Source: Bryobacteraceae bacterium (GTDB taxonomy: Bacteria > Acidobacteriota > Terriglobia > Bryobacterales > Bryobacteraceae). From it: 64,000 bases of DNA. Location: assembly GCA_025928545.1 (NCBI GenBank), contig JAICJH010000029.1, forward strand, positions 1-64,000, written 5' to 3'. Position 1 is the stretch's first letter, and every line of letters begins with the position of its first letter. The translations under genes were made by a program, and so were the position numbers. Of this stretch, positions 1 to 64,000 are shown in pieces. The notes below the pieces were generated by a model. It was given only the letters and a program-made list of their open reading frames with translations, had not been told where the DNA came from and made no database searches.

Positions 1-1
1 C

Positions 2-1264
<1,263 letters not shown>

Positions 1265-1291
1265 GCAGGAGCTTTACTATTTGCACTGGGG

Positions 1292-1323
1292 CGGCTCCCC
1301 ATCCCCAAATGCGGAGCCGTTTT
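1292..1323 (+). terminator. Possible intrinsic terminator after the esterase gene
   Basis: CGGCTCC (1292-1298) pairs with GGAGCCG (1313-1319) across a 14-base loop, followed by TTTT. It lies 28 bases after the esterase stop. The loop is long and the T run short, so strength is uncertain. Confidence 0.45.
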
Positions 1324-1630
1324 GCCGTTCCCGATGACTCGAAGAGAATTGTTAAACCTGTGCGGTCATGGATTGGCCGTGGTGGCAATAAAGCTGACTG
1401 ATTTCCATCTACCGCACCAGGCCCCCGTCCAACGCCATCATCGTTGGAACCCGAGTGCTCGTCAGGCAATCCGGCGCATGGAAGTGGGCGCTGTCTCAGG
1501 GCACCACAGTAGGCGGAACGCTGCCAACAAAGTAGGCAGCGTATCTGGTGCGTTATTCAGCCCCTGGTCGCGAACCCTGTCGCATAAACCGGTTGCGGTC
1601 GAGTTCTTTGTGTCCGCCCGCGCAGCAATA

Positions 1631-1646
1631 GGGGAGTATACTCCCC
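1631..1646. promoter_or_regulatory. Perfect 16-bp palindrome, candidate operator
   Basis: GGGGAGTATACTCCCC is fully self-complementary. It ends 33 bases before the ATG at 1680, where an operator overlapping a promoter would be expected. The binding protein is unknown. Confidence 0.4.
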
Positions 1647-1679
1647 GGACTTGTAGACTGATCGGTGAGAGAGGGCGAC

Positions 1680-2621
1680 ATGCTTCTGACGCGACGTACC
1701 ATGGGACGGCTTGCGCTCGCAGGCATTCCCGGTCTGACGGCATTTGAAACGCTGACCGGCAACAGCCAGCGCGCGGCGGCCCAACCCGCACCGCGTCAAA
1801 ACAGATCGAATATCAACGGTGTCCAGTTTGGCCTGCAGCCCTTCTGCTACCACGATCTCCCGATGACGCCGGAAACCCGCCCCATCCTCATCCAGCGGTT
1901 GGTACAAAACGGCATGGGCATGGTGGAGCTTCATGCGACATGGTGCGAGCCGCGCTTTAACGAAGTGAGCACGAACGCTCAGGCAGCACGTGAAAAACTG
2001 CGTAACTGGCGCTTGGCGCCGCCTGCCGATTTCTACAGCAACATCAAAAAAGAATTTGACGCCGCGGGGATTGACATATTCTCCTACTACGTAAACTTCA
2101 ACCCATCCTATACGGATGCGGAACTCGACGCTACGTTCGAGGGCGCCAGAATGCTGGGCGCGAAGAGCTGCATCGGATCGTATGGTCTTGAGGTTGCGCG
2201 GCGACTGGCTCCATTCCCCGCAAAGCACGGCATGTATCTGGGCCTGCATAATCACGACAATCTTTCAGACCCCGACGCTTTCAGCACGGAAGCAACTTTT
2301 GAGAAGGGTCTTTCGTTCTCACCCGCTTTCAAGGCCACACTCGATGTCCGCCATTTCACGGCAGCCAACGGCGATTGCCTGGGATTTCTCGAAAGACATC
2401 ATGAGCGGGTTTCCAGCGTTCATTTGGGCGACCGCAGGAGAAACAACGGACGCAGCACTCCATTCGGCGAGGGTGACGCTCCCATTATCGAGATCCTTCG
2501 CATGATCCGCGACAACCGGTGGCCCATAGTCGCGTTGCTCGAATTCGAGCACGGAACGCTGCGCACGGAAGTCGAGGAAGTTCGGCTGACATTCGATTAC
2601 TGCAAGCGCGCGGTCACATAG
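1680..2621 (+). CDS. Tat-exported sugar phosphate isomerase/epimerase-like TIM-barrel protein
   Basis: A 313-residue protein. The ATG at 1680 is chosen over the GTG at 1665 because a purine-rich GAGAGAGG precedes it and it opens directly into a Tat-like leader (MLLTRRTMGRLALAGI, RR at 5-6) with an Ala-rich cleavage region near residue 38. The rest resembles the xylose-isomerase-like TIM-barrel family (AP_endonuc_2): FGLQPFCYHD, the metal/substrate segment GLHNHDN, LDVRHF and the C-terminal VALLEFEHGT. Such secreted or periplasmic members are common in acidobacteria and planctomycetes; their substrates are generally unknown. The following diheme cytochrome gene starts 22 bases later, so co-transcription is likely. 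Confidence 0.75.
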   Translation: MLLTRRTMGRLALAGIPGLTAFETLTGNSQRAAAQPAPRQNRSNINGVQFGLQPFCYHDLPMTPETRPILIQRLVQNGMGMVELHATWCEPRFNEVSTNAQAAREKLRNWRLAPPADFYSNIKKEFDAAGIDIFSYYVNFNPSYTDAELDATFEGARMLGAKSCIGSYGLEVARRLAPFPAKHGMYLGLHNHDNLSDPDAFSTEATFEKGLSFSPAFKATLDVRHFTAANGDCLGFLERHHERVSSVHLGDRRRNNGRSTPFGEGDAPIIEILRMIRDNRWPIVALLEFEHGTLRTEVEEVRLTFDYCKRAVT

Positions 2622-2643
2622 GAATTCGCAGAGGCCCCGAAAC

Positions 2644-3351
2644 ATGTCAAATCATCATCGTTTTTGTGTGGTGTTTTTCGCTCTGATAACTGCTGCCTCT
2701 CTCGCGGTCGCACAGCCCGCCGCCAGAGAGGATTATGACGTCAGCTACATCGGCACACCGCTGGCGGACCCGGTACTGCAGCACAGCAAAGAGACGTATG
2801 TTTTGTTCGGTTGCGCTTATTGCCATGGCATCTATCTTGCGCCGCGCGGCGAAGCGGCGGACCTGATGCACTCCGCTCTGGTCGGCAAAGACGAGAACGG
2901 TAGTTTGATTGCTCCCCTGCTGCGAGCGGGGATTCCGCAGACTGCGAAATTATCGCCTATGCCCCAGTTCTCCGATCTCAGCGCGCGTCAACTGACCGAC
3001 ATCGCACAGTGGATACACTATGCACGACAGCAGGGCCGTTTCAAGGAATTGAATGAGGCGAAGGATCTTCCGGCGGGAGCGGTGACAGCGGGAAGGTCGT
3101 ATTTTGGGCAGCACTGCATTTCGTGCCATCCAGCGCCACTGAACCTGGCGAATACAGCAAGAAACCAGAGCGCGGGCGGTTTGAGAGGCTGGATTCTGCG
3201 TCCGCCGTTTCTCGATTCTGCTACGTCGTGGCAGTTGGCCCAGCTGAATGACCCGAAGAAAATTGCCCGGCAGCGTCACCTGGCTCTTTTGGAAAATTAC
3301 ACGCCCGCCGATTTGGCGAATATTGTCGCGTTCCTGCAGAGTGTCAGATAG
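2644..3351 (+). CDS. Periplasmic diheme c-type cytochrome
   Basis: 235 residues with a clear signal peptide (MSNHHRF...AVAQ, cleavage near 24). Two CXXCH heme-attachment motifs are present: CAYCH at ~57-61 and CISCH at ~158-162, giving two cytochrome c domains. A Met in LSPMPQF is a candidate distal ligand of the first heme. The role is presumably electron transfer outside the cytoplasmic membrane; the partner is unknown. It follows the Tat-exported TIM-barrel gene closely on the same strand, so the two may function together, but this is inference from position only. Confidence 0.8.
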   Translation: MSNHHRFCVVFFALITAASLAVAQPAAREDYDVSYIGTPLADPVLQHSKETYVLFGCAYCHGIYLAPRGEAADLMHSALVGKDENGSLIAPLLRAGIPQTAKLSPMPQFSDLSARQLTDIAQWIHYARQQGRFKELNEAKDLPAGAVTAGRSYFGQHCISCHPAPLNLANTARNQSAGGLRGWILRPPFLDSATSWQLAQLNDPKKIARQRHLALLENYTPADLANIVAFLQSVR

Positions 3352-3835
3352 CGCCGATCACGTCTGCGGCGGCGCGACAGTATCGCTGTCCCAGGACAAC
3401 GCCGAAGAAACGACACCTGCAGAGCTGATGAGACCTTTTGCAGTGACAACAAAATAAAATCCCCGCATCCACTTGAACCAAAATAACTTACCTCCACATC
3501 CGCCTCTCCTCCAAGCCCGATTTCCTGACCCCATCATGTAGAGTCGAATCGGATAATGACAATGCGATACCTGCAACCAATCAACGCCTCGGCGGACCTC
3601 GCCGCCCCACGGACCGCGATAATCAAAACCTCCCGATCCAGTCCGTCGCCTCACGCGCCAAAAAAAACGCCGGTGCCAAGCGAACCCGCCACAGTGAACA
3701 AAACAAAGGAACTCCAAAAATTCACGAACCCGTTTAGAGCCCCGACGATTCCGCCAGGACGCCTGCCGCCTCCCAATCTGCCAACCGGGGCGAAGCGACC
3801 GAATATGAATCCCCATCCCCTACACTGGAGTTACC
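3352..3835. other. Intergenic region without a convincing gene
   Basis: A 484-base gap. The open frames on both strands have implausible composition (Trp/Gly/Arg- or Pro/Ala-rich) and no ribosome binding sites. On the minus strand, the last ~35 codons of a frame ending at 3358 read YFVVTAKGLISSAG and onward, which resembles the final strands of a fibronectin-III/Ig-like domain; upstream of it the similarity disappears. It could be the remnant of a secreted repeat protein gene, at low confidence. A CTGGAG motif at ~3825 serves as ribosome binding site for the larC gene. Confidence 0.4.
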
Positions 3836-4984
3836 GTGATCTGCTACATTGACGCCTTCTCCGGTCTCGCCGGAGACATGTTAGTTGCCGCCCTCGCCGA
3901 TGCTGGCGCCGACCGGAATCTGATTACCCAGGCCCTCAAATCCCTCGCCACCGAAGGCGATTTCACCTGGGATAACGTCAAGCGCCGCGGCATGGCCGCT
4001 GCCAAATTCCGCGTCACAGTCACCGAAACCCCGAAGCATCGCCACCTCAGCGGCATCCTCAAAATGATCGCCGCCGCCGACCTGCCCGATTCCGTCAAGG
4101 CCGCCAGCGGACGCGTCTTCGATGTCCTCGCCGAAGCCGAGTCGCACGCCCACGGGGTCAGCGTCGAAAAAGTGCACTTTCACGAAGTCGGCGCGGTCGA
4201 TTCCATCTGCGACATCGTCGGCATCTGCATGGCCCTGCACCTTCTCAAGGTCGACAAGATTTACTGCTCCGCCATCAACACCGGTAGCGGCACGGTGAAC
4301 ACCGAACACGGCGTGCTTCCCGTCCCCGCCCCGGCCACCGCCCGCCTCCTCCAGGGCAAACCGATCTATGCCCGCGGCCCGGCCCTGGAACTCACCACCC
4401 CCACAGGCGCCGCAATTGTCGCAGCCCTCGCGGATGGCTTCGGAGCCATGCCTCCCATGAGTATTCGCTCCATCGGCTACGGCGCCGGCGATCGCGATTT
4501 CAAGGAACACGCCAACATTGTCCGCGTCATGATTGGCGAAGCGAACCTCGCGCCGGAAAGCACCACCGTCTCCGTGATCGAGGCCAACATAGACGATGCC
4601 TCTCCTCAGGTCATCGGCTGGGCCACCGAAAAACTTCTCGAAGCCGGAGCGCTCGACGCCGTTCAGCTCTCCGCGCAAATGAAAAAGAACCGGCCAGGCG
4701 TGATCCTCCAGGTAATAGCCCCGCCGGAAAAGCGCGAAGAACTGATCGCCCTGCTTTTCCGCGAAACCACAACCCTCGGCGTGCGCTTTTACTCGGCTGA
4801 GCGACGCGTACAATCGCGCGAATGGGTGGAAGTCACAACGCCGCACGGCGCTATCCGCGTCAAAACGGCTCCGGACGGATTTGCGCCCGAATACGAGGAC
4901 GCCCGCAAACTCGCAATCGCCACCGGCGTGCCGCTCAAACAGATCCTCGCCGAAGCTGCCCACGAATACCTGAAAACCCGATGA
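3836..4984 (+). CDS. larC: LarC-type nickel insertion protein (cofactor biosynthesis)
   Basis: 382 residues, GTG start preceded by CTGGAG. The N-terminus MICYIDAFSGLAGDMLVAAL and the segments FHEVGAVDSICDIVG, LELTTPTGAAI and IEANIDDASPQVIG are typical of LarC, the CTP-dependent cyclometallase that inserts nickel into the pyridinium bis-thiocarboxylate mononucleotide cofactor of lactate racemase. No larA, larB or larE gene is in the window, so the remaining pathway genes must be elsewhere or the protein has another partner. The stop overlaps the metG start as ATGA (4981-4984), indicating translational coupling to the housekeeping run that follows. Confidence 0.9.
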   Translation: MICYIDAFSGLAGDMLVAALADAGADRNLITQALKSLATEGDFTWDNVKRRGMAAAKFRVTVTETPKHRHLSGILKMIAAADLPDSVKAASGRVFDVLAEAESHAHGVSVEKVHFHEVGAVDSICDIVGICMALHLLKVDKIYCSAINTGSGTVNTEHGVLPVPAPATARLLQGKPIYARGPALELTTPTGAAIVAALADGFGAMPPMSIRSIGYGAGDRDFKEHANIVRVMIGEANLAPESTTVSVIEANIDDASPQVIGWATEKLLEAGALDAVQLSAQMKKNRPGVILQVIAPPEKREELIALLFRETTTLGVRFYSAERRVQSREWVEVTTPHGAIRVKTAPDGFAPEYEDARKLAIATGVPLKQILAEAAHEYLKTR

Positions 4985-6921
4985 AATACTACCTCACAAC
5001 GCCGATCTACTACGTCAACGCCGCGCCCCACATCGGCCACGCCTACACCACGCTCGCGGCTGACGCCATCAAGCGACTGAAGACGATGCAGGGCTACACC
5101 GCCGTCCTCACCACCGGCACCGACGAACACGGTCAGAAGGTCGAACGCTCCGCCGAAGCCATGGGCAAAACACCCGTGGAGTTCGCCACTATCGTCTCGA
5201 ACGAATTCCGCACCGAATGGGATCGCCTCGGCGTCCGTTACGACCACTTCATCCGCACCACCGACCCGAAGCACTATGAGACCGTGCGCTGGCTCTTCAA
5301 CCTCTGCCGCGACAAGGGCTACATCTATAAGGGCAGCTACACCGGCCAGTACTGCGTCTCCGACGAAGCTTATGTCAACGACGCGAAGCCCGGCGACAAT
5401 TGCCCCACTTGCGGCCGTCCCACCGAAACCATTACCGAGGAAAACTACTTCTTCAAGCTGTCTGCCTTCACCGATCGTCTGGTGAAATATTACGAAGACA
5501 ATCCGGATTTCATCCAGCCCGAATCGCGCCGCAACGAAGTCATGAGTTTCGTCCGCGGAGGCCTTCAGGACCTCTCCATCAGCCGCACCACCGTCAAATG
5601 GGGCATCCCCGTTGAGGACAAACACGTCATCTACGTCTGGTTCGATGCCCTGACGAATTACATCAGCGCCGTCGGTGGCCCGAACTTCGCGGAACAAGGC
5701 CTCTGGCCAGCCGATCTGCACCTGGTCGGCAAAGAGATTCTGCGCTTCCACGCCGTCTTCTGGCCCGCTTTCCTGATGGCCGCCGAACTTCCCCTCCCGA
5801 AGCGCATCTTCGCCCACGGCTGGCTCCTGTTCGAGAACGATAAGATGAGCAAGTCCCGCGGCAACATCGTGCGCGCGGAACCCATCCGCCAGGTGATGGG
5901 CGCCGAAGCTCTCCGCTACTTCCTGTTCCGCGAAATCGTCTTCGGACAGGATGGAGGCTTCAGCTATGACGCTCTCGTCAATCGCTACAATTCGGAACTT
6001 GCCAACGGACTCGGCAATCTCGCGAGCCGCACCCTGACCATGATCCGGCAGTATCGCGAAGGAGTGATTCCGGCTCATACCGCCTACCCGCTGGAGGCGT
6101 CCGTTTCGAAAGCAATCGAAGAGGCCGCGCGCGCCTTCGAAGCGCTCGAATTCTCAAGAGGCCTGGAAGCGATCTCAGTCATGCTGTCTGCCGCCGACAA
6201 ATTCATCGTCGAGCAGGCCCCGTGGAAGCTGGCCAAAGCAGGCGATGCCGCGAAGCAGCAACTCGACGACGCGCTCTACTGTTCGGCCGATCTCCTGCGG
6301 GTTGCAATCGTCCTGCTCCATCCGATCATTCCCGAATCGACCACTCAGATCTGGGCCCAGCTCGGAATGACGACGCCCCTCGAAACGCTCGCCATCAACG
6401 ATCTCAAGCCTGCCCAACTCCAGGAAGGCCAGCCGATCGGCATGGTCTCACCGGTCTTCCCGCGCATTGAAGCAAAGGCCGCAATCGACCGCATGCGCGA
6501 ACTGGAAGAAATCGAAACCGCGAGACAGCAAAAGCTGTTGGGCAAAACAGCCGCACCCGCTGTTCCAGAAGCTCCGGTCGATCCCCCGTCGCCGAAAATC
6601 GAGTTCGACGACTTCGCCAAAGTGGACCTGAGAGTCGGTATCGTTCTCTCCGCCGAGCCCGTAAAAGGAGCCGACAAACTCCTGCACCTCAAAGTGGACA
6701 TCGCCGAACCCGAGCCGCGCACCATCGTGGCGGGCATCGCAAAACACTATGAGCCAGGGAAACTCATCGGCCGCAAAGTAGTGATCGTGGCCAACCTGAA
6801 TCCGCGCAAACTTCGTGGCATCGAGTCGAACGGCATGATCGTAGCCGCCTCGCTCGAAGGCGGCAACCCGGTCCTCGCCGGCTTTATAGAGGATGTGCCG
6901 ATCGGCGCGCGCCTGAAGTAA
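4981..6921 (+). CDS. metG: Methionyl-tRNA synthetase
   Basis: 646 residues; charges tRNA-Met with methionine in the cytoplasm. Class I signatures are present: HIGH at 17-20 and KMSKS at ~288-292. The connective-peptide knuckle is represented by YCVSDEAY and CPTCGRP, which leaves fewer zinc cysteines than the four-Cys type. A C-terminal EMAPII/Arc1p-like tRNA-binding domain begins near residue 541 (FDDFAKVDLRVGIV), giving the long dimeric form of the enzyme. A linker rich in Ala and Pro (~525-540) separates the parts. The ATG at 4981 overlaps the larC stop by 4 bases; tatD starts one base after the metG stop, so larC-metG-tatD form an operon. Confidence 0.97.
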   Translation: MKYYLTTPIYYVNAAPHIGHAYTTLAADAIKRLKTMQGYTAVLTTGTDEHGQKVERSAEAMGKTPVEFATIVSNEFRTEWDRLGVRYDHFIRTTDPKHYETVRWLFNLCRDKGYIYKGSYTGQYCVSDEAYVNDAKPGDNCPTCGRPTETITEENYFFKLSAFTDRLVKYYEDNPDFIQPESRRNEVMSFVRGGLQDLSISRTTVKWGIPVEDKHVIYVWFDALTNYISAVGGPNFAEQGLWPADLHLVGKEILRFHAVFWPAFLMAAELPLPKRIFAHGWLLFENDKMSKSRGNIVRAEPIRQVMGAEALRYFLFREIVFGQDGGFSYDALVNRYNSELANGLGNLASRTLTMIRQYREGVIPAHTAYPLEASVSKAIEEAARAFEALEFSRGLEAISVMLSAADKFIVEQAPWKLAKAGDAAKQQLDDALYCSADLLRVAIVLLHPIIPESTTQIWAQLGMTTPLETLAINDLKPAQLQEGQPIGMVSPVFPRIEAKAAIDRMRELEEIETARQQKLLGKTAAPAVPEAPVDPPSPKIEFDDFAKVDLRVGIVLSAEPVKGADKLLHLKVDIAEPEPRTIVAGIAKHYEPGKLIGRKVVIVANLNPRKLRGIESNGMIVAASLEGGNPVLAGFIEDVPIGARLK

Positions 6922-6922
6922 G

Positions 6923-7744
6923 ATGACCTTCACCGATTCTCACTGCCACCTCGACCACGAGAAATTCGCGGACGACCTGGATTCCGTCCTTGCTCGCGCC
7001 GGGGAGGCCGGCGTCGCCAGGATCCTCTGCATCGGCACCGGCGACGGTCCGCCCGAACTCAACCGGGCCATCCGCCTGGCCGAGGCGCACCCGCAAATCG
7101 TAGCCACAGTCGGAGTGCATCCGCACGAAGCCGCCAAGGTCGTGCCCCAAACTTACGATGACCTCCGGGCCCTTGGCGTTCATCCCAAAGTCGTTGCCTA
7201 CGGCGAAATCGGTCTGGACTATCACTATGACTTTTCACCCCGCGACGTGCAGCGCGAAGTCTTCATCAACCAGCTGAACGTGGCCAGGGACCTGAACCTT
7301 CCCATCATCATCCACACCCGGGAAGCATGGGACGACACCATGTCGATCCTGAAAGACCACTGGACCGGCCCCGGCATCCTGCATTGCTTCACCGGCGATG
7401 CCGCCCAGGCGGAACAGGCCCTCCACCAGGGCTTCCACCTGGCCTACGGAGGCGTAGTTACCTTTAAAACCGCCGACAACGTCCGCGAGGCCGTCCGCAT
7501 CACCCCGGACGATCGTCTTTTAATTGAAACCGACGCTCCCTTCTTAGCGCCAATACCTTATCGTGGAAAGCGCAATGAACCGTCGATGATGCTCGAAACT
7601 CTGAAGAAGCTGGCGGAAGTCCGCCAAACCACCCCGGAACACATCGCGGCCGTGACAACCGCCAACTTTGACCGGCTCTGCGCCAGACCCCCTTTGCCAC
7701 CGGCAAATCCCACCCGTTACACTGGAAATTCGAATGGAAACTGA
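6923..7744 (+). CDS. TatD-family metal-dependent DNase
   Basis: 273 residues. Metal-ligand motifs of the TatD amidohydrolase-fold family are visible in order: DSHCHLD (HxH) near the N-terminus, GEIGLDYHYD (Glu ligand), PIIIHTREAW, HCFTGD and the ETDAPFLAP Asp near residue 208. The family members are 3'-5' exonucleases/DNases with proposed roles in DNA repair or RNA processing; the specific role here is unknown. It starts one base after the metG stop, a very common metG-tatD pairing in bacteria, and its 3' end overlaps the next gene by 11 bases. Confidence 0.93.
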   Translation: MTFTDSHCHLDHEKFADDLDSVLARAGEAGVARILCIGTGDGPPELNRAIRLAEAHPQIVATVGVHPHEAAKVVPQTYDDLRALGVHPKVVAYGEIGLDYHYDFSPRDVQREVFINQLNVARDLNLPIIIHTREAWDDTMSILKDHWTGPGILHCFTGDAAQAEQALHQGFHLAYGGVVTFKTADNVREAVRITPDDRLLIETDAPFLAPIPYRGKRNEPSMMLETLKKLAEVRQTTPEHIAAVTTANFDRLCARPPLPPANPTRYTGNSNGN

Positions 7745-8747
7745 ACGGGCAAACCAGGCTCTGACCGCCAGCGAGATTTTCGATCTCGTCCGCGTCGATC
7801 TGGAACTGGTGGAGAAGGCTATCGATGTCGAATCCGTCGCTTCGGTCGAGACGGTCACCACGATTGGCCGCTACCTCCAGCAGAGCGGCGGCAAGCGTCT
7901 GCGCCCTGCCCTGCTCCTGCTTTGCGCCCGCTTCGCCGGCGAAGGCAAAACCGTCAACCCCAAGACCGCCATCCAGTTAGGCGCGGTAGTTGAGATGATT
8001 CATGCAGCCACCCTGGTGCATGACGACGTGATCGATATGGCCCGCACGCGCCGCGGCCGCCCGTCTACCAACGCCCAGTGGGGCAATCATACCTGCGTGC
8101 TGGCGGGCGACTGGCTCTATATGCAGGCGTTCCAGGCCGCGCTCCGGGAACGCAACTTCCATATCCTCGACCTGCTCATCGGGCTGACCCAGTTAATGGT
8201 CGAAGGCGAACTGATCCAGCTCGACCGCATCGGCCGGATCGCCATCACCGAAGCCGATTGCATGGAGCTCGTGGATCGTAAGACCGCCTGCCTGTTCTCC
8301 GCCTGCGCCAAGCTCGGCGCCGTGGCCGGTGGCGCCGACACCCAGTTTGAAGAGAAGCTCGGCGAGTTCGCCTGGAACCTCGGTATGGCATTTCAGCTGA
8401 TCGACGACATGCTGGATTTCACCTCGCGCGAGCAGACTCTCGGCAAGCCCGTCGGCGGCGACCTCAAGGAAGGTAAGGTCACCCTGCCCCTCGTGTACGC
8501 GCTCGAAACCGCGTCCGCGGCCGAACGCGCGATGGTAGAAACCGTTCTCAAGGACCGCAACTACAACGCCGTTCCTTTTGCCGAAGTTCTCGCTCTGGTG
8601 GAACGCCACTCAGGCATCCAGCGGACGCGCGAACGAGCGCAACAATTCACTGACCATGCGCGTCAGATCGTATCGGAGTTCCCGGAGAATCCATACCAGC
8701 GGGCGCTGTTCACGCTCACTGATCTGGTAACTGCGCGCGATCGTTAG
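7734..8747 (+). CDS. Trans-polyprenyl diphosphate synthase
   Basis: 337 residues. Class I prenyltransferase: first aspartate-rich motif HDDVIDMA (~97-101) followed by RRGRP, second motif FQLIDDMLDF (~222), and the conserved GGKRLRPALLLL near the N-terminus. It extends allylic diphosphates with isopentenyl diphosphate, most likely making the side chain of menaquinone or ubiquinone. Chain length cannot be fixed from sequence by eye. An in-frame start at 7668 exists, but the ATG at 7734 matches the family length and gives a short 11-base overlap with tatD, consistent with translational coupling. Confidence 0.92.
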   Translation: METERANQALTASEIFDLVRVDLELVEKAIDVESVASVETVTTIGRYLQQSGGKRLRPALLLLCARFAGEGKTVNPKTAIQLGAVVEMIHAATLVHDDVIDMARTRRGRPSTNAQWGNHTCVLAGDWLYMQAFQAALRERNFHILDLLIGLTQLMVEGELIQLDRIGRIAITEADCMELVDRKTACLFSACAKLGAVAGGADTQFEEKLGEFAWNLGMAFQLIDDMLDFTSREQTLGKPVGGDLKEGKVTLPLVYALETASAAERAMVETVLKDRNYNAVPFAEVLALVERHSGIQRTRERAQQFTDHARQIVSEFPENPYQRALFTLTDLVTARDR

Positions 8748-8749
8748 CA

Positions 8750-9607
8750 ATGAAGATACTACTGCTGGCCCTTGGCTTGTGTCTGGTAGCCAACGCGCAA
8801 TCGCCATCGTCAAAGGTCAACCCGAAGGATCAGCAGACGTATGTCTGGATAGCGCCCGGCACCTTCCGCATGGGCTGCTCGCCAACCGACCAGCAATGCG
8901 CCCCCGATGAGCGTCCGGCCCATTCCGTGGAAATCACGAAGGGCTTCTGGATGGGCCAGACACCGGTGACTGTTGCCGCCTGGAAGCATTACCGTGCAGT
9001 GACCGGCAAGCCAGCCCTTCCGGCCGCGGACGAGTTCAGCCGCAGGATCAATGAAGGCGCTGGAGACGACAACCAGCCCGTTGTGTCGGAGACCTGGGAT
9101 GAAGCCCGGGGTTACTGCACCTGGGCCGGGATGCGCCTGCCGACCGAAGCCGAGTGGGAATATGCCGCCCGGGCCGGCACCACGGACTCATCGTACGGCT
9201 GGCTGGACGACATCGCCTGGTATGCCAATAACAGCGGGAAGAAGCCGGTCGATGGCCTCGATATGTATCGGTCGGACGCTTCCCGTTATCAGAAGCGCCT
9301 CTTCAATAATGGCAACGGACCCCGCCCCGTGAAGACAAAGAAGCCAAACGGCTGGGGCCTGTACGACATGCTCGGCAATGTCTGGCAATGGACCGACGAC
9401 TACTATGCGCCGGACTACTACGGAACCAGTGCAAAGCAGGATCCGCATGGCCCCGCGACGGGAACCCAGAGGGTACTGCGGGGCGGAGCCTGGAATTCCG
9501 TCCAGACCACCGTTCGGGTATCCTACCGGCTGACGAATCCACCGGGCGATCACGTCAACGCCTTCGGCTTCCGCTGCATAGGTCTACTTGCCGATACAGA
9601 ACGTTGA
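8750..9607 (+). CDS. Secreted SUMF1/FGE-fold protein
   Basis: 285 residues with a signal peptide ([17 protein letters not shown]). The rest is one sulfatase-modifying-factor domain: [55 protein letters not shown] and FGFRCIG. True formylglycine-generating enzymes carry two copper-binding/redox cysteines in the segment just after RGG(S/A)W; here that stretch ([12 protein letters not shown]) has none, so catalysis of Cys-to-formylglycine conversion is doubtful. Many bacterial members instead serve other oxidase, binding or scaffold roles. It starts two bases after the prenyl synthase stop and converges with mnmE with a 24-base overlap of coding ends. Confidence 0.85.
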
Positions 9608-10909
9608 GAAGATGCGGTTGAGGATATCGTCGGCGGTGGTGACACCGGTGATGGCATCGATCGGCTGGAGCGCGCAGTAGAGGTCGAGCAGCAGCAGTTC
9701 ATGTGGCAGGCCATCCGTTGCTGCGCCTTTGGCTTTTTCAAGCATCGCGACCGCTTCGCGAAGCAGGTTCTCATGGCGCAGGCTGGTGATGAAGCCTCCG
9801 TGGGTTTCGCCTCCTGGTGCGAGCAGGTTGATGGCGGCCTCTTTCAGAGCTTCAACTCCCTGCCCTGTCAGGGCGGAAACCGGGATCTCATCCGGCCGTG
9901 ATACAAACCCCGGCAGATCGCACTTGTTGGCGACGACCAGCACCTTGCCCTGCTTGCCGGCCGTTTGGATGAGGCTGTGCGGATGGGCGCCGTCCACCAC
10001 AACGATGGTGAGGTCGGCATCGGCCATGGCCTCGTAAGTGCGTTCGATGCCGAGGCGCTCGATGGGCTCTTCGGTTTCGCGGATACCGGCGGTATCGACC
10101 AGCCGTACCGGGATGCCGGCGAACTCGATGGTCTCGGAAACGACATCCCGCGTTGTCCCGGGTATCGCCGTCACAATCGCCCGGTTCTGTTGCAGAAGCC
10201 GGTTGAAGAGACTGCTCTTGCCGACGTTGGGCTCGCCTACGATTGCCAGCGAGAAGCCGTTGTGGACCAGGCTGCCGTAGCGGAAGCTGCGGACGAGCGT
10301 GGCGGTCTGCTCGATCACCGGTTCGAGCCGGCGCAGGATCTCCTGGACAGGGGCCACGCTGATGTCGTCCTCAGCGAAGTCGATGCCGGCTTCGAGCAGG
10401 GCTATGAGCTCCAACAGCTGCGTCTTGATGGGGGCGAGAAGACGTGAGACGGAGCCTTGGGTTTGCTGGGCGGCAATGCGCGCCTGGTAGAGTGTGGTCG
10501 CTTCGATCAGGTCGCGAACTGCCTCGGCGCGGGGCAGATCGATGCGGCCGTTGAGGTAGGCCCGAAGGGTGAACTCACCGGGTTCGGCGAGGCGCGCTCC
10601 GGCGCGCACGGCGCGGTCCAGGCAATGACGCAGGATGACCGGCGCGCCATGGCAAGAGACTTCGATTACGTCTTCGGCGGTATAGGATCGCGGGGCGGCG
10701 AAGTACGTGACGATGGCTTCGTCCACGATGGCCGAGTTGTCGTGGTCGGTCAGCACCCCCCGGACGGCCGTCCAGGATTTGGGTTCGTTATTGAGCCGCA
10801 GGATGGCGGCTGCGATCTGCGTGGCTTGCGGGCCGGAGATACGCACCACGCCCAAACCTCCACGTCCGGGCGGAGTGGAGATGGCTGCAATGGTGTCGTT
10901 CAGTTGCAA
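9584..10909 (-). CDS. mnmE: tRNA uridine-34 modification GTPase MnmE
   Basis: 441 residues; with MnmG it forms the carboxymethylaminomethyl group on wobble uridines. The N-terminal folate-binding domain starts [22 protein letters not shown]. The inserted Ras-like G domain shows [23 protein letters not shown] and NKCD. The C-terminus ends in FCIGK, the family's conserved C-(I/L/V)-G-K tail with the functional cysteine. The start is TTG (10907-10909), three bases after the upstream jag gene, making it the last gene of the rpmH-rnpA-yidD-yidC-jag-mnmE cluster. Confidence 0.97.
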
Positions 10910-10912
10910 GCG

Positions 10913-11572
10913 TCAGCGAGGGCGGCGGGGTCCGCCGCGGTTTCCACCCCTGCCTCCGGGACCACCCCGGCGATCGAAGCGGCCACCACGCTCTCTGTCA
11001 CCGCTGCCCGGCGGTTCCGGGGGACGTCCGAAGCGTGACGGACGAAACGCAGGAGGAGGGGCTTCCGGCAAGGAAGGCATGCCTGCGGGATAGACGATCA
11101 CTCCACGGTAAGGGCCGGAGCCGGAACTTTCGCTGCGCAGTTCGGTCTCATTGCGGAGCGCGATATGGATGATGCGGCGCTCGCGGCTGTTCATCGGAGC
11201 GAAGCGGAAGGGCTGCCCTCCGGACTTCACCTTTTCGGCCGCCGCCTGCGCGGTCATCCGAAGCTCTTCGATGCGCAGCGCGCGGTAGTCGTTGGCGTCG
11301 AAGGCAATGCGCGAATGATCGTCGGAGTGCATGCGCAGGGCTTCCTGCGAAACATGTTCCAGGGCAAGCAGGAGCTCGGCGCGGTTGCTGAGGATCAGGT
11401 CGACATCTTCGCCCGTAAACTTGACGACAAGGTCCGGAGTTTCGAATTCCGGATTGCTCTGGTCGCCGGCTTCGAGCGTGAAGCTGAGCTCAAAACCCGC
11501 GTTCGCGATCACCTGTCGCAGAAACTGCTCGATCCGTGGACCGGTCTCGTGAATCGAATATTTGGGCTTCAA
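10913..11572 (-). CDS. khpB: Jag/KhpB RNA-binding protein with RGG-rich tail
   Basis: 219 residues. A KH-like domain (~45-95, ending in HSRIAFDANDYRALR) is followed by an R3H domain (~95-160) with the signature NSRERRIIHIALRN. Unlike classical Jag there is no long Jag-N domain, and the C-terminus (~178-219) is a Gly/Arg-rich tail with several RGG-type repeats, consistent with extra RNA contacts. The TTG start overlaps the yidC stop as TTGA, indicating coupling. KhpB proteins bind RNA and influence cell division and envelope growth in Gram-positives; in this phylum the role is inferred from conserved linkage to yidC. Confidence 0.88.
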   Translation of the reverse strand: MKPKYSIHETGPRIEQFLRQVIANAGFELSFTLEAGDQSNPEFETPDLVVKFTGEDVDLILSNRAELLLALEHVSQEALRMHSDDHSRIAFDANDYRALRIEELRMTAQAAAEKVKSGGQPFRFAPMNSRERRIIHIALRNETELRSESSGSGPYRGVIVYPAGMPSLPEAPPPAFRPSRFGRPPEPPGSGDRERGGRFDRRGGPGGRGGNRGGPRRPR

Positions 11573-13305
11573 GCCTTCTTCCTGCCATCCTTGATCAGAG
11601 TTGTTTTCGTCATGGCGGGCGTGGTCCGGTTAAAGAACCACTGCTGCGCCACGCCAACTAAATTGCTGGTTAGGTAGTATAACACCACGCCGCTTGAAAG
11701 GTTCCAGAAGAAGATGCCCATCATGACCGGCATGAACTGCATCATTTTCTGCTGGTTGGGATCGCCGCCCGCCGGGGTGGGGGTCATCTTCTGCAACAGC
11801 ACGCTCGAGACGATCATGATGAGCGGCAGAATGTGAATCGCGAAATGTTCGGGCTGGGTGAGATCGGCGACCCACAGCCAGGGCGCGTGGCGCATTTCAA
11901 CGGAAACCGACAGCACCTTGTAAAACGCAAACAGGAAAGGCATCTGGATCAGCATGGGAAGGCATCCACCCATCGGGTTGACGCCGTGCGCTTTGTAGAG
12001 TTCCATGATTTCCGCCTGCTTCTGTTGCGAGCGCGGATCGCTCATGCCGACGCCTTTGTACTTGTCGTTGATCTTCGAGATCTGCGGCTGGAGCACCTGC
12101 ATCTTGCGCATGGACTTCAGGTTCATGATCTTCAGCGGGAACAGAGCGATGTTGATGAAAAGAGTGAGGACGATGATCGACCAGCCGTAGTTGTGGATGA
12201 ACTGGGTCTGAAGCACCCGCAGGATCATGAACAACGGCTGGGCGATGATGCGGAACCAGCCCCAGTCGATTACGTGGCTGAGATTGGGATTGACGGCTTC
12301 GAGGACGTTGCCCTCCTTAGGGCCGACGAACATGCCCAGTTGGTTGCGGGCCTCGCCTCCGGCCGCGATGCCGGGGAACGCATCATCGGTGGCATTGTAG
12401 GCGGTGGGAACGGAGTCGCTGAGGAGCGTCGTCTTGAGAGTGGAATCGACGGGCGGCAGAAACACCGCCGTGAAGTATTGATCTTCCAGGCCCACGAACG
12501 AGAACGAACCGTCGGTGTAGACGGGACCATTCTTCGCGGCCTTTGCCGCGTCGCGATCCAGCTTGTCCTCTTTGAGGTCGTAGCGAATTGCGGCCACATG
12601 GCTGGAGGCATTGGTGACATCCATGTCCCCGAAGCCCGCACGCCAGGAGATCTGATGCGGAAGGCCTGCGCCATCGCGCTTGACCTCATCCGAGAACTGC
12701 ACAAGATAAGTGCTCTGGGTGAAGGCGATGACTTTCTTTGCGACGGTGTGGCCATCGGAATAGTCGTATTCGATGGAGAGGCCGCCACCCTGGGGGCGAG
12801 GTTCCCAGAGAGCCTTGTTGAGCGGGGAGGGCCCTTCGCCGCGGAATTGCAGAGCCAACGGGAAGGCGGTTTTGAGGGCGCCGCGCTGGTTTACGAGTTC
12901 GATCGGCTTTCCGGCGGCATCCTTGTATTTCTTGAGGGTCCAACTTTGAACGACGGCGCCTTCGTTCGATAAAACGACGTGATAGACGTCAGTGTCGACG
13001 GTCCAGGTCTGTTTGTTGGCGGCGGTGGCCAGGGGGGCAACCGAAGCGTCGCCAGACGGGGGCGTTTCTGTCGCGGGCTTCGTCTCGCCGGGCAAGCTGC
13101 CTGGCGTGGAATTGGGCAGGGGCGTAACGGCTTTGGAAGTATCCGTCTTCTTCTGCTGGCTGGTCTGCGGAGTTTCGGCCGGGATGAGACCGAGCTTGTG
13201 GTAGGCCCAGTTCGAGCCGACGAGGATGAGCCCCATCAGGCCGAACGCAATCAGCATGCGTATCTCGCTCGACAGCTCTTTTTTGGGTGGGGTAGAAGGA
13301 CTCAT
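11569..13305 (-). CDS. yidC: Membrane protein insertase YidC
   Basis: 578 residues. An N-terminal transmembrane segment (~14-33), a Ser/Thr/Pro-rich linker, a large periplasmic beta domain (~90-350) and a C-terminal five-helix insertase core are visible (LFMILRVLQTQFIHNYGWSIIVLT, LKSMRKMQVLQPQ, MGGCLPMLIQMPFLFAFYKV, MQFMPVMMGIFFWNLSSGVVLYY). This is the long Gram-negative form. It inserts membrane proteins alone or with Sec. ATG at 13305, eight bases after the yidD stop. Confidence 0.97.
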   Translation of the reverse strand: MSPSTPPKKELSSEIRMLIAFGLMGLILVGSNWAYHKLGLIPAETPQTSQQKKTDTSKAVTPLPNSTPGSLPGETKPATETPPSGDASVAPLATAANKQTWTVDTDVYHVVLSNEGAVVQSWTLKKYKDAAGKPIELVNQRGALKTAFPLALQFRGEGPSPLNKALWEPRPQGGGLSIEYDYSDGHTVAKKVIAFTQSTYLVQFSDEVKRDGAGLPHQISWRAGFGDMDVTNASSHVAAIRYDLKEDKLDRDAAKAAKNGPVYTDGSFSFVGLEDQYFTAVFLPPVDSTLKTTLLSDSVPTAYNATDDAFPGIAAGGEARNQLGMFVGPKEGNVLEAVNPNLSHVIDWGWFRIIAQPLFMILRVLQTQFIHNYGWSIIVLTLFINIALFPLKIMNLKSMRKMQVLQPQISKINDKYKGVGMSDPRSQQKQAEIMELYKAHGVNPMGGCLPMLIQMPFLFAFYKVLSVSVEMRHAPWLWVADLTQPEHFAIHILPLIMIVSSVLLQKMTPTPAGGDPNQQKMMQFMPVMMGIFFWNLSSGVVLYYLTSNLVGVAQQWFFNRTTPAMTKTTLIKDGRKKA

Positions 13306-13313
13306 TCGATTGG

Positions 13314-13538
13314 TTAGCGGGGAACGGGGTCGAAGCCGCCCTCATGAAATGGATGGCAGCGTCCAATGCGCTTCAGGCCGTACCAGACACCGCGCAGGGG
13401 ACCATGGACTTCGATGGATTCGCGCATATATTCCGAGCAGGTGGGGTGATACCGGCAAGCTGAGGGCAGCAGGGGGGAGATCACGCGTTTGTACCCGCGG
13501 AGGGCGGCGGTAAGGCCGGCGATGGCGAGGTTCCGCAT
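13314..13538 (-). CDS. yidD: Membrane protein insertion efficiency factor YidD
   Basis: 74 residues from the ATG at 13538. The signature [20 protein letters not shown] is followed by [32 protein letters not shown], the hallmark of the YidD/DUF37 family. An amphipathic N-terminal helix is expected to associate with the inner face of the membrane. An upstream in-frame extension exists but lies inside rnpA and is not family-like. The first 58 bases overlap the 3' end of rnpA in another frame. Confidence 0.93.
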
Positions 13539-13906
13539 CGTATAAAGAGACGTTTGACTTCGCGCTGAAGATCCGTAAATAAGCAATCGAGCACCTTGCG
13601 ACGGGGATTGAATACGATGGACCACCCTGAATTCAGCGATGCCAGCTCGAGGCGCGCGGCTTCGCGGACCCGCCGACGGATACGGTTTCGTTTGACAGCT
13701 TTGCCGAGGGCTTTGGGAGTGGTGAAGCCGAGCGCGCGCTCGCCTTCCGGATCGGCGAGGCAGAATGCGGCGAACAGAGGACACGTGTAGCGCGTGCCAT
13801 GGTCGTACACTTTTCGGAAATCGCTGGAACGGAGGAGCCGGACACTTTTGGGAAAGCCGGATTTGGACTCGCCTGAGGGCGTGTCCGCTGTGGAGTCGCT
13901 CGTTAT
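13481..13906 (-). CDS. rnpA: RNase P protein component, start codon unresolved
   Basis: The conserved RnpA region is clear: [40 protein letters not shown] (the RNR motif) and [18 protein letters not shown]-like [12 protein letters not shown]. It binds the catalytic RNase P RNA for tRNA 5' maturation. Between the rpmH stop and the conserved region there is no ATG, GTG, TTG or CTG in frame. The coordinates given use an ATA at 13904-13906, which has a GGAGAGG motif eight bases upstream (13915-13921). The frame also runs open through the whole of rpmH to GTG 14092, TTG 14095 and ATG 14212, so a Thermus-like long form enclosing rpmH is the alternative. A Pro/Ser-rich C-terminal tail overlaps yidD by 58 bases. 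Confidence 0.85.
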
Positions 13907-13911
13907 CCGGA

Positions 13912-14061
13912 CTACCTCTCCGAGCTGACAGTCAGCTTCTTGCGGCCCTGGGCGCGGCGGCGGGAGAGAACGGCGCGGCCATCGGCCGTCTTCATGCGTT
14001 TCCGAAAACCGTGCACCTTGGCGCGGCGACGGTTGTTCGGTTGGAAAGTACGTTTCGGCAT
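13912..14061 (-). CDS. rpmH: 50S ribosomal protein L34
   Basis: 49 residues, too short for many gene finders. The sequence starts [20 protein letters not shown] and continues [20 protein letters not shown], an almost textbook L34. It is the first gene of the rpmH-rnpA-yidD-yidC-jag-mnmE cluster. The whole gene lies within a reading frame that is continuous with rnpA. A TATACT hexamer at 14084-14089 could start the transcript about 16 bases before the ATG, leaving little room for a ribosome binding site; none is evident. Confidence 0.95.
13915..13921 (-). promoter_or_regulatory. Shine-Dalgarno-like GGAGAGG upstream of rnpA
   Basis: GGAGAGG overlaps the last codons of rpmH and sits eight bases before the in-frame ATA at 13906. 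Its spacing suits a start at that non-standard codon, and it is the main support for the rnpA start proposed here. Confidence 0.4.
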
Positions 14062-14390
14062 TGTAGTAGTTGGGGGAACTTAAAGTATACACCAAGTAGG
14101 GGTTCTGGCGCTTACCAGTGGTTTCGACAGCCCATTTGGGGCGGGCACCGGAAAAGATGAGGAACGAAACCAATTTGGGGTTAAGTCGTTCTGTTGCAGC
14201 GTCGCTTTGCATAGCTTATCGTCCTCGCTTCGAGGCTAGCAGGCGGGTGGTGGGGGAAAAGGGTCGATTTTTGGCAAGTCGTTGATATCAGGGGAGATTG
14301 AGCTGCAAGTTCGTTGAACTGAATGTGAGGAGCTTGGCTTCCCGAAGGCATTGGTTGCAAACCGGGAAAAGACTAGCCAGAATTTAGAAC
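14062..14390. other. Divergent intergenic region between rpmH and the antitoxin gene
   Basis: A 329-base stretch holding the candidate rpmH -10 element and otherwise no supported gene. It carries a purine-rich segment (14248-14262). No dnaA gene or cluster of DnaA boxes was recognised, although rpmH is often near the origin. Confidence 0.4.
14084..14089 (-). promoter_or_regulatory. Candidate -10 element for the rpmH operon
   Basis: TATACT on the minus strand, 22 bases before the rpmH ATG. No good -35 is visible at 16-18 bases upstream. If used, transcription would begin downstream of the GTG 14092 and TTG 14095 codons, ruling these out as rnpA starts on this transcript. Confidence 0.35.
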
Positions 14391-14639
14391 ATGACTGTCA
14401 GCGTTGCGGAAGCGAAGAAAAGATTGACGCAGCTCCTAATCGCAGTCGAGAACGGTGAGCGGGTGTCGATTGAGCGGCATGGTCATATCGTCGCCGAAAT
14501 CGTGCAGCCGTCCGGGAGCAAGGTTCCGAAGTTCGGAACCTTGCAGGGCGTAATAGAAATGACGCCCGAACAATTCCGCAATGCGACACGCCCCATGACG
14601 GACGAAGAAGCCGGCGCATTCCTCGCAGGGCGCGACTAG
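14391..14639 (+). CDS. Phd/YefM-type antitoxin without adjacent toxin
   Basis: 82 residues. The N-terminus [20 protein letters not shown] plus [20 protein letters not shown] is the Phd/YefM DNA-binding fold; the C-terminal part ends [12 protein letters not shown], the region that normally wraps the toxin. The next gene, 23 bases downstream, is a SnoaL-like protein and not a PIN or RelE toxin, so this is an orphan antitoxin or the remains of a TA locus. It may have retained a repressor function. No transfer signature is seen beyond its isolated position. Confidence 0.75.
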
Positions 14640-14662
14640 TTACGAGAACGAGGCGACACGAC

Positions 14663-15043
14663 GTGAATCCTGAAGACAATAAGCGCAACGTGCGGGCTTT
14701 TTACGACTTGATGTTCAACGACTGTCGACCCGCCGAGGCAATTGCACAGTACGCGGGCGATGTCTACATTCAACACAATCCGATGGTTGGCGATGGCAGG
14801 CAAGCGTTCATCGAGTATTTCGAGCGGATGGCGCGGGATTATCCTGGAAAGAGGGTTCATTTCGTACGGGTGTTTGCCGAAGGCGACCACGTGGTGCTGC
14901 ATACGAGGCAGGAGTGGCCGGGGGATTCGGATTGGGCGGGGATGGATATTTTCCGGCTGGATGATCGCGGCAAGATTGTTGAGCATTGGGATGTGTTGCA
15001 GCGGGTTCCTGGCGAATCCGAGAACAGCAATACGATGTTTTAG
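14663..15043 (+). CDS. SnoaL-like/NTF2-fold protein
   Basis: 126 residues, GTG start. Segments [50 protein letters not shown] and [21 protein letters not shown] match the SnoaL-like (NTF2 superfamily) proteins often annotated as predicted ester cyclases. No signal peptide, so cytoplasmic. The family fold forms a small cone-shaped pocket; the substrate is unknown. It lies 23 bases after the orphan antitoxin on the same strand. Confidence 0.8.
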
Positions 15044-15071
15044 GCAGCGTCTTCTTTGGACTCGGCCTCCA

Positions 15072-15114
15072 AGGAATATGAGAATTTCCGGCCCTGCGGA
15101 CGCTTCATATTCCT
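15072..15114. repeat. 10-bp perfect inverted repeat
   Basis: AGGAATATGA (15072-15081) and TCATATTCCT (15105-15114) are exact reverse complements separated by 23 bases, 29 bases after the SnoaL gene. It could fold as a hairpin (with an inner CCG/CGG stem) or serve as a binding site; no T run follows, so it is not a standard terminator. Confidence 0.45.
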
Positions 15115-15194
15115 GCGGGCGTCATGCACAAATCCCTCAAAGGAGAGTGCTCCGGCCGGTAACGCCGCGGGTGCGGAGTCTCAGCTTCCGGCTG

Positions 15195-15200
15195 TATAAT
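15195..15200 (+). promoter_or_regulatory. Candidate -10 element (TATAAT) for the ankyrin gene
   Basis: A consensus TATAAT lies 128 bases before the ankyrin gene start. No clear -35 at the usual spacing. Confidence 0.35.
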
Positions 15201-15327
15201 CGAATTTGCGTTAGGGACGCAGCCGGTCCGCGGAAAGGGCAGAAGCCCACCCCGAAACTCAAGGCATTTCCGCGAACCTTCTTTCAGCCCGAAGGCGGAC
15301 AACGGGCACTATTGAAAGGAGGTCGCT

Positions 15328-16710
15328 ATGTCGACCGAATCAACCGAAACTCCAAAGTCCCTTCCCGAACACCCCAATCTCCGCCATCTGAGGAATCAAG
15401 CCAAAGACCTGTTTGACGCAGGGCAGGCATCCTCTTTGACGGACGCACAGTTTAGGATTGCCCGGCGGTACGGCTTTACAAGCTGGCCGAAGCTCAAAGC
15501 CCATGTCATTTCCGTCGAGGTGTGCGCTGAATTGAAAGACGCAATCGACGCCTGTGATGCCAGCCGCGTTAGAATCCTGATGACCAACCCCGCCGCGCAA
15601 CCGGCCGTAGAGCGTCTACACGGATTCGAGGGTTGGTCGAATCTCAAGGCCTACGTCGCGGATTTCCTGGGAATCGACCAAGGAGAGGTCCGCGAACTTA
15701 ATCAAGCGATCGGCAAGTGCGACTTAGAACGCGTGAAGGCCCTGATGACTCGGAACCCGGAGCTACACCGGGCGCCCATTGGCTACGGAAAGAGCGGGCC
15801 TCTCACTTGTGTCGCCGAGTGCAGCGCAGAGGATGGACGGCCGCTTGCGCTGGCGAGGTGGATGATCGAGAACGGATCGGACGTGCATCAAGGTGGAGAC
15901 GGTCCAATCATGCGCGCCGCCCTCAGTAGCGAGCGCATTCCCATGATGGAACTGCTCGTCGCGCACGGTGCGGATGTCAACGCCGAATGGAAGGGCGAAT
16001 ATCCTGTCATCTTCGCGGCATGCGAAGCTGTCGATCCCAAGACGCTCAAGTGGTTGCTCGATCACGGCGCGGATCCCAACTGCGATAGACCGGAGCGCGC
16101 GCACAAGGGTACGGCTCTCGACTACGTGATCGGCTCCTATGTACGCTCCCCCGAACTGAGCGCTTGTATCGATGTGTTGATTTCCGCCGGCGGCACAACG
16201 AGATACTCTGTGGGACCTGTGCTCGACATACTGGGCGGGCGGATCGACCGCCTGGTTGAGAAATTGGATGCGGAACCTACGCTGGTGACAAGACAGTTCA
16301 CCGAACTCGATTTTGGCACAACCGGAGGACGGCTCCTGACACTTCGGGGCGCGACACTCCTGCATGTTGCAGCCGAGTATCAAAATCTGGAAGCCGCTAC
16401 ATTGCTCCTGAAGCGTGGCGCAGACGTGAACGCCCGCGCGAAAGTGGATGCTGCCGGTATTGGCGGGCAGACCGCGATCTTTCATGCAGTGACACAGAAT
16501 CAAGACAGGGGTCTACCTATGGTCCGGCTGCTCATGGAACAGCGGGCAGATTTGTCCATACGGGCGAAGATTCCAGGGCACTATGAGCGTCCGGAGGAGG
16601 TCGTGGAATGTACACCGTTTGGATACGCATTGAGATTCGAAGACGAACCCAGTCGTGGTGACAAGCTTGCGACGGTCGCTTTCCTGCGCGGACTTCGCGC
16701 TCCCAGATAG
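15328..16710 (+). CDS. Ankyrin repeat protein
   Basis: 460 residues; ATG with an excellent AAAGGAGG ribosome binding site. The N-terminus has two related segments (LRHLRNQAKDLF...FRIARRYGFTSWPKLKAHV and LHGFEGWSNLKAYV), a module seen at the start of many acidobacterial ankyrin proteins. Ankyrin repeats follow: RALMTRNPELH, LARWMIENGSDVHQGG, MELLVAHGADVNAEW, LKWLLDHGADPNCDR and LLHVAAEYQNLEAATLLLKRGADVNARAK. No signal peptide, so probably cytoplasmic; binding partner unknown. Confidence 0.88.
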   Translation: MSTESTETPKSLPEHPNLRHLRNQAKDLFDAGQASSLTDAQFRIARRYGFTSWPKLKAHVISVEVCAELKDAIDACDASRVRILMTNPAAQPAVERLHGFEGWSNLKAYVADFLGIDQGEVRELNQAIGKCDLERVKALMTRNPELHRAPIGYGKSGPLTCVAECSAEDGRPLALARWMIENGSDVHQGGDGPIMRAALSSERIPMMELLVAHGADVNAEWKGEYPVIFAACEAVDPKTLKWLLDHGADPNCDRPERAHKGTALDYVIGSYVRSPELSACIDVLISAGGTTRYSVGPVLDILGGRIDRLVEKLDAEPTLVTRQFTELDFGTTGGRLLTLRGATLLHVAAEYQNLEAATLLLKRGADVNARAKVDAAGIGGQTAIFHAVTQNQDRGLPMVRLLMEQRADLSIRAKIPGHYERPEEVVECTPFGYALRFEDEPSRGDKLATVAFLRGLRAPR

Positions 16711-16964
16711 AGCGCACACGAACGGGGTTGTGGGAAGTCTGCTGTGCGCTCTGAGCGAATAACGCCACTCGGAGGTTAAAACGTGGCCAGACCCGGAGAG
16801 CGGCCCCGCCCTGAGGTGAGGCCATCTGGTCCCCCGATGCTGGCCTGTCGTCCCATGTTCGCGCCTGAGCTAGCGGAAATCGTCGCGCGGGCGATGAGCC
16901 GTCTGTTAGTATGCCGGGATGAGATTCGTGGGTGCGGGCGTTTCAACTCACTGAGGGAAGATTC

Positions 16965-17579
16965 ATGAAAACATTTCAGACGAGTATTCTTGCTGGTGCG
17001 ATTGCCGTTGCGGCGGCGGCTCCTTTGGCGTTCGGGCATTTCAGGTTGCTTGAACCTGCGTCGTGGCTACAGGAGTCACAGCTGGGCGATCCTCAGAAAG
17101 CTGCTCCCTGCGGCGGTACGTCGGCCGATCCGGGAAAGCCCACCGATAAGGTAACCAGCGTTACCGGCGGCGAGAAACTGCATATCAAGATCCAGGAAAC
17201 GGTGTACCATCCGGGTTTCTACCGGGTCGCCCTGGCGGTGAATTCGCGGGACGAGTTGCCAAAAGATCCCGACGCCAAAACAGAGCCGGGCCCGAATGGC
17301 CCGAAGTCGGTTTCCGGCGCTATTCAATATCCGCCGGTTGCGCCCGTGCTCGCGGACGGTCTGTTCCAGCATGTGTCCAAATTCGATAAGGAGCAGGAAG
17401 CCGATATCAACATTCCGAATATCAACTGCTCGAAGTGCACGCTCCAGGTGATCGAGTTCATGGCCTCTCACGGCCTCAACAAAGACGGCGACTACACGTA
17501 CCACCATTGCGCGGTGTTGCAGATCACGGCGAATCCCGCAAAACCGATCGACACGCACTTTCCAGCTGAAAAGAAATAA
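16965..17579 (+). CDS. Secreted LPMO-like protein (N-terminal His after signal cleavage)
   Basis: 204 residues from ATG 16965, chosen because it opens into a signal peptide (MKTFQTSILAGAIAVAAAAP...AFG) and follows GAGGGA. Cleavage after AFG would expose His-25 (HFRLLEPASW) as the mature N-terminus, the first ligand of a copper histidine brace; YTYHHC near the C-terminus offers the second His. Conserved Cys pairs (CGG, INCSKCTLQV, HHC) suggest disulfides. It resembles the LPMO-like family known from SCE4755 of Sorangium. Oxidative polysaccharide activity is plausible but not established for this branch. Confidence 0.75.
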   Translation: MKTFQTSILAGAIAVAAAAPLAFGHFRLLEPASWLQESQLGDPQKAAPCGGTSADPGKPTDKVTSVTGGEKLHIKIQETVYHPGFYRVALAVNSRDELPKDPDAKTEPGPNGPKSVSGAIQYPPVAPVLADGLFQHVSKFDKEQEADINIPNINCSKCTLQVIEFMASHGLNKDGDYTYHHCAVLQITANPAKPIDTHFPAEKK

Positions 17580-17608
17580 GCTCCGACCGGCAGCGGTGCT
17601 GCGCTGTA

Positions 17609-18367
17609 ATGGTGCTTATGGTTTTTTTCTTCCGGAAGTTTATCGAGATGCTGTTTCTGCCGATCGGCTTCTCCGGACTGTTAGTAGTCGCCGGCATCCT
17701 GCTGCGGCGGCGCTGGCTCGCGCTTACCGGCGTAGCCGCGCTTTACCTTTTCAGCACGCCTGTTGTGGCCACATTCATTTTGCGGCCCCTGGAAAATGCT
17801 TACCCGCCATCGACTATTGCGGCCGCACCTTCAGCCGACGCCATTGTGGTGTTGAGCGGCGGCATCGTCCGCGGCGTTATGCCGCCCGGAGTGCAATGGG
17901 GGGACGCCGCGAATCGCTATTTTACGGGATACGATCTGGCGATGGCGGGGAAAGCACCCTCCATCATCTTCACCGACGCAGGGACGGAGGATGCGCGTGG
18001 AGGCAGCCAGGCCGTGCTGGTTCGGCAGGCGGCAATTCGCGGGGGTGTGGCACAGGATCGGATCATCGTCACCGGCAAGGTTCTGACGACCGCGGATGAA
18101 GCTCGCGAAGTCGCGCAGATTCCGACAGTGCACTCTGTCCTGCTGGTAACAAGCGCATTTCACATGCCGCGGGCGGTGCTGTTATTTCAAAACCGCGGCC
18201 TGAAGGTTTATCCTTTTCCAACTGACGAGCGTACCTGGAGCAAGAGCTATTTGATCTCCACGTCGTTCATTCCAACATCCTCGGCTATACAGCGGTCGGA
18301 AGAAGCGATGCGCGAGTATTTAGGCCTGACGATCTATCGTCTGCTGATCCTGTTCCGATTGCGCTGA
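17609..18367 (+). CDS. YdcF/ElyC-like DUF218 membrane protein
   Basis: 252 residues. Two N-terminal hydrophobic segments (~1-20 and ~22-55, LLVVAGILL, GVAALYLFSTPVVATFIL) anchor a DUF218 domain with ADAIVVLSGGIV, a DxG-type loop (FTDAGTEDARGGS) and VTSAFHMPRAVLLFQ. Relatives SanA and ElyC affect envelope integrity and peptidoglycan/lipid carrier metabolism, but the biochemical activity is unsettled. ATG 17609 or the ATG three codons later are both possible. It converges on the VWA gene with only seven bases between stops. Confidence 0.85.
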   Translation: MVLMVFFFRKFIEMLFLPIGFSGLLVVAGILLRRRWLALTGVAALYLFSTPVVATFILRPLENAYPPSTIAAAPSADAIVVLSGGIVRGVMPPGVQWGDAANRYFTGYDLAMAGKAPSIIFTDAGTEDARGGSQAVLVRQAAIRGGVAQDRIIVTGKVLTTADEAREVAQIPTVHSVLLVTSAFHMPRAVLLFQNRGLKVYPFPTDERTWSKSYLISTSFIPTSSAIQRSEEAMREYLGLTIYRLLILFRLR

Positions 18368-18374
18368 CGCCAAC

Positions 18375-20555
18375 CTACATGCCTGCGCCAGGCGCGACGA
18401 CAGCAGCAGGGCTTGCGGCGGGAAGCACTTTGATTTCGGCCCGCTGGAAACCGAACTTGTGGCCGTTCTCATCCACGAGGTTGATCTGGCAGGTGTAGAT
18501 CCCGGTCGGGAGTTTCGCCAAAGGCACCTGGAACTGCACCGGCAGAGTCATACCGCGTTTCGGGATGAAGCTATCGAGGTGCACTGTTTCCGATTCGAAC
18601 ATCTTGTTGTTGTTGCGGTAGAAGGTCAGGGTAGCCGCGACGCTCGGCTTCTGGTCGGCGCCAAGCGTCGGATCATAGACTTCCATGTAGAGGTAAAGAT
18701 TCTGATCTTTGCGGAAGACTCTGGTGATGCTCGGCACCAACTGCTGCCCGTCTTCCACCAGCGGGTTCGCGTCGGCTGTCTTGCTGCGCGGATCCGCCTT
18801 GCCCACGGCTTCTTTCAGCGGCTGCCTCTGACTGCTGAGCACGACTGTGCTGGTTTTGATTTTCGCCGGCTGGTCGGGCGCGAGATCCGGAACCACAAAA
18901 GTTGTTTCGTAAGTCCCCATCTTGCCGGTTTCGTTTTCGCGGGTCAGAAACTTGAGTTTGTAGGAGCCTGGCGGCACCGTGAAGCCGGTATCGTACGCGA
19001 TGGTCCGGCTGTTCAGCTGCGCGAGAGACTGCTGCGCCAACTGAATACGCACCGTATCGGCCACTTGCCCGCGCATCTGGTCTTTCATATCGCGCAACTG
19101 ACCGATGAAGTCCAAATCCGTCTTCGCGTTCCCTTTGCTCTTCGCCAACGCGATTTCCGAACCCGGAATCTTCACGTTGAAGGGCACGAAATAGCGGTCG
19201 CGCGCGAGGCGGAAATAGTTCACTTCGCCCGCGAGGGTCAGATCCGTGATGGGATCTCCCAGCGTTAATGCTTCCTGAAGCTGGTCGTCTTTGTCTGTCC
19301 GATTGAATTTGCCGAACGATTTGTCTGCGAAGTATCCATGCTTGTAATCGAGTTTGGCGGAAGCCGCATCCGGACGGGTAATTTTCACGTTCACGGTGCG
19401 GTACTTGCCATCGGTTTTCATATTGGTGCTGTAGTAGCCGAGGATGTAGTAACTTCCAATGTCATCGCGGGCCTGCTCCATACCGAGAGTCAGATCGTTG
19501 TTTTCGGCGAACAGCTTGCCACCGGTATCGGCCGCCATGGTGGAAAGGGTTTCCTGAGCCGAATCGTTGGCTGCGCCGCCGCGACCGCCGCCTCGTCCGC
19601 CAGAACCGCCGCCACCGGTGAACAGACTGGAACCGCTGCCCGAAGCTGTGCTCGCATCGCCACCCGGGGCCGACGCTGTCATGCCTCTGGCATCCACCGG
19701 ATAGATTGCAACGTTGGCTTTCTTCGCGGTATTGATCAGCTTCATCAGTTCCGCCTGGTTGTCCAGACCCGATTGGGTAATGCCGCTGGAGAAATACATC
19801 AGAGCTTTCTTTTCCGGAAACGGGGCCAAGAGCTTGGCCGCTGTCGCGATTGTGGAAAGCTTTTTATCGACGTTGAAGATATCGAACTCGGTCTGGTCGG
19901 CGCTGAAAGTGCTGTCGTCCGACTGATCGCCCGCGCCAAAGTTTTCGGCAAGGTCGGCGCCTTCGCCGATGTTGAATTTCTTGACGGCGGTTTCGAGCGC
20001 ATCTTTGTCGTCGGTGAAATCCTGCGAGACTTCGAGCGGCCCTGTGGTTGCGATCATGATGGCAACCAGGTCGGCGGGCTTGAGTCCTTTATGGATGAAA
20101 TCAATGGCTGATTTCTGAACTCGAATCTGCTCGGCGACGGCCATGGTGCTGAAGTCGAACAGCATTGCGACGAGGCGCCGATCCTGGTAACGGATGATCG
20201 GCTGGGGCTTGCCTGGTTTGGTCGCGACAGGGGCAACGGGGGCCGACGTCGCAACATTGGACGGAGCCGCGGCGCTGGAGGCTGCGGCAGGCTTGATTGC
20301 GGGGACGGCCGGAGGCGGCGTATCCAGATCAAGCTTCTGAAAATCGAACACGGCAATCTGCTGCTGTTTGCCGTCTTCGGTGAGCGCAAAATCGCCTTTT
20401 TGCAAGTCTTCAATGACTTTGCCGGACTTGTCTTTGACGCCCACGTCAATGATTACGAGCGTGGTGTTGGACGTAAACGTTACCGGCGCCTGTTGCGCGG
20501 GCATCGTACCGAAAGTCAGGACAAATACCAAGCCGAATATCAGGATTCTCTTCAT
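18375..20555 (-). CDS. Secreted VWA-domain protein (TIGR03436 type)
   Basis: 726 residues from ATG 20555, where a signal peptide begins (MKRILIFGLVFVLTFGTMPAQ). The N-terminal strands VTFTSNTTLVIIDVGVKDKSGK and LTEDGKQQQIAVFDF are typical of the acidobacterial VWFA-related family; the VWA core follows (LVAMLFDFSTMA ~155, with further metal-site-like segments, and ALMYFSSGITQ). A Gly/Arg-rich stretch (~315-335) interrupts it, and the C-terminal half (~440-720) is beta-rich, probably Ig-like. Family members are abundant in soil acidobacteria; function unknown. A 98 bp-scale divergent gap separates it from the hydrolase gene. Confidence 0.85.
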   Translation of the reverse strand: MKRILIFGLVFVLTFGTMPAQQAPVTFTSNTTLVIIDVGVKDKSGKVIEDLQKGDFALTEDGKQQQIAVFDFQKLDLDTPPPAVPAIKPAAASSAAAPSNVATSAPVAPVATKPGKPQPIIRYQDRRLVAMLFDFSTMAVAEQIRVQKSAIDFIHKGLKPADLVAIMIATTGPLEVSQDFTDDKDALETAVKKFNIGEGADLAENFGAGDQSDDSTFSADQTEFDIFNVDKKLSTIATAAKLLAPFPEKKALMYFSSGITQSGLDNQAELMKLINTAKKANVAIYPVDARGMTASAPGGDASTASGSGSSLFTGGGGSGGRGGGRGGAANDSAQETLSTMAADTGGKLFAENNDLTLGMEQARDDIGSYYILGYYSTNMKTDGKYRTVNVKITRPDAASAKLDYKHGYFADKSFGKFNRTDKDDQLQEALTLGDPITDLTLAGEVNYFRLARDRYFVPFNVKIPGSEIALAKSKGNAKTDLDFIGQLRDMKDQMRGQVADTVRIQLAQQSLAQLNSRTIAYDTGFTVPPGSYKLKFLTRENETGKMGTYETTFVVPDLAPDQPAKIKTSTVVLSSQRQPLKEAVGKADPRSKTADANPLVEDGQQLVPSITRVFRKDQNLYLYMEVYDPTLGADQKPSVAATLTFYRNNNKMFESETVHLDSFIPKRGMTLPVQFQVPLAKLPTGIYTCQINLVDENGHKFGFQRAEIKVLPAASPAAVVAPGAGM

Positions 20556-20747
20556 CGCATGCCCCGTTTCCCGTGCGCGTTTTTCGTGCTTCACACCGTG
20601 AGTATATGGGTCCTGACGAGCAAATGCGCCTGCTATTGCAACTATTTACAAAAGCAGGTACTTGGGCGTTAATTTTCTTTACAAAACGCTGGGAACTCGC
20701 ACTGGGCACGAATAACGCGCCCCATGGAATGTGATAAGACTATTGCC

Positions 20748-22484
20748 ATGCCGCGACTGCCGATCGTCATATTAGCCTCCTGCCTGATTGCGAATGGCCA
20801 GATACCCGCGAGGGACGCACGCAATTCGGAGACTCCAAATACAGATACGCATTTCACGGCCCGCGCCTACAAATCGCTGACGGAGTGGGAGGCGCGTAAG
20901 CAGGCGCTCCGAACTCACATACTGTCAGCGGCCGGGCTACTGCCCATGTTTCCGAAGAACGATCTGCATCCGCAGATCTTCGGACGAGTGCAGAACCGCG
21001 ACTGCATTATTGAAAAAGTTCTGATCGAAACGCTGCCCGGATATTACCTTGCGGGCAACCTCTACAGCCCGTTGAAACCGGCTCCGGCGGGCGGATACCC
21101 CGCGATCATCAGTCCGCACGGGCACTGGAATTACGGAAGGCTGGAGAATACGGATATCGCGTCGGTACCGGCGCGAGCGATCAATCTGGCCCGCCAGGGA
21201 TATATCGTGTTCAGCTACGACATGGTGGGGTATAACGACACGATTCAGACTCCGCACGATTTCGGCGACAAACCGGAGGAGGAACTCTGGGGTTTCGGCC
21301 CGTTCGGATTGCAACTTTGGAACTCGATTCGTGCGATTGATTTTCTGGAGAAATTACCCGGGGTGAATCCCCGGATGCTGGGCGCAACGGGAGCTTCGGG
21401 CGGAGGAACGCAGACGTTTATGGTTTCGGCTGTGGACGACCGAATCCGGTTCTCCGCGCCCGCCAACATGGTGTCGTTAATCATGCAGGGGGGCGGGCTC
21501 TGCGAGAATGCGCCGGGTTTGCGCTTCGATACCAACAACGTGGATATCGCGGCGATGATGGCGCCGCGGCCGATGATCATGTCGGCTGCAACAGGAGACT
21601 GGACGCGGAATATGGCGACCGAGGAGTATCCTGCCGTGCGGGCGATTTACGAGTTGTACGACAAGGCAGCGGAAGTGGAGATGTTTTTCCAGGACGCTCC
21701 GCATAACTACAACAAGGTGAACCGCGAGGCGACTTATGCATTTTTCGGCAAGCACGTGTTGGGAGAAGGTGACGCGTCAAAGCTGAAAGAAAAGAATATT
21801 CAGACTGAGAAGCTGCAGGATATGCTGGTGCTCCATAACCGGACATTGCCGGCCAATGCGATCACGTTCGCCCAGTTGTTCGAAGCATGGAAGACTATGG
21901 CGCGGGCACAAACATCGGATTTACGCCAGCGCCTCACGGCCGCGCTGGCGACGGAATGGCCCGCGCAGGTGGTGAGCGAAGGAACAGGAGAAAGAATCGC
22001 GCTGGGGCGGGCCGGCAAAGGCGACCGGATTCCGGCCATCCGGATCAAGGGCACCAATCCTCCGGCGCTGGTGGTTCATCCGGACGGCGCGGAGGCGGCG
22101 CGAAAAGATCCGGCAACGGCACGCCTGATTCAATCGGGCCGCGCCGTGTTATTGATCGATGCATTCCAGACGGGCTCTGCGACAGCTCCGCGCGACCGTA
22201 AGGTCAAAATGTTTCTCACGTTCAACAGGACAGACGATGCCAACCGGGTGCAGGATATTCTGACATCTCTGGCGTGGCTGAAGCAGGCGAAAACCCAGTT
22301 GAACTGCATGGGAAAGGCGGCGGTGTGGTGTGAGTTCGCGGCTGCCGTGGCTCCCGTCCCGGTGGAACTGAAAGCCGATATCTCCGGATTTCACGGGACG
22401 GACGACGAATTCGCGAAAGACTTCTTCGTTCCCGGCATTCAACGCGCGGGCGGACTCAGCGGTGCGATGGCTCTGTTGAAATAG
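20748..22484 (+). CDS. Secreted alpha/beta hydrolase (acetylxylan-esterase-like)
   Basis: 578 residues from ATG 20748, where a signal peptide starts (MPRLPIVILASCLIANGQ). The hydrolase core shows YPAIISPHGHWNYG, GYIVFSYDMVGYND, the nucleophile elbow GATGASGGGTQ and the His in FFQDAPHNYNK, matching the large acidobacterial/planctomycete family annotated as acetyl xylan esterase or dienelactone-hydrolase-like. The C-terminal ~200 residues form a second, degenerate hydrolase-like domain (ALVVHPDGAEAA, AVLLIDAFQTG). Substrate unknown. Convergent with the cupin gene, with two bases between stops. Confidence 0.82.
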   Translation: MPRLPIVILASCLIANGQIPARDARNSETPNTDTHFTARAYKSLTEWEARKQALRTHILSAAGLLPMFPKNDLHPQIFGRVQNRDCIIEKVLIETLPGYYLAGNLYSPLKPAPAGGYPAIISPHGHWNYGRLENTDIASVPARAINLARQGYIVFSYDMVGYNDTIQTPHDFGDKPEEELWGFGPFGLQLWNSIRAIDFLEKLPGVNPRMLGATGASGGGTQTFMVSAVDDRIRFSAPANMVSLIMQGGGLCENAPGLRFDTNNVDIAAMMAPRPMIMSAATGDWTRNMATEEYPAVRAIYELYDKAAEVEMFFQDAPHNYNKVNREATYAFFGKHVLGEGDASKLKEKNIQTEKLQDMLVLHNRTLPANAITFAQLFEAWKTMARAQTSDLRQRLTAALATEWPAQVVSEGTGERIALGRAGKGDRIPAIRIKGTNPPALVVHPDGAEAARKDPATARLIQSGRAVLLIDAFQTGSATAPRDRKVKMFLTFNRTDDANRVQDILTSLAWLKQAKTQLNCMGKAAVWCEFAAAVAPVPVELKADISGFHGTDDEFAKDFFVPGIQRAGGLSGAMALLK

Positions 22485-22486
22485 CG

Positions 22487-23110
22487 TCAGTTCCGGAGTT
22501 CCACGAGAATCATTTCGAGCGGCTTGCCGCCGGCGTTTTCGACCTTCCAGTTGCCGGGAGTTTCCCAGACGGCATCGCCTGCTTTATGGGGCGTGGACTC
22601 CTGGTCAGTGAGGTAGACGGCTACAGCGCCGTGGTCACGCGTCATTGCGGGAGTGGATTGGTGAGGACCCAGCTTCAGCCGAAGCACGCGGACCTGATTG
22701 TTCTCAAATTCCACTTTGAAGTATTTGGCGGAGGGTTTCTTTAGAGCGACAACGGCCACACCTGGTTTCTTCAACTCAATCTCAACAATATTGAAGGCAT
22801 CGTCACTCACAACTTCCGGCGAGTGCATGCCCTCGGGTACGCTCCAGACCACCTGCCCGGCCTTCCATTCAAATACCGCGGGCGCGCGTCCGTCCTGATA
22901 CTCGAAACGCTGCCGTCCATCCTGGAGGTACACCATGACGCGGTTCACTTTGTGTTCGTGAAAGCTTCCTTTGACGTGCGCTTTCTCAAGCGCGCGGGTT
23001 ACTTTCACGTCGTTGTTTTCAAACAACGAGGCGGATGGCAGCGCCGCAAAACCGAATACAGCCAGAGCGCCGCAAAACACCGGCAGGATCTTCAAAATGG
23101 GTTTCGACAC
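22487..23110 (-). CDS. Exported two-domain cupin-like protein
   Basis: 207 residues, GTG start. A hydrophobic N-terminus (ILPVFCGALAVFGFAALPSAS) suggests export. Two similar halves follow, each beginning with a strand like FENNDVKVTRALEKAH and FENNQVRVLRLKLGPHQ and ending in W-x-G/W-x-P segments (FEWKAGQVVWSVPEGMH; KAGDAVWETPGNW), i.e. an internal duplication of a cupin-type beta-barrel. The usual HxH metal ligands are only partly represented (FHEHK in the first half), so enzymatic activity is doubtful. No known partner next to it. Confidence 0.65.
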   Translation of the reverse strand: MSKPILKILPVFCGALAVFGFAALPSASLFENNDVKVTRALEKAHVKGSFHEHKVNRVMVYLQDGRQRFEYQDGRAPAVFEWKAGQVVWSVPEGMHSPEVVSDDAFNIVEIELKKPGVAVVALKKPSAKYFKVEFENNQVRVLRLKLGPHQSTPAMTRDHGAVAVYLTDQESTPHKAGDAVWETPGNWKVENAGGKPLEMILVELRN

Positions 23111-23117
23111 TTCGCGA

Positions 23118-24287
23118 TTATACAGGCTTGAAGCAGATCGGAAGGTTCTCGGGACCGAGAACGTGCAGGGCTTTGCGCGGTTTCCACGGTTCGTTACTGG
23201 TGCGGCCGAAGGTCCCGACGAGATTCAGGAATTCGGTAAACGCAACGCGAGCTTCGAGCCGCGAAAGCGGGGCGCCCAGGCAAAAGTGAATGCCGTGCCC
23301 GAAGGCAATATGCGGATTGGGATCGCGCGCGATATCGTAGCGATCCGGATCAGGGAACTGCAGCGGATCGCGATTGGCGGAACCGATCATCGCCAGCACA
23401 CGTTTTCCGGCGGGAATTGTCTGGCCATGCAACTCCACATCCTGACGCATCGCGCGGAACATGAACTGTAAGGGTGAACTGTGACGAAGCGATTCCTCGA
23501 TGGCCGATGGCAGAAGGCCCGGTTCGGCGCGCAAGCGGGCGAGCTGATCCGGGTTTTCCATGAGACACAGCAGGGTGTTGTTGAGCAGATTGGTGGTGGT
23601 TTCGTTGCCGGCTACGAGCAGGAGTTGCACGAAGGCGACGATTTCATCCGCGGTTAACCGGGCCCCGTCGACTTCGGCGTGTACGAGATTGGTCAGCAGG
23701 TCGTCCTTCGGCGCGCGGCGCCTGTCTTCGAGGATTGCAGGAAGGTATTCGGCCATTTCGAGAGTGGTGGCGCGAAAGGCGAGGCCAGCTTCGGCACCGG
23801 CGGCAGCGCCTGAAACTGTGTAGCTCAGGGTGAGGATGACGTCGCTCCAGTGCCGGAAGCGGGGCCAATCGGCGGCGGGAATGCCGATCAGTTCCGCGAT
23901 CACTTTGAGCGGCAGCGGAACCGCGAAGTCGGCTGCGAAATCCATCTCGCCGCGATCCAGCACGGGATATAACAGCTCGCGGCTCAATTGGCGAATACGC
24001 GGTTCGAGGTTTGCAACGATGCCTGGAGTAAAGGCGCGGCTGATGAGGGCCCGCAGCTTTGTGTGGCGCGGAGGGTCGAAAAAGATCATCCAGGAGGGGG
24101 CGCGCTGGTTGGCTGCTGACATATCGGAAGCGAAGGCGGAGTGGTCGGTTAACGCACGCTTCACGCCCGCATAATCGAAGATCATCCAGAAATCGGTGCG
24201 CGGTTCGTATAACGGCGGCTGCGCGGTGCGCATCCGCTCATAGAGAGGATAGGGATTGCGCCGGAAGTCATCCGAGAATAAGTCCAT
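23118..24287 (-). CDS. Cytochrome P450
   Basis: 389 residues from ATG 24287; a TTG at 24305 would add six. The bacterial class is clear: I-helix oxygen-activation site AGNETTTNLL, ExxR in ESLRHSSP, HIAFGHGIHFCLGAPLSRLEA with the heme-ligating Cys, and the meander. There is no membrane anchor, so it is a soluble CYP needing separate ferredoxin/reductase partners, not encoded nearby. Substrate unknown. It is followed by the cupin-like gene's start after seven bases, so the two could be co-transcribed. Confidence 0.95.
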   Translation of the reverse strand: MDLFSDDFRRNPYPLYERMRTAQPPLYEPRTDFWMIFDYAGVKRALTDHSAFASDMSAANQRAPSWMIFFDPPRHTKLRALISRAFTPGIVANLEPRIRQLSRELLYPVLDRGEMDFAADFAVPLPLKVIAELIGIPAADWPRFRHWSDVILTLSYTVSGAAAGAEAGLAFRATTLEMAEYLPAILEDRRRAPKDDLLTNLVHAEVDGARLTADEIVAFVQLLLVAGNETTTNLLNNTLLCLMENPDQLARLRAEPGLLPSAIEESLRHSSPLQFMFRAMRQDVELHGQTIPAGKRVLAMIGSANRDPLQFPDPDRYDIARDPNPHIAFGHGIHFCLGAPLSRLEARVAFTEFLNLVGTFGRTSNEPWKPRKALHVLGPENLPICFKPV

Positions 24288-24353
24288 AGGAATAATATGG
24301 CTCAAGTCAGAGAGAGACTCCAGGGAACTGCCGTGAATTCACGGTTAACGGTG

Positions 24354-26120
24354 TCAGTGCAGACCTAGTTTTTCCACCAGAGCCTGGAAGCGCGGCTGCT
24401 CACGGAAAGCATCGAAGCCATAGCCGACGCGTGCGATCAGGAGCTCATATTCGCGATTCTGAAAAGCCTGCTCGACGGCCGCGAGCGCTTCGTCCATCTG
24501 CTTCAAATGAAGGTGGAGCCAGACGAAAACCATGGCGGGGATGAACTCCTGTCGGCCTCGCTTGGTGAGACTTTGCAGCAGTTCTTGCGCGGGCGCCGGA
24601 TTGCCGCATAAAGCGTGAATATCGGCCACATAGGCTTCGTGCTGAATACTCGGAGCGTCGCGTTGGAGGCGTTCGTATTGCGTCAAAGCTTCCGGAATCC
24701 GGCGCTGGCCGTGCAGGGCCAAGGCGAGAGTCAAGCGAACAAACCCGTCTTCGGGACGCGATTTGAGTATCTGGAGGCACTGCTGTTCGGCATCCGGAAG
24801 CCGACGGCCCAGCAGAAGAATGAAAGCGTGGCTGCGCGCTAACTGGGGCGAATAGGGATCGAGCTGGCGGGCGAAACGATTCTCCGCCAGGGCTTCTTCG
24901 ATACGGCCCCGGGGCGCGAGGTAGCAGGTGGCGTAATCATCGTGAACTTCGGCGGCGTTGGGCGCGAGCCGCAGGGCAAGCTGAAAATGCTTCTCCGCTT
25001 CAGACCAGTTCCACTCGTGGCGGGAAATGATGCTTGCGATCAGGGAGTGCGCTTCAGCGAGTTCCGGGTCGACCGCGAGCGCTCGCCGGAGTGCTGAGAT
25101 TGCATGGGGCACGACGTCTTTCGGCGGCATCACTCCGAGCAGAATGAGATTCATCTGGCAGCGGGCAATTCCCAACAGCGGAAGAGGATAATTCGGGTCG
25201 GCCGCGGCAGCCTGACGAAAGAGCGCCATGGCTTCGTTCTGGGCGGGAATCTCGAACCGGTCGAGCAGGTAGCGGCCTTTCAGATATAGCTCGAATGCGG
25301 CTGGATTTGCAGTGTGACGTTTGCTCATGCGGCGGCGGTCGCCGAGCGTGAGTTCCAGATGTACGGCGGAGACGACTGCCTCGGCAACATCCTGCTGGAC
25401 AGTCCACGTGTCGGCGAGAGCGCATTCAAAAGTGTCAGACCAGAGGTGCGTCCCGGTGGCGACTTCGGTCAATTGAGCGACGATTCGGACGCGGCTCTTA
25501 TGCCTGCGCACGCTGCCTTCAATTACCATTACCGCGCCGAGTTGCCCGCCGATTTCGCGCACGTCCATCGCTTTGCCCTTGAAAGCGAAGGCGGAGGTCC
25601 GGGAGATCACCCGAAGACGCGGGGCGCGAGAGAGAACGGAGGTCAGCTCGTCCGTCAGGCTATCGCTCCAGAATCCATTTTCGGGGCCGGGGCTTAAATC
25701 GCGGAAGGGCAGAACTGCGATGGAAAGCGGTGGGGGCTTGCGGGCGGCACGAGAATTTCCGCGCACGTTCTTGCCGCGGAAGGCGGGTGCGTAAGCGCCT
25801 CGCGGAACTTCGATGATCAGTGAATCGCCGCGGCCGGGGCCGCGATAGTAAGCCCCCAGCCGCTTGCGGAGTTTGACCGCTTCCACACGGACGATGGTGT
25901 CGGTGACGGGATCAAACGCGGGGCCGCGATCGAAGACTTCCACGCCGAGGACATACTCTTTCAAAGTGTCGGCTTTATTCTGGAGGGCGGTTTCGACCAG
26001 AAAGCGGAGGAAGCGACTGGCTCGCGCGGATGCCGCAAAATGCGCGCTGCCCAGCAGTTTTTCGAGGGCGGAACGAATTGCTTCAGCGGTGGGTGCTCCG
26101 CTCTGCACGCGTTGCTGCAT
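24354..26120 (-). CDS. TolB/FlgO-like domain protein with TPRs, regulator-like
   Basis: 588 residues, ATG. Three parts: an N-terminal module (~10-115; SARASRFLRFLVETAL, IVRVEAVKLRKRLGAYY, IEVPRGAYAPAF) that is widespread at the start of acidobacterial and proteobacterial signal-transduction-like proteins; a TolB/FlgO-like segment (~130-265; SIAVLPFRDLSPGPEN, SDSLTDELTSVLSR, VIEGSVRRHKSRVRIVAQL); and TPRs to the C-terminus (~270-580). The same TolB-TPR arrangement occurs with adenylate cyclase or winged-helix modules elsewhere. No catalytic cyclase domain is present. A DNA-binding role for the N-terminal module is possible but unproven. Confidence 0.75.
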   Translation of the reverse strand: MQQRVQSGAPTAEAIRSALEKLLGSAHFAASARASRFLRFLVETALQNKADTLKEYVLGVEVFDRGPAFDPVTDTIVRVEAVKLRKRLGAYYRGPGRGDSLIIEVPRGAYAPAFRGKNVRGNSRAARKPPPLSIAVLPFRDLSPGPENGFWSDSLTDELTSVLSRAPRLRVISRTSAFAFKGKAMDVREIGGQLGAVMVIEGSVRRHKSRVRIVAQLTEVATGTHLWSDTFECALADTWTVQQDVAEAVVSAVHLELTLGDRRRMSKRHTANPAAFELYLKGRYLLDRFEIPAQNEAMALFRQAAAADPNYPLPLLGIARCQMNLILLGVMPPKDVVPHAISALRRALAVDPELAEAHSLIASIISRHEWNWSEAEKHFQLALRLAPNAAEVHDDYATCYLAPRGRIEEALAENRFARQLDPYSPQLARSHAFILLLGRRLPDAEQQCLQILKSRPEDGFVRLTLALALHGQRRIPEALTQYERLQRDAPSIQHEAYVADIHALCGNPAPAQELLQSLTKRGRQEFIPAMVFVWLHLHLKQMDEALAAVEQAFQNREYELLIARVGYGFDAFREQPRFQALVEKLGLH

Positions 26121-26186
26121 CTTGCTTATTTTTGCATTTCGCGGCGGAGAGTTCGAAAAGCGTCGTGCAGTTATTGGCCCCCGAGG

Positions 26187-29100
26187 TTATTGGCCATGGA
26201 ACGGATCGGCCCCTATGGTGCCGTTCAGGGCAGACAGATATTCGGGCGAACTGACTCTCGCCAATTCGGCTTGCACAGCTGTCGTGTCTTTGCCTGCATA
26301 CTCCATCGATGACAGATGACGCTGCCAAAGTGAAATATCGCGCTTTTGCCCGACCGCTAACCTTTCCACATACCAAGCGCTGGCGAGCAACGCTTCGCGG
26401 GTGAACATGGCCCGAATTGCGGGGTCGGCGATCCCTTTGCCTTCATAGTGGCCATGAGCCATGATGTGGAGCAGCGCCTTTATTGGCGGGCACGCGGCGT
26501 TGACGCTGCCGTCTTCGAAATAATTCAGCGCCACGGTTCGCTGCGCCTCGCAGATGGCTTCCACGCCCGCCACAAAGTTCGGGAGATCCTGCATTTCCGG
26601 GCGCAGTAGTTCGTCGGGAAATACGGAGCCGGGCAGTTCGAAGATGCGGCCGAGGAACCGGTCCACAAACAGGGCCGTAATTCTGTAACCCAGACGGCTC
26701 GCGAGAATCCTACGGCCTTCGTAGTCGAAATCTTCAACGCGTTCCAGCAGCCCCTGATCGATTAGGAATTGCGGCTCGCGTTCGTAAACACGCATGCGGC
26801 ACCAGAGTTCGGGAACCAGCATGCTGTTGTCGTGATCCACGCGGTAGTGCGGCCCGATATGGCCGGCCGCCGTGGTGAAACCGCCGTAGCCCGTGACGAT
26901 GGCGGATACCAGCGCATTGTTGACGTCGACAATCGGCCAAAGGGCGTTAAAGGGTCCCTTGGTCAGCGCGCCTTCGCTGCCAAAACCGGTGGTGGAAGGC
27001 GACTTGCCGGTGAGGCTGCAAATGAAATCCATGAACAGCTCGGGCAATTCCTGATAGTGGATCGGGTTGTAAACCGCCAGCGGAGGAATGCCTGCTTTAG
27101 GATCGGGCGGGTTGTTGCGGCGCCCGGCCAGAACCGCGTTTACGGGGAAGTAGACTCGCTTGTCCGAGGGGATCTCGCGGGCGAGGCGGGTGCCGATTTC
27201 TGCCAAGTAGGCATCACGCGGATTCACCAGGTCGGGACGGCGCTGAAGATAACGCGGATTTTTCGACGGAACGCCATCCACAATTCTGGGATGGGCGGAG
27301 GAGACAACGTACCCGCGCCCAGTGGCCGCTAAATCGGCCAGCAGACGCTTCATCGGCTCCGTGTATTGATCGAACTCGACTACGTTATCCACCAGTTCGC
27401 GCGCCTTCTCAACGGTAATCGGCTCGAAGTTTGAAATGAAGTTGCCTGGCGCGGCGAGATCGGCCTCGGCGTCTTTGTCGAAGCCACGATGGATAGCATC
27501 ATCCGGGCGCTGGAAAAGCAGGGACTCGCAGTTCTGGACAAGCTTCACGCTGGGGTGCGGGTAATCGGGATCCAGATGGTCAAGACTCTCACGCGGCAGG
27601 ACGATAGACGCTGTGATGTCATCTTCCACCTGAACCTTATCCGCTGGATTAAAATCCGGACGTAACTTATAGATACGCCACGTGCCGTTGGGATCGTACC
27701 CCATCCGCAGGTAGTTTCCGACCAGCCTCTGGTTGCGGTATTTCAGTTCGTGGCCTTCGTGGCCGTTGATGCGGTCGACGGTAAAGTACTTCCTCCAGTC
27801 TTCGCCCCAATAGGGCCGGTAATAGCGTTTTACCGTCACGATCAGCTGGCGAATCGTCTGCGGCAGGCGGCGGACCCAGTCGTTGTGATCATCGGTGTAG
27901 TCTTTCGACGGCGTGAGCAGTTTGATGACGGAGCCGAGAGAGCGCTCCGGGCTCAGAATGGTTCGGGAGGCGCGGTTGCCTGGCGGCGGATTGCGATAGA
28001 TGGCGCTGAAGTCTTTCTTCAGGATCTCTTCCACCACGTTGAAGTCATTCTGATAATCGCGAACGAAGACTGTTCCCTTGAGGATGATGCTGCCGAGGGA
28101 TTTGGAAATTTCCGATTTACCGCCGCCCGAAACAGTACAGGGCTTGTGGCAGAGAACGCCATCCGCGCGGGACGCGATCAGACGCCAGGCGGTGCCTCCG
28201 GGCTGCTTCTCGAGACGGATCTTTGTGCCCCACGGGAGCACGTAGACTTCACCAGGCCGCAGCACCAGCTTGCGTTCGCCCCACTTCACGCAGCCTTCAC
28301 TGACAAGAAAATCGGAGTTGCGTGGAACGTAGAAGATGCCTGGGAAGTTGCGATCGACGGCGTAGCCTTCGGGCTTCATATCCACCCGATCGCCCAGCAG
28401 CTTCATGGCTTCTTCGTATTCGACCGGCTTGGTGAGAACCGTGCGGCCCGCATAGAACTCCTGGCCGATCACATAGGCGGGAAACGCAATGGCGCCTCCT
28501 GCATGTTCTTCCTCACAGAGGCCGAACAGATTGGCGGCGTAGCTGATCTGTGTTTTGACTTCCTTCTTGCAATAGCCGTAATAGTTATCGGCAATGATGG
28601 TGACAATCACACCGCGGGCATCGCGGCATGTGAGTTTGAAGGCGGAGCCGTTGTTGTAGAGTTCATCTTCACTGCGCCAGCACATGCCGTCGCGTTGCTG
28701 GCGGGCGGTTGCCTCTTCGAAACGCGGAAGGCCCAGATCCTTCTTGCGCAGGCCGGCGATGTGGGGCGCAAGTATGACGCAACCGGTGTGGCCAGTCCAG
28801 TGGTTGACATCGAGTGCGGCGTCGTTTTCCGGAAGGTACGGATCTCCCGCATTGCCGAAAATGCCTTCCACAAAATCGAGATTGCTCACCAGGCTGGCGG
28901 GGGCAAAGAAGCGGGTTTCCATGCTTTTGGCGGGCAGGTTGCCGCCGGCAGGCGAAACCAGCGGGCGCAGCAGCAGACTTACGAAGAAATGCGCGTGCTC
29001 GGGTTGATCCGCGGTAAAGGGCAAAGCCAGCACGTCTTCCGGCGGACGCAGCGCCGCGGCAAGCAGACGGAGGAAGGCAATTTTCGGGACGCCGATTTTA

Positions 29101-29621
29101 TCGGCCGGTACGGGGAGGCCGCCCTCCACGATGTGGAAGATGCCCTGCGTGGTGCGGCGATCGCTTTTTGGGTTATGCAGAATCCCCTGCGGAAGCCGAT
29201 AGGATTTCAAATACGGCGATGAGATCGAATCCGCGCCGGGCGGCAGCGACATCGCGCGAGCAAGGCCGGGGCGGTCCAGAGTAAATGCACCGGCGGGCAA
29301 ACGGGGGGCGGGTTCGCCGAGATAGGAATCGAGGAAGTCCTGAATACGGAGGTCCGCCGGGCAGAGGCGTCCACCGAGCAGCTGATCTTTCTGGTGGTAG
29401 TTCCGCAACAACGGACGCGCGAGTTCCAGGAATTCGGGGTCGGCCGTGGCGCTGCTGGTGGGCTCGCCGAGGGCGGCCAGTTTCAGATTAATGTAGCGGT
29501 ACAGTTCGTCGTTACTGGCCGTCAGGGGCAATGAGAACTCCTCTGGGATGATCCGCGGCTGTTGAATGGACGGGGTTCGGGTGTCGATCCGAATGGACAC
29601 CGGAGACGCGGTAAAGACCAT
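26187..29621 (-). CDS. PPi-type phosphoenolpyruvate carboxykinase-like enzyme
   Basis: 1144 residues, much larger than ATP- or GTP-PEPCK (~600). Length and motifs recall the pyrophosphate-dependent PEPCK of Propionibacterium and Entamoeba: GYCKKEVKTQISYAANLFG (~350-370), EEEHAGGAIAFP, and a P-loop-like CHKPCTVSGGGKSEISKS (~490-505). That enzyme interconverts oxaloacetate plus PPi with PEP, CO2 and Pi, linking anaplerosis to PPi metabolism. No signal peptide; ATG start. It is a single gene flanked by unrelated genes. Assignment is from recalled family resemblance, not an alignment; a distant PEPCK-fold relative with another role remains possible. Confidence 0.65.
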   Translation of the reverse strand: MVFTASPVSIRIDTRTPSIQQPRIIPEEFSLPLTASNDELYRYINLKLAALGEPTSSATADPEFLELARPLLRNYHQKDQLLGGRLCPADLRIQDFLDSYLGEPAPRLPAGAFTLDRPGLARAMSLPPGADSISSPYLKSYRLPQGILHNPKSDRRTTQGIFHIVEGGLPVPADKIGVPKIAFLRLLAAALRPPEDVLALPFTADQPEHAHFFVSLLLRPLVSPAGGNLPAKSMETRFFAPASLVSNLDFVEGIFGNAGDPYLPENDAALDVNHWTGHTGCVILAPHIAGLRKKDLGLPRFEEATARQQRDGMCWRSEDELYNNGSAFKLTCRDARGVIVTIIADNYYGYCKKEVKTQISYAANLFGLCEEEHAGGAIAFPAYVIGQEFYAGRTVLTKPVEYEEAMKLLGDRVDMKPEGYAVDRNFPGIFYVPRNSDFLVSEGCVKWGERKLVLRPGEVYVLPWGTKIRLEKQPGGTAWRLIASRADGVLCHKPCTVSGGGKSEISKSLGSIILKGTVFVRDYQNDFNVVEEILKKDFSAIYRNPPPGNRASRTILSPERSLGSVIKLLTPSKDYTDDHNDWVRRLPQTIRQLIVTVKRYYRPYWGEDWRKYFTVDRINGHEGHELKYRNQRLVGNYLRMGYDPNGTWRIYKLRPDFNPADKVQVEDDITASIVLPRESLDHLDPDYPHPSVKLVQNCESLLFQRPDDAIHRGFDKDAEADLAAPGNFISNFEPITVEKARELVDNVVEFDQYTEPMKRLLADLAATGRGYVVSSAHPRIVDGVPSKNPRYLQRRPDLVNPRDAYLAEIGTRLAREIPSDKRVYFPVNAVLAGRRNNPPDPKAGIPPLAVYNPIHYQELPELFMDFICSLTGKSPSTTGFGSEGALTKGPFNALWPIVDVNNALVSAIVTGYGGFTTAAGHIGPHYRVDHDNSMLVPELWCRMRVYEREPQFLIDQGLLERVEDFDYEGRRILASRLGYRITALFVDRFLGRIFELPGSVFPDELLRPEMQDLPNFVAGVEAICEAQRTVALNYFEDGSVNAACPPIKALLHIMAHGHYEGKGIADPAIRAMFTREALLASAWYVERLAVGQKRDISLWQRHLSSMEYAGKDTTAVQAELARVSSPEYLSALNGTIGADPFHGQ

Positions 29622-29791
29622 TTTAGTTCATGGCTTCAATTCCCAGAGAGGCCAAACAGGTATACGCGGGGCCTCTGAAACTGGTACTATGGTGTGCCTG
29701 AGCATCTTCCGCCCACTCGCGGATCTTCTGAACTAAGTCAGACGATTCGATCCTTTTCCCCTTAGTTAACGCAACCGCACAGGAGACGCTA

Positions 29792-30088
29792 TTGACCGGT
29801 ACCGCGAGTCAGATCGAATGGGCCGAACAGATCAAACCGCGCGTCGACGCAGAATTCCGGCGGGTTGCGGCAGCGTTCCAGATGGCGGCCGACGGCCAGT
29901 CGGAAGCCGTTCAGAACGATACTCTGGCAATTCTCGCAATCCTGGAAGAAAAACGTCTGGAAGCGATGGCGAATGACCGGGCCGGCTATTTCATCAGCAA
30001 TTGGCAGGAACTGACGGATCAGGTTCGGCAGGCGATCGCAGCTGATAGTCGCTACCAGACGATCAAAGCAAAGCGAATCAAGAAATAA
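29792..30088 (+). CDS. Small helical hypothetical protein
   Basis: 98 residues, TTG start with an AGGAGA ribosome binding site eight bases upstream. I do not recognise the family. The sequence is predicted largely helical with alternating Ala/Glu/Gln patterns (FRRVAAAFQMAADG, TLAILAILEEKRLEAMAND), no signal peptide and a basic C-terminus (KAKRIKK). The following gene starts 15 bases later, so these form an operon. Confidence 0.7.
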   Translation: MTGTASQIEWAEQIKPRVDAEFRRVAAAFQMAADGQSEAVQNDTLAILAILEEKRLEAMANDRAGYFISNWQELTDQVRQAIAADSRYQTIKAKRIKK

Positions 30089-30102
30089 TCGAAACGAACG
30101 AA

Positions 30103-30540
30103 ATGGGAAAGAGCGTACAACAGATGCAGTTTACCTTGACCGGCTTCACGCAGGATGCAGGCTGCCGTGTGTTCGCATACGAAGGCATTGGAGAAGACCG
30201 CGCGCGCATCAAATTCACGGTCCGCGCCGACCTGGCGTTAAGCCGCAAGTATGGAATTCGGCTTCAGGAATTGCCGCTGATGTGCCTGGCGATTCTGGAA
30301 CGTTGCAGTGAAGACGCAGTCCTCGAAGCGGCAGACGCCCTCAGTATTCCACGCGCGATGACCTTCACCGAAGAAGCTATGATCCGTTACGCGGATGAAT
30401 GCGTGGCGACCAAGGAGGCCGCGGTATTGAAGCGAATGTCGTCCAAACGGCAGCAGCCGAAGGCCGCGACCGAGGAAGAATTCAATCCCTACAGCCAGGC
30501 TGCGGCAGTTCCGGCGAAGCCTTACGGCCAGAGCTGGTAA
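30103..30540 (+). CDS. Hypothetical cytoplasmic protein
   Basis: 145 residues. Not recognised. The N-terminal half looks like an alpha/beta domain (MQFTLTGFTQDAGCRVFAYEGI, RIKFTVRADLALSRKYGI) followed by helices with two Cys (PLMCLAILERC), and the C-terminus (~110-145) is a disordered Lys/Gln/Pro/Ala-rich tail. No membrane segment. Fifteen bases after the 98-residue gene and five before a zinc-ribbon gene; the three likely share a transcript. Confidence 0.7.
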   Translation: MGKSVQQMQFTLTGFTQDAGCRVFAYEGIGEDRARIKFTVRADLALSRKYGIRLQELPLMCLAILERCSEDAVLEAADALSIPRAMTFTEEAMIRYADECVATKEAAVLKRMSSKRQQPKAATEEEFNPYSQAAAVPAKPYGQSW

Positions 30541-30544
30541 TCAC

Positions 30545-30715
30545 ATGTTCTCGGCGCATTGTCCGCATTGCAAGTCCGCGGTGTTCCGGGGTGTCGGGAT
30601 TCGGAATTCGTTCGAACAGGCGCTGAGTTGGCTGGTTTCTCCGTACCGATGCTCGCTGTGCGGAAAACATTTCTTTCTGTTTCGCTGGCTCTGTTCGCTT
30701 GCCGGCACTGCCTGA
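30545..30715 (+). CDS. Small zinc-ribbon protein
   Basis: 56 residues from ATG 30545, four bases after the previous stop. It has two CxxC knuckles: CPHC at 6-9 and CSLC at 36-39, the spacing of a single zinc ribbon, followed by a hydrophobic, aromatic C-terminus (HFFLFRWLCSLAG) that may touch the membrane. The context (tight downstream position, Cys pairs, sensible codon use) supports it as real. Function unknown. Confidence 0.65.
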   Translation: MFSAHCPHCKSAVFRGVGIRNSFEQALSWLVSPYRCSLCGKHFFLFRWLCSLAGTA

Positions 30716-30724
30716 GAGCCGCTA

Positions 30725-33700
30725 TTAAACAGGCGGATTGATCACCGGCGTTACAACAATCGGATCCGCCGGATTCATCTGGCGTGTGCCCACTGAAAGC
30801 GTGCTCACACGCGGGCCGGGCAACAGGATTCCGGCCAGATTGAGCGGATCGGCATTGGCGATCTGAATCGTATCTTCCGGATGCTCCTGCGATCGCCGCA
30901 CAGAGCGCAGCAACTCGACGGCCTCCGGCGCGGCAAACTGTTCTCCCGAAAATCCCGCCACAAACCTGCCGGCGCGAAGTTCTCCACGGGCTTCTTTGGC
31001 GCGAAGGACAGGGAGCAGATCGCGCCAGAAAGGCGCAGTTGTTTCCTTGGTCAGAAGATCGCGGATCAGAACCCCCCAGCGCAGAATCAGTTGATCCACG
31101 AAGGCCTCGGCTCTGGTCGCGGCGGGAGTTCGATGATCGCTTTGCTGCATGAGAGCCCAGCGACCGCCGGAGTGGCGTGGGCGGCGGGCACGGTCTCTTC
31201 CCTGCCCTCGGCGACGTCTGGGATCGATGAGAGCGCGCAGATTTTCAAAACCATCGGCCGTGACAACGCCGGCGGCAACCAGTTCCCACAATGCGTCTTC
31301 CACCTCGCTGGCGAGCTTGCCGGTGGCGCGGCTGAGATCGGCAAAGAATGACGCGCCGCGCGCGCGTAAGGCCGCAAGGACATCCTGCGCGGCGGGGGAA
31401 AGACCGCTCTCATCGGGTGCGGCGCCGTTCGCGGGCTGCGGCAGCCAGTCGAGACTCTCGCGAAGGAAGAATGATATCGGGGCAATGCGAGTGGGCCGCA
31501 CTCGCCTGCCTTCTCCGTCTTCCATAGCGGGATGCGGCGAAAGACGGCCCCACATCACTTCGCCGGAAAGGCAGAGTTGATCCAGCCAGGCAGAATCATA
31601 ATGCTTCAGGCGGCGCGCCAGAATATCGTGTTCCCACGCCGATGCGGGAATCTCATAGCCCTGGAGCTGGCGAACAATCTGAAGCGTGCCTTCGGCTCCG
31701 TGCAACTGGGTGCCTGGCGCGAGGTGCTGCCAGCGGCAGAGGAATCGGTATAAATCGAGCGCGGAAACTGGTTCGATTTCGCGGCGCAATCTGCCCAGCG
31801 TCAGTTGATGAATGCGCGCGAGAATGCGGCGGTTGCACCATTGAATTTCTCCTGCGCCGTCGCTGCCAGCTTGCGGTACGGAGAAGCGCCCCTGCAGCAC
31901 CTGACCCTGCGCCTCAACGGTTGCCAAAGCCTGCGCCACGTCATCCGGAGCCAGCGCCAGTCTTTCGGCAAGCTCCGTCACGGTGGTGGGGCCCAGCGAT
32001 TCCATCCAGCCGCGGATGATCTGGAGAGCATCGTCGGCAACGTTCAGGCGCTCTGTCGCGATCCAGAAAACTTTGTTACCGCGGATCAGAACGGAAGCGC
32101 GGCCGGTTGCGCGCAGCGTCTCGAAATGAAGTTGCCAGACAGCGCCCGGCGGAAGGCGGATGAGACTCAGCAGCGCGTCGTGCAGTTCATCGGGATCGCG
32201 CACTTCCGGCCATGCATCTTCGGAAACCTGGACTATGGCCGCGGGATCCAGAATGCCCGCGCCACCCACGAAATCGGTGCGGAGCGAACCGCGCAGCTGG
32301 ACGGCGCGCGCACGGCGTTCTTCGAGCGGCGCATCGTCGAGAAACGCGTAGGGATTGGCGTTCAGGATCTCGTGGGAGAAGAGAGATGGCGCCGGGTTGT
32401 CAATCGCGATCGTACGAATTTCGCCGTCCTGGATCTTTTCCAGAATTCGGATCAGGCCGTCAACATCCATGGCCTCTCGCAGGCAGTTGTCGATTGTTTC
32501 GCGCACCAGCGGGTGGTCCGGGATGCGAATTTCGCCAGTCAGGTTTTCGGCGCAGGCCACCTGATCCGGAAAAACGGAGGCCAGCAAGTCGTCCGAACGC
32601 ATACGCTGGATGGGCGCAGGCACCTTAGTTCCGCCGCGGAAGCGAAGTATCGCCAGTGCCCGCGACGCATTCCATCGCCAGCGCGACGTGAACATGGGCG
32701 TATCGAGCATGGCCTGCGTCAGGACTTGTTCGAGAGTCTGCGGCTTCAGAAATTCGAAAACGAGCTCCAGCGGAAACGCGTGGCCTTCAGTCAGCGAGAT
32801 CAGCAGGCCGTTGTCGGTGGCCGCCGCCTGAAGTTCGAAGTTGAAGGTACGGCAGAAACGCTTGCGCAGAGCCAGTCCCCAGGCGCGGTTGATCCTGCTG
32901 CCGAACGGCGCATGGAGCACTAGTTGCATGCCACCGCCTTCATCGAAGAAACGCTCCGCAATCACTGTGGATTCGGTCGGCAGCGCGCCGAGAGAGGCCG
33001 CGCCCGCCTGAACGTAAGCGATCGCCTGACGGGCGCCCGCCTCTTCGACGCCGCACTCCTTCAGGAGAAATTCAATTGCCGCAGTTGGATCGGCACTGAG
33101 TTCCAGAATGCATTCGCGTGTTTCGGACACCGCATGGGAAAGCTCCGCGGAACGGCCCGGAGCTTCGCCCAGCCAGAACGGGACGCTCGGCGGCGCACCC
33201 TTTGCATCCTCCACATAGACTCTTCCGGAGCCGACGCGCTTAATCCTCCAGGAATGTGTTCCGAGGAGAAACACGTCGCCAGCCAGACTCTCCACGGCGA
33301 AATCCTCGTCCAGAGTTCCGACGTTACGGCCGTCCGGTTCCGCAGTGACGGCATAGGCTGCGTTGTCCGGGATGGCGCCGCCGGACGTAATGGCAGCCAG
33401 GCGCGCGCCACGCCGGCCACGCACGTTGCCGTTCACGCGGTCCAGATGGAGAAATGCGCCGCTGCGACCGCGAGAGGTGGCAATACCTTCCGCCAGCATG
33501 TCGATGATCTGATCGAAATCCGTGCGCGGAAGATTTCTGTAAGGCCACGCCGAACGGATTCGGTCGTACAGCCCATCGAGCGACCATGCGTCGCACGCCG
33601 CCATCGCGACAATCTGTTGCGCCAGGATGTCGAGCGCGTTCTCGGGGATATGCAGGCGCTCCAGTTCACCCTTTCCAATCGCACGGATGAGCGCGGCGCA

Positions 33701-34840
33701 CTCGATCAGTTCATCGCGCGTGGTGGCGACGATTCGCGCCTTCGGAGTAGCACGCACCCAGTGACCGGCCCGTCCAAAACGCTGGAGCGCGACGGCAATC
33801 GATCGGGTGGATCCGATCTGGACCACGAGATCCACCGAACCGATATCGATGCCCAACTCCAGCGAGGCCGTGGCGACAATCGCCTTCAGGTCGCCATTCT
33901 TCAACCGCGTTTCCGCTTCCAGACGAGCCACGCGCGAAAGACTGCCATGATGCGAAGTCACGACATCGGCGCCCAGCCGTTCCGTCAAGGCGTGGGATAC
34001 GCGTTCGGAAAGCCGGCGAGTATTGACGAAAACGAGCGTCGTCCGGTGAGCGTGGATCAGCTCGGCCAGCCGGTCATAAAGCTCGGCCCACATTTCATGG
34101 CTGGCAATCGGGCCAAGCTCATCGCGCGGGATCAGAACTGCGAGATCCATGTCGCGCCTGTGGCCCGTATTCACGATAGTGGTGTCAGGGCCGATGAAGT
34201 TCGCGACTTCTTCGATCGGCTTCACCGTCGCAGACAATCCGATTCGCTGAGGGCGGGTTTCGACCAACGCATCCAGCCGCGCCAACGTTAACGCGAGATG
34301 CGATCCGCGTTTGTCGTCGGCGATGGCGTGGATTTCATCTACGATGACGGTCCGGGTGGTCCGCAGCATCGCACGGGACTTCTCGGCGGTCATCAGAATA
34401 TACAGCGATTCCGGCGTCGTTACCAGGATGTGCGGCGGCTTGCGGCCCATCTGCTGGCGCTCGTACATGGGCGTATCACCCGTGCGAACGGCGGTCCGGA
34501 TGGGCGACAGGGCCACACCGCGCCGGTCGGCAAGCTCACGAATCTGAGCCAGCGGGATTTCCAGATTCTTGCGAACGTCATTGCTCAGGGCCTTGAGCGG
34601 AGAAACGTACACGACGCGGGTTTCGTCCGGGAGCGATCCCCGGCGAGCTTCGCGCACCAGCCGATCCAGACAGATCAGGAAGGCGGCGAGCGTTTTACCG
34701 GAGCCGGTGGGCGCGGAAATCAGAACATCCTGACCGGCATCGATGGCGGGCCAACCCTGGAGCTGCGGCTCGGTCGCCTCGCCGAACTGCTCCTGGAACC
34801 ATTCTTGAATCAGAGGATCAAACTGGGTGAGCATACCCAC
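30725..34840 (-). CDS. lhr: Lhr-family DEAD/DEAH-box helicase
   Basis: 1371 residues. Superfamily 2 motifs in order: Q-motif region, P-loop APTGSGKT (43-50), VVYVSPLKALSND, TTPESLY, DEIH (168-171), LSATVKPIE, VATASLELGIDIG and QRFGRAGH. A winged-helix and beta-sheet bundle region follow, then a long C-terminal extension (~870-1371) as in full-length bacterial Lhr. Lhr is an ATP-dependent 3'-5' DNA/RNA-DNA helicase induced by DNA damage in some bacteria; in others the C-terminal part has uracil-DNA glycosylase activity. It is a single gene convergent with the small zinc-ribbon gene. Confidence 0.92.
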   Translation of the reverse strand: MGMLTQFDPLIQEWFQEQFGEATEPQLQGWPAIDAGQDVLISAPTGSGKTLAAFLICLDRLVREARRGSLPDETRVVYVSPLKALSNDVRKNLEIPLAQIRELADRRGVALSPIRTAVRTGDTPMYERQQMGRKPPHILVTTPESLYILMTAEKSRAMLRTTRTVIVDEIHAIADDKRGSHLALTLARLDALVETRPQRIGLSATVKPIEEVANFIGPDTTIVNTGHRRDMDLAVLIPRDELGPIASHEMWAELYDRLAELIHAHRTTLVFVNTRRLSERVSHALTERLGADVVTSHHGSLSRVARLEAETRLKNGDLKAIVATASLELGIDIGSVDLVVQIGSTRSIAVALQRFGRAGHWVRATPKARIVATTRDELIECAALIRAIGKGELERLHIPENALDILAQQIVAMAACDAWSLDGLYDRIRSAWPYRNLPRTDFDQIIDMLAEGIATSRGRSGAFLHLDRVNGNVRGRRGARLAAITSGGAIPDNAAYAVTAEPDGRNVGTLDEDFAVESLAGDVFLLGTHSWRIKRVGSGRVYVEDAKGAPPSVPFWLGEAPGRSAELSHAVSETRECILELSADPTAAIEFLLKECGVEEAGARQAIAYVQAGAASLGALPTESTVIAERFFDEGGGMQLVLHAPFGSRINRAWGLALRKRFCRTFNFELQAAATDNGLLISLTEGHAFPLELVFEFLKPQTLEQVLTQAMLDTPMFTSRWRWNASRALAILRFRGGTKVPAPIQRMRSDDLLASVFPDQVACAENLTGEIRIPDHPLVRETIDNCLREAMDVDGLIRILEKIQDGEIRTIAIDNPAPSLFSHEILNANPYAFLDDAPLEERRARAVQLRGSLRTDFVGGAGILDPAAIVQVSEDAWPEVRDPDELHDALLSLIRLPPGAVWQLHFETLRATGRASVLIRGNKVFWIATERLNVADDALQIIRGWMESLGPTTVTELAERLALAPDDVAQALATVEAQGQVLQGRFSVPQAGSDGAGEIQWCNRRILARIHQLTLGRLRREIEPVSALDLYRFLCRWQHLAPGTQLHGAEGTLQIVRQLQGYEIPASAWEHDILARRLKHYDSAWLDQLCLSGEVMWGRLSPHPAMEDGEGRRVRPTRIAPISFFLRESLDWLPQPANGAAPDESGLSPAAQDVLAALRARGASFFADLSRATGKLASEVEDALWELVAAGVVTADGFENLRALIDPRRRRGQGRDRARRPRHSGGRWALMQQSDHRTPAATRAEAFVDQLILRWGVLIRDLLTKETTAPFWRDLLPVLRAKEARGELRAGRFVAGFSGEQFAAPEAVELLRSVRRSQEHPEDTIQIANADPLNLAGILLPGPRVSTLSVGTRQMNPADPIVVTPVINPPV

Positions 34841-34857
34841 GTACTATTGTCGCTGTT

Positions 34858-35388
34858 TTAGCCTTTTGACGGAGTGCGCTGGAAACCGACAATGTCTTTG
34901 TACGCCTCAAGCGAGTTGTACACAATGGGACAATACGTCGCCCGGTCGATCATCTGCCACATGCGGCTTTCGATCGAGCCTTTTCCCCGCACCAGATGAG
35001 GGAAATTGCGGCAGGTATCGGGACGGTCCTCATAAATGGTGCAGTCGTTGCCGCTGAGGAAGATGCAGCCGGTTTCCGTGCGGCGCAGGATCATCTCATC
35101 GTCGAACGCCGACGCTGTCGTATATTTGCCGACAAATTCCGCCTCGGACATGCCCATGGCGCGCGATATACGGGTTGCATCACGCTGCGTGATATCGGTC
35201 TCAGCCACCTTGCAGCAGTTAGCGCAGGCTCTGCAATCCACCTGCTCCTCTATCTCTTCCGCCACGCGGCGGAAGCGCAGGTCGGAGAAATTATGCCGTT
35301 TGAGATGCCGGCGAAACAACTCATTCTCTTTCAGCTTTTTCGTGCCGAGCCGGTCGATCTGAACCAGATCCGTAATTGGTTTGGACAT
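34858..35388 (-). CDS. YkgJ-family cysteine cluster protein
   Basis: 176 residues from ATG 35388, which has a strong GGAAGGAGAG ribosome binding site; a longer in-frame extension to 35535 lacks one. The Cys cluster CRACANCCKV (~53-60) and GCIFLSGNDC, CRNFP and CP further on match the YkgJ/zinc- or iron-binding CxxCxxCC family. No signal peptide. Function is not established; these proteins probably bind a metal or Fe-S centre. It is divergent from the POT transporter gene, 43 bases away, and 17 bases upstream of lhr in the same direction. Confidence 0.85.
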   Translation of the reverse strand: MSKPITDLVQIDRLGTKKLKENELFRRHLKRHNFSDLRFRRVAEEIEEQVDCRACANCCKVAETDITQRDATRISRAMGMSEAEFVGKYTTASAFDDEMILRRTETGCIFLSGNDCTIYEDRPDTCRNFPHLVRGKGSIESRMWQMIDRATYCPIVYNSLEAYKDIVGFQRTPSKG

Positions 35389-35431
35389 CTCTCCTTCCAG
35401 AGTAGCGGGTAATGCTGCGAGAATAGACAAA

Positions 35432-36927
<1,496 letters not shown>

Positions 36928-36928
<1 letters not shown>

Positions 36929-38055
36929 TGAGCAACTCACCTCTCTGGGAACAATACCGCGAGCAGTTTCCGGTCACGAAGAATCTCGTTTATTTGAACC
37001 ACGCCGCGGTCGCGCCGCTTTCTCGCCGCACCGCCGAAGCCATGCAATGGCTGGCGCAGGACACGCTCGATTTCGGCAGCGAACACTATCAGCAGTGGAT
37101 GGCGACCTACCAGGGGTTACGAGATTCCGCCGCCCGCATGATCAATGCCGCGCCGGGCGAGATTGCGATCGTTAAAAATACTTCTGAAGGCATCGCGACG
37201 GTGGCAATCGGAATCGACTGGAAGCCCGGCGATATCATCGTCGCCTTCGAAGAAGAATTTCCGGCTAATATTTATCCCTGGAGAAGGCTCGAAGCCCGCG
37301 GGGTGCAAATCCGGTGGCTGTCGATATTCGACGATCTCGATCGGATCGACGAAGCAGCCAAAGGAGCTCGACTACTGGCCATCAGCTTCGTGCAGTACCT
37401 CAGTGGCTACCGCGTGGATCTCAATAAGATAGGCGAAATCTGCCAACGCCGCGGCTGCTTTTTCTTCGTGGATGCGATCCAGGGGATGGGCGCTTTTCCT
37501 ATTGACGTCGAGAGTGCTCACATAGACGCGCTCGCCGCGGACGGCCACAAATGGCTGCTGGGTCCGGAAGGCTGCGGCGTCCTGTACGTGCGGAGTACAG
37601 TGCAGGATCAAATCTATCCGGTCGAATTCGGCTGGACAAATGTCGCAAATCACGCCAACTATGCCTCGCGCGATATGGGCCTGCGCGAAGACGCGGGACG
37701 CTACGAGTGCGGCACGCTGAATACGATCGGGTGCTACGGGTTGCGGGCGGCTTTCGACGTATTGCTCGAAATCGGCGTGGAAAACGTGGGCGTGGCCGTG
37801 CAACATCTGGCGGACAGAATCTGGAACGGCGCGAGCGAACTGGGCTACGAAACTCTTGGCCGAAGATCGCCGGAAACGGGCGCCGGCATAGTTTCTATTC
37901 GGAAACCTGGGGTCGAGAGCCAGTTCATCGTCAAAAAACTGCGCGAGGTGGGTTTCATCACCGCGCCTCGCCAGGGCTGGGTCCGCATCGCCCCGCATTT
38001 CTACATTTCGCCGGATGAGATCGAAGCCCTGCTGCGAAACCTGCGAACTTTCTGA
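36928..38055 (+). CDS. Class V aminotransferase (PLP enzyme)
   Basis: 375 residues from the ATG overlapping the POT stop. Fold-type I features: NLVYLNHAAVAPL at the N-terminus, VKNTSEGIATVA, FFVDAIQGMGAFPID (PLP Asp-x-x-Gln), and the Schiff-base lysine in ALAADGHKWLLGPEG. This resembles isopenicillin-N epimerase/cysteine-desulfurase-like enzymes without the cysteine-loop signature of a true IscS, so an epimerase, aminotransferase or lyase acting on an amino acid is more likely than sulfur mobilisation. Substrate is unknown; coupling to a peptide transporter is suggestive. Confidence 0.88.
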
Positions 38056-38131
38056 AACCTTCTCAACCCATTGCTATACTGGAGTTTTTGCTCCGCAACA
38101 CAATCTCAACAATCTGGAGTTTTACAGCAGC

Positions 38132-38689
38132 ATGATACAGGCGACCAAAATGCGTCCAGGAATGGTGATCAAGTACAACAACGATCTGTACTCGGTCTTC
38201 AGCGTGAGTCACCGCACCCCTGGCAACCTCCGCGGCTTTGTTCAGGCCCGCATGCGGAACCTCGCGAGCGGAACCATGATCGAAAACCGGTTTTCTTCGG
38301 AAGACAAGGTGGAAAAAGCGATCCTCGATGAAATCGAGATGGAATACCTGTATGACGACGGCGAATTCTTTTATTTCATGAATACCGAGAATTACGAGCA
38401 GATGCATCTGACGAAAGAACTGCTTGGCGATTCCACCGATTATCTGATTCCCCAGCTGAAGGTGAAAGTCGAATTCTATGAAGGCAAGCCCATCGGCGTG
38501 GAACTGCCGGCGTCCGTCGAAATGACTGTGATCTCAACAGAACCCGGCATGCGCGGCGCAACGGTTTCGAATGTCACCAAGCCGGCGAAGATGGAAACGG
38601 GCCTTGTTGTTCAGGTACCCCCGTTCATTAATGAAGGTCAGAAAATCCGCGTGAACACCGCGGAAGGCACATACGCGGAACGAGCGTAG
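38132..38689 (+). CDS. efp: Translation elongation factor P
   Basis: 185 residues from ATG 38132; the upstream in-frame extension is not family-like. The three-domain EF-P is complete (KMRPGMVIKYNNDLYSV, the OB domain VELPASVEMTVISTEPG, and the C-terminal VQVPPFINEGQKIRVNT). It rescues ribosomes stalled at polyproline. The beta3-beta4 loop reads HRTPGNLRGF, so the tip position that is Lys (lysylated) or Arg (rhamnosylated) in well-studied EF-Ps is Asn-32, with Arg-34 two residues later. Neither epmA nor earP is in the window. Confidence 0.96.
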   Translation: MIQATKMRPGMVIKYNNDLYSVFSVSHRTPGNLRGFVQARMRNLASGTMIENRFSSEDKVEKAILDEIEMEYLYDDGEFFYFMNTENYEQMHLTKELLGDSTDYLIPQLKVKVEFYEGKPIGVELPASVEMTVISTEPGMRGATVSNVTKPAKMETGLVVQVPPFINEGQKIRVNTAEGTYAERA

Positions 38690-38725
38690 GCCGGAATCGT
38701 TATCGACTTGCTAGACTAGTTCTTT

Positions 38726-38802
38726 CGGGGCGTGGCTCAGCTTGGTAGAGCGCCTGGTTCGGGTCCAGGAGGCCGGAGGTTCGAATCCTCTCGCCCCGAC
38801 CA
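38726..38802 (+). tRNA. tRNA-Pro (CGG)
   Basis: 77 bases with encoded CCA. The acceptor arms CGGGGCG (38726-38732) and CGCCCCG (38792-38798) pair fully, followed by A and CCA. The D-arm is GGCTCAGCTTGGTAGAGC; the anticodon stem CCTGG/CCAGG encloses TTCGGGT with anticodon CGG; the T-loop is TTCGAAT. It lies between efp and the SDR-like gene. Confidence 0.97.
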
Positions 38803-38880
38803 AAATTCTTTTTTGGTCTTCGGAATTGCGGCGGTTGAAGCCTTTGGTTTCGACCGCCGTTATTTTTTGGAAATACCCTC

Positions 38881-40347
38881 GTGTCCGAAACATCAGCACT
38901 CGCCGCGCTCGAGTATCTCGAATGGGTTGCCGCGGATCATGACCGCCTCCAGCAACTCTCGGAGGAAGATCGCGCCCGCTTCCACAAAGCCGTAGCTCAG
39001 CTTTACAACCCAGATCCCAAGGCCCGCCGCGAAATGCTGAAAGCGGCTGAGCGTGAGCGCTCCGCCAACCGGACGCAACGTATCGATTCCGTGCTTCACG
39101 AAACCGGCATCCGGACACTCCGCCGAAAGCCCGTTTTCACCACGCCCAATTTCTTTCCGCCCACGGATTCCGAACAACCCGAACCGCGCGACACTGAAGC
39201 GCCCGAAGCGCACCACTGCTACGTCTGCAAACAGCATTACTCCGTTATCCATCATTTTTACGATCAGCTTTGCCCCGAGTGCGCCGAGTTTAATTTTCGG
39301 AAACGTTCGGAACTGGCCGATCTCACCGGTCGGATCGCCTTGCTCACCGGCGGACGCGTCAAGATCGGCTATCAGGCCGGTATCAAGCTCCTGCGGGCGG
39401 GCGCCACCCTGATCGTCACGACCCGCTTCCCACGCGATTCCGCGCAACGCTACGCGCGCGAGGCGGATTTCGCGGAATGGGGCCATCGCCTCCGAATCTT
39501 CGGCCTCGACCTGCGGCACACTCCCAGTGTGGAGGCCCTGTGCCGCCACTTGCTTGCCACGCTGCCGCATCTCGATTTCATCGTCAACAACGCGTGCCAG
39601 ACCGTGCGCCGTCCGCCGGAGTTCTACGCCCACATGATGGAGGGGGAACGGGGCGCACTCGCGCAAATGCCGGACGCCACGCACAAATTGCTCGGCGAAT
39701 ACGATCAGGCAACCGGCGATTCCCTGGCGCTGCGCGATGGCATAGTTCAGGCAGCCGAGCTTTCTCAACTTCCCCTGCTTGCGGAGGAGCTGGCATCCGC
39801 GCGGCATCTCTTTCCGGAAGGCCGCCTCGATCAGGATCTACAGCAGGTAGACCTGCGCGGCCGCAATTCCTGGAGGCTTCTGATGGATGAGGTGCCGACC
39901 GTGGAACTGCTTGAGGTGCAGCTGATCAACGCGATCGCGCCTTACATTCTCAATGCGCGGCTAAAGCCTCTCATGCTTCGGACTCCGGGCCGCGACAAAC
40001 ATATCGTCAATGTGTCGGCAGTGGAAGGGCAGTTTTATCGCAAGTCGAAAACAACCCGCCACCCGCATACGAATATGGCGAAGGCCGCGCTCAATATGAT
40101 GACCCGCACTGCCGCCGCGGACTATCACACCGATGGCATCCACATGAACGCCGTCGATACCGGCTGGGTCACGGATGAAGACCCGGTGGAAATCGCGGCT
40201 AAGAAGACAACTGAGCAGCGCTTCCATCCGCCGCTCGATATTGTGGATGGCGCCGCGCGCATTCTCGACCCGATTATCGCCGGAATCAACACGGGCGAAC
40301 ATATCTGGGGGCAGTTTCTGAAAGACTACAAACCAACAGACTGGTAG
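38881..40347 (+). CDS. SDR-fold protein with Zn-knuckle N-extension, catalytic Tyr replaced
   Basis: 488 residues, GTG start. The N-terminal ~150 residues include a four-Cys knuckle (C113, C116, C131, C134) that likely binds zinc. A Rossmann domain follows: [20 protein letters not shown] (~155-168), VTTRFPRD and FIVNNACQT. In the active-site region, where short-chain dehydrogenases have YxxxK, the sequence is [14 protein letters not shown], with Thr-397 in place of the Tyr and Lys-401 kept. The Ser position also needs checking ([10 protein letters not shown]). An internal insertion (~245-325) is longer than in usual SDRs. Relatives are also known in eukaryotes; the substrate is unknown. Confidence 0.75.
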
Positions 40348-40357
40348 AATACGTCGT

Positions 40358-40780
40358 TTGCACAAGAAACATCAGTTCCGACTGGCCCTTTGCGGCCACA
40401 AAGCCGTGGAGGCCGCCGCGGTCTGCATGGTGCTCATGGTTCAGGGTCATCTCGCGGCCATCACGATGCTCCATGTCGAAATAGCGAGTAAGACGGGCTT
40501 GTTGGCGGTCTTTCCCGCCGTCGGTCTCACGTTTACGAGATATGCCCGGCATCTCGCGAACCGCTGGACTTCGTCGGCTTTCTTCGGAATCTGTACTTTC
40601 CTCGCCGACGCGGCAATGCACGAATCGCACTATCCGGGCGAGTACACCGAAGCCGCGTTGACCGGATTCGGCGCTTTCCTGTTCTCCGTCGCAGTTTCGT
40701 ACACACCGCTCGGCAAACAAATTGATCGCCTGAGCGAGCATTTCCTGCATCATCCGCAGGCGGCTGCCGGCGAGCCATGA
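40358..40780 (+). CDS. Small membrane protein of unknown function
   Basis: 140 residues, TTG start eleven bases after the SDR stop. Three to four hydrophobic segments are visible (VEAAAVCMVLMVQGHLAAI, TGLLAVFPAVGLTF, SAFFGICTFLADAAM, ALTGFGAFLFSVAVSY). His residues near helix ends (GHKAVE, QGHLA, MLHVE, MHESHYPGE, HFLHH) could bind a metal or heme, but no family is recognised. The start is uncertain. It precedes a multiheme cytochrome gene by 13 bases, so membrane electron transfer is a possible context. Confidence 0.6.
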   Translation: MHKKHQFRLALCGHKAVEAAAVCMVLMVQGHLAAITMLHVEIASKTGLLAVFPAVGLTFTRYARHLANRWTSSAFFGICTFLADAAMHESHYPGEYTEAALTGFGAFLFSVAVSYTPLGKQIDRLSEHFLHHPQAAAGEP

Positions 40781-40793
40781 GAAAATTTAACGA

Positions 40794-43115
40794 GTGCGGG
40801 GCTCAGTCCGATTGAAGTTGCGCGCGGGAGCGGTGGCGGTGGGAATCGCGGCCGCCGGGGTTTTCGCGCAGCAATCCCCTCCACCGACGACCCGTCCACC
40901 CACGACCGCGCTGGCCGCAAATCAGTATGTGGACGCAGGTCTCTGCGCAACCTGCCACGCGGAGATAGCCAATTCGTTCAGCAAGACGGGCATGGGCCGG
41001 TCATTCTATAAGCCTGAGCCTGCGAAGATGCCGGAGGCTTTCGGCAAGACTTTCTATCACGCCGCCTCGCAAACATATCTCGTCATGATTGAGCGCGACG
41101 GCAAGTACTACCAACGCCGCTGGCAAAAAGGGTTCGACGGCAGCGAGATCAACCTGGATGAGAAGCAGGTCGATTTCGTCATGGGTTCCGGCAACCACGG
41201 CCGCACTTACCTGCACATGACGGATCGCGGCACAATACAGCAATTGCCCCTCAGTTGGTATTCCGAGAAGGGCGGTTATTGGGCGATGTCCCCGGGATAT
41301 GACCGGCCGGATTACCCCGGCTCCACTCGGACGATCACGTACGAGTGTATGTTCTGCCATAACGCTTATCCTGCGATCCCAAAAGGTCACGACGAAGTCG
41401 GCGCCCGACCGGAGTTCGCCAAACCTGTGCCGAACGGGATCGACTGCCAGCGATGTCATGGCCCCGGCCAGAAGCACGTTCAGGCCGCGTCCACGCCCGG
41501 TGTGAAGCCGGATCAAATCCGGGCGGCCATCGTGAATCCGAAGCGTCTGAGCGGAGATCGCGAACTCGAAGTCTGCATGCAGTGCCACCTGGAGACTACG
41601 ACAGCTGCCCTGCCCCACGATATCCGGAAATTTGATCGAGCACCATTTTCCTACGTTCCCGGTCAGCCACTGGGAGATTTCCGGCTCACCTTTGATCGCG
41701 CCGGCGGCATGGGCGAACGCTTCGAGGTGGCGCATGGAGCGTACAGGATGCGGGAATCCCAGTGCTTCCTTAAGAGCGGAGGCAAACTCAGGTGTACAAC
41801 CTGCCACGATCCGCACAACATCCCGCGCGGGGATGAAGCCACCGCACACTATAACGCCGTTTGTCTGGACTGCCACTCGAAAGCGCCGGGCGCAGGTGTC
41901 ACTGCGTTCAAACGAATGCCGACCTCGGCCCCGCATAATTCCGCTGCGAACTGTATCGACTGCCACATGCCGAAACGCCGTGCCGACGACGCGGTGAACA
42001 TGGTGATGACGGATCATCTGATCCGCAGCCGGCAACCGGCGGGAGATCTGATAGAGGCAAAGGCCGAACTGCCGGAATCCGCCACGCCGCCCTATCGCGG
42101 CGAAGTGGTTTCTTACTATCCGGCCAATCTCCCACCCAGCGCTACCCTGTACGGAGCTCTGGCCCAGATCCTGGAACACAGCAATATGAAAGCGGGCCTG
42201 CCGCGACTGCAAAGCCTGCTCGAAAAGTCCCCTCCGCAACGCGGTGAATACTATGCGGATCTCGCGGAGGGCCTGGCTGCTTCCGGCGAGTCTGCCAAAG
42301 CCATGCGTTACTTCGAACAAGCCGTGCAGCATTCGCCTGAATCGGCGATTATCCTGCGGAAGCTGGGTAGCGCGCAGATGGAAGCAGGGCAACTGGCAAA
42401 ATCGGAGTCCACGCTCCGGCGTGTGGTGTCTATGGCTCCGGATGATGCCGGAGCGTGGGGAATGCTGGGCCAGGTCCTCTGGCGCGAAGGCAGGAATACC
42501 GAGGCCGCGACCGCATTGCGCCAGGGCATCAGCCTCGATTCTGAATTGCCGGAGATCCACAATTCGCTGGGATCGATTTTGCTTGCGGCGGGAAGCGATC
42601 AATCTGCGGAAAGAGAATTCCGCGAGGCAATGCGGATTCAGCCGAGCCTCCCGCAGGCTCACATGAATCTCGCCAGTGTGCTCGCTTCCCGCGGGAATGC
42701 CTTCGCGGCGGAAGCGCGTTATCACTTCGAACAAAGCATCCGTCTCAAGCCGGATTATGCGGAAGCGCGGCTGAATTACGCCAGGCTTCTCACCTCGCTG
42801 AATGAAACCGCGGAAGCCGAAAAACAAGCTCAGGCATCGGTCGAGGAAGATCCGGGCGTGGCTACGGCGCACGAACTCCTCGGCATCCTCGTGGGCAACA
42901 GAGGCGAACTCGCCGGTGCGCTCCGCGAATTCGAGACGGCGGTGCGGCTGAATCCGAAGCTCTGGAGCGCGCAGTATGAATTAGGCGTCGCATTAGGTAA
43001 GAGCCGCGACTTCACCGGGGCCGAGGAACATCTGAGGATTGCCGCGCAGGGTTCGGATCCCGATACGAAAGCAGCGGCGCAGCAGCTTTTGCAAAGACTA
43101 GGTCGCCCGCAATAG
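40794..43115 (+). CDS. Seven-heme cytochrome c fused to TPR domain
   Basis: 773 residues, GTG start (a TTG at 40812 is alternative), with a signal peptide (LRAGAVAVGIAAAGVFAQQ). Seven CXXCH motifs lie in the N-terminal half: CATCH (51), CMFCH (185), CQRCH (218), CMQCH (261), CTTCH (334), CLDCH (357) and CIDCH (387), like cytochrome c554/NrfA-type multiheme arrays. From ~430 to 770 are about nine TPRs (YYADLAEGLAASGESAKAMR, AEREFREAMRIQPSLPQAH). This fusion is known in acidobacteria and planctomycetes; the redox partner and substrate are unknown. A bidirectional terminator follows the gene. Confidence 0.9.
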   Translation: MRGSVRLKLRAGAVAVGIAAAGVFAQQSPPPTTRPPTTALAANQYVDAGLCATCHAEIANSFSKTGMGRSFYKPEPAKMPEAFGKTFYHAASQTYLVMIERDGKYYQRRWQKGFDGSEINLDEKQVDFVMGSGNHGRTYLHMTDRGTIQQLPLSWYSEKGGYWAMSPGYDRPDYPGSTRTITYECMFCHNAYPAIPKGHDEVGARPEFAKPVPNGIDCQRCHGPGQKHVQAASTPGVKPDQIRAAIVNPKRLSGDRELEVCMQCHLETTTAALPHDIRKFDRAPFSYVPGQPLGDFRLTFDRAGGMGERFEVAHGAYRMRESQCFLKSGGKLRCTTCHDPHNIPRGDEATAHYNAVCLDCHSKAPGAGVTAFKRMPTSAPHNSAANCIDCHMPKRRADDAVNMVMTDHLIRSRQPAGDLIEAKAELPESATPPYRGEVVSYYPANLPPSATLYGALAQILEHSNMKAGLPRLQSLLEKSPPQRGEYYADLAEGLAASGESAKAMRYFEQAVQHSPESAIILRKLGSAQMEAGQLAKSESTLRRVVSMAPDDAGAWGMLGQVLWREGRNTEAATALRQGISLDSELPEIHNSLGSILLAAGSDQSAEREFREAMRIQPSLPQAHMNLASVLASRGNAFAAEARYHFEQSIRLKPDYAEARLNYARLLTSLNETAEAEKQAQASVEEDPGVATAHELLGILVGNRGELAGALREFETAVRLNPKLWSAQYELGVALGKSRDFTGAEEHLRIAAQGSDPDTKAAAQQLLQRLGRPQ

Positions 43116-43163
43116 AAAAAGGCCGATCCCCGTTCCCCGGGAATCGGCCCTTTTCTTGTTTTT
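43115..43163. terminator. Bidirectional intrinsic terminator
   Basis: GGCCGATCCC (43121-43130) pairs with GGGAATCGGCC (43139-43149) with one bulge, flanked by AAAAA on the left and TTTTCTTGTTTTT on the right. It lies between the convergent cytochrome and TonB receptor genes and can serve both strands. Confidence 0.8.
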
Positions 43164-46100
43164 AGAACTGCAACCGGGCGGAGAACGCCAGGATTCGATT
43201 CGAACCCGCAACCGTGCCGTTCACGTAGCCAAGAGACGAGAGATTGGAAACCAGATTCGTCTTCGGATCGAACTGGATTCCGCTATTCACGCCGCTGAAC
43301 TGCGGGTGATTGAAAACGTTATAAGCCTGTGCCTGAAATTTCAGCACGCGCTTTTCGCTTCCCAGCGGAACCGACTTCGTCAGCGTCATATCGAAATCGG
43401 TCTTGCGCGGATTGGTGAAGATTCCCGCGCCTCCGCCCAAATTGCCAAGCACCGGCGGGCCAACAATCGAGTTGTTCGGTCCTGTGGCGAGGGCCGCCAT
43501 GGCAAATGCGGACGGATTGTAATACACCTTGCCATTTCCATTAACAGGCAGGTTTGACAGGCCGTCTCCAATAACCTGGCACCGTTGTCCAACGTCCGGC
43601 GTGCCCGTATAACCGCCTGTGACGCTGGGTGATCCCGAGGTGAGGCTGCAGCCGGGATTGTACGGGCCGCCACTCTGAATGGACGTGATACCAGACAATT
43701 GCCAATGATCCGTGATGTATCCAAGACCTTTGGCGCCGAGCTTCTTTGCGACTCCCGGGAGGTCGTACGAATAGCTGATCTGAAGGTTGATCGGACGGTC
43801 CGTGCCGACGCGTCCGTAATTCCACGCTTCGTTGTCCGGCACCACCGATGTGTAGCTCGTCGTGCCCATGGCCTTCGACCATGTAAATGCCGCGCCCAGC
43901 GACAACCCGCGCGAATACCGCTTGTTGACACTTGACGTCAATGCATTGTAAGTGGAGTGGCCGGAGAAGTTGGCCTGATTGATCGCGCCGTATCCCGGAT
44001 AAACGGTGCGCAGCAGGGCGCTGTTGAGGCTGTTGCTGGTGTTCCCGGCTGTTGTCGGATCCAGATTCTTCGGCGTGAACGGCCAGCCCGTCCCTATCGG
44101 GATAGGATTGATATCGCAGCACCCGGCCGGAATATGTTCGTTGTAGACGTGGTTCAGGGTATAACCGACGTCGACGACCAGGTTGCTCCCGAAGGTGTGC
44201 TGGATACCCAGACTTGCATTCTGGACGGTATCCCACGGCACTTCATCGGGATAACTTTGCGGAGCAATAGGGGTCACGCCAAACTGAGTGGAAATTGCGG
44301 GCACGGCTCCGGTATTCTGTGCCGCAATCTGAGCCAGGGTGAGCGCGCTTACACCTACGTTGTAGGAAGTCGGCGCCTGTGCCGAGAGGCCGTAATACTG
44401 ATTCCCATCGAGGCGGTTATAGAAGATTCCCCATCCTCCGCGCATGGCAGTCTTCCCGTCTCCAAAGAGGTCATAGGCAAAACCAATGCGCGGGGCGGCC
44501 ACCAGCGCCTGCTGATGGTAGGGCGCTTCATCCACACCGTTGACGCCGAGAGTGGCTTCTCCCGATGCCGGCACCCCTGAATTCGGAATCAGCGATCCGA
44601 TATACGAACTGCCCACAGTCGCTCCTGTGACCGGGTCTTTCGCGACCAGGGTGTTGCTGGCGGTACACGTAGCAGCCCCGTTTGAGCACGCCGGAACGTA
44701 GAGCCGCGACTGCTCCGCTTTGTTGTATTTCGCCGGAAAGAATTTTACAAACGTGAAGCCGTTGTCTTCCTGCGGCGACTGGTGATAGAACCGAACTCCC
44801 AGATCGAGGGTCAGCCTGCGGTTCACCTTCCAGTTGTCCTGAAGATACTCTTCGTAGTTCTGATAAACCACGTTGAAGGTCTGCTCGACGTTGTTCTGGT
44901 TATAGCTGCTCACGTGACCGAGCAACGCATTGGCGAAACCGTCATTCGTGTTGAGAAATGGATTGGAAGTCGACGAAGCAAAGCTGAAGGCGCCGGCATA
45001 ATTCTTGCACGCGCACTGGTACTTCGTATTGAACTCAACATAGATTCCCGCCTTGAAGGCATGATGGCCCAGAACCTTGCTGATGTTGTCCTGGTAATAC
45101 CAGGTTGGGTTGGTGGCGATTTCCTGACCCGCCGACGCCCCGGTACGTCCATAGGACATTGCGTTGCTTGGAGTGCCGAAGCTGAATGTCGGCAGAATCG
45201 TCGGATCGGCGTAGCCATTGATCGGCCCCTGCGAGTCTGTCTTCGGGACAGGGAAAAGAGTTGGAAGGCCGGGAAGCAGCGAGCGGGCCTCCGTCGCGAA
45301 ATTATCCGTGGTAACGAACGTGAACTGATCCCAGGTATAAGCAATGGTCGTTTCGTTCACCAGCGTCGGCGAAATCGTATAGGTCAGCGTGCCGGACTCG
45401 CTGTGTCCGCCGTTGGGATGGTTGATGGGCGCTATTCCCTTTTCGCCCAGAAGTCCACCGATGTCATGGCTGAACTGCACGCCGCTGTAGAGCTGGTACA
45501 TGTAATCGGCATCATTGATCCAGCGCACATAGCCGCTGAGCTTGCTGTTGATATAGAGATCCGTACGCGCCACGCTGTTGAGCCGGGGGTGAATGGCGCT
45601 GCCCTCTTCCGTGTAATTCTCCACGTGCAATTGATTCGCTAAAGTCGGAACAAAGTTCGGCAGCGGGAAGAAACCGAGCACAGACTGACCGACCGGGTTG
45701 ATGCGCGAAGAAGGAATGACATTTCCTGTGAACTGTTTATTGCTGTTATCAGGGTCGAGTACCTGGATCTGGGTACCGTTATTGTTAAAGCTGCCGGAGA
45801 AATCGCCCCCGCGCTCCAGCGCCGTCGGCGTGTACTGAGTCTGCGTGGAACCGGCCACGAACTGACCAGTGCGCTCCTGCGACCAGAAAAAGAAAAGCTT
45901 CTTCCTTTCCCTGTTGAAGTGCTTCGGAATGAAGACCGGGCCGCCGATGCTGTATGTCTCGACGTTGTACCGGTAGGGCACGCGGGGGGTCGCCGCACCG
46001 TTTTTGACGGTGTGGTTATTGGCCCACGTATCGGCATTGAATTCCTCGTGGCGGTGATTCCAGGCGGCGGTGCCATGGAATTCCTGTGTCCCGTTCTTCG

Positions 46101-46839
46101 TGACAACGGTGATTGTGCCCCCTGAGGTGTGGCCGAATTCAGCCTGGAAATTCGAAGTCAGGACTTTCAGTTCCTGAATGGCGTCCAGGTTCGGCTCCGC
46201 CTGCAGCGAAGTATTCGATCCGGTATCCATATCTGTCACGCCATCCACCGTGAAATTCAAAGCGGTGAAACCGCCGTTGATGTTCATGCCGTTGAGCGCG
46301 CCGTGGTTCGTCACATCCCGGTTCGCCGTGTCGACAACGCCGGGAACCAGCCGGATGTACCCGAACAGATCGCGGCCCTTCAGGGTCAATGAATCGAGAG
46401 CCGCGGAATCCACGGTCTGCGATTTTTCAGAACTGGAAAGTTGCACCTGAGCTGCTTCCGCCGTAACCGATATCGATTCCGAAACGCTGCCCAGCGGGAG
46501 AATCATCTTGCCCGCGTTGTGGGTCTCCTGAGCGGTCACGACGATGCCCGTCTGTGTTTCGCTCTTGAAGCCGGTAGCCTTTACAGTCACGTTGTAGATG
46601 CCGGGCACGACGTTAGTAAAGCGGTAAGTGCCGAGGGAGTCCGTGGTCGCCCCGCGCACAGTGCCGGTGTCGACGCTTGTCAGAGTGATGGGAGCGCCCG
46701 ATACCACCTGATCCTGTGGATCGACAACGGACCCGACAATCGTGCTGCTGACGGTCTGAGCCAATAAACCGGTACAACCGAGTACCAACGCGCAAACAAG
46801 GCGCGTAATATCCTTTATATTCACTTTATTCCCCTTCAT
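43162..46839 (-). CDS. Oar-like TonB-dependent receptor with carboxypeptidase-regulatory domain
   Basis: 1225 residues from ATG 46839; a GTG at 46824 is also possible and has AAGGGG eight bases upstream. A signal peptide (ITRLVCALVLGCTGLLAQ) is followed by a CarboxypepD_reg-like domain (SSTIVGSVVDPQDQ, YRFTNVVPGIYNVTVKATGF), a plug domain (~140-260; LDSLTLKGRDLFGYIRLVPG) and a large outer-membrane barrel ending in Phe (FSARLQF). This Oar-type architecture is heavily expanded in acidobacteria. It probably binds or imports a large substrate such as a peptide, glycan or siderophore; which one is not deducible. A strong promoter lies upstream. Confidence 0.92.
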   Translation of the reverse strand: MKGNKVNIKDITRLVCALVLGCTGLLAQTVSSTIVGSVVDPQDQVVSGAPITLTSVDTGTVRGATTDSLGTYRFTNVVPGIYNVTVKATGFKSETQTGIVVTAQETHNAGKMILPLGSVSESISVTAEAAQVQLSSSEKSQTVDSAALDSLTLKGRDLFGYIRLVPGVVDTANRDVTNHGALNGMNINGGFTALNFTVDGVTDMDTGSNTSLQAEPNLDAIQELKVLTSNFQAEFGHTSGGTITVVTKNGTQEFHGTAAWNHRHEEFNADTWANNHTVKNGAATPRVPYRYNVETYSIGGPVFIPKHFNRERKKLFFFWSQERTGQFVAGSTQTQYTPTALERGGDFSGSFNNNGTQIQVLDPDNSNKQFTGNVIPSSRINPVGQSVLGFFPLPNFVPTLANQLHVENYTEEGSAIHPRLNSVARTDLYINSKLSGYVRWINDADYMYQLYSGVQFSHDIGGLLGEKGIAPINHPNGGHSESGTLTYTISPTLVNETTIAYTWDQFTFVTTDNFATEARSLLPGLPTLFPVPKTDSQGPINGYADPTILPTFSFGTPSNAMSYGRTGASAGQEIATNPTWYYQDNISKVLGHHAFKAGIYVEFNTKYQCACKNYAGAFSFASSTSNPFLNTNDGFANALLGHVSSYNQNNVEQTFNVVYQNYEEYLQDNWKVNRRLTLDLGVRFYHQSPQEDNGFTFVKFFPAKYNKAEQSRLYVPACSNGAATCTASNTLVAKDPVTGATVGSSYIGSLIPNSGVPASGEATLGVNGVDEAPYHQQALVAAPRIGFAYDLFGDGKTAMRGGWGIFYNRLDGNQYYGLSAQAPTSYNVGVSALTLAQIAAQNTGAVPAISTQFGVTPIAPQSYPDEVPWDTVQNASLGIQHTFGSNLVVDVGYTLNHVYNEHIPAGCCDINPIPIGTGWPFTPKNLDPTTAGNTSNSLNSALLRTVYPGYGAINQANFSGHSTYNALTSSVNKRYSRGLSLGAAFTWSKAMGTTSYTSVVPDNEAWNYGRVGTDRPINLQISYSYDLPGVAKKLGAKGLGYITDHWQLSGITSIQSGGPYNPGCSLTSGSPSVTGGYTGTPDVGQRCQVIGDGLSNLPVNGNGKVYYNPSAFAMAALATGPNNSIVGPPVLGNLGGGAGIFTNPRKTDFDMTLTKSVPLGSEKRVLKFQAQAYNVFNHPQFSGVNSGIQFDPKTNLVSNLSSLGYVNGTVAGSNRILAFSARLQF

Positions 46840-46890
46840 TTTCTGGACCCTCACAGCACACCCGGCATGCAGGTGGCATTTCACACGCCG

Positions 46891-46919
46891 ACGATATCAG
46901 CGTTGTAAGAATGTGTCAA
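46891..46919 (-). promoter_or_regulatory. Sigma-70-type promoter for the TonB receptor gene
   Basis: TTGACA (46914-46919 on the minus strand) and TATCGT (46891-46896) are separated by 17 bases, ~50 bases before the receptor ATG. The -35 is consensus and the -10 matches four of six. Confidence 0.6.
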
Positions 46920-47031
46920 TGAAATGGGATTTTGTTGTCGAAGTGAATTAAGTCATTTCCCGTAAGTGACTTAGAATCAAAAGACGATTTTATTGCTAAA
47001 TGTGATTTATCGTACGACTGGGTGCCCGCGG

Positions 47032-47907
47032 CTAATCGTGGACGGTGCGTCCTGCAAGCGCAGTCCGCCACGGGCTGATCTCGCGAAGGAACATTCCAAC
47101 GCCCCTCGGAAACTGGTGCGGGCTGCGTCTGTGCACGCGCCGCCAGGCTTCCCAGACATTGCCTGTCAGAACACCCGCCAGCAGGTAGTAGACAACGCCT
47201 GCAAATTCGAAAAACGCAAAGCTCACTACCGCTACCATGACGCCGAAAATAATCTGGTCCGGATACTTGGCCGGTGAAGTAGGCGGATCGGTCAGGATGA
47301 TAAACGCGAAGTACATCACCGCCTGAAGATCGGGCGAGCGATAAATCTCGGCGACCCAGCGCGGATCCCCCACGAATGATGTCACCGTGAAAAGAAGAAA
47401 ATAGCAGCCGAGAAACGTCAGCACGAGCGGCATTTTATTTACCCGGTCGGTGATGAACACGCCGGCCAGCAGCAACACAGCCTGCGTAATCAAAGGAAGT
47501 TCGGTAAGCGCGCCCCACCAGCTCTGGCCGGTATGGAAACAATAGAAACTCGCGATGATCGCCAGCGCCGCGGGATTAAACACATTGGCATGCCGTGAGC
47601 GGAAAATGTATTTACTGAGCACCGCCGTAACAGCGGTAATCGTCACGACATACCACGGCTCCTGAGCGCGCAGCACCATCGCCGTGATCATTGCGGTGAG
47701 CACCGCGCCGCTGGGGAATTCCCAGACTTTCTTCTTCAGCCCCAGGATCGCCGCATCCACAATGCCCGCGATTACGACAGCGCTCACGACGCCCGGCAGC
47801 ACGACGCGCAGCCCCTGCCCCGGAGCCGCAATGGCGATCAAAGCGGTCAGAATAATAATCAGCAGGCCTTTCGGCGTTTTGAAAAACTTCTTCGCTCTAC
47901 GCCGCAT
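47032..47907 (-). CDS. RnfD/NqrB-like membrane protein lacking the SGAT flavin motif
   Basis: 291 residues with about eight to nine transmembrane segments (GLLIIILTALIAIAAPGQG, VVLPGVVSAVVIAGIVDAAI, PLITQAVLLLAGVFIT and others). The motif FRSRHANVFNPAALA is typical of NqrB/RnfD. Those proteins usually carry FMN on a threonine in a DGxSGAT motif; none is visible here. Its start overlaps the apbE stop by 11 bases, and it is last in the FMN-binding/apbE/rnfD-like operon. It probably passes electrons across the membrane, with the flavin supplied by the FMN-binding protein. No other Rnf or Nqr subunit is in the window. Confidence 0.8.
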   Translation of the reverse strand: MRRRAKKFFKTPKGLLIIILTALIAIAAPGQGLRVVLPGVVSAVVIAGIVDAAILGLKKKVWEFPSGAVLTAMITAMVLRAQEPWYVVTITAVTAVLSKYIFRSRHANVFNPAALAIIASFYCFHTGQSWWGALTELPLITQAVLLLAGVFITDRVNKMPLVLTFLGCYFLLFTVTSFVGDPRWVAEIYRSPDLQAVMYFAFIILTDPPTSPAKYPDQIIFGVMVAVVSFAFFEFAGVVYYLLAGVLTGNVWEAWRRVHRRSPHQFPRGVGMFLREISPWRTALAGRTVHD

Positions 47908-48796
47908 ATTGGAAGCCCCGCGTCTCGTATCGGTCCAGTTCCGGGGTAATAATCAGCCCTTCAACTCCCATGCGATCCAGAAACTGAATCCCCTGCTCCG
48001 GCCCGAGCACGAAAGCAGCTGTTGCAAACGCGTCGGCCAGCATAGCGCCCGACGCCACCACCGTCGCGCTGGCAACGGCCTGCGCGGAAGTTCCGGCGCG
48101 AGGATCCAGAATATGATGCTCCCCGCCCACCTGACGTTCATAGTCCCCGGAAGTACAGACGGCCTGATCCGAAATCCGCAGCAACGCTATGACTTCACCA
48201 TCCTGCCGCGGATGCCGGATTCCCACCGTCCACGGTTCCCCCTGTGAATTCAAACCGCCGAGATACAAATCTCCGCCCGCATCGATTGCGAAATCGCGAA
48301 ACGGCTCCAACTCGCGCGCCGCCGCATCCACCGCCAAACCTTTAGCCACCGCGCCCAGATCCAGCGTCAGCGGCCGCTGAAGCCGGATCGTCCTGCGATC
48401 CGCATCCAGTTCCACATCGCGATACGTGGCATCGCCATCCTGAGCAATCCCGGTCGCCATGACTTCCCCGGTTCGATGTTCGCGATTGAATCCACGCTCA
48501 GCCATCCGGAACCCAACGGTGGGATCGAAAGCGCCATCTGTCTCCTCCGCAACCATCAGAGCGAACCGGACAGCTTCAAACAGAATTGGAGTCGCGGGAA
48601 CAAGTTCACCCGGGCGCGCATTCAACTGCATAAGTTCGCTCGATGCGCTGAAACGAGTGCAACGTTCTTCAATTTCATGGAACCAGCCGAATGCGCGATC
48701 AATCGCCGCGTCCGCAGCCGCGGCATCCGTGCCAGCGTGCCGAACTACGTCAATCGTGACGATGGTTCCCATGACAGCTTCAGCACGCACCGGCAT
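47897..48796 (-). CDS. apbE: FAD:protein FMN transferase (ApbE)
   Basis: 299 residues. ApbE signatures: AVMGTIVTIDVV at the N-terminus, FDPTVGFRMA, LDLGAVAKGLAVDAAA, FAIDAGGDLYLGG and HHILDPRAG. It moves FMN from FAD onto a threonine in target proteins outside the cytoplasmic membrane. No signal peptide is evident, which is common in Gram-negative variants and raises the question of how it meets its target. It lies between the FMN-binding protein (14 bases upstream) and the RnfD-like gene (11-base overlap), so the target is almost certainly the neighbour. Confidence 0.93.
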   Translation of the reverse strand: MPVRAEAVMGTIVTIDVVRHAGTDAAAADAAIDRAFGWFHEIEERCTRFSASSELMQLNARPGELVPATPILFEAVRFALMVAEETDGAFDPTVGFRMAERGFNREHRTGEVMATGIAQDGDATYRDVELDADRRTIRLQRPLTLDLGAVAKGLAVDAAARELEPFRDFAIDAGGDLYLGGLNSQGEPWTVGIRHPRQDGEVIALLRISDQAVCTSGDYERQVGGEHHILDPRAGTSAQAVASATVVASGAMLADAFATAAFVLGPEQGIQFLDRMGVEGLIITPELDRYETRGFQYAA

Positions 48797-48809
48797 CAGG
48801 CTTCGCGAA

Positions 48810-49604
48810 TTACTTCGCCTTGCCCAGCGCCTCGGTCACCGCATAGTAATAAGCGTTCGTGCTCTGGGTAGCGCCGGATACGTAATCGACTTCGGCACTC
48901 TGCCGTTGCGGGACTTCGGGTGGCAGTCTGCCAATGACATTGCAAGAGTAACGTGTCAGGCACTGGGCGATGTTCGCCGAAACGATTCGTCCGTTTTCGA
49001 TGATGACCTCAGCCTGAATGTCGCCATGGCGTGAGGTGCCCCAACCTGTGTAAGACCCGTCCTTATACTTCGGAGCAGCCGGTGCGGCGGGAGGCGGAGG
49101 CGCAACCACAGCGGCCGGTGGTGTCACAGACGCCACAACTACCGGAGCCGAAACCGCAGGCGACGCAACTGCAACCGGAGCGGACGGCGCAACAGGGGAT
49201 GGAGCGGTCACCGCAGCCACAGGCACAGCGATGGCAATTTCAGATTTCGCTTGCTCAGCAGATGGCGTAGCTTCGTGAATCGTGGTTGACGCGGCGGCAG
49301 CCTGAACCGGAGTCTGAATCTGGGAAGGAACGCTGGTCATCCGCGCCTCCTCCACCGGCGGGGCTGGCAGATCGGCGTTTCCCGACGGCGCCAATGGCCT
49401 GGTTTCCGTGCCAGCAGGCGCCGGACCCCTGCCCTCTCCCCTGCCTTCCGGAGCGCCCGGCCGCCGATCGGCGCTTTGCGCCTCCAGCTTGTCGGCAGCC
49501 GACTGCGTCCGCGTGTAGCCCGCCGCGTACACCGCAAGCACAGCCGCCGTGCCGGCAGCCACAAGGCTGTTCGCTATCTTCTTGTTGGAGGTGCTCTGGG
49601 CCAT
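48810..49604 (-). CDS. Membrane-anchored FMN-binding domain protein (ApbE target)
   Basis: 264 residues from ATG 49604. An N-terminal transmembrane helix (~8-28; ANSLVAAGTAAVLAVYAAGY) is followed by a long Ala/Pro/Val-rich spacer (~30-185) and an FMN_bind domain (~187-264: YKDGSYTGWGTSRHGDIQAEV). The domain ends with DYVSGATQST, matching the Dgx(S/T)gAT flavinylation motif; Thr-246 is the predicted attachment site. The spacer would let the flavin reach away from the membrane. Co-transcribed with apbE (13 bases apart) and an RnfD-like gene. Confidence 0.88.
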   Translation of the reverse strand: MAQSTSNKKIANSLVAAGTAAVLAVYAAGYTRTQSAADKLEAQSADRRPGAPEGRGEGRGPAPAGTETRPLAPSGNADLPAPPVEEARMTSVPSQIQTPVQAAAASTTIHEATPSAEQAKSEIAIAVPVAAVTAPSPVAPSAPVAVASPAVSAPVVVASVTPPAAVVAPPPPAAPAAPKYKDGSYTGWGTSRHGDIQAEVIIENGRIVSANIAQCLTRYSCNVIGRLPPEVPQRQSAEVDYVSGATQSTNAYYYAVTEALGKAK

Positions 49605-49670
49605 GCCTAACATTGTAGACAAGGCGCAAACCCGGGAATGTAAGTTACAGTAAGGACGCGCCAGCCCGGA

Positions 49671-50234
49671 TTATTTCACCGTAATCGCCACGGAAGCCAC
49701 ATGCTGCTCCCATTCCAATTGCAGCTTTGCGGTTTTCAGCCCTGTCGCCGAAAGCGTCATCTTGTATGTCTCGATTAACGCGGGCGGCTTGCTCATCGTC
49801 ATCTTCACGCGCCCCAGATCCTGCGCGGCATCGTACGTAAGGCCCCACTGCCCCGTCTGTTTGTTAATAATCAGCTGCCAGTTGTTCGGATCTTCCACCA
49901 GCGCGTAAATTGTGTAATCGCCCTTGGGGACCGACAGGGTGCCGATGGTCAGGTCGGCATCCGTATGAAATGACGTCGCCGAATTCGCCCCGGCGCGCCA
50001 TACCGGATAGTTCGGATCCTTGCTGATCAGTCCCCCAGGCCCAAAGATCTGACGCCCCCGAACCGATGGTGCGGAGTACTTGATAGATAACGTTTTTCCG
50101 CCGATGTTCACGGAAGTTGTCGCATCCGGACTTGGTACCTGCGCCCACACCTGGCCAGCCAGAGCCAGAATCGCTACGGCCACGCCGGCCAGAGGTGCTG
50201 CGGATTTACGGGTAATTCTATTGAGAATAAGCAT
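49671..50234 (-). CDS. Exported DUF2911 domain protein
   Basis: 187 residues from ATG 50234, followed by a signal peptide (SAAPLAGVAVAILALAGQVWAQ). The domain reads GGKTLSIKYSAPSVRGRQIFG, VWRAGANSATSFHTDADLTIG, VPKGDYTIYALVEDPNNWQL and INKQTGQWGLTYD, typical of DUF2911. Function unknown; members are common in Bacteroidetes and acidobacteria. It is 66 bases upstream of the FMN-binding gene on the same strand and may belong to that transcript. Confidence 0.85.
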   Translation of the reverse strand: MLILNRITRKSAAPLAGVAVAILALAGQVWAQVPSPDATTSVNIGGKTLSIKYSAPSVRGRQIFGPGGLISKDPNYPVWRAGANSATSFHTDADLTIGTLSVPKGDYTIYALVEDPNNWQLIINKQTGQWGLTYDAAQDLGRVKMTMSKPPALIETYKMTLSATGLKTAKLQLEWEQHVASVAITVK

Positions 50235-50312
50235 CCAACGACAGGATACCAATCCGCATAATAATCGCGAACTTTTAAACACGTGGCGCGTATAACGATC
50301 TGAGGGAAAACA

Positions 50313-50507
50313 GTGAAAAGTGGGATAATCGAAACACTCGCCATGACTGCCGTATTCGCTGCCGCCATCGCCGCATTATCCGGCGCCGCCAGCCCCGAAC
50401 CGGAACGTACCTGCGCATCTATGGTCGCCCACCATATGGCAGCCGACACCAACTCTTTGCCCGGCAGCTATAACGGTCCCGCCCCATCCCGCCGGCTGGA
50501 GGAATAA
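50313..50507 (+). CDS. Possible small exported protein
   Basis: 64 residues, GTG start with GAGGG nine bases upstream. A hydrophobic stretch (ETLAMTAVFAAAIAALSGAASP) could be a signal peptide or anchor. It ends four bases before the adaptor gene and its last codons contain that gene's ribosome binding site (GGAGGA), which suits a translated leader gene. Not recognised; could be non-coding leader sequence instead. Confidence 0.35.
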   Translation: MKSGIIETLAMTAVFAAAIAALSGAASPEPERTCASMVAHHMAADTNSLPGSYNGPAPSRRLEE

Positions 50508-50511
50508 AACA

Positions 50512-51711
50512 ATGGCCGCACGGAAACGCGGAAAGGCGCTCTGGATTGTCCTCGCTCTGGTAGTTGTCGGAGTCGGAGGTTTTTTCGCCGTGAAGGCCAT
50601 GGGGAAGAAGTCCGAGAAAATCGACCCCGAAAAACTCTCGAAAGTGGAACGTATGGATCTGGCGCGCTCCGTCGTAGCGACCGGCAAGATTCAACCCGTC
50701 ACTCAGGTCGAAATCAAGAGCAAGGCCAGCGGCATCATCCAGAGACTGCCCGTCAATGTGGGCGACCTCGTCCATAAGGGCGAGGTGATTTGCGAACTCG
50801 ACCAGAATGACCTGCTCCCCGCCCTGCGCCAGCAACAGGCCGCATTGCATGTGGCCGAAGCCAATCTGCGCTCCGCTCAGGCCGATTACGAGCGATTCAA
50901 AGTGGACGCGAAGGGCGCCGACCTGCCCTTCCTCAAACGCGATATGGATCGCGCCCACACCATGTTCACCAGCGGCCTGATTGCCCAGAATGCGCGAGAC
51001 GAAGCCGACAAGAATTACCAGATTGCCGCGAACAAACAGGAATCCGCCCAGGCCAATCTCGGCTCCGCCACGGCGGCCATTGCCCGCAATCAGGCAGCGC
51101 TTGAACAGCAGCAGGCCGCCGTTTCAGCCGCGGAAGAGAACCTGCGCAACGCCACCATCGTTTCGCCCATGGATGGCGTCGTTCTGTCGCGCGATAGTGA
51201 AGTCGGCACCGCCGTCAGTTCCATCCTTCAGGTTGGCTCCAGTGCAACCCCCATCATGACCATCGGCGATCTGAACGAAGTCTACGTGAAAGGCAAAGTG
51301 GATGAGAGCGACGTAGGGCACGTCTACCTCGGTCAACCCGCTCGCATCAAGATCGAGTCGTTTAAGGATCAGACATTCCCCGGCAAAGTCACCAAGATCT
51401 CCCCCATGGGGCTGGAGAAAGACAACGTGACCACGTTTGAAGTTCGCGTCTCCATTTCGAACGATAAGCGAATCCTGAAGGCTCAGATGTCCGCCAATGC
51501 TGAAATTGTGCTGGAAGAACATAAGGGCGTCCTCGCCATTCCCGAAGGAGCCGTGCTCTACAACAAGGACAAATCGACGGCGGTCGAAGTGCCTGACGCC
51601 ACCAATCCCTCCGGTAAGCGCAAGATCGCGGTTACGCTCGGCATCGGCAACGGCTCGAAAACGGAAGTCGCCAAGGGCCTGAACGAAGGCCAGCAAGTCA
51701 TCCTGCAATGA
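50512..51711 (+). CDS. MacA/HlyD-type periplasmic adaptor subunit
   Basis: 399 residues; ATG with a GGAGGA site. One N-terminal transmembrane helix (~10-28), a lipoyl-like half (VEIKSKASGIIQRLPVNVGDLVHKG), a coiled-coil hairpin (~95-210; LRQQQAALHVAEANLRSAQAD, AALEQQQAAVSAAEENL), the second lipoyl half (IVSPMDGVVLSRDSEVG) and beta-barrel/membrane-proximal domains. It would join an inner-membrane ABC permease to an outer-membrane channel. The stop overlaps the next permease as ATGA, so they form an operon. Confidence 0.92.
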   Translation: MAARKRGKALWIVLALVVVGVGGFFAVKAMGKKSEKIDPEKLSKVERMDLARSVVATGKIQPVTQVEIKSKASGIIQRLPVNVGDLVHKGEVICELDQNDLLPALRQQQAALHVAEANLRSAQADYERFKVDAKGADLPFLKRDMDRAHTMFTSGLIAQNARDEADKNYQIAANKQESAQANLGSATAAIARNQAALEQQQAAVSAAEENLRNATIVSPMDGVVLSRDSEVGTAVSSILQVGSSATPIMTIGDLNEVYVKGKVDESDVGHVYLGQPARIKIESFKDQTFPGKVTKISPMGLEKDNVTTFEVRVSISNDKRILKAQMSANAEIVLEEHKGVLAIPEGAVLYNKDKSTAVEVPDATNPSGKRKIAVTLGIGNGSKTEVAKGLNEGQQVILQ

Positions 51712-52964
51712 CCTATCTGCGCGAATTGTTCGGACAGGTGATCGGGAGCCTGCTGCGGAACAAGCTCCGCAGCTTTCTCACCATGGCCGGAATCGCGTGG
51801 GGACTTGCCTCCATGGTGCTCGTCGTAGCCATGGGCGACAGCTTCAAGGAAGGCCAGCGCAACAACACCCGCGAGATGGGCAAGAACATCGTGATCCTGT
51901 TCGGCGGCCGCACCCAGATGCAGGCCGGAGGCGAACGTGCCGGCCGCCGCATCCGTCTCAACTATGGCGACGTCAGGAACCTTCGTAATGAGGCCTACCT
52001 GATCCAGACCGTGGCGCTTGAACTCGAAACCGAACTGAAGGCCACCAGCCCTTATAACAGCGGCTCCTTCGATGCCAGCGGCGTGGAAGCGCAGTTTCCA
52101 GACCTGCGCACCATCCCGATCGGTGAAGGCCGCTTCTTCAATTCCGAAGAACAGACCGGCGGCGCGCGCGTCTGCTTCATCGGCAAAGATGTCAAAAAGC
52201 AACTCTTCGGCACTCGCTTCGGCACTGCCGGAAGTATGATCGCGCTGAATTCCATTCCCTACCGGATCGTCGGCGTCATGGCGGATAAAGAACAGAACAG
52301 CGACTATTCCGGTCTCGACGAAAAGAAAATCCTCGTTCCCTATGAATCGATGGCGCGCGATATGCCTCCATCGAGAAACTATTTGCCGGGCGATTTATCC
52401 GAAATTCTCTATCAGGCCCGGCCTCATACCGATTCGCTGGTCGTCGAGAAGCAGGCCCGGAAGATCGTCGGACACGCGCACAATTTCGATCCGCTGGATG
52501 AGGCCGCCATGGGGATGTGGGACACGGTGGAAAGCCAGAAGCAGGTGGATGGGCTCTTCGATTCGATGACCACTTTCCTGGGCTTCATCGCCTTCGTAAC
52601 CCTGTCGCTCGGCGGCATTGGAGTCATGAACATCATGCTGGTCACGGTCTCCGAACGCACCCGCGAAATCGGCTTGCGTAAAGCGCTGGGAGCCACCCGC
52701 GGCCGCATCCTGGCGGACTTTCTGGTGGAAGGAGCGGTACTGGCGTTCGTCAGCGGAACCGTCGGCTGGGGAGTCGCTTTCGGACTCTCCAGCGCTCTGA
52801 AGTTAGTCAAGATGCCCGATATGTTTCCCGGGCTGCCGGTGAGTTGGCAAACGACAATCTTCGCGTTCATCACCCTGACTGTTATTGCAATTCTGTCAGC
52901 GCTGTTGCCTGCCTGGCGCGCCTCCGCGCTCACCCCGGTGGAGGCTTTGCGTTATGAACGCTAA
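51708..52964 (+). CDS. MacB-type ABC transporter permease
   Basis: 418 residues. An N-terminal transmembrane helix, a large periplasmic MacB_PCD domain (~45-285) and three C-terminal helices with the FtsX signature (GGIGVMNIMLVTVSERTREIGLRKALGATRGRI). There is no ATPase domain on the polypeptide, unlike E. coli MacB. The ATG overlaps the adaptor stop by four bases. With the adaptor and the second permease it forms an efflux-type complex; the substrate may be a lipid, peptide or lipoprotein. Confidence 0.92.
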   Translation: MTYLRELFGQVIGSLLRNKLRSFLTMAGIAWGLASMVLVVAMGDSFKEGQRNNTREMGKNIVILFGGRTQMQAGGERAGRRIRLNYGDVRNLRNEAYLIQTVALELETELKATSPYNSGSFDASGVEAQFPDLRTIPIGEGRFFNSEEQTGGARVCFIGKDVKKQLFGTRFGTAGSMIALNSIPYRIVGVMADKEQNSDYSGLDEKKILVPYESMARDMPPSRNYLPGDLSEILYQARPHTDSLVVEKQARKIVGHAHNFDPLDEAAMGMWDTVESQKQVDGLFDSMTTFLGFIAFVTLSLGGIGVMNIMLVTVSERTREIGLRKALGATRGRILADFLVEGAVLAFVSGTVGWGVAFGLSSALKLVKMPDMFPGLPVSWQTTIFAFITLTVIAILSALLPAWRASALTPVEALRYER

Positions 52965-52997
52965 CGGCATGAGAGCTAACTCCGCGAAAGGCAGGTC

Positions 52998-54257
52998 ATG
53001 ACCGTCGCCTCTGTCTTCCGCGAAGCCGCCGGAGCGCTGAATTTCAATCGTCAGCGCAGTTTTCTCACCATGGCCAGCCTGGGCTGGGGCGTCGCCTGTT
53101 TCGTCATCCTTTATTCCTACGGCGAAGGCTTCGGCTTCGCTCTCAAGAGTTCGTTCGAATCCGTCGGTCAGGATCTGATCCTCGTGTTTGGCGGCCAGAC
53201 CTCCGCCCAGGCCGGCGGTCAGCGTTCCGGCCGGCAAATCCGTCTGGACCTCACCGATGTCGACCTCATCCGTGACTCAGTCCCGCAGGTCAGCGCGATC
53301 TCGGCCGAGACCATGATCCGGGGCGCCACGGTCGTGCGCGGCGAGCGCCTCCAGAGCATGTCCATACGCGCCGTCGAGATGGCGTACGGCAAAGTTCGCA
53401 ATATGACTCTCGACGAGGGCCGCTGGATCAACGGTGAGGACTACCTGAACAAACAGCGGGTCGCCGTTCTCGGCGCCAAGGCCGCGAGGAAACTGCTGGG
53501 CGAAATCCCGCCGATGGGCGAATTAATAACGATCAATGGGATTCAATTTCAGATTATCGGCCTGTTGAAGACAAAAACTCAGATTTCGAACTACAATACC
53601 CCGGATAATGAGTGCATTTTCATTCCTCTATCCACCGCGTCTCTGCTGAAGGACATCAAGCACCCGGAGGACATTGTCTGGTCCCCGGCTAATCCGATTT
53701 TCCGCAAAGAAGCCGTCAAAAGCGTGCGGGCGACTTTGGGGCGCGCCCACGGCTTCCTCCCAAATGACGAGCAGGCACTCCAGATCTTTATTTTCAATGA
53801 GTTCGAGAAGCAGATCGATATCATGTCGCTGGCCCTCCAGATTCTGCTCGGCCTGATCGGGGCGCTGACTTTGGCAATTGGCGGCGTTGGCCTCGCCAAC
53901 ATCATGCTGGTGTCGGTGACGCAGAGAACTAAGGAGATCGGGATTTTGAAGTCAATCGGGGCCACCAGGTCGGCGATTCTTTGGCAGTTTCTGATTGAAG
54001 CCATGGCGATTGTGACATTCGGAGGGTTGCTGGGGGTCTTGCTGGGATGGGCCGTAACGGCCGGCATTCAGACGCTGCCTTTATTAGGTCCAATATTTAA
54101 AGATGATTCCGGCAACGGCGACATTCACCTGCACATTTCGCAGTTTGCTGTCGTAACTTCCACCGTTGTCCTGGAGATCATCGGCCTGATCGCCGGTTGG
54201 CTCCCGGCTCTGAAGGCATCGAGGCTGGATCCGATCGACGCTCTGCGCTACGAATAG
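52998..54257 (+). CDS. MacB-type ABC transporter permease (paralogue)
   Basis: 419 residues, ATG after a GAAAGGCAGG site. Same architecture as the preceding permease: N-terminal helix, MacB_PCD domain with a shared motif (LVFGGQTSAQAGGQRSGRQI versus LFGGRTQMQAGGERAGRRI in the neighbour) and three C-terminal helices with GGVGLANIMLVSVTQRTKEIGILKSIGATRSAI. The pair could form a heterodimer. No ATP-binding subunit lies next to it. Its 3' end overlaps the convergent PIN toxin gene by 10 bases. Confidence 0.92.
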   Translation: MTVASVFREAAGALNFNRQRSFLTMASLGWGVACFVILYSYGEGFGFALKSSFESVGQDLILVFGGQTSAQAGGQRSGRQIRLDLTDVDLIRDSVPQVSAISAETMIRGATVVRGERLQSMSIRAVEMAYGKVRNMTLDEGRWINGEDYLNKQRVAVLGAKAARKLLGEIPPMGELITINGIQFQIIGLLKTKTQISNYNTPDNECIFIPLSTASLLKDIKHPEDIVWSPANPIFRKEAVKSVRATLGRAHGFLPNDEQALQIFIFNEFEKQIDIMSLALQILLGLIGALTLAIGGVGLANIMLVSVTQRTKEIGILKSIGATRSAILWQFLIEAMAIVTFGGLLGVLLGWAVTAGIQTLPLLGPIFKDDSGNGDIHLHISQFAVVTSTVVLEIIGLIAGWLPALKASRLDPIDALRYE

Positions 54258-54709
54258 GCCGGCAGCGAGAGGTCGGGAGCGTTCAGTCCAACCGCTATCG
54301 CGAGCGCCCATTGCCGCTGATCGAAAGTAAGAAATAATTCGGAGTTCAATAGAAGCGCGTTCGCCACCTGCAGCACAGCCAGCGAGCGGCAGCCAAGGTT
54401 CGCGCCATGGAGCGTTGAAAGTTCAGCCGCTTTCTTCCAAAGAAGAGGCGGAGCCGGTATCAGCCGGAAGATACCGGCACGAACATCAGAGTTGAAATTG
54501 TTTAATACCTCCAGGGCCAGTTTCGCTGAGAAAGACCCGCGAAATACCCCGAGTTGTACCGCGTTGGTGACCTCCAGAAATGCCAGATCGCCGAGACAAA
54601 CCGATTCGCCGGCGGCGTTCAGCGCTTCCCACTGACGCAATGCGGCTTCTGTCTGGACGCGCTGCACATAGATGCTGACGATGAAGCTGGAGTCGGCGTA
54701 GACCCTCAA
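54248..54709 (-). CDS. PIN-domain (VapC-like) toxin, third acidic residue replaced
   Basis: 153 residues, TTG start overlapping the antitoxin stop as TTGA. PIN-fold features: Asp-6 in VYADSSFIV, Glu in LAFLEVTNA (~47) and Asp in LFLTFDQRQ (~130). In the third acidic position, where relatives have R-x-L-D-x-L-H-x-A, this one reads CRSLAVLQVA, with Ala for Asp and Gln for His, so RNase activity may be reduced or lost. VapC-type toxins normally cleave tRNA or rRNA. Paired with the Phd-like antitoxin just upstream. Confidence 0.85.
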   Translation of the reverse strand: MRVYADSSFIVSIYVQRVQTEAALRQWEALNAAGESVCLGDLAFLEVTNAVQLGVFRGSFSAKLALEVLNNFNSDVRAGIFRLIPAPPLLWKKAAELSTLHGANLGCRSLAVLQVANALLLNSELFLTFDQRQWALAIAVGLNAPDLSLPAYS

Positions 54710-54945
54710 AACCGCTCGCGATCTTCCGTCATGCTGTCCACGACGTCGGGCTCAACGATCTTCTCGCCCCACATCTTCCGCAGACGGGCTCGAAAATCCA
54801 CCTTCGAAGCCGTTGGCTGGGCAATCGGAACCAAGTGCGCAATAACACGGTTCCGCTTGACGATCTCAATTTCCTCGCCCGCCGCGAGACTGGCTTCAAC
54901 AACCTTGAAGGAATACCTCAGATCGCGGACGGATGCGCGTCTCAT
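54706..54945 (-). CDS. Phd/YefM-type antitoxin (cognate of PIN toxin)
   Basis: 79 residues from ATG 54945. The N-terminal DNA-binding fold reads MRRASVRDLRYSFKVVEASL and AGEEIEIVKRNRVIAHLVP; the C-terminus (DFRARLRKMWGEKIVEPD) would bind the toxin. ATG 54945 is favoured over upstream ATGs because a consensus extended -10 element lies seven bases before it, implying a leaderless message. Autoregulation by the flanking inverted repeat is likely. It overlaps the toxin start by four bases. Confidence 0.85.
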   Translation of the reverse strand: MRRASVRDLRYSFKVVEASLAAGEEIEIVKRNRVIAHLVPIAQPTASKVDFRARLRKMWGEKIVEPDVVDSMTEDRERF

Positions 54946-54967
54946 GTGATACATTATAGCATCACAT
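54944..54967 (-). promoter_or_regulatory. Extended -10 promoter and inverted-repeat operator of the TA pair
   Basis: ATGTGAT (54944-54950) and ATCACAT (54961-54967) are a perfect 7-bp inverted repeat separated by ten bases. Between them, on the minus strand, is TATAAT (54953-54958) preceded by TG one base upstream, an extended -10. The start codon of the antitoxin lies in one arm. A Phd-type repressor bound here would block the promoter. Confidence 0.65.
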
Positions 54968-55364
54968 TGACCCAAAGTTGAGCGTCAATACGGGCGCTGA
55001 CCGAGCCGCCAAGATCGTCGTGGTACTCTCAAATGGTGCGCAAAGGCGCAGTTTGGCCCGCTTTCGAAGCAACAAAAGGCGATTAGAGCCGCAAAGTGGT
55101 TGACACGGTAGCGGTTTATTGGATAGAGTAGAGAAGTTTGGCTGTAGCTTTTTAAGCTTCTGGCTACCATCTCCGGCGTCGGAGATCCGGCCAGGGCGAG
55201 GTCCCGCTATCGGAACGAACCCGCTTCGTCGAGACAAGGACCTGTCCCAATAGCCTCCGCGGCAAGAAGTTCTCAAGCCGCTAATGGAATGACGCAGTGA
55301 TCTAAGGGTTGAGCCAGCAGTTGTTTAGCTGTGCCGATTCCTTGCCAAAAAGAAGGAAACGTAC
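54968..55364. other. Upstream region and structured leader of the str operon
   Basis: About 400 bases without a gene. It contains the promoter at 55100-55129 and a leader of about 230 bases with two clear hairpins: GTAGC/GCTAC (55144-55148 with 55163-55167) and ATCTCCG/CGGAGAT (55169-55175 with 55180-55186, loop GCGT). A further TGCGC/GCGCA stem lies at 55036-55050 before the promoter. Open frames on either strand have no protein-like character. Confidence 0.5.
55100..55129 (+). promoter_or_regulatory. Sigma-70-type promoter of the rpsL operon
   Basis: TTGACA (55100-55105) and TAGAGT (55124-55129) with an 18-base spacer. The predicted transcript starts near 55136, giving a leader of about 230 bases before rpsL. 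Confidence 0.6.
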
Positions 55365-55748
55365 GTGCCGACATTTAATCAACTTGTGCGCAAGGGGCGT
55401 AAAGCGCCCGCATGGAAGACGGCCAGCCCCGCATTACAGAGCTGCCCGCAGAAGCGTGGAGTTTGCACCCGCGTTTACACCTCGACTCCGAAAAAGCCGA
55501 ATTCGGCTCTCCGCAAAGTCGCCCGTGTCCGCCTGACCAATGGCATCGAAGTCACCACCTACATTCCGGGCGTTGGCCATAACCTGCAGGAACACTCGAT
55601 CGTGCTGATCCGCGGCGGCCGTGTGAAAGATCTTCCCGGCGTTCGTTATCACGTGGTTCGTGGTGCGCTCGATACTGCCGGCGTCGCCAACCGCAAACAG
55701 AGCCGTTCGAAATACGGGGCCAAGCGGCCTAAAGCCGCAACCAAGTAA
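55365..55748 (+). CDS. rpsL: 30S ribosomal protein S12
   Basis: 127 residues, GTG start after an AGAAGGAAA site. It has the universal S12 start [12 protein letters not shown], the [17 protein letters not shown] segment and the [21 protein letters not shown] loop. Both lysines whose mutation gives streptomycin resistance in other bacteria (in TPKKPNS and GRVKDLPG) are wild type. First gene of the str operon; rpsG follows 13 bases later. Confidence 0.98.
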
Positions 55749-55761
55749 GGATTAGAGAAAT

Positions 55762-56235
55762 ATGCCAAGACGCAGAGGCGCTGAAAATCGAGAAGTGGTA
55801 GCGGATGCGATCTACGGATCCACGCTGGTCGAAAAGTTTGTCTGCTCGATGATGTGGGACGGCAAGAAGTCCACCGCGCAGAAGATTTTCTACACTTCGA
55901 TGAAGAAGCTCGAAGAGCGAGGCGGCGGCGAAGAGGCCATTAAGCTCTTCAAGAAAGCCGTGGAGAACGCCAAGCCGATGCTCGAAGTGAAAACTCGCCG
56001 GGTCGGTGGCGCGAACTATCAGGTGCCGATCGAAGTGCCCACCAATCGCCGCACCAGCCTGGCGATCCGGTGGATTCTGCTTAACGCCCGCGGCCGCGCC
56101 GAAAAAGGCATGGCGGACAAGCTGGCCAACGAACTCAACGATGCGGCAAACCTTCGCGGCGGCGCCATCAAAAAGCGCGATGACGTGCACCGCATGGCCG
56201 AAGCCAACAAGGCTTTTGCTCATTACCGCTGGTAA
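55762..56235 (+). CDS. rpsG: 30S ribosomal protein S7
   Basis: 157 residues. [20 protein letters not shown] and [23 protein letters not shown] match S7, the primary 16S 3'-domain assembly protein. ATG start, with a GATTAGAGAAA stretch before it. Between rpsL and fusA, in canonical order. Confidence 0.98.
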
Positions 56236-56260
56236 CTGACGGAACAATTTTCGAAAACTA

Positions 56261-58345
56261 ATGCCACGCACTGTACCACTGGAGAAGATGAGGAATATCG
56301 GCATCGCTGCTCATATCGATGCCGGTAAAACCACCACTACGGAACGCATCCTGTATTACACGGGACGTTCGCACAAGATCGGCGAAGTCCATGAAGGCAC
56401 AGCCACCATGGACTGGATGGAACAGGAACAGGAACGCGGCATCACGATTACTTCCGCCGCCACCACTGCCTCCTGGCGCGACATGCAGATCAACATCATC
56501 GATACGCCCGGCCACGTGGATTTCACCGCCGAAGTGGAGCGTTCGCTGCGTGTTCTCGATGGCGCCGTCGCTGTGTTCGATGCCGTTGCCGGTGTTCAGC
56601 CTCAGTCGGAAACAGTATGGCGTCAGGCTGACAAATACAAAGTTCCACGCATTTGCTTCATTAACAAGATGGACCGTACGGGCGCCGATTTCTATCGCGC
56701 AGTCGATACCATCGTGGACCGTCTGAAGGCCCGCCCCGTTGCCATCCAGATTCCCGTAGGCGCCGAAGATCAGTTCAAGGGCGTTGTCGATCTGGTCAAA
56801 ATGAAAGCCGTTCTCTGGCGCGATGAAACCCTGGGCGCGCAGTTCGACGTTGTCGATATTCCGGCCGACCTGCTCGAAAAAGCTCAGTCCTACCGCGAGC
56901 AGATGATCGAAGCGGTCTCCGAATTCGACGACAAGCTCTTCGAAAAATTTATCGAAGGCCAGCCGTTGACCGAAGCTGAAATCGCAGCCGGCATCCGCAA
57001 GGCCACCATCGCACTGAAGATTTTCCCGGTAATCTGTGGTTCGGCCTTCAAGAACAAAGGTGTCCAGACCATGCTCGATGCAGTGGTCGACTACCTTCCC
57101 TCCCCTCTCGATATTCCCTCCGTCACCGGCACCGATATCGACGACAAGACCAAAATGATCGTCCGCAACGCTTCCGACACCGAACCGTTTGCGGCACTGG
57201 TCTTCAAGATCATGACCGATCCGTTCTCCGGTCAGTTGGCCTTCTTCCGCGTTTACTCGGGCAGAATGAGCGCAGGCGAATCGATCTACAACGTTGCCAA
57301 GGGCCGTAAAGAGCGTGTCGGACGTTTGATGCGCATGCACGCCAACAAGCGCGAAGACATTCAGGAAATCATGGCCGGCGACATCTGCGCGGCTGTTGGC
57401 CTCAAGACGATTTCCACGGGCGACACGATCTGCGACGAAAACAACCCGATCATTCTTGAAAAGATCGACTTCCCCACTCCTGTGATTCAGCTCGCAGTTG
57501 AGCCGAAGACCAAGGGCGACCAGGAAAAGATGGGCATGGCGATCGCCAAGCTCGCTCAGGAAGATCCCACGTTCCGCGTACAGACGGATCCCGAAACCGG
57601 CCAGACCATCCTCTCCGGCATGGGCGAACTGCACCTCGAAATCATTGTCGACCGCATGAAGCGCGAATTCGGCGTGGAAGCAAATGTCGGCAAGCCACAG
57701 GTCGCATATCGCGAAACCATCCGCACCACAGCGGAATACGATTACACCCACAAGAAGCAGACCGGCGGCAGCGGTCAGTACGCCCGCACCCAGCTCCGCG
57801 TGGAACCGAACAAGGACAAGGGTTTCGAATTCGTCAATGGCATTAAGGGTGGCAACATCCCGAAGGAATTCATTCCGGCCATTAATAAGGGCGTTATAGA
57901 AGCCCTCGAAGGTGGCATCCTGGCCAACTTCCCGATGGTGGATGTCAAAGTGACCGTCTTCGACGGTGCTTACCATGATGTCGACTCGTCGGAAATGGCG
58001 TTCAAGATCTGCTCTTCCATTTGCGTCAAGGAAGCCTGCCGTCGCGCCAAAGCAACACTGCTCGAGCCGATTATGTCGGTCGAAGTGGTGGTTCCGGACG
58101 AATACATGGGCTCGATCAACGGCGATCTGATTTCCCGCCGCGGTCAGCTCGAAGGCACGGAAATTCAGGGCACCACGCAAATTATCAAGGCCAGCGTACC
58201 GCTGAGCGAAATGTTCGGTTATGCGACCGAAATGCGTTCACGTACTCAGGGTCGCGGCAGTTTCACAATGCACTTCTCGCGTTACGAAGAAGTTCCCAAA
58301 AATGTTGGCGAAGAAATTATCGGCCGCGTTCAGGGTAAGGTTTAG
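56261..58345 (+). CDS. fusA: Translation elongation factor G
   Basis: 694 residues. G-domain motifs: [15 protein letters not shown] (G1), [11 protein letters not shown] (G2), DTPGHVDFT (G3) and [10 protein letters not shown] (G4); domains II-V follow with GMGELHLEI and the C-terminal [11 protein letters not shown]. It drives translocation on the ribosome. It follows rpsG by 25 bases and precedes tuf by 63. Confidence 0.98.
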
Positions 58346-58408
58346 TTCGGAATCGGTAACACAGTTTTCAGCAGTTGACGGGTGGAGCTTTTCACAAAAA
58401 GGTGAACC

Positions 58409-59596
58409 ATGGCGAAAGAAAAATTTGACCGCAGCAAACCGCACGTAAACGTCGGCACGATCGGCCACATCGATCACGGCAAGACGACACTGACCGCAGC
58501 TATCACGAAGGTGCTGTCGAAGAACAATCCGAAAGCGATCTTCCGCTCGTTCGATTCAATCGACAACGCGCCGGAAGAAAAGGCCCGTGGTATCACGATC
58601 GCGGCCTCGCACGTGGAATATGAGACGAAGAATCGCCACTATGCCCACGTCGATTGCCCCGGCCACGCCGACTACATCAAGAACATGATCACCGGCGCCG
58701 CCCAGATGGATGGAGCGATTCTCGTAGTCGCCGCCACTGACGGCCCCATGCCGCAGACCCGTGAACACATTCTGCTGGCCCGTCAGGTCGGTGTGCCGTA
58801 CATCGTAGTCGCCATGAACAAGGTCGACATGGTGGACGATGCCGAACTGCTGGATCTGGTAGAGCTCGAAGTTCGCGAACTGCTGAAGAGCTACAAGTTC
58901 CCGGGCGACGATCTGCCTGTGGTGCGTGTTTCCGCTCTCGGCGCGCTCAACGGCGAAGCCCAGTGGGAAAAGACAGTCGAAGATCTGATGGCTGCCGTCG
59001 ACACCTACATTCCGGTTCCCGAACGCGTCATCGACAAGCCGTTCCTGATGCCGATTGAAGACATCTTCTCGATTCAGGGCCGCGGTACCGTTGTCACCGG
59101 ACGTATCGAACAGGGTATCTGCAAGGTTGGCGAGGAAATGGAAATTGTCGGTTTCCGCGACACCCGCAAGACGGTGGTCACGGGCGTCGAAATGTTCAAG
59201 AAGCTTCTGGACGAAGGCCGGGCGGGCGATAACGTCGGTCTGCTGCTGCGCGGTGTCGATAAAGACGACGTGGAGCGCGGACAGGTGATTGCGAAGCCGG
59301 GGTCGATCAAGGGCCATGCCAAATTCAAGGGCGAAGTATACGTGCTCTCGAAGGAAGAAGGCGGACGTCATACACCGTTCTTCAAGGGTTATCGGCCGCA
59401 GTTCTACTTCCGAACCACAGACGTGACGGGAGTGGCGCAGTTGCCGGAAGGCACCGAAATGGTGATGCCTGGCGACAATGTGAGCCTGGTTGTGGAGCTG
59501 ATTACGCCGGTCGCCATGGATAAGGGTCTGCGCTTCGCGATTCGCGAAGGCGGCCGTACTGTTGGCGCAGGCACGGTGGCGGAGATTCTGAGCTAA
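58409..59596 (+). CDS. tuf: Translation elongation factor Tu
   Basis: 395 residues. [40 protein letters not shown] and NKVDMVDD mark the GTPase domain; the beta-barrel domains end [21 protein letters not shown]. It delivers aminoacyl-tRNA to the ribosome. Good AAAAAGGTG ribosome binding site. Fourth gene of the str operon; rpmG follows rather than rpsJ. Confidence 0.98.
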
Positions 59597-59632
59597 GCCC
59601 GCCTCCGCGTGGATTAGCCAAAAAGGTTAAGT

Positions 59633-59785
59633 ATGCCAAGAGAAATCATCACGTTCCAGTGTTCGGAGTGCAAGAACCGGAACTACACGACCACAAAGAA
59701 TAAGAAGACGACCACAGAGCGTCTCGAAATGAAGAAGTTCTGCCCCTACTGCCGGAAGCACCATCCGCACAAGGAAACCAAGTAG
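59633..59785 (+). CDS. rpmG: 50S ribosomal protein L33
   Basis: 50 residues, short enough to be missed by length filters. [20 protein letters not shown] and [17 protein letters not shown] show the zinc-binding form with two CxxC motifs (residues 10-13 and 37-40). Found between tuf and tRNA-Trp, as in many bacteria; preceded by AAAAAGG. Confidence 0.96.
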
Positions 59786-59878
59786 GGTAAACTAATACTG
59801 CCTGCTCACCCCGAGACGTGGATCGGTCCGGTTCGCGAACGGGTTCAGGTTGGCGGTAGCGCCGTCCTGATGGAATTT

Positions 59879-59952
59879 AGGGGCGTAGGCTAACGGTAAA
59901 CCAGCGGTCTCCAAAACCGCCTTTGGGGGTTCGAATCCCTCCGCCCCTGCCA
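59879..59952 (+). tRNA. tRNA-Trp (CCA)
   Basis: 74 bases with encoded CCA. Acceptor arms AGGGGCG (59879-59885) and CGCCCCT (59942-59948); anticodon stem GCGGT/ACCGC enclosing CTCCAAA with anticodon CCA; T-arm GGGGG-TTCGAAT-CCCTC. Sits between rpmG and secE, the usual place in this gene block. Confidence 0.97.
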
Positions 59953-60016
59953 GACTTCCCGGATAATTCGAGAGCTGAGAAGAGACTTTAAGAAGAGATA
60001 GTAGGAACGCTAAGCC

Positions 60017-60247
60017 ATGGCTGACGAACTGGTAGTAAAGAAGGAAAGCTGGATCGAAAGCACGCGCGAATATCTGATCGATATTCGGGCGGAGATGAAG
60101 CGCGTGACATGGCCGAGCCGGGCGAAGGTGGAGTCCACCACCATCGTCGTCATCGTGAGCGTTTTTGCCTTTGCACTCTACTTCAAGTTCCTCGATACGG
60201 TCATCAACGCAACCGTGACGCGTGCCTACGAGTACCTGGTAAAGTAA
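60017..60247 (+). CDS. secE: Preprotein translocase subunit SecE
   Basis: 76 residues. The amphipathic helix EYLIDIRAEMKRVTWPSRAK followed by one transmembrane helix (TTIVVIVSVFAFALYFKFL) is the short, one-span form of SecE. It stabilises SecY in the translocon. nusG starts three bases after its last codon, the standard secE-nusG pair. Confidence 0.96.
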   Translation: MADELVVKKESWIESTREYLIDIRAEMKRVTWPSRAKVESTTIVVIVSVFAFALYFKFLDTVINATVTRAYEYLVK

Positions 60248-60249
60248 AG

Positions 60250-60915
60250 ATGCCCGAACCGGATTTCACGCCCGAACCCGAACAGCCGAACATGGCCGAC
60301 TTCTCCGACGCGGATGCCGCGCCGGCTGAACAGTCCGCTGAGCAGACAGAAGCCGGGCAGACCGAAGCCGACCTGCCGCCCGAAACCAAGCAGTGGTATA
60401 TCATCCACACCTATTCTGGTTTTGAACGCAAGGTTGCCGAGTCTCTGAAAACGCGCGCTGAAGCGTTCGGTTTCGATAACTCGATCGGCCAGATTCTGAT
60501 CCCGGAAGAAGAAGTGGTGGAATTGCGCAATGGTAAGAAGGTCACCAGCAAGCGCCTGCTCTATCCGGGTTATGTGGTCGTCCAGATGGATATGAACGAT
60601 GAGCTTTGGCATCGCGTGAAAGACACACCGCGCGTGACAGGCTTCGTCGGTGGCGGAACCACACCGGTGCCGCTGAGCGCCGACGAGATCAACAAGATGC
60701 TTTATCGTCAGACGACGAGCGCCGAAAGGCCGCGTCCGAAGATGAACTTTGAGAAGAACGAGACCGTACGTATTATCGACGGACCCTTCGCGAACTTCCA
60801 GGGTAAGGTGGATGAAATTAATCCGGAGCGCAATACGCTTCGCGTACTGGTCACGATTTTCGGCCGTGCGACTCCGGTGGAGCTGGACTTCCTGCAGGTG
60901 GAGAAGTCCTCGTAA
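60250..60915 (+). CDS. nusG: Transcription termination/antitermination protein NusG
   Basis: 221 residues from ATG 60250, two bases after the secE stop. An acidic, low-complexity N-terminal extension of about 45 residues precedes the NGN domain ([45 protein letters not shown]). The KOW domain follows ([21 protein letters not shown]). It couples RNA polymerase to Rho or the ribosome. The extension makes it longer than the ~180-residue norm. Confidence 0.97.
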
Positions 60916-60945
60916 GCTCAGGCGGAATTTAACAGAGAGAAATAT

Positions 60946-61374
60946 ATGGCAAAGAAAGTAACAGGTCAGGTTAAGCTGCAGATTCCCGCGGGTAAGGCCA
61001 CTCCGGCTCCCCCCGTCGGCACGGCGCTGGGTCCCCAGGGCGTCAACATCATGGAGTTTTGCAAGGCCTTCAACGCAAAGACATCGGCGAAGGATCAGGA
61101 AGGTCTTATCATCCCCGTGGTGATCACGATCTTTTCCGACCGTTCGTTCACATTCATCACGAAAACACCTCCGGTCCCGGTGCTGATCAAGCGCGCAGTC
61201 GGTGTGGCAAAGGGTTCGCCCGAGCCGCACAAATCCAAGGTCGGCAAGATCACCCTCAAGCAGGTCGAGGAAATCGCCAAAATCAAGATGCCGGATCTGA
61301 ACTGCTTCGATGTGGAAGCGGCGATGCGTTCGGTTAAAGGTACGGCCCGCTCCATGGGCATCGACGTCGTCTAG
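60946..61374 (+). CDS. rplK: 50S ribosomal protein L11
   Basis: 142 residues. [41 protein letters not shown] and [11 protein letters not shown] are characteristic. L11 forms the GTPase-associated centre and is needed for the stringent response. In most bacteria rplA follows directly; here a strong terminator begins 21 bases after the stop, and rplA, rplJ and rplL are absent from the window. Confidence 0.98.
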
Positions 61375-61394
61375 TCAAATTGTTCAGGTAAACG

Positions 61395-61436
61395 AAACGG
61401 CGCCGAAGAGCAATCTTCGGCGCCGTTTTCATTTTT
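61395..61436 (+). terminator. Strong intrinsic terminator after rplK
   Basis: An almost perfect stem (AACGGCGCCGAAGA with TCTTCGGCGCCGTT; 61396-61409 and 61414-61427) with loop GCAA, followed by TTTTCATTTTT. It ends the secE-nusG-rplK transcript. Confidence 0.9.
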
Positions 61437-61473
61437 GCCCGTTATCTTTTCGTGATAACGCACGCAATCGCCC

Positions 61474-62229
61474 CTACCCGTGGAATCCGCTACCGATCAG
61501 CCAGAGCCCCGCAGCCGTCATCACCACGCCGCCGGGGCGCGCCACATATTGCGGCGCCAGTTTCTCGGCTAAGACAAACAGCGACAGAATAGCCACCCAA
61601 AGAAGATTCATCACACCTGCAACAAACAGAAGGATCATCACGGCCCAGCAGCAACCGAGGCAAAACCCACCGTGCTCCAGCCCCATTCGCAGCGCACCGA
61701 GCCTGCCGTTTCGCCATGAGGTCATCAGGAATTGCAGCGGATTGGCGCAACTCGTCAGACACTGCCGCTTCCATGGAGTAAACTGGAAGGCTCCGGCGCC
61801 GAGCAAAAGACCACCCGCGAAAAACGGCGTGGCACTGGCCATTGTCATCGACAGCAACTTCAGACCGGTCAGCCAGAATTGGATGGCCGTCGCCAACAGG
61901 CTGAACCCGGTCCATACGATGATGTACCCCGCGAGGAAAATGCTCACCGGCACGTAAGGATTGCCCTGCTGCCTTCTCCTGCGATTCACCTCGGTGAACA
62001 TCAGCACCATCGGCATCACGGACGGCAGCATCATCGCCGCCATCATGATCGACCACATGGCCAGCATCGTCATGAATCCAGGCAGATTCCAGAGCACTCC
62101 GGCTTTCATCCACCGGAAACAGTTCATCGTCCTCGCGTCGTGGAAAAGGTACCCCCACGCCGCGAGAGTAACTGCCACCATGCCCGCCGGTATTATTGAA
62201 CGATCGCCTGAAAGGCCGTCAGTTCGCAT
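61474..62229 (-). CDS. DUF2182 membrane protein (predicted metal-binding)
   Basis: 251 residues from ATG 62229, which overlaps the DUF1326 stop by 11 bases; ATG 62181 is a possible shorter start. About six transmembrane helices, with the family pattern MLAMWSIMMAAMMLPSVMPMVLMF (Met-rich), CLTSCANPLQFLM and MGLEHGGFCLGCCWAVMILLF. Met, Cys and His residues suggest copper or another soft metal. It is almost always paired with DUF1326, as here. Function not known. Confidence 0.85.
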   Translation of the reverse strand: MRTDGLSGDRSIIPAGMVAVTLAAWGYLFHDARTMNCFRWMKAGVLWNLPGFMTMLAMWSIMMAAMMLPSVMPMVLMFTEVNRRRRQQGNPYVPVSIFLAGYIIVWTGFSLLATAIQFWLTGLKLLSMTMASATPFFAGGLLLGAGAFQFTPWKRQCLTSCANPLQFLMTSWRNGRLGALRMGLEHGGFCLGCCWAVMILLFVAGVMNLLWVAILSLFVLAEKLAPQYVARPGGVVMTAAGLWLIGSGFHG

Positions 62230-62827
62230 ACCTGACGCTGGTGACAAACCCAGCCTTATCGGGCCAGGAGAAGCCCAGACCTTCGGTTCTGGCCTCGCAC
62301 ACCTTTCCCGAAACAACTTCCGCTCCCTTAAAAATGAACCCTGTCGCGTGCTCGATTCGAACACCTTCCTCTTCGCCGGTCACCGGGTTGCGGATGGGCT
62401 CAAGATCGATCCGCATGAGATCGCCTGCCTTCATCGAGCTGTTCTTTCCGTCAAGATGGAACTCAAAAGGGACATACTGCACGGGCAGGAACTTTGCGAA
62501 GGTCGTGACCAGTATTTCGAACGGCATACCACCCGCTTTGCCGCTGGTGATTTGCATGAGCGCGTCGCGCTGCTCCGGCGTTGCCCGTTCGTCGAACATC
62601 AGACCCACGGTGCCGTTACCGAGATGAATGGCTTTGGGCCATTCGGCGGCAAAACCGAAGGCGAGCCCGTCCAGACTCACGTCTCCGTATTTACCGCTAT
62701 TGATCTTCCACGCACCGGCACCGGAGCAATATCCCATGCTCGGTGGCGCCTGAAATTCGCAGGGGCAGCCATATTCGCAATTACATGCCTGCAGATAATC
62801 GGCTTCTAAGAACCACTTGGTGGACAT
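62219..62827 (-). CDS. DUF1326 domain protein
   Basis: 202 residues, ATG. The N-terminus WFLEADYLQACNCEYGCPCEF holds a CxCxxxCPC cluster typical of the family, followed by YCSGAGAWKINSGKYGDVSLDG and the C-terminal FSWPDKAGFVTSVRYAN. No signal peptide. The Cys-rich start suggests metal or thiol chemistry in partnership with the overlapping DUF2182 membrane protein. Confidence 0.85.
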   Translation of the reverse strand: MSTKWFLEADYLQACNCEYGCPCEFQAPPSMGYCSGAGAWKINSGKYGDVSLDGLAFGFAAEWPKAIHLGNGTVGLMFDERATPEQRDALMQITSGKAGGMPFEILVTTFAKFLPVQYVPFEFHLDGKNSSMKAGDLMRIDLEPIRNPVTGEEEGVRIEHATGFIFKGAEVVSGKVCEARTEGLGFSWPDKAGFVTSVRYAN

Positions 62828-62900
62828 ATACCCTCCTCCTATGAGGAAATTGTATCGTCATTTCCAGGCAGCGTGCAGGTGGGTACCGCCCGCGTGGTCT

Positions 62901-63686
62901 TCAGTTCGCCGCTGGCCGCTGCGCCCCTTCGACAACCATCGCCGGCATCGGAATCTTCTTTCCCTCCAGATGCAGGCCGATTTTCTGAAGCGCCGCGAAG
63001 ATATTCGGGCCCTCGGTATCGAACGGATCCTGAGCGCTCCCCTCGGGCGCATCCGGCCTTCGCCGCATCCCACCCACCTCGAACTGAAGATCATAGTTCC
63101 CCTTCAGTCCCGTCTGGTCCGAAACCGGAAGGGCGATTCCGATACCGCCGGTCGCCGGCAGTTGCTTGGCGAACTCGGCCATCGTGACATTCTGGCATTC
63201 GCGCCTTCTCATAGTCCCCTCGAGTTGCGTCCAGCGGCATTGAGAAGCTGCGCTGCCCGCACTCACCTGCGGTGGCTGCGCGCCCTTCGCCATTGTCAGG
63301 GCGTAGGCGTCCATTGGCTTGTCTTCCAGATGAATTGTCAGCCTGAAGCGATCCGACAGCAGCGTCTTCAGCATGGAGCGCAAGTCAGCATCCGGCGCTC
63401 CCGCGGGCGCTTTCGCGATGATGTCGAACCGATCCTCGCCAATCCATTTCGGCCCGCCCAAAATCATATCCTCCGTCACGCCATACGAGAACATGATGAG
63501 GTCCCGAAGGGTATAGCCTGGAACTTCGATACGCCCGCCGGGCAGCATCCTCCCCTTCCCTGCCTTGATCACGGCCGGATCGCTCGGCTTGATATCGGCC
63601 ACCTCGAACGCGGGAGTTTTTGGCGCCTGTGCCGGAAGGAATGTCGGGATAATCGCAAGAGCTGCCAGGATCGTATATCGTTTCAT
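62901..63686 (-). CDS. TIGR03435-family secreted protein
   Basis: 261 residues, ATG, signal peptide MKRYTILAALAIIPTFLPAQ. The family pattern is complete: FEVADIKPSDP, GRIEVPGYTLRDLIMFSYGV, GGPKWIGEDRFDIIAKAP, MLKTLLSDRFRLTIHLEDKPM, ALTMAKGAQPPQ and the C-terminal DQTGLKGNYDLQFE, FAALQKIGLHLEGKKIPMPAMVVEGAQRP. Known almost only from acidobacteria, where it is expanded; function unknown. A second copy lies directly upstream. Confidence 0.88.
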   Translation of the reverse strand: MKRYTILAALAIIPTFLPAQAPKTPAFEVADIKPSDPAVIKAGKGRMLPGGRIEVPGYTLRDLIMFSYGVTEDMILGGPKWIGEDRFDIIAKAPAGAPDADLRSMLKTLLSDRFRLTIHLEDKPMDAYALTMAKGAQPPQVSAGSAASQCRWTQLEGTMRRRECQNVTMAEFAKQLPATGGIGIALPVSDQTGLKGNYDLQFEVGGMRRRPDAPEGSAQDPFDTEGPNIFAALQKIGLHLEGKKIPMPAMVVEGAQRPAAN

Positions 63687-63740
63687 TTTCGTTTCCTCTC
63701 AGGCTTGATTACGCAGGTCGCCCGCACAGGGTTTACAGAA

Positions 63741-64000
63741 TCAGTTCCCACCTGGCCGCTGAGCGGCTTCGATGACAAAATACGACACTGGAACCTTTCG
63801 CGGCTCCAGACGCAGCCCGAGCTGTTGCAGGGCGCTGAACACCGATGGTCCGTCCGTATCGTTCCATGTGAGTTTGAAATTGTAAGCGCCGGAGAGTCCG
63901 GTTTCATCGGTTACGTTACCCGGACCGAATGTCGAAAGAAAAGATGCGAGGGCGGGCATTGAGACCTTGCGTGGAGCGATCGTGATCGTCGGACTAGCCT
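63741..64000 (-). CDS. TIGR03435-family protein, C-terminal part only (cut by window edge)
   Basis: The frame is open through the right edge (the visible part begins ASPTITIAPRKVSMPALASFL), so only the last ~85 codons are seen. GNVTDETGLSGAYNFKLTW, VFSALQQLGLRLEPRKVPVSYFVIEAAQRP match the C-terminus of the neighbouring TIGR03435 protein, i.e. a tandem paralogue. The ATG at 63959 is internal and not the start. Confidence 0.82.
   Translation of the reverse strand, partial: ASPTITIAPRKVSMPALASFLSTFGPGNVTDETGLSGAYNFKLTWNDTDGPSVFSALQQLGLRLEPRKVPVSYFVIEAAQRPGGN

Follow-up and report, generated by a model that had tools for sequence, protein, structure and literature searches.

A Putative Isoleucine Start Codon for rnpA Behind rpmH in a Clade of the Bryobacteraceae

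The rpmH-rnpA Junction and the Loci Compared

The window (the whole stretch of 64,000 nucleotides that was analysed, from a contig of a Bryobacteraceae bacterium) carries an operon in the order rpmH-rnpA-yidD-yidC (Table 1). Identification of rnpA rests on a match to the PF00825 profile (positions 13535-13855; E 9.5e-24; 86 bits against a curated cut-off of 22.3), which begins exactly at the phenylalanine of the segment FPKSVRLL (codon 13855-13853); the remaining genes carry putative names, assigned from characteristic motifs. The end of rpmH reads ...TCG GAG AGG TAG and is followed by TCCGG and then by ATA (13906-13904), leaving a spacer of 8 nt between the last G of GAGAGG and the first A of ATA. 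At this spacing, pairing of GAGAGG with the 16S tail was estimated at -9.93 kcal/mol, with an assumed tail that may not be the host's. The usual 16S tail would pair with GAGGU. A 16S gene was not found in the window's genome, and the exact tail pattern was absent from the 19 genomes of the genus.

An earlier reading of this DNA (the original prediction) had noted that no in-frame ATG, GTG, TTG or CTG (collectively NTG) exists between the rpmH stop (13912) and FPKSVRLL, and that the rnpA frame (13481-14212) stays open through the whole of rpmH; the sequence bears out both statements. Its list of in-frame starts further upstream (ATG 14212, TTG 14095, GTG 14092) was correct as far as it went, and omitted a TTG at 14173. 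Two origins of RnpA had been offered: a nested arrangement resembling that of Thermus, and initiation at the ATA behind rpmH. Taken in one genome, a short gap devoid of NTG codons is unremarkable. The TATACT that had been held against the upstream starts does lie at 14084-14089, downstream of 14092, but its role as a promoter is a matter of resemblance to a -10 element only, because scanning for sigma-70 sites yielded none that passed. Between 13800 and 14400, neither a promoter nor a terminator was picked up. Folding of the junction RNA was likewise unremarkable (z -0.27).

Table 1. Features at the rpmH-rnpA junction of the window and in the genes downstream.
Feature	Coordinates	Strand	Basis
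rpmH (ribosomal protein L34, 49 aa, ATG...TAG, tail ...TVSSER-stop)	13912..14061	-	ORF and sequence
GAGAGG, Shine-Dalgarno-like site proposed for rnpA, formed by the last two rpmH codons GAG AGG	13915..13920	-	sequence
ATA, proposed rnpA start codon	13904..13906	-	sole in-frame ATH between the rpmH stop and FPK
rnpA (RNase P protein, 141 aa counted from ATA, M-T-S-D-S...-G-F-P-K-S-V-R-L-L)	13481..13906	-	PF00825
yidD, next gene, overlapping the rnpA end; ATG start in the window	13314..13538	-	sequence and aligned start codons
yidC, ordinary ATG start; operon control gene	11569..13305	-	ORF and start class in relatives
TATACT, possible -10 element of an rpmH promoter, 22 nt ahead of the rpmH ATG	14084..14089	-	resemblance only
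rnpA-frame extension upstream through rpmH, probably a chance open frame	13907..14212	-	not kept in most relatives

For comparison, rnpA was read in all 19 genomes of the genus and in part of the family, where 186 genomes had a match (30 loci, 60 regions and further family loci), with other loci being taken from other families of the order and of the phylum. Among loci from named records, 80 of 101 were kept, many of which duplicate other loci; with few exceptions these 80 records are titled Bryobacterales, Bryobacteraceae, Solibacter, Terriglobia, Acidobacteriia or plain Acidobacteria, and the family name used here is taken from those titles. The 247 loci reduced to 165 unique ones before addition of a second phylum set of 40. 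Many of the genomes are metagenome bins. A tree was built from 133 RnpA proteins, leaving out L124 and L141, which have no usable rpmH, and the 30 loci L078-L107; the latter, minus L094 (no rpmH), served as a first phylum set of 29 loci. No rpmH was found in five loci of the second phylum set, of which 35 were thus counted. The phylum controls came from among the matches listed, covering 70 of 112 genomes with a match. Hereafter, ATH denotes ATC, ATA or ATT, and a codon is termed well-placed at a spacing of 4-11 from a Shine-Dalgarno match of -6.5 kcal/mol or better, as scored with the same assumed tail that may not be the host's.

The window falls within a clade of 62 loci (SH-aLRT 84; 113 columns). 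As the rows of this clade are related to one another, the counts given for it are not independent. In all of its loci but two (L221 and L247), rpmH ends early, e.g., in ...TVS(S/D)ER-stop, and much of the remaining family has a longer rpmH tail, such as ...SDERAVRYAK.

A Frame Without NTG Codons and a Conserved ATH

In 39 of the 62 clade loci, no ATG, GTG, TTG or CTG is present anywhere in the open frame upstream of the phenylalanine codon, a situation encountered in 9 of 71 loci from the rest of the order and in none of the 29 from the rest of the phylum. With 19 clade loci, an in-frame stop lies no more than 30 nt upstream of this codon and no NTG follows it, so that very few codons are left from which rnpA could start; the tightest cases leave five or fewer, as with TTC TCC ATC TCT GGT in L044. 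A reachable in-frame ATG, GTG or TTG inside rpmH was found in nine loci. Near the rpmH stop, an NTG is absent in just one (L096) of the 64 further phylum loci with rpmH (29 + 35). As NTG codons do exist ahead of rpmH in the window, the lack of a usable one there is inferred from its relatives.

A well-placed ATH occurs in 50 of the 62 clade loci (ATC 39, ATA 7, ATT 4), and in 33 of the 39 that are free of NTG. Elsewhere it is rare: 2 of 71 loci have it in the remainder of the order, none in the first phylum set (0/29) and 4 of 35 in the second, all four of which also possess an NTG. The ATA proposed at 13906, with GGAGAGG upstream, is supported as the rnpA start by counterparts at the corresponding spacing in most of the clade. 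L015, L017, and L018, which stand closest to the window in the tree, carry the same ATA with the same GAGAGGTAGTCCGG. Both the ATA and the GTC CGG ahead of it are common to L001, L015, L017, and L018.

The site itself is distinguished by codon usage. In all 52 clade rows with rpmH ending in -ER, the last arginine codon is AGG, which is used for other arginines in the same genes at only 8 of 567 positions (counted from the RTFQP motif onward; Fisher 1e-67, with rows that are not independent). AGG is thus the selected codon at this position, and since the last arginine is so written, rpmH ends in GAGAGG or GAAAGG. Both hexamers are in part complementary to the usual 16S tail. Of these 52 rows, 41 have an ATH in frame with rnpA at 5-10 nt after that AGG, compared with 0 and 2 in the other two frames; ATG, GTG or TTG is found there in 0 of 52 in each frame.

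In 36 clade loci, the ATH is located exactly nine bases ahead of the phenylalanine codon. All three relative frames of rpmH and rnpA are represented among them (14, 13, and 9), and hence the position of the ATH is fixed to rnpA while the gap to rpmH changes. In this set, the two codons preceding the ATH have residue entropies of 3.18 and 2.04 bits; the value drops to 0 at the ATH itself, is 1.39 at the next codon (S, A or P only) and 0.18 at the one thereafter (G in 35), and is 0 for F, P, and K; protein conservation begins at the ATH. The F, P, K, and R of FPKxxR are invariant with varying third bases. More generally, 48 of the 50 loci with a well-placed ATH have S, A, P, T or V as the residue following it, with a background of 40% for small residues. 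A small residue is expected behind a removable methionine. With ATC at minus 9, the phenylalanine becomes residue 4 of RnpA; as extrapolated from alignments to 11 solved RNase P chains, it occupies a position between 1 and 6 in ten of them and position 23 in the other.

The association is retained where the junction has been rearranged. With a longer N terminus or a different gap (L004, L041, and L038), an ATH is again found at a purine-rich site, and in L009, L012, and L014, which have lost GAGAGG from the rpmH end, an ATA or ATT lies 24 nt before the phenylalanine codon with a GGGG site; L012 and L014 have, in addition, a TTG or GTG whose site is weak.

A well-placed ATH is missing from 12 of the 62 loci. 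Five of these have an NTG, namely ATG in L128 and L140, GTG in L145 and L221, and CTG in L003. In L005 and L007, GTT stands in place of the ATC of their relatives, with three codons between TGA and GTT, while L148 reads TAG TCA ACG CAC GAG TTT, in which ACG is the best-placed codon and perhaps the start. An ATH is present with a weak site in L013 and L247, and L010 and L142 present no clear start candidate. By its own terms, the original prediction would be contradicted by related genomes with an ATG or GTG start in the same gap. Such codons do occur, in a minority: in L128, L140, and L145 as above, with an ATG, GTG or TTG accompanying the ATH in six further rows (L012, L014, L015, L016, L018, and L189). 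CTG accompanies it in L019, L031, L037, L042, L048, and L129. In two of the rows nearest the window, these codons lie downstream of the ATA, as an in-frame TTG in L015 and as GTG and CTG in L018.

Outside the clade, six loci (L062, L139, L180, L222, L223, and L239) combine a reachable frame free of NTG with no well-placed ATH, and the nearest candidates there are ACG or GTT. In two other groups of the family, CTG is the only NTG near the rnpA start, either at -6 (PLSLPK-like) or at -27/-30 just past the rpmH stop (L165, L167, L169, L186, L214, L225, and L233; L067, L149, L151, L162, L173, L174, L176, and L179).

Other Origins for the RnpA N Terminus

Initiation at a different odd codon near the same site, such as a GTC or ACG beside the ATA, is very improbable. 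The GTT replacing ATC in L005 and L007 and the best-placed ACG of L148 would agree with it, as would the proved GTC start of Streptomyces sigR (PMC5472188). Against this, an ATA is rightly placed in L001, L015, L017, and L018, and in the 36-locus set the stretch ahead of the ATH shows no conservation at the protein level. As GTC CGG is also common to L001, L015, L017, and L018, those four loci alone do not decide against GTC.

The nested arrangement of the original prediction, by which rnpA would start before rpmH (at GTG 14092, TTG 14095 or ATG 14212) to encode a long RnpA around L34, has fared poorly and is now considered very improbable. The window's frame is open to 14212, and L017, L018, and L236 likewise have open frames with NTG codons upstream of rpmH, yet the frame is open in only 13 of the 62 clade loci, and an ATG, GTG or TTG at or upstream of the rpmH start within such a frame is found in only four, at positions that differ from one to another. 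Moreover, the nearest row, L015, reads TCT GAG AGG where the window has TCG GAG AGG; read in frame with rnpA, this gives a TGA, overlapping the first bases of GAGAGG, that shuts the extension. The window contains nothing like the shared site AUGGAUG of Thermus, and TATACT is situated downstream of 14092. Given its presence in only 13 of the 62 loci, the open frame through rpmH is probably the product of chance.

Comparably improbable is an internal start at the CTG of the LL codons or at a later NTG, which would leave FPKxVR untranslated. A CTG is indeed present 6 or 7 codons past the phenylalanine in 18 of 19 rows inspected, but the window is without it and its next NTG is a GTG 45 nt downstream. 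The invariance of F, P, K, and R with varying third bases in 36 rows is that of a translated segment, and in the relative L044 this segment can be aligned, from P2 on, with RNase P proteins of solved structure. Least credible of all is the absence of any start proper to rnpA, with some L34-RnpA fusion arising through readthrough of the rpmH stop codon or frameshifting: although the phenylalanine codon is only 12-17 nt past the rpmH stop in many rows and 13 of the 36 rows with ATH at minus 9 have that stop in frame with rnpA, the two genes occur in every possible relative frame within the clade, so that no single recoding event could serve, and the conservation of ATH and AGG would be left unexplained.

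It is therefore very likely that rnpA, both here and in most of the surrounding clade of Bryobacteraceae, starts at an isoleucine codon 4-11 nt behind a Shine-Dalgarno-like site. With the same high confidence, that codon would be ATA in the window, ATC in most relatives and ATT in some, and the site usually the last two rpmH codons, GAG AGG. For the window, the best reading is a weak start at ATA 13906-13904, directly behind rpmH. Those features of an ATH start that can be read from sequence are found here, namely an NTG-free frame (39/62), Shine-Dalgarno spacing (50/62) and conservation across species.

Proposed Initiation at the ATH and Its Possible Consequences

The clade has not abandoned normal starts, as those of rpmH and yidC demonstrate. 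The rpmH start is ATG in 62 of 62 clade loci, and an ATG, GTG or TTG was found within 30 codons in 50 of 50 yidC genes (ATG in 47), any of the three being accepted and only loci with the N terminus found being counted (50 of 62 in the clade; 35 of 71 elsewhere). A search of the window's genome for tRNA genes returned 48 matches, with ARAGORN calling three Met(cat), one of them of the initiator type, and comparison of the genome's IF3 with solved IF3 gave a normal alignment.

An odd initiator tRNA reading AUH was considered and rejected; no tRNA for an AUH codon was present among the 48 matches, and the sole initiator-type anticodon is CAT. This set of tRNAs is incomplete, for it lacks any Ile tRNA. 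The initiator-type tRNA (G000:C67, L280) has T as its first base opposite A72, forming a Watson-Crick pair; the E. coli initiator tRNA has a C-A mismatch there.

It appears reasonably likely that the ordinary initiator tRNA is used at the ATH and that rnpA is started inefficiently. Ribosomes that have just terminated on rpmH a short distance upstream, or others newly recruited to GAGAGG, would initiate rnpA at low efficiency, such that one mRNA would yield much L34 and little RnpA, with IF3 setting how often rnpA initiation happens. More tentatively, this lineage might have built a graded operon out of start codons, with AUG for rpmH and mostly for yidC, AUH (or GUU, and perhaps ACG) for rnpA, and CUG for yidD in part of the clade.

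Reportedly, pcnB has an AUU start. Other AUH starts include those of infC (AUU in E. coli, ATC in Streptomyces, and AUA in Staphylococcus aureus) and, in S. aureus, ccpN (AUA) and cvfC1 (AUU) (PMC5472188; PMC13009471). Reporters in S. aureus gave approximately 10% of AUG expression from odd codons in one medium and, for ccpN, up to 30% in another (PMC13009471; PMC5472188), and E. coli infC, with its AUU, is described as repressed by IF3 (PMC5472188). The putative rnpA start resembles those of infC, ccpN, and cvfC1 in having an isoleucine codon behind a Shine-Dalgarno site that is conserved across species. It differs from them in that the gene is rnpA, the site is formed by the end of a ribosomal protein gene located upstream, and a single family uses ATC, ATA, ATT, and apparently GTT at this position.

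Further parallels can be drawn with three systems. Streptomyces sigR starts at GTC, as proved by N-terminal sequencing and mutants, and is repressed by IF3 (PMC5472188). It has a non-NTG start, as rnpA would have here, in an operon whose partner is produced in excess (PMC5472188), and its nearest match is the GTT of L005 and L007; the sigR start has been proved, whereas that of rnpA is a predicted one. In Thermus, rpmH is nested in rnpA, and both genes start with AUG and share the one site AUGGAUG (PMC9841429). The same two genes and an unusual rnpA start are involved in both cases, whereas rnpA here would start after rpmH, and a start pair with a shared site was not found in the window. With E. 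coli, ribosomes re-initiate poorly when a Shine-Dalgarno site is missing, and additional IF3 lowers re-initiation, to a lesser degree if such a site is present (PMC2268962). The stop and the next start are again a few bases apart, but the reporters in that study had AUG or mutant initiator tRNAs (PMC2268962), and coupling of rpmH and rnpA here is a putative one.

Very few non-canonical starts of bacteria have been characterised experimentally, and start prediction leans on ATG, GTG, and TTG (PMC5472188). Among the matches listed in the open-licence literature, no title or abstract concerned a non-canonical rnpA start. In genomes of this clade, rnpA may be mis-annotated or missed. Were the operon graded in the way suggested above, weak starts would set the dose of the RNase P protein and thereby place tRNA maturation under the control of IF3 and L34 synthesis. 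A clade-wide isoleucine start in a near-universal gene would also amount to a large collection of natural variants (ATC, ATA, ATT, GTT, moved starts, and ATG or GTG on single branches), permitting tests of the rules of start choice, of IF3 proofreading and of coupling. Starts that are neither NTG nor ATN, as would apply to a few species (GTT in L005 and L007, ACG in L148, and also L223 and L239), would, if true, widen the natural set of bacterial starts.

Two further genes may be mentioned for their start codons. At the aligned yidD start (window 13538), 21 of the 61 loci counted in the clade have CTG (e.g., L044, L033, and L049) and 13 have ATG, with 22 having no NTG at the chosen column, in part as the likely start in the genus is four codons earlier; the rest of the order has ATG in 47 and CTG in none (n = 63). 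In the genus (L248-L266), infC has ATG at its likely start in 19 of 19 genomes, followed by ATT in 17 and by ATC in one, so that the isoleucine codon known elsewhere as the infC start follows an ATG; the window's own genome reads ATG CTT.
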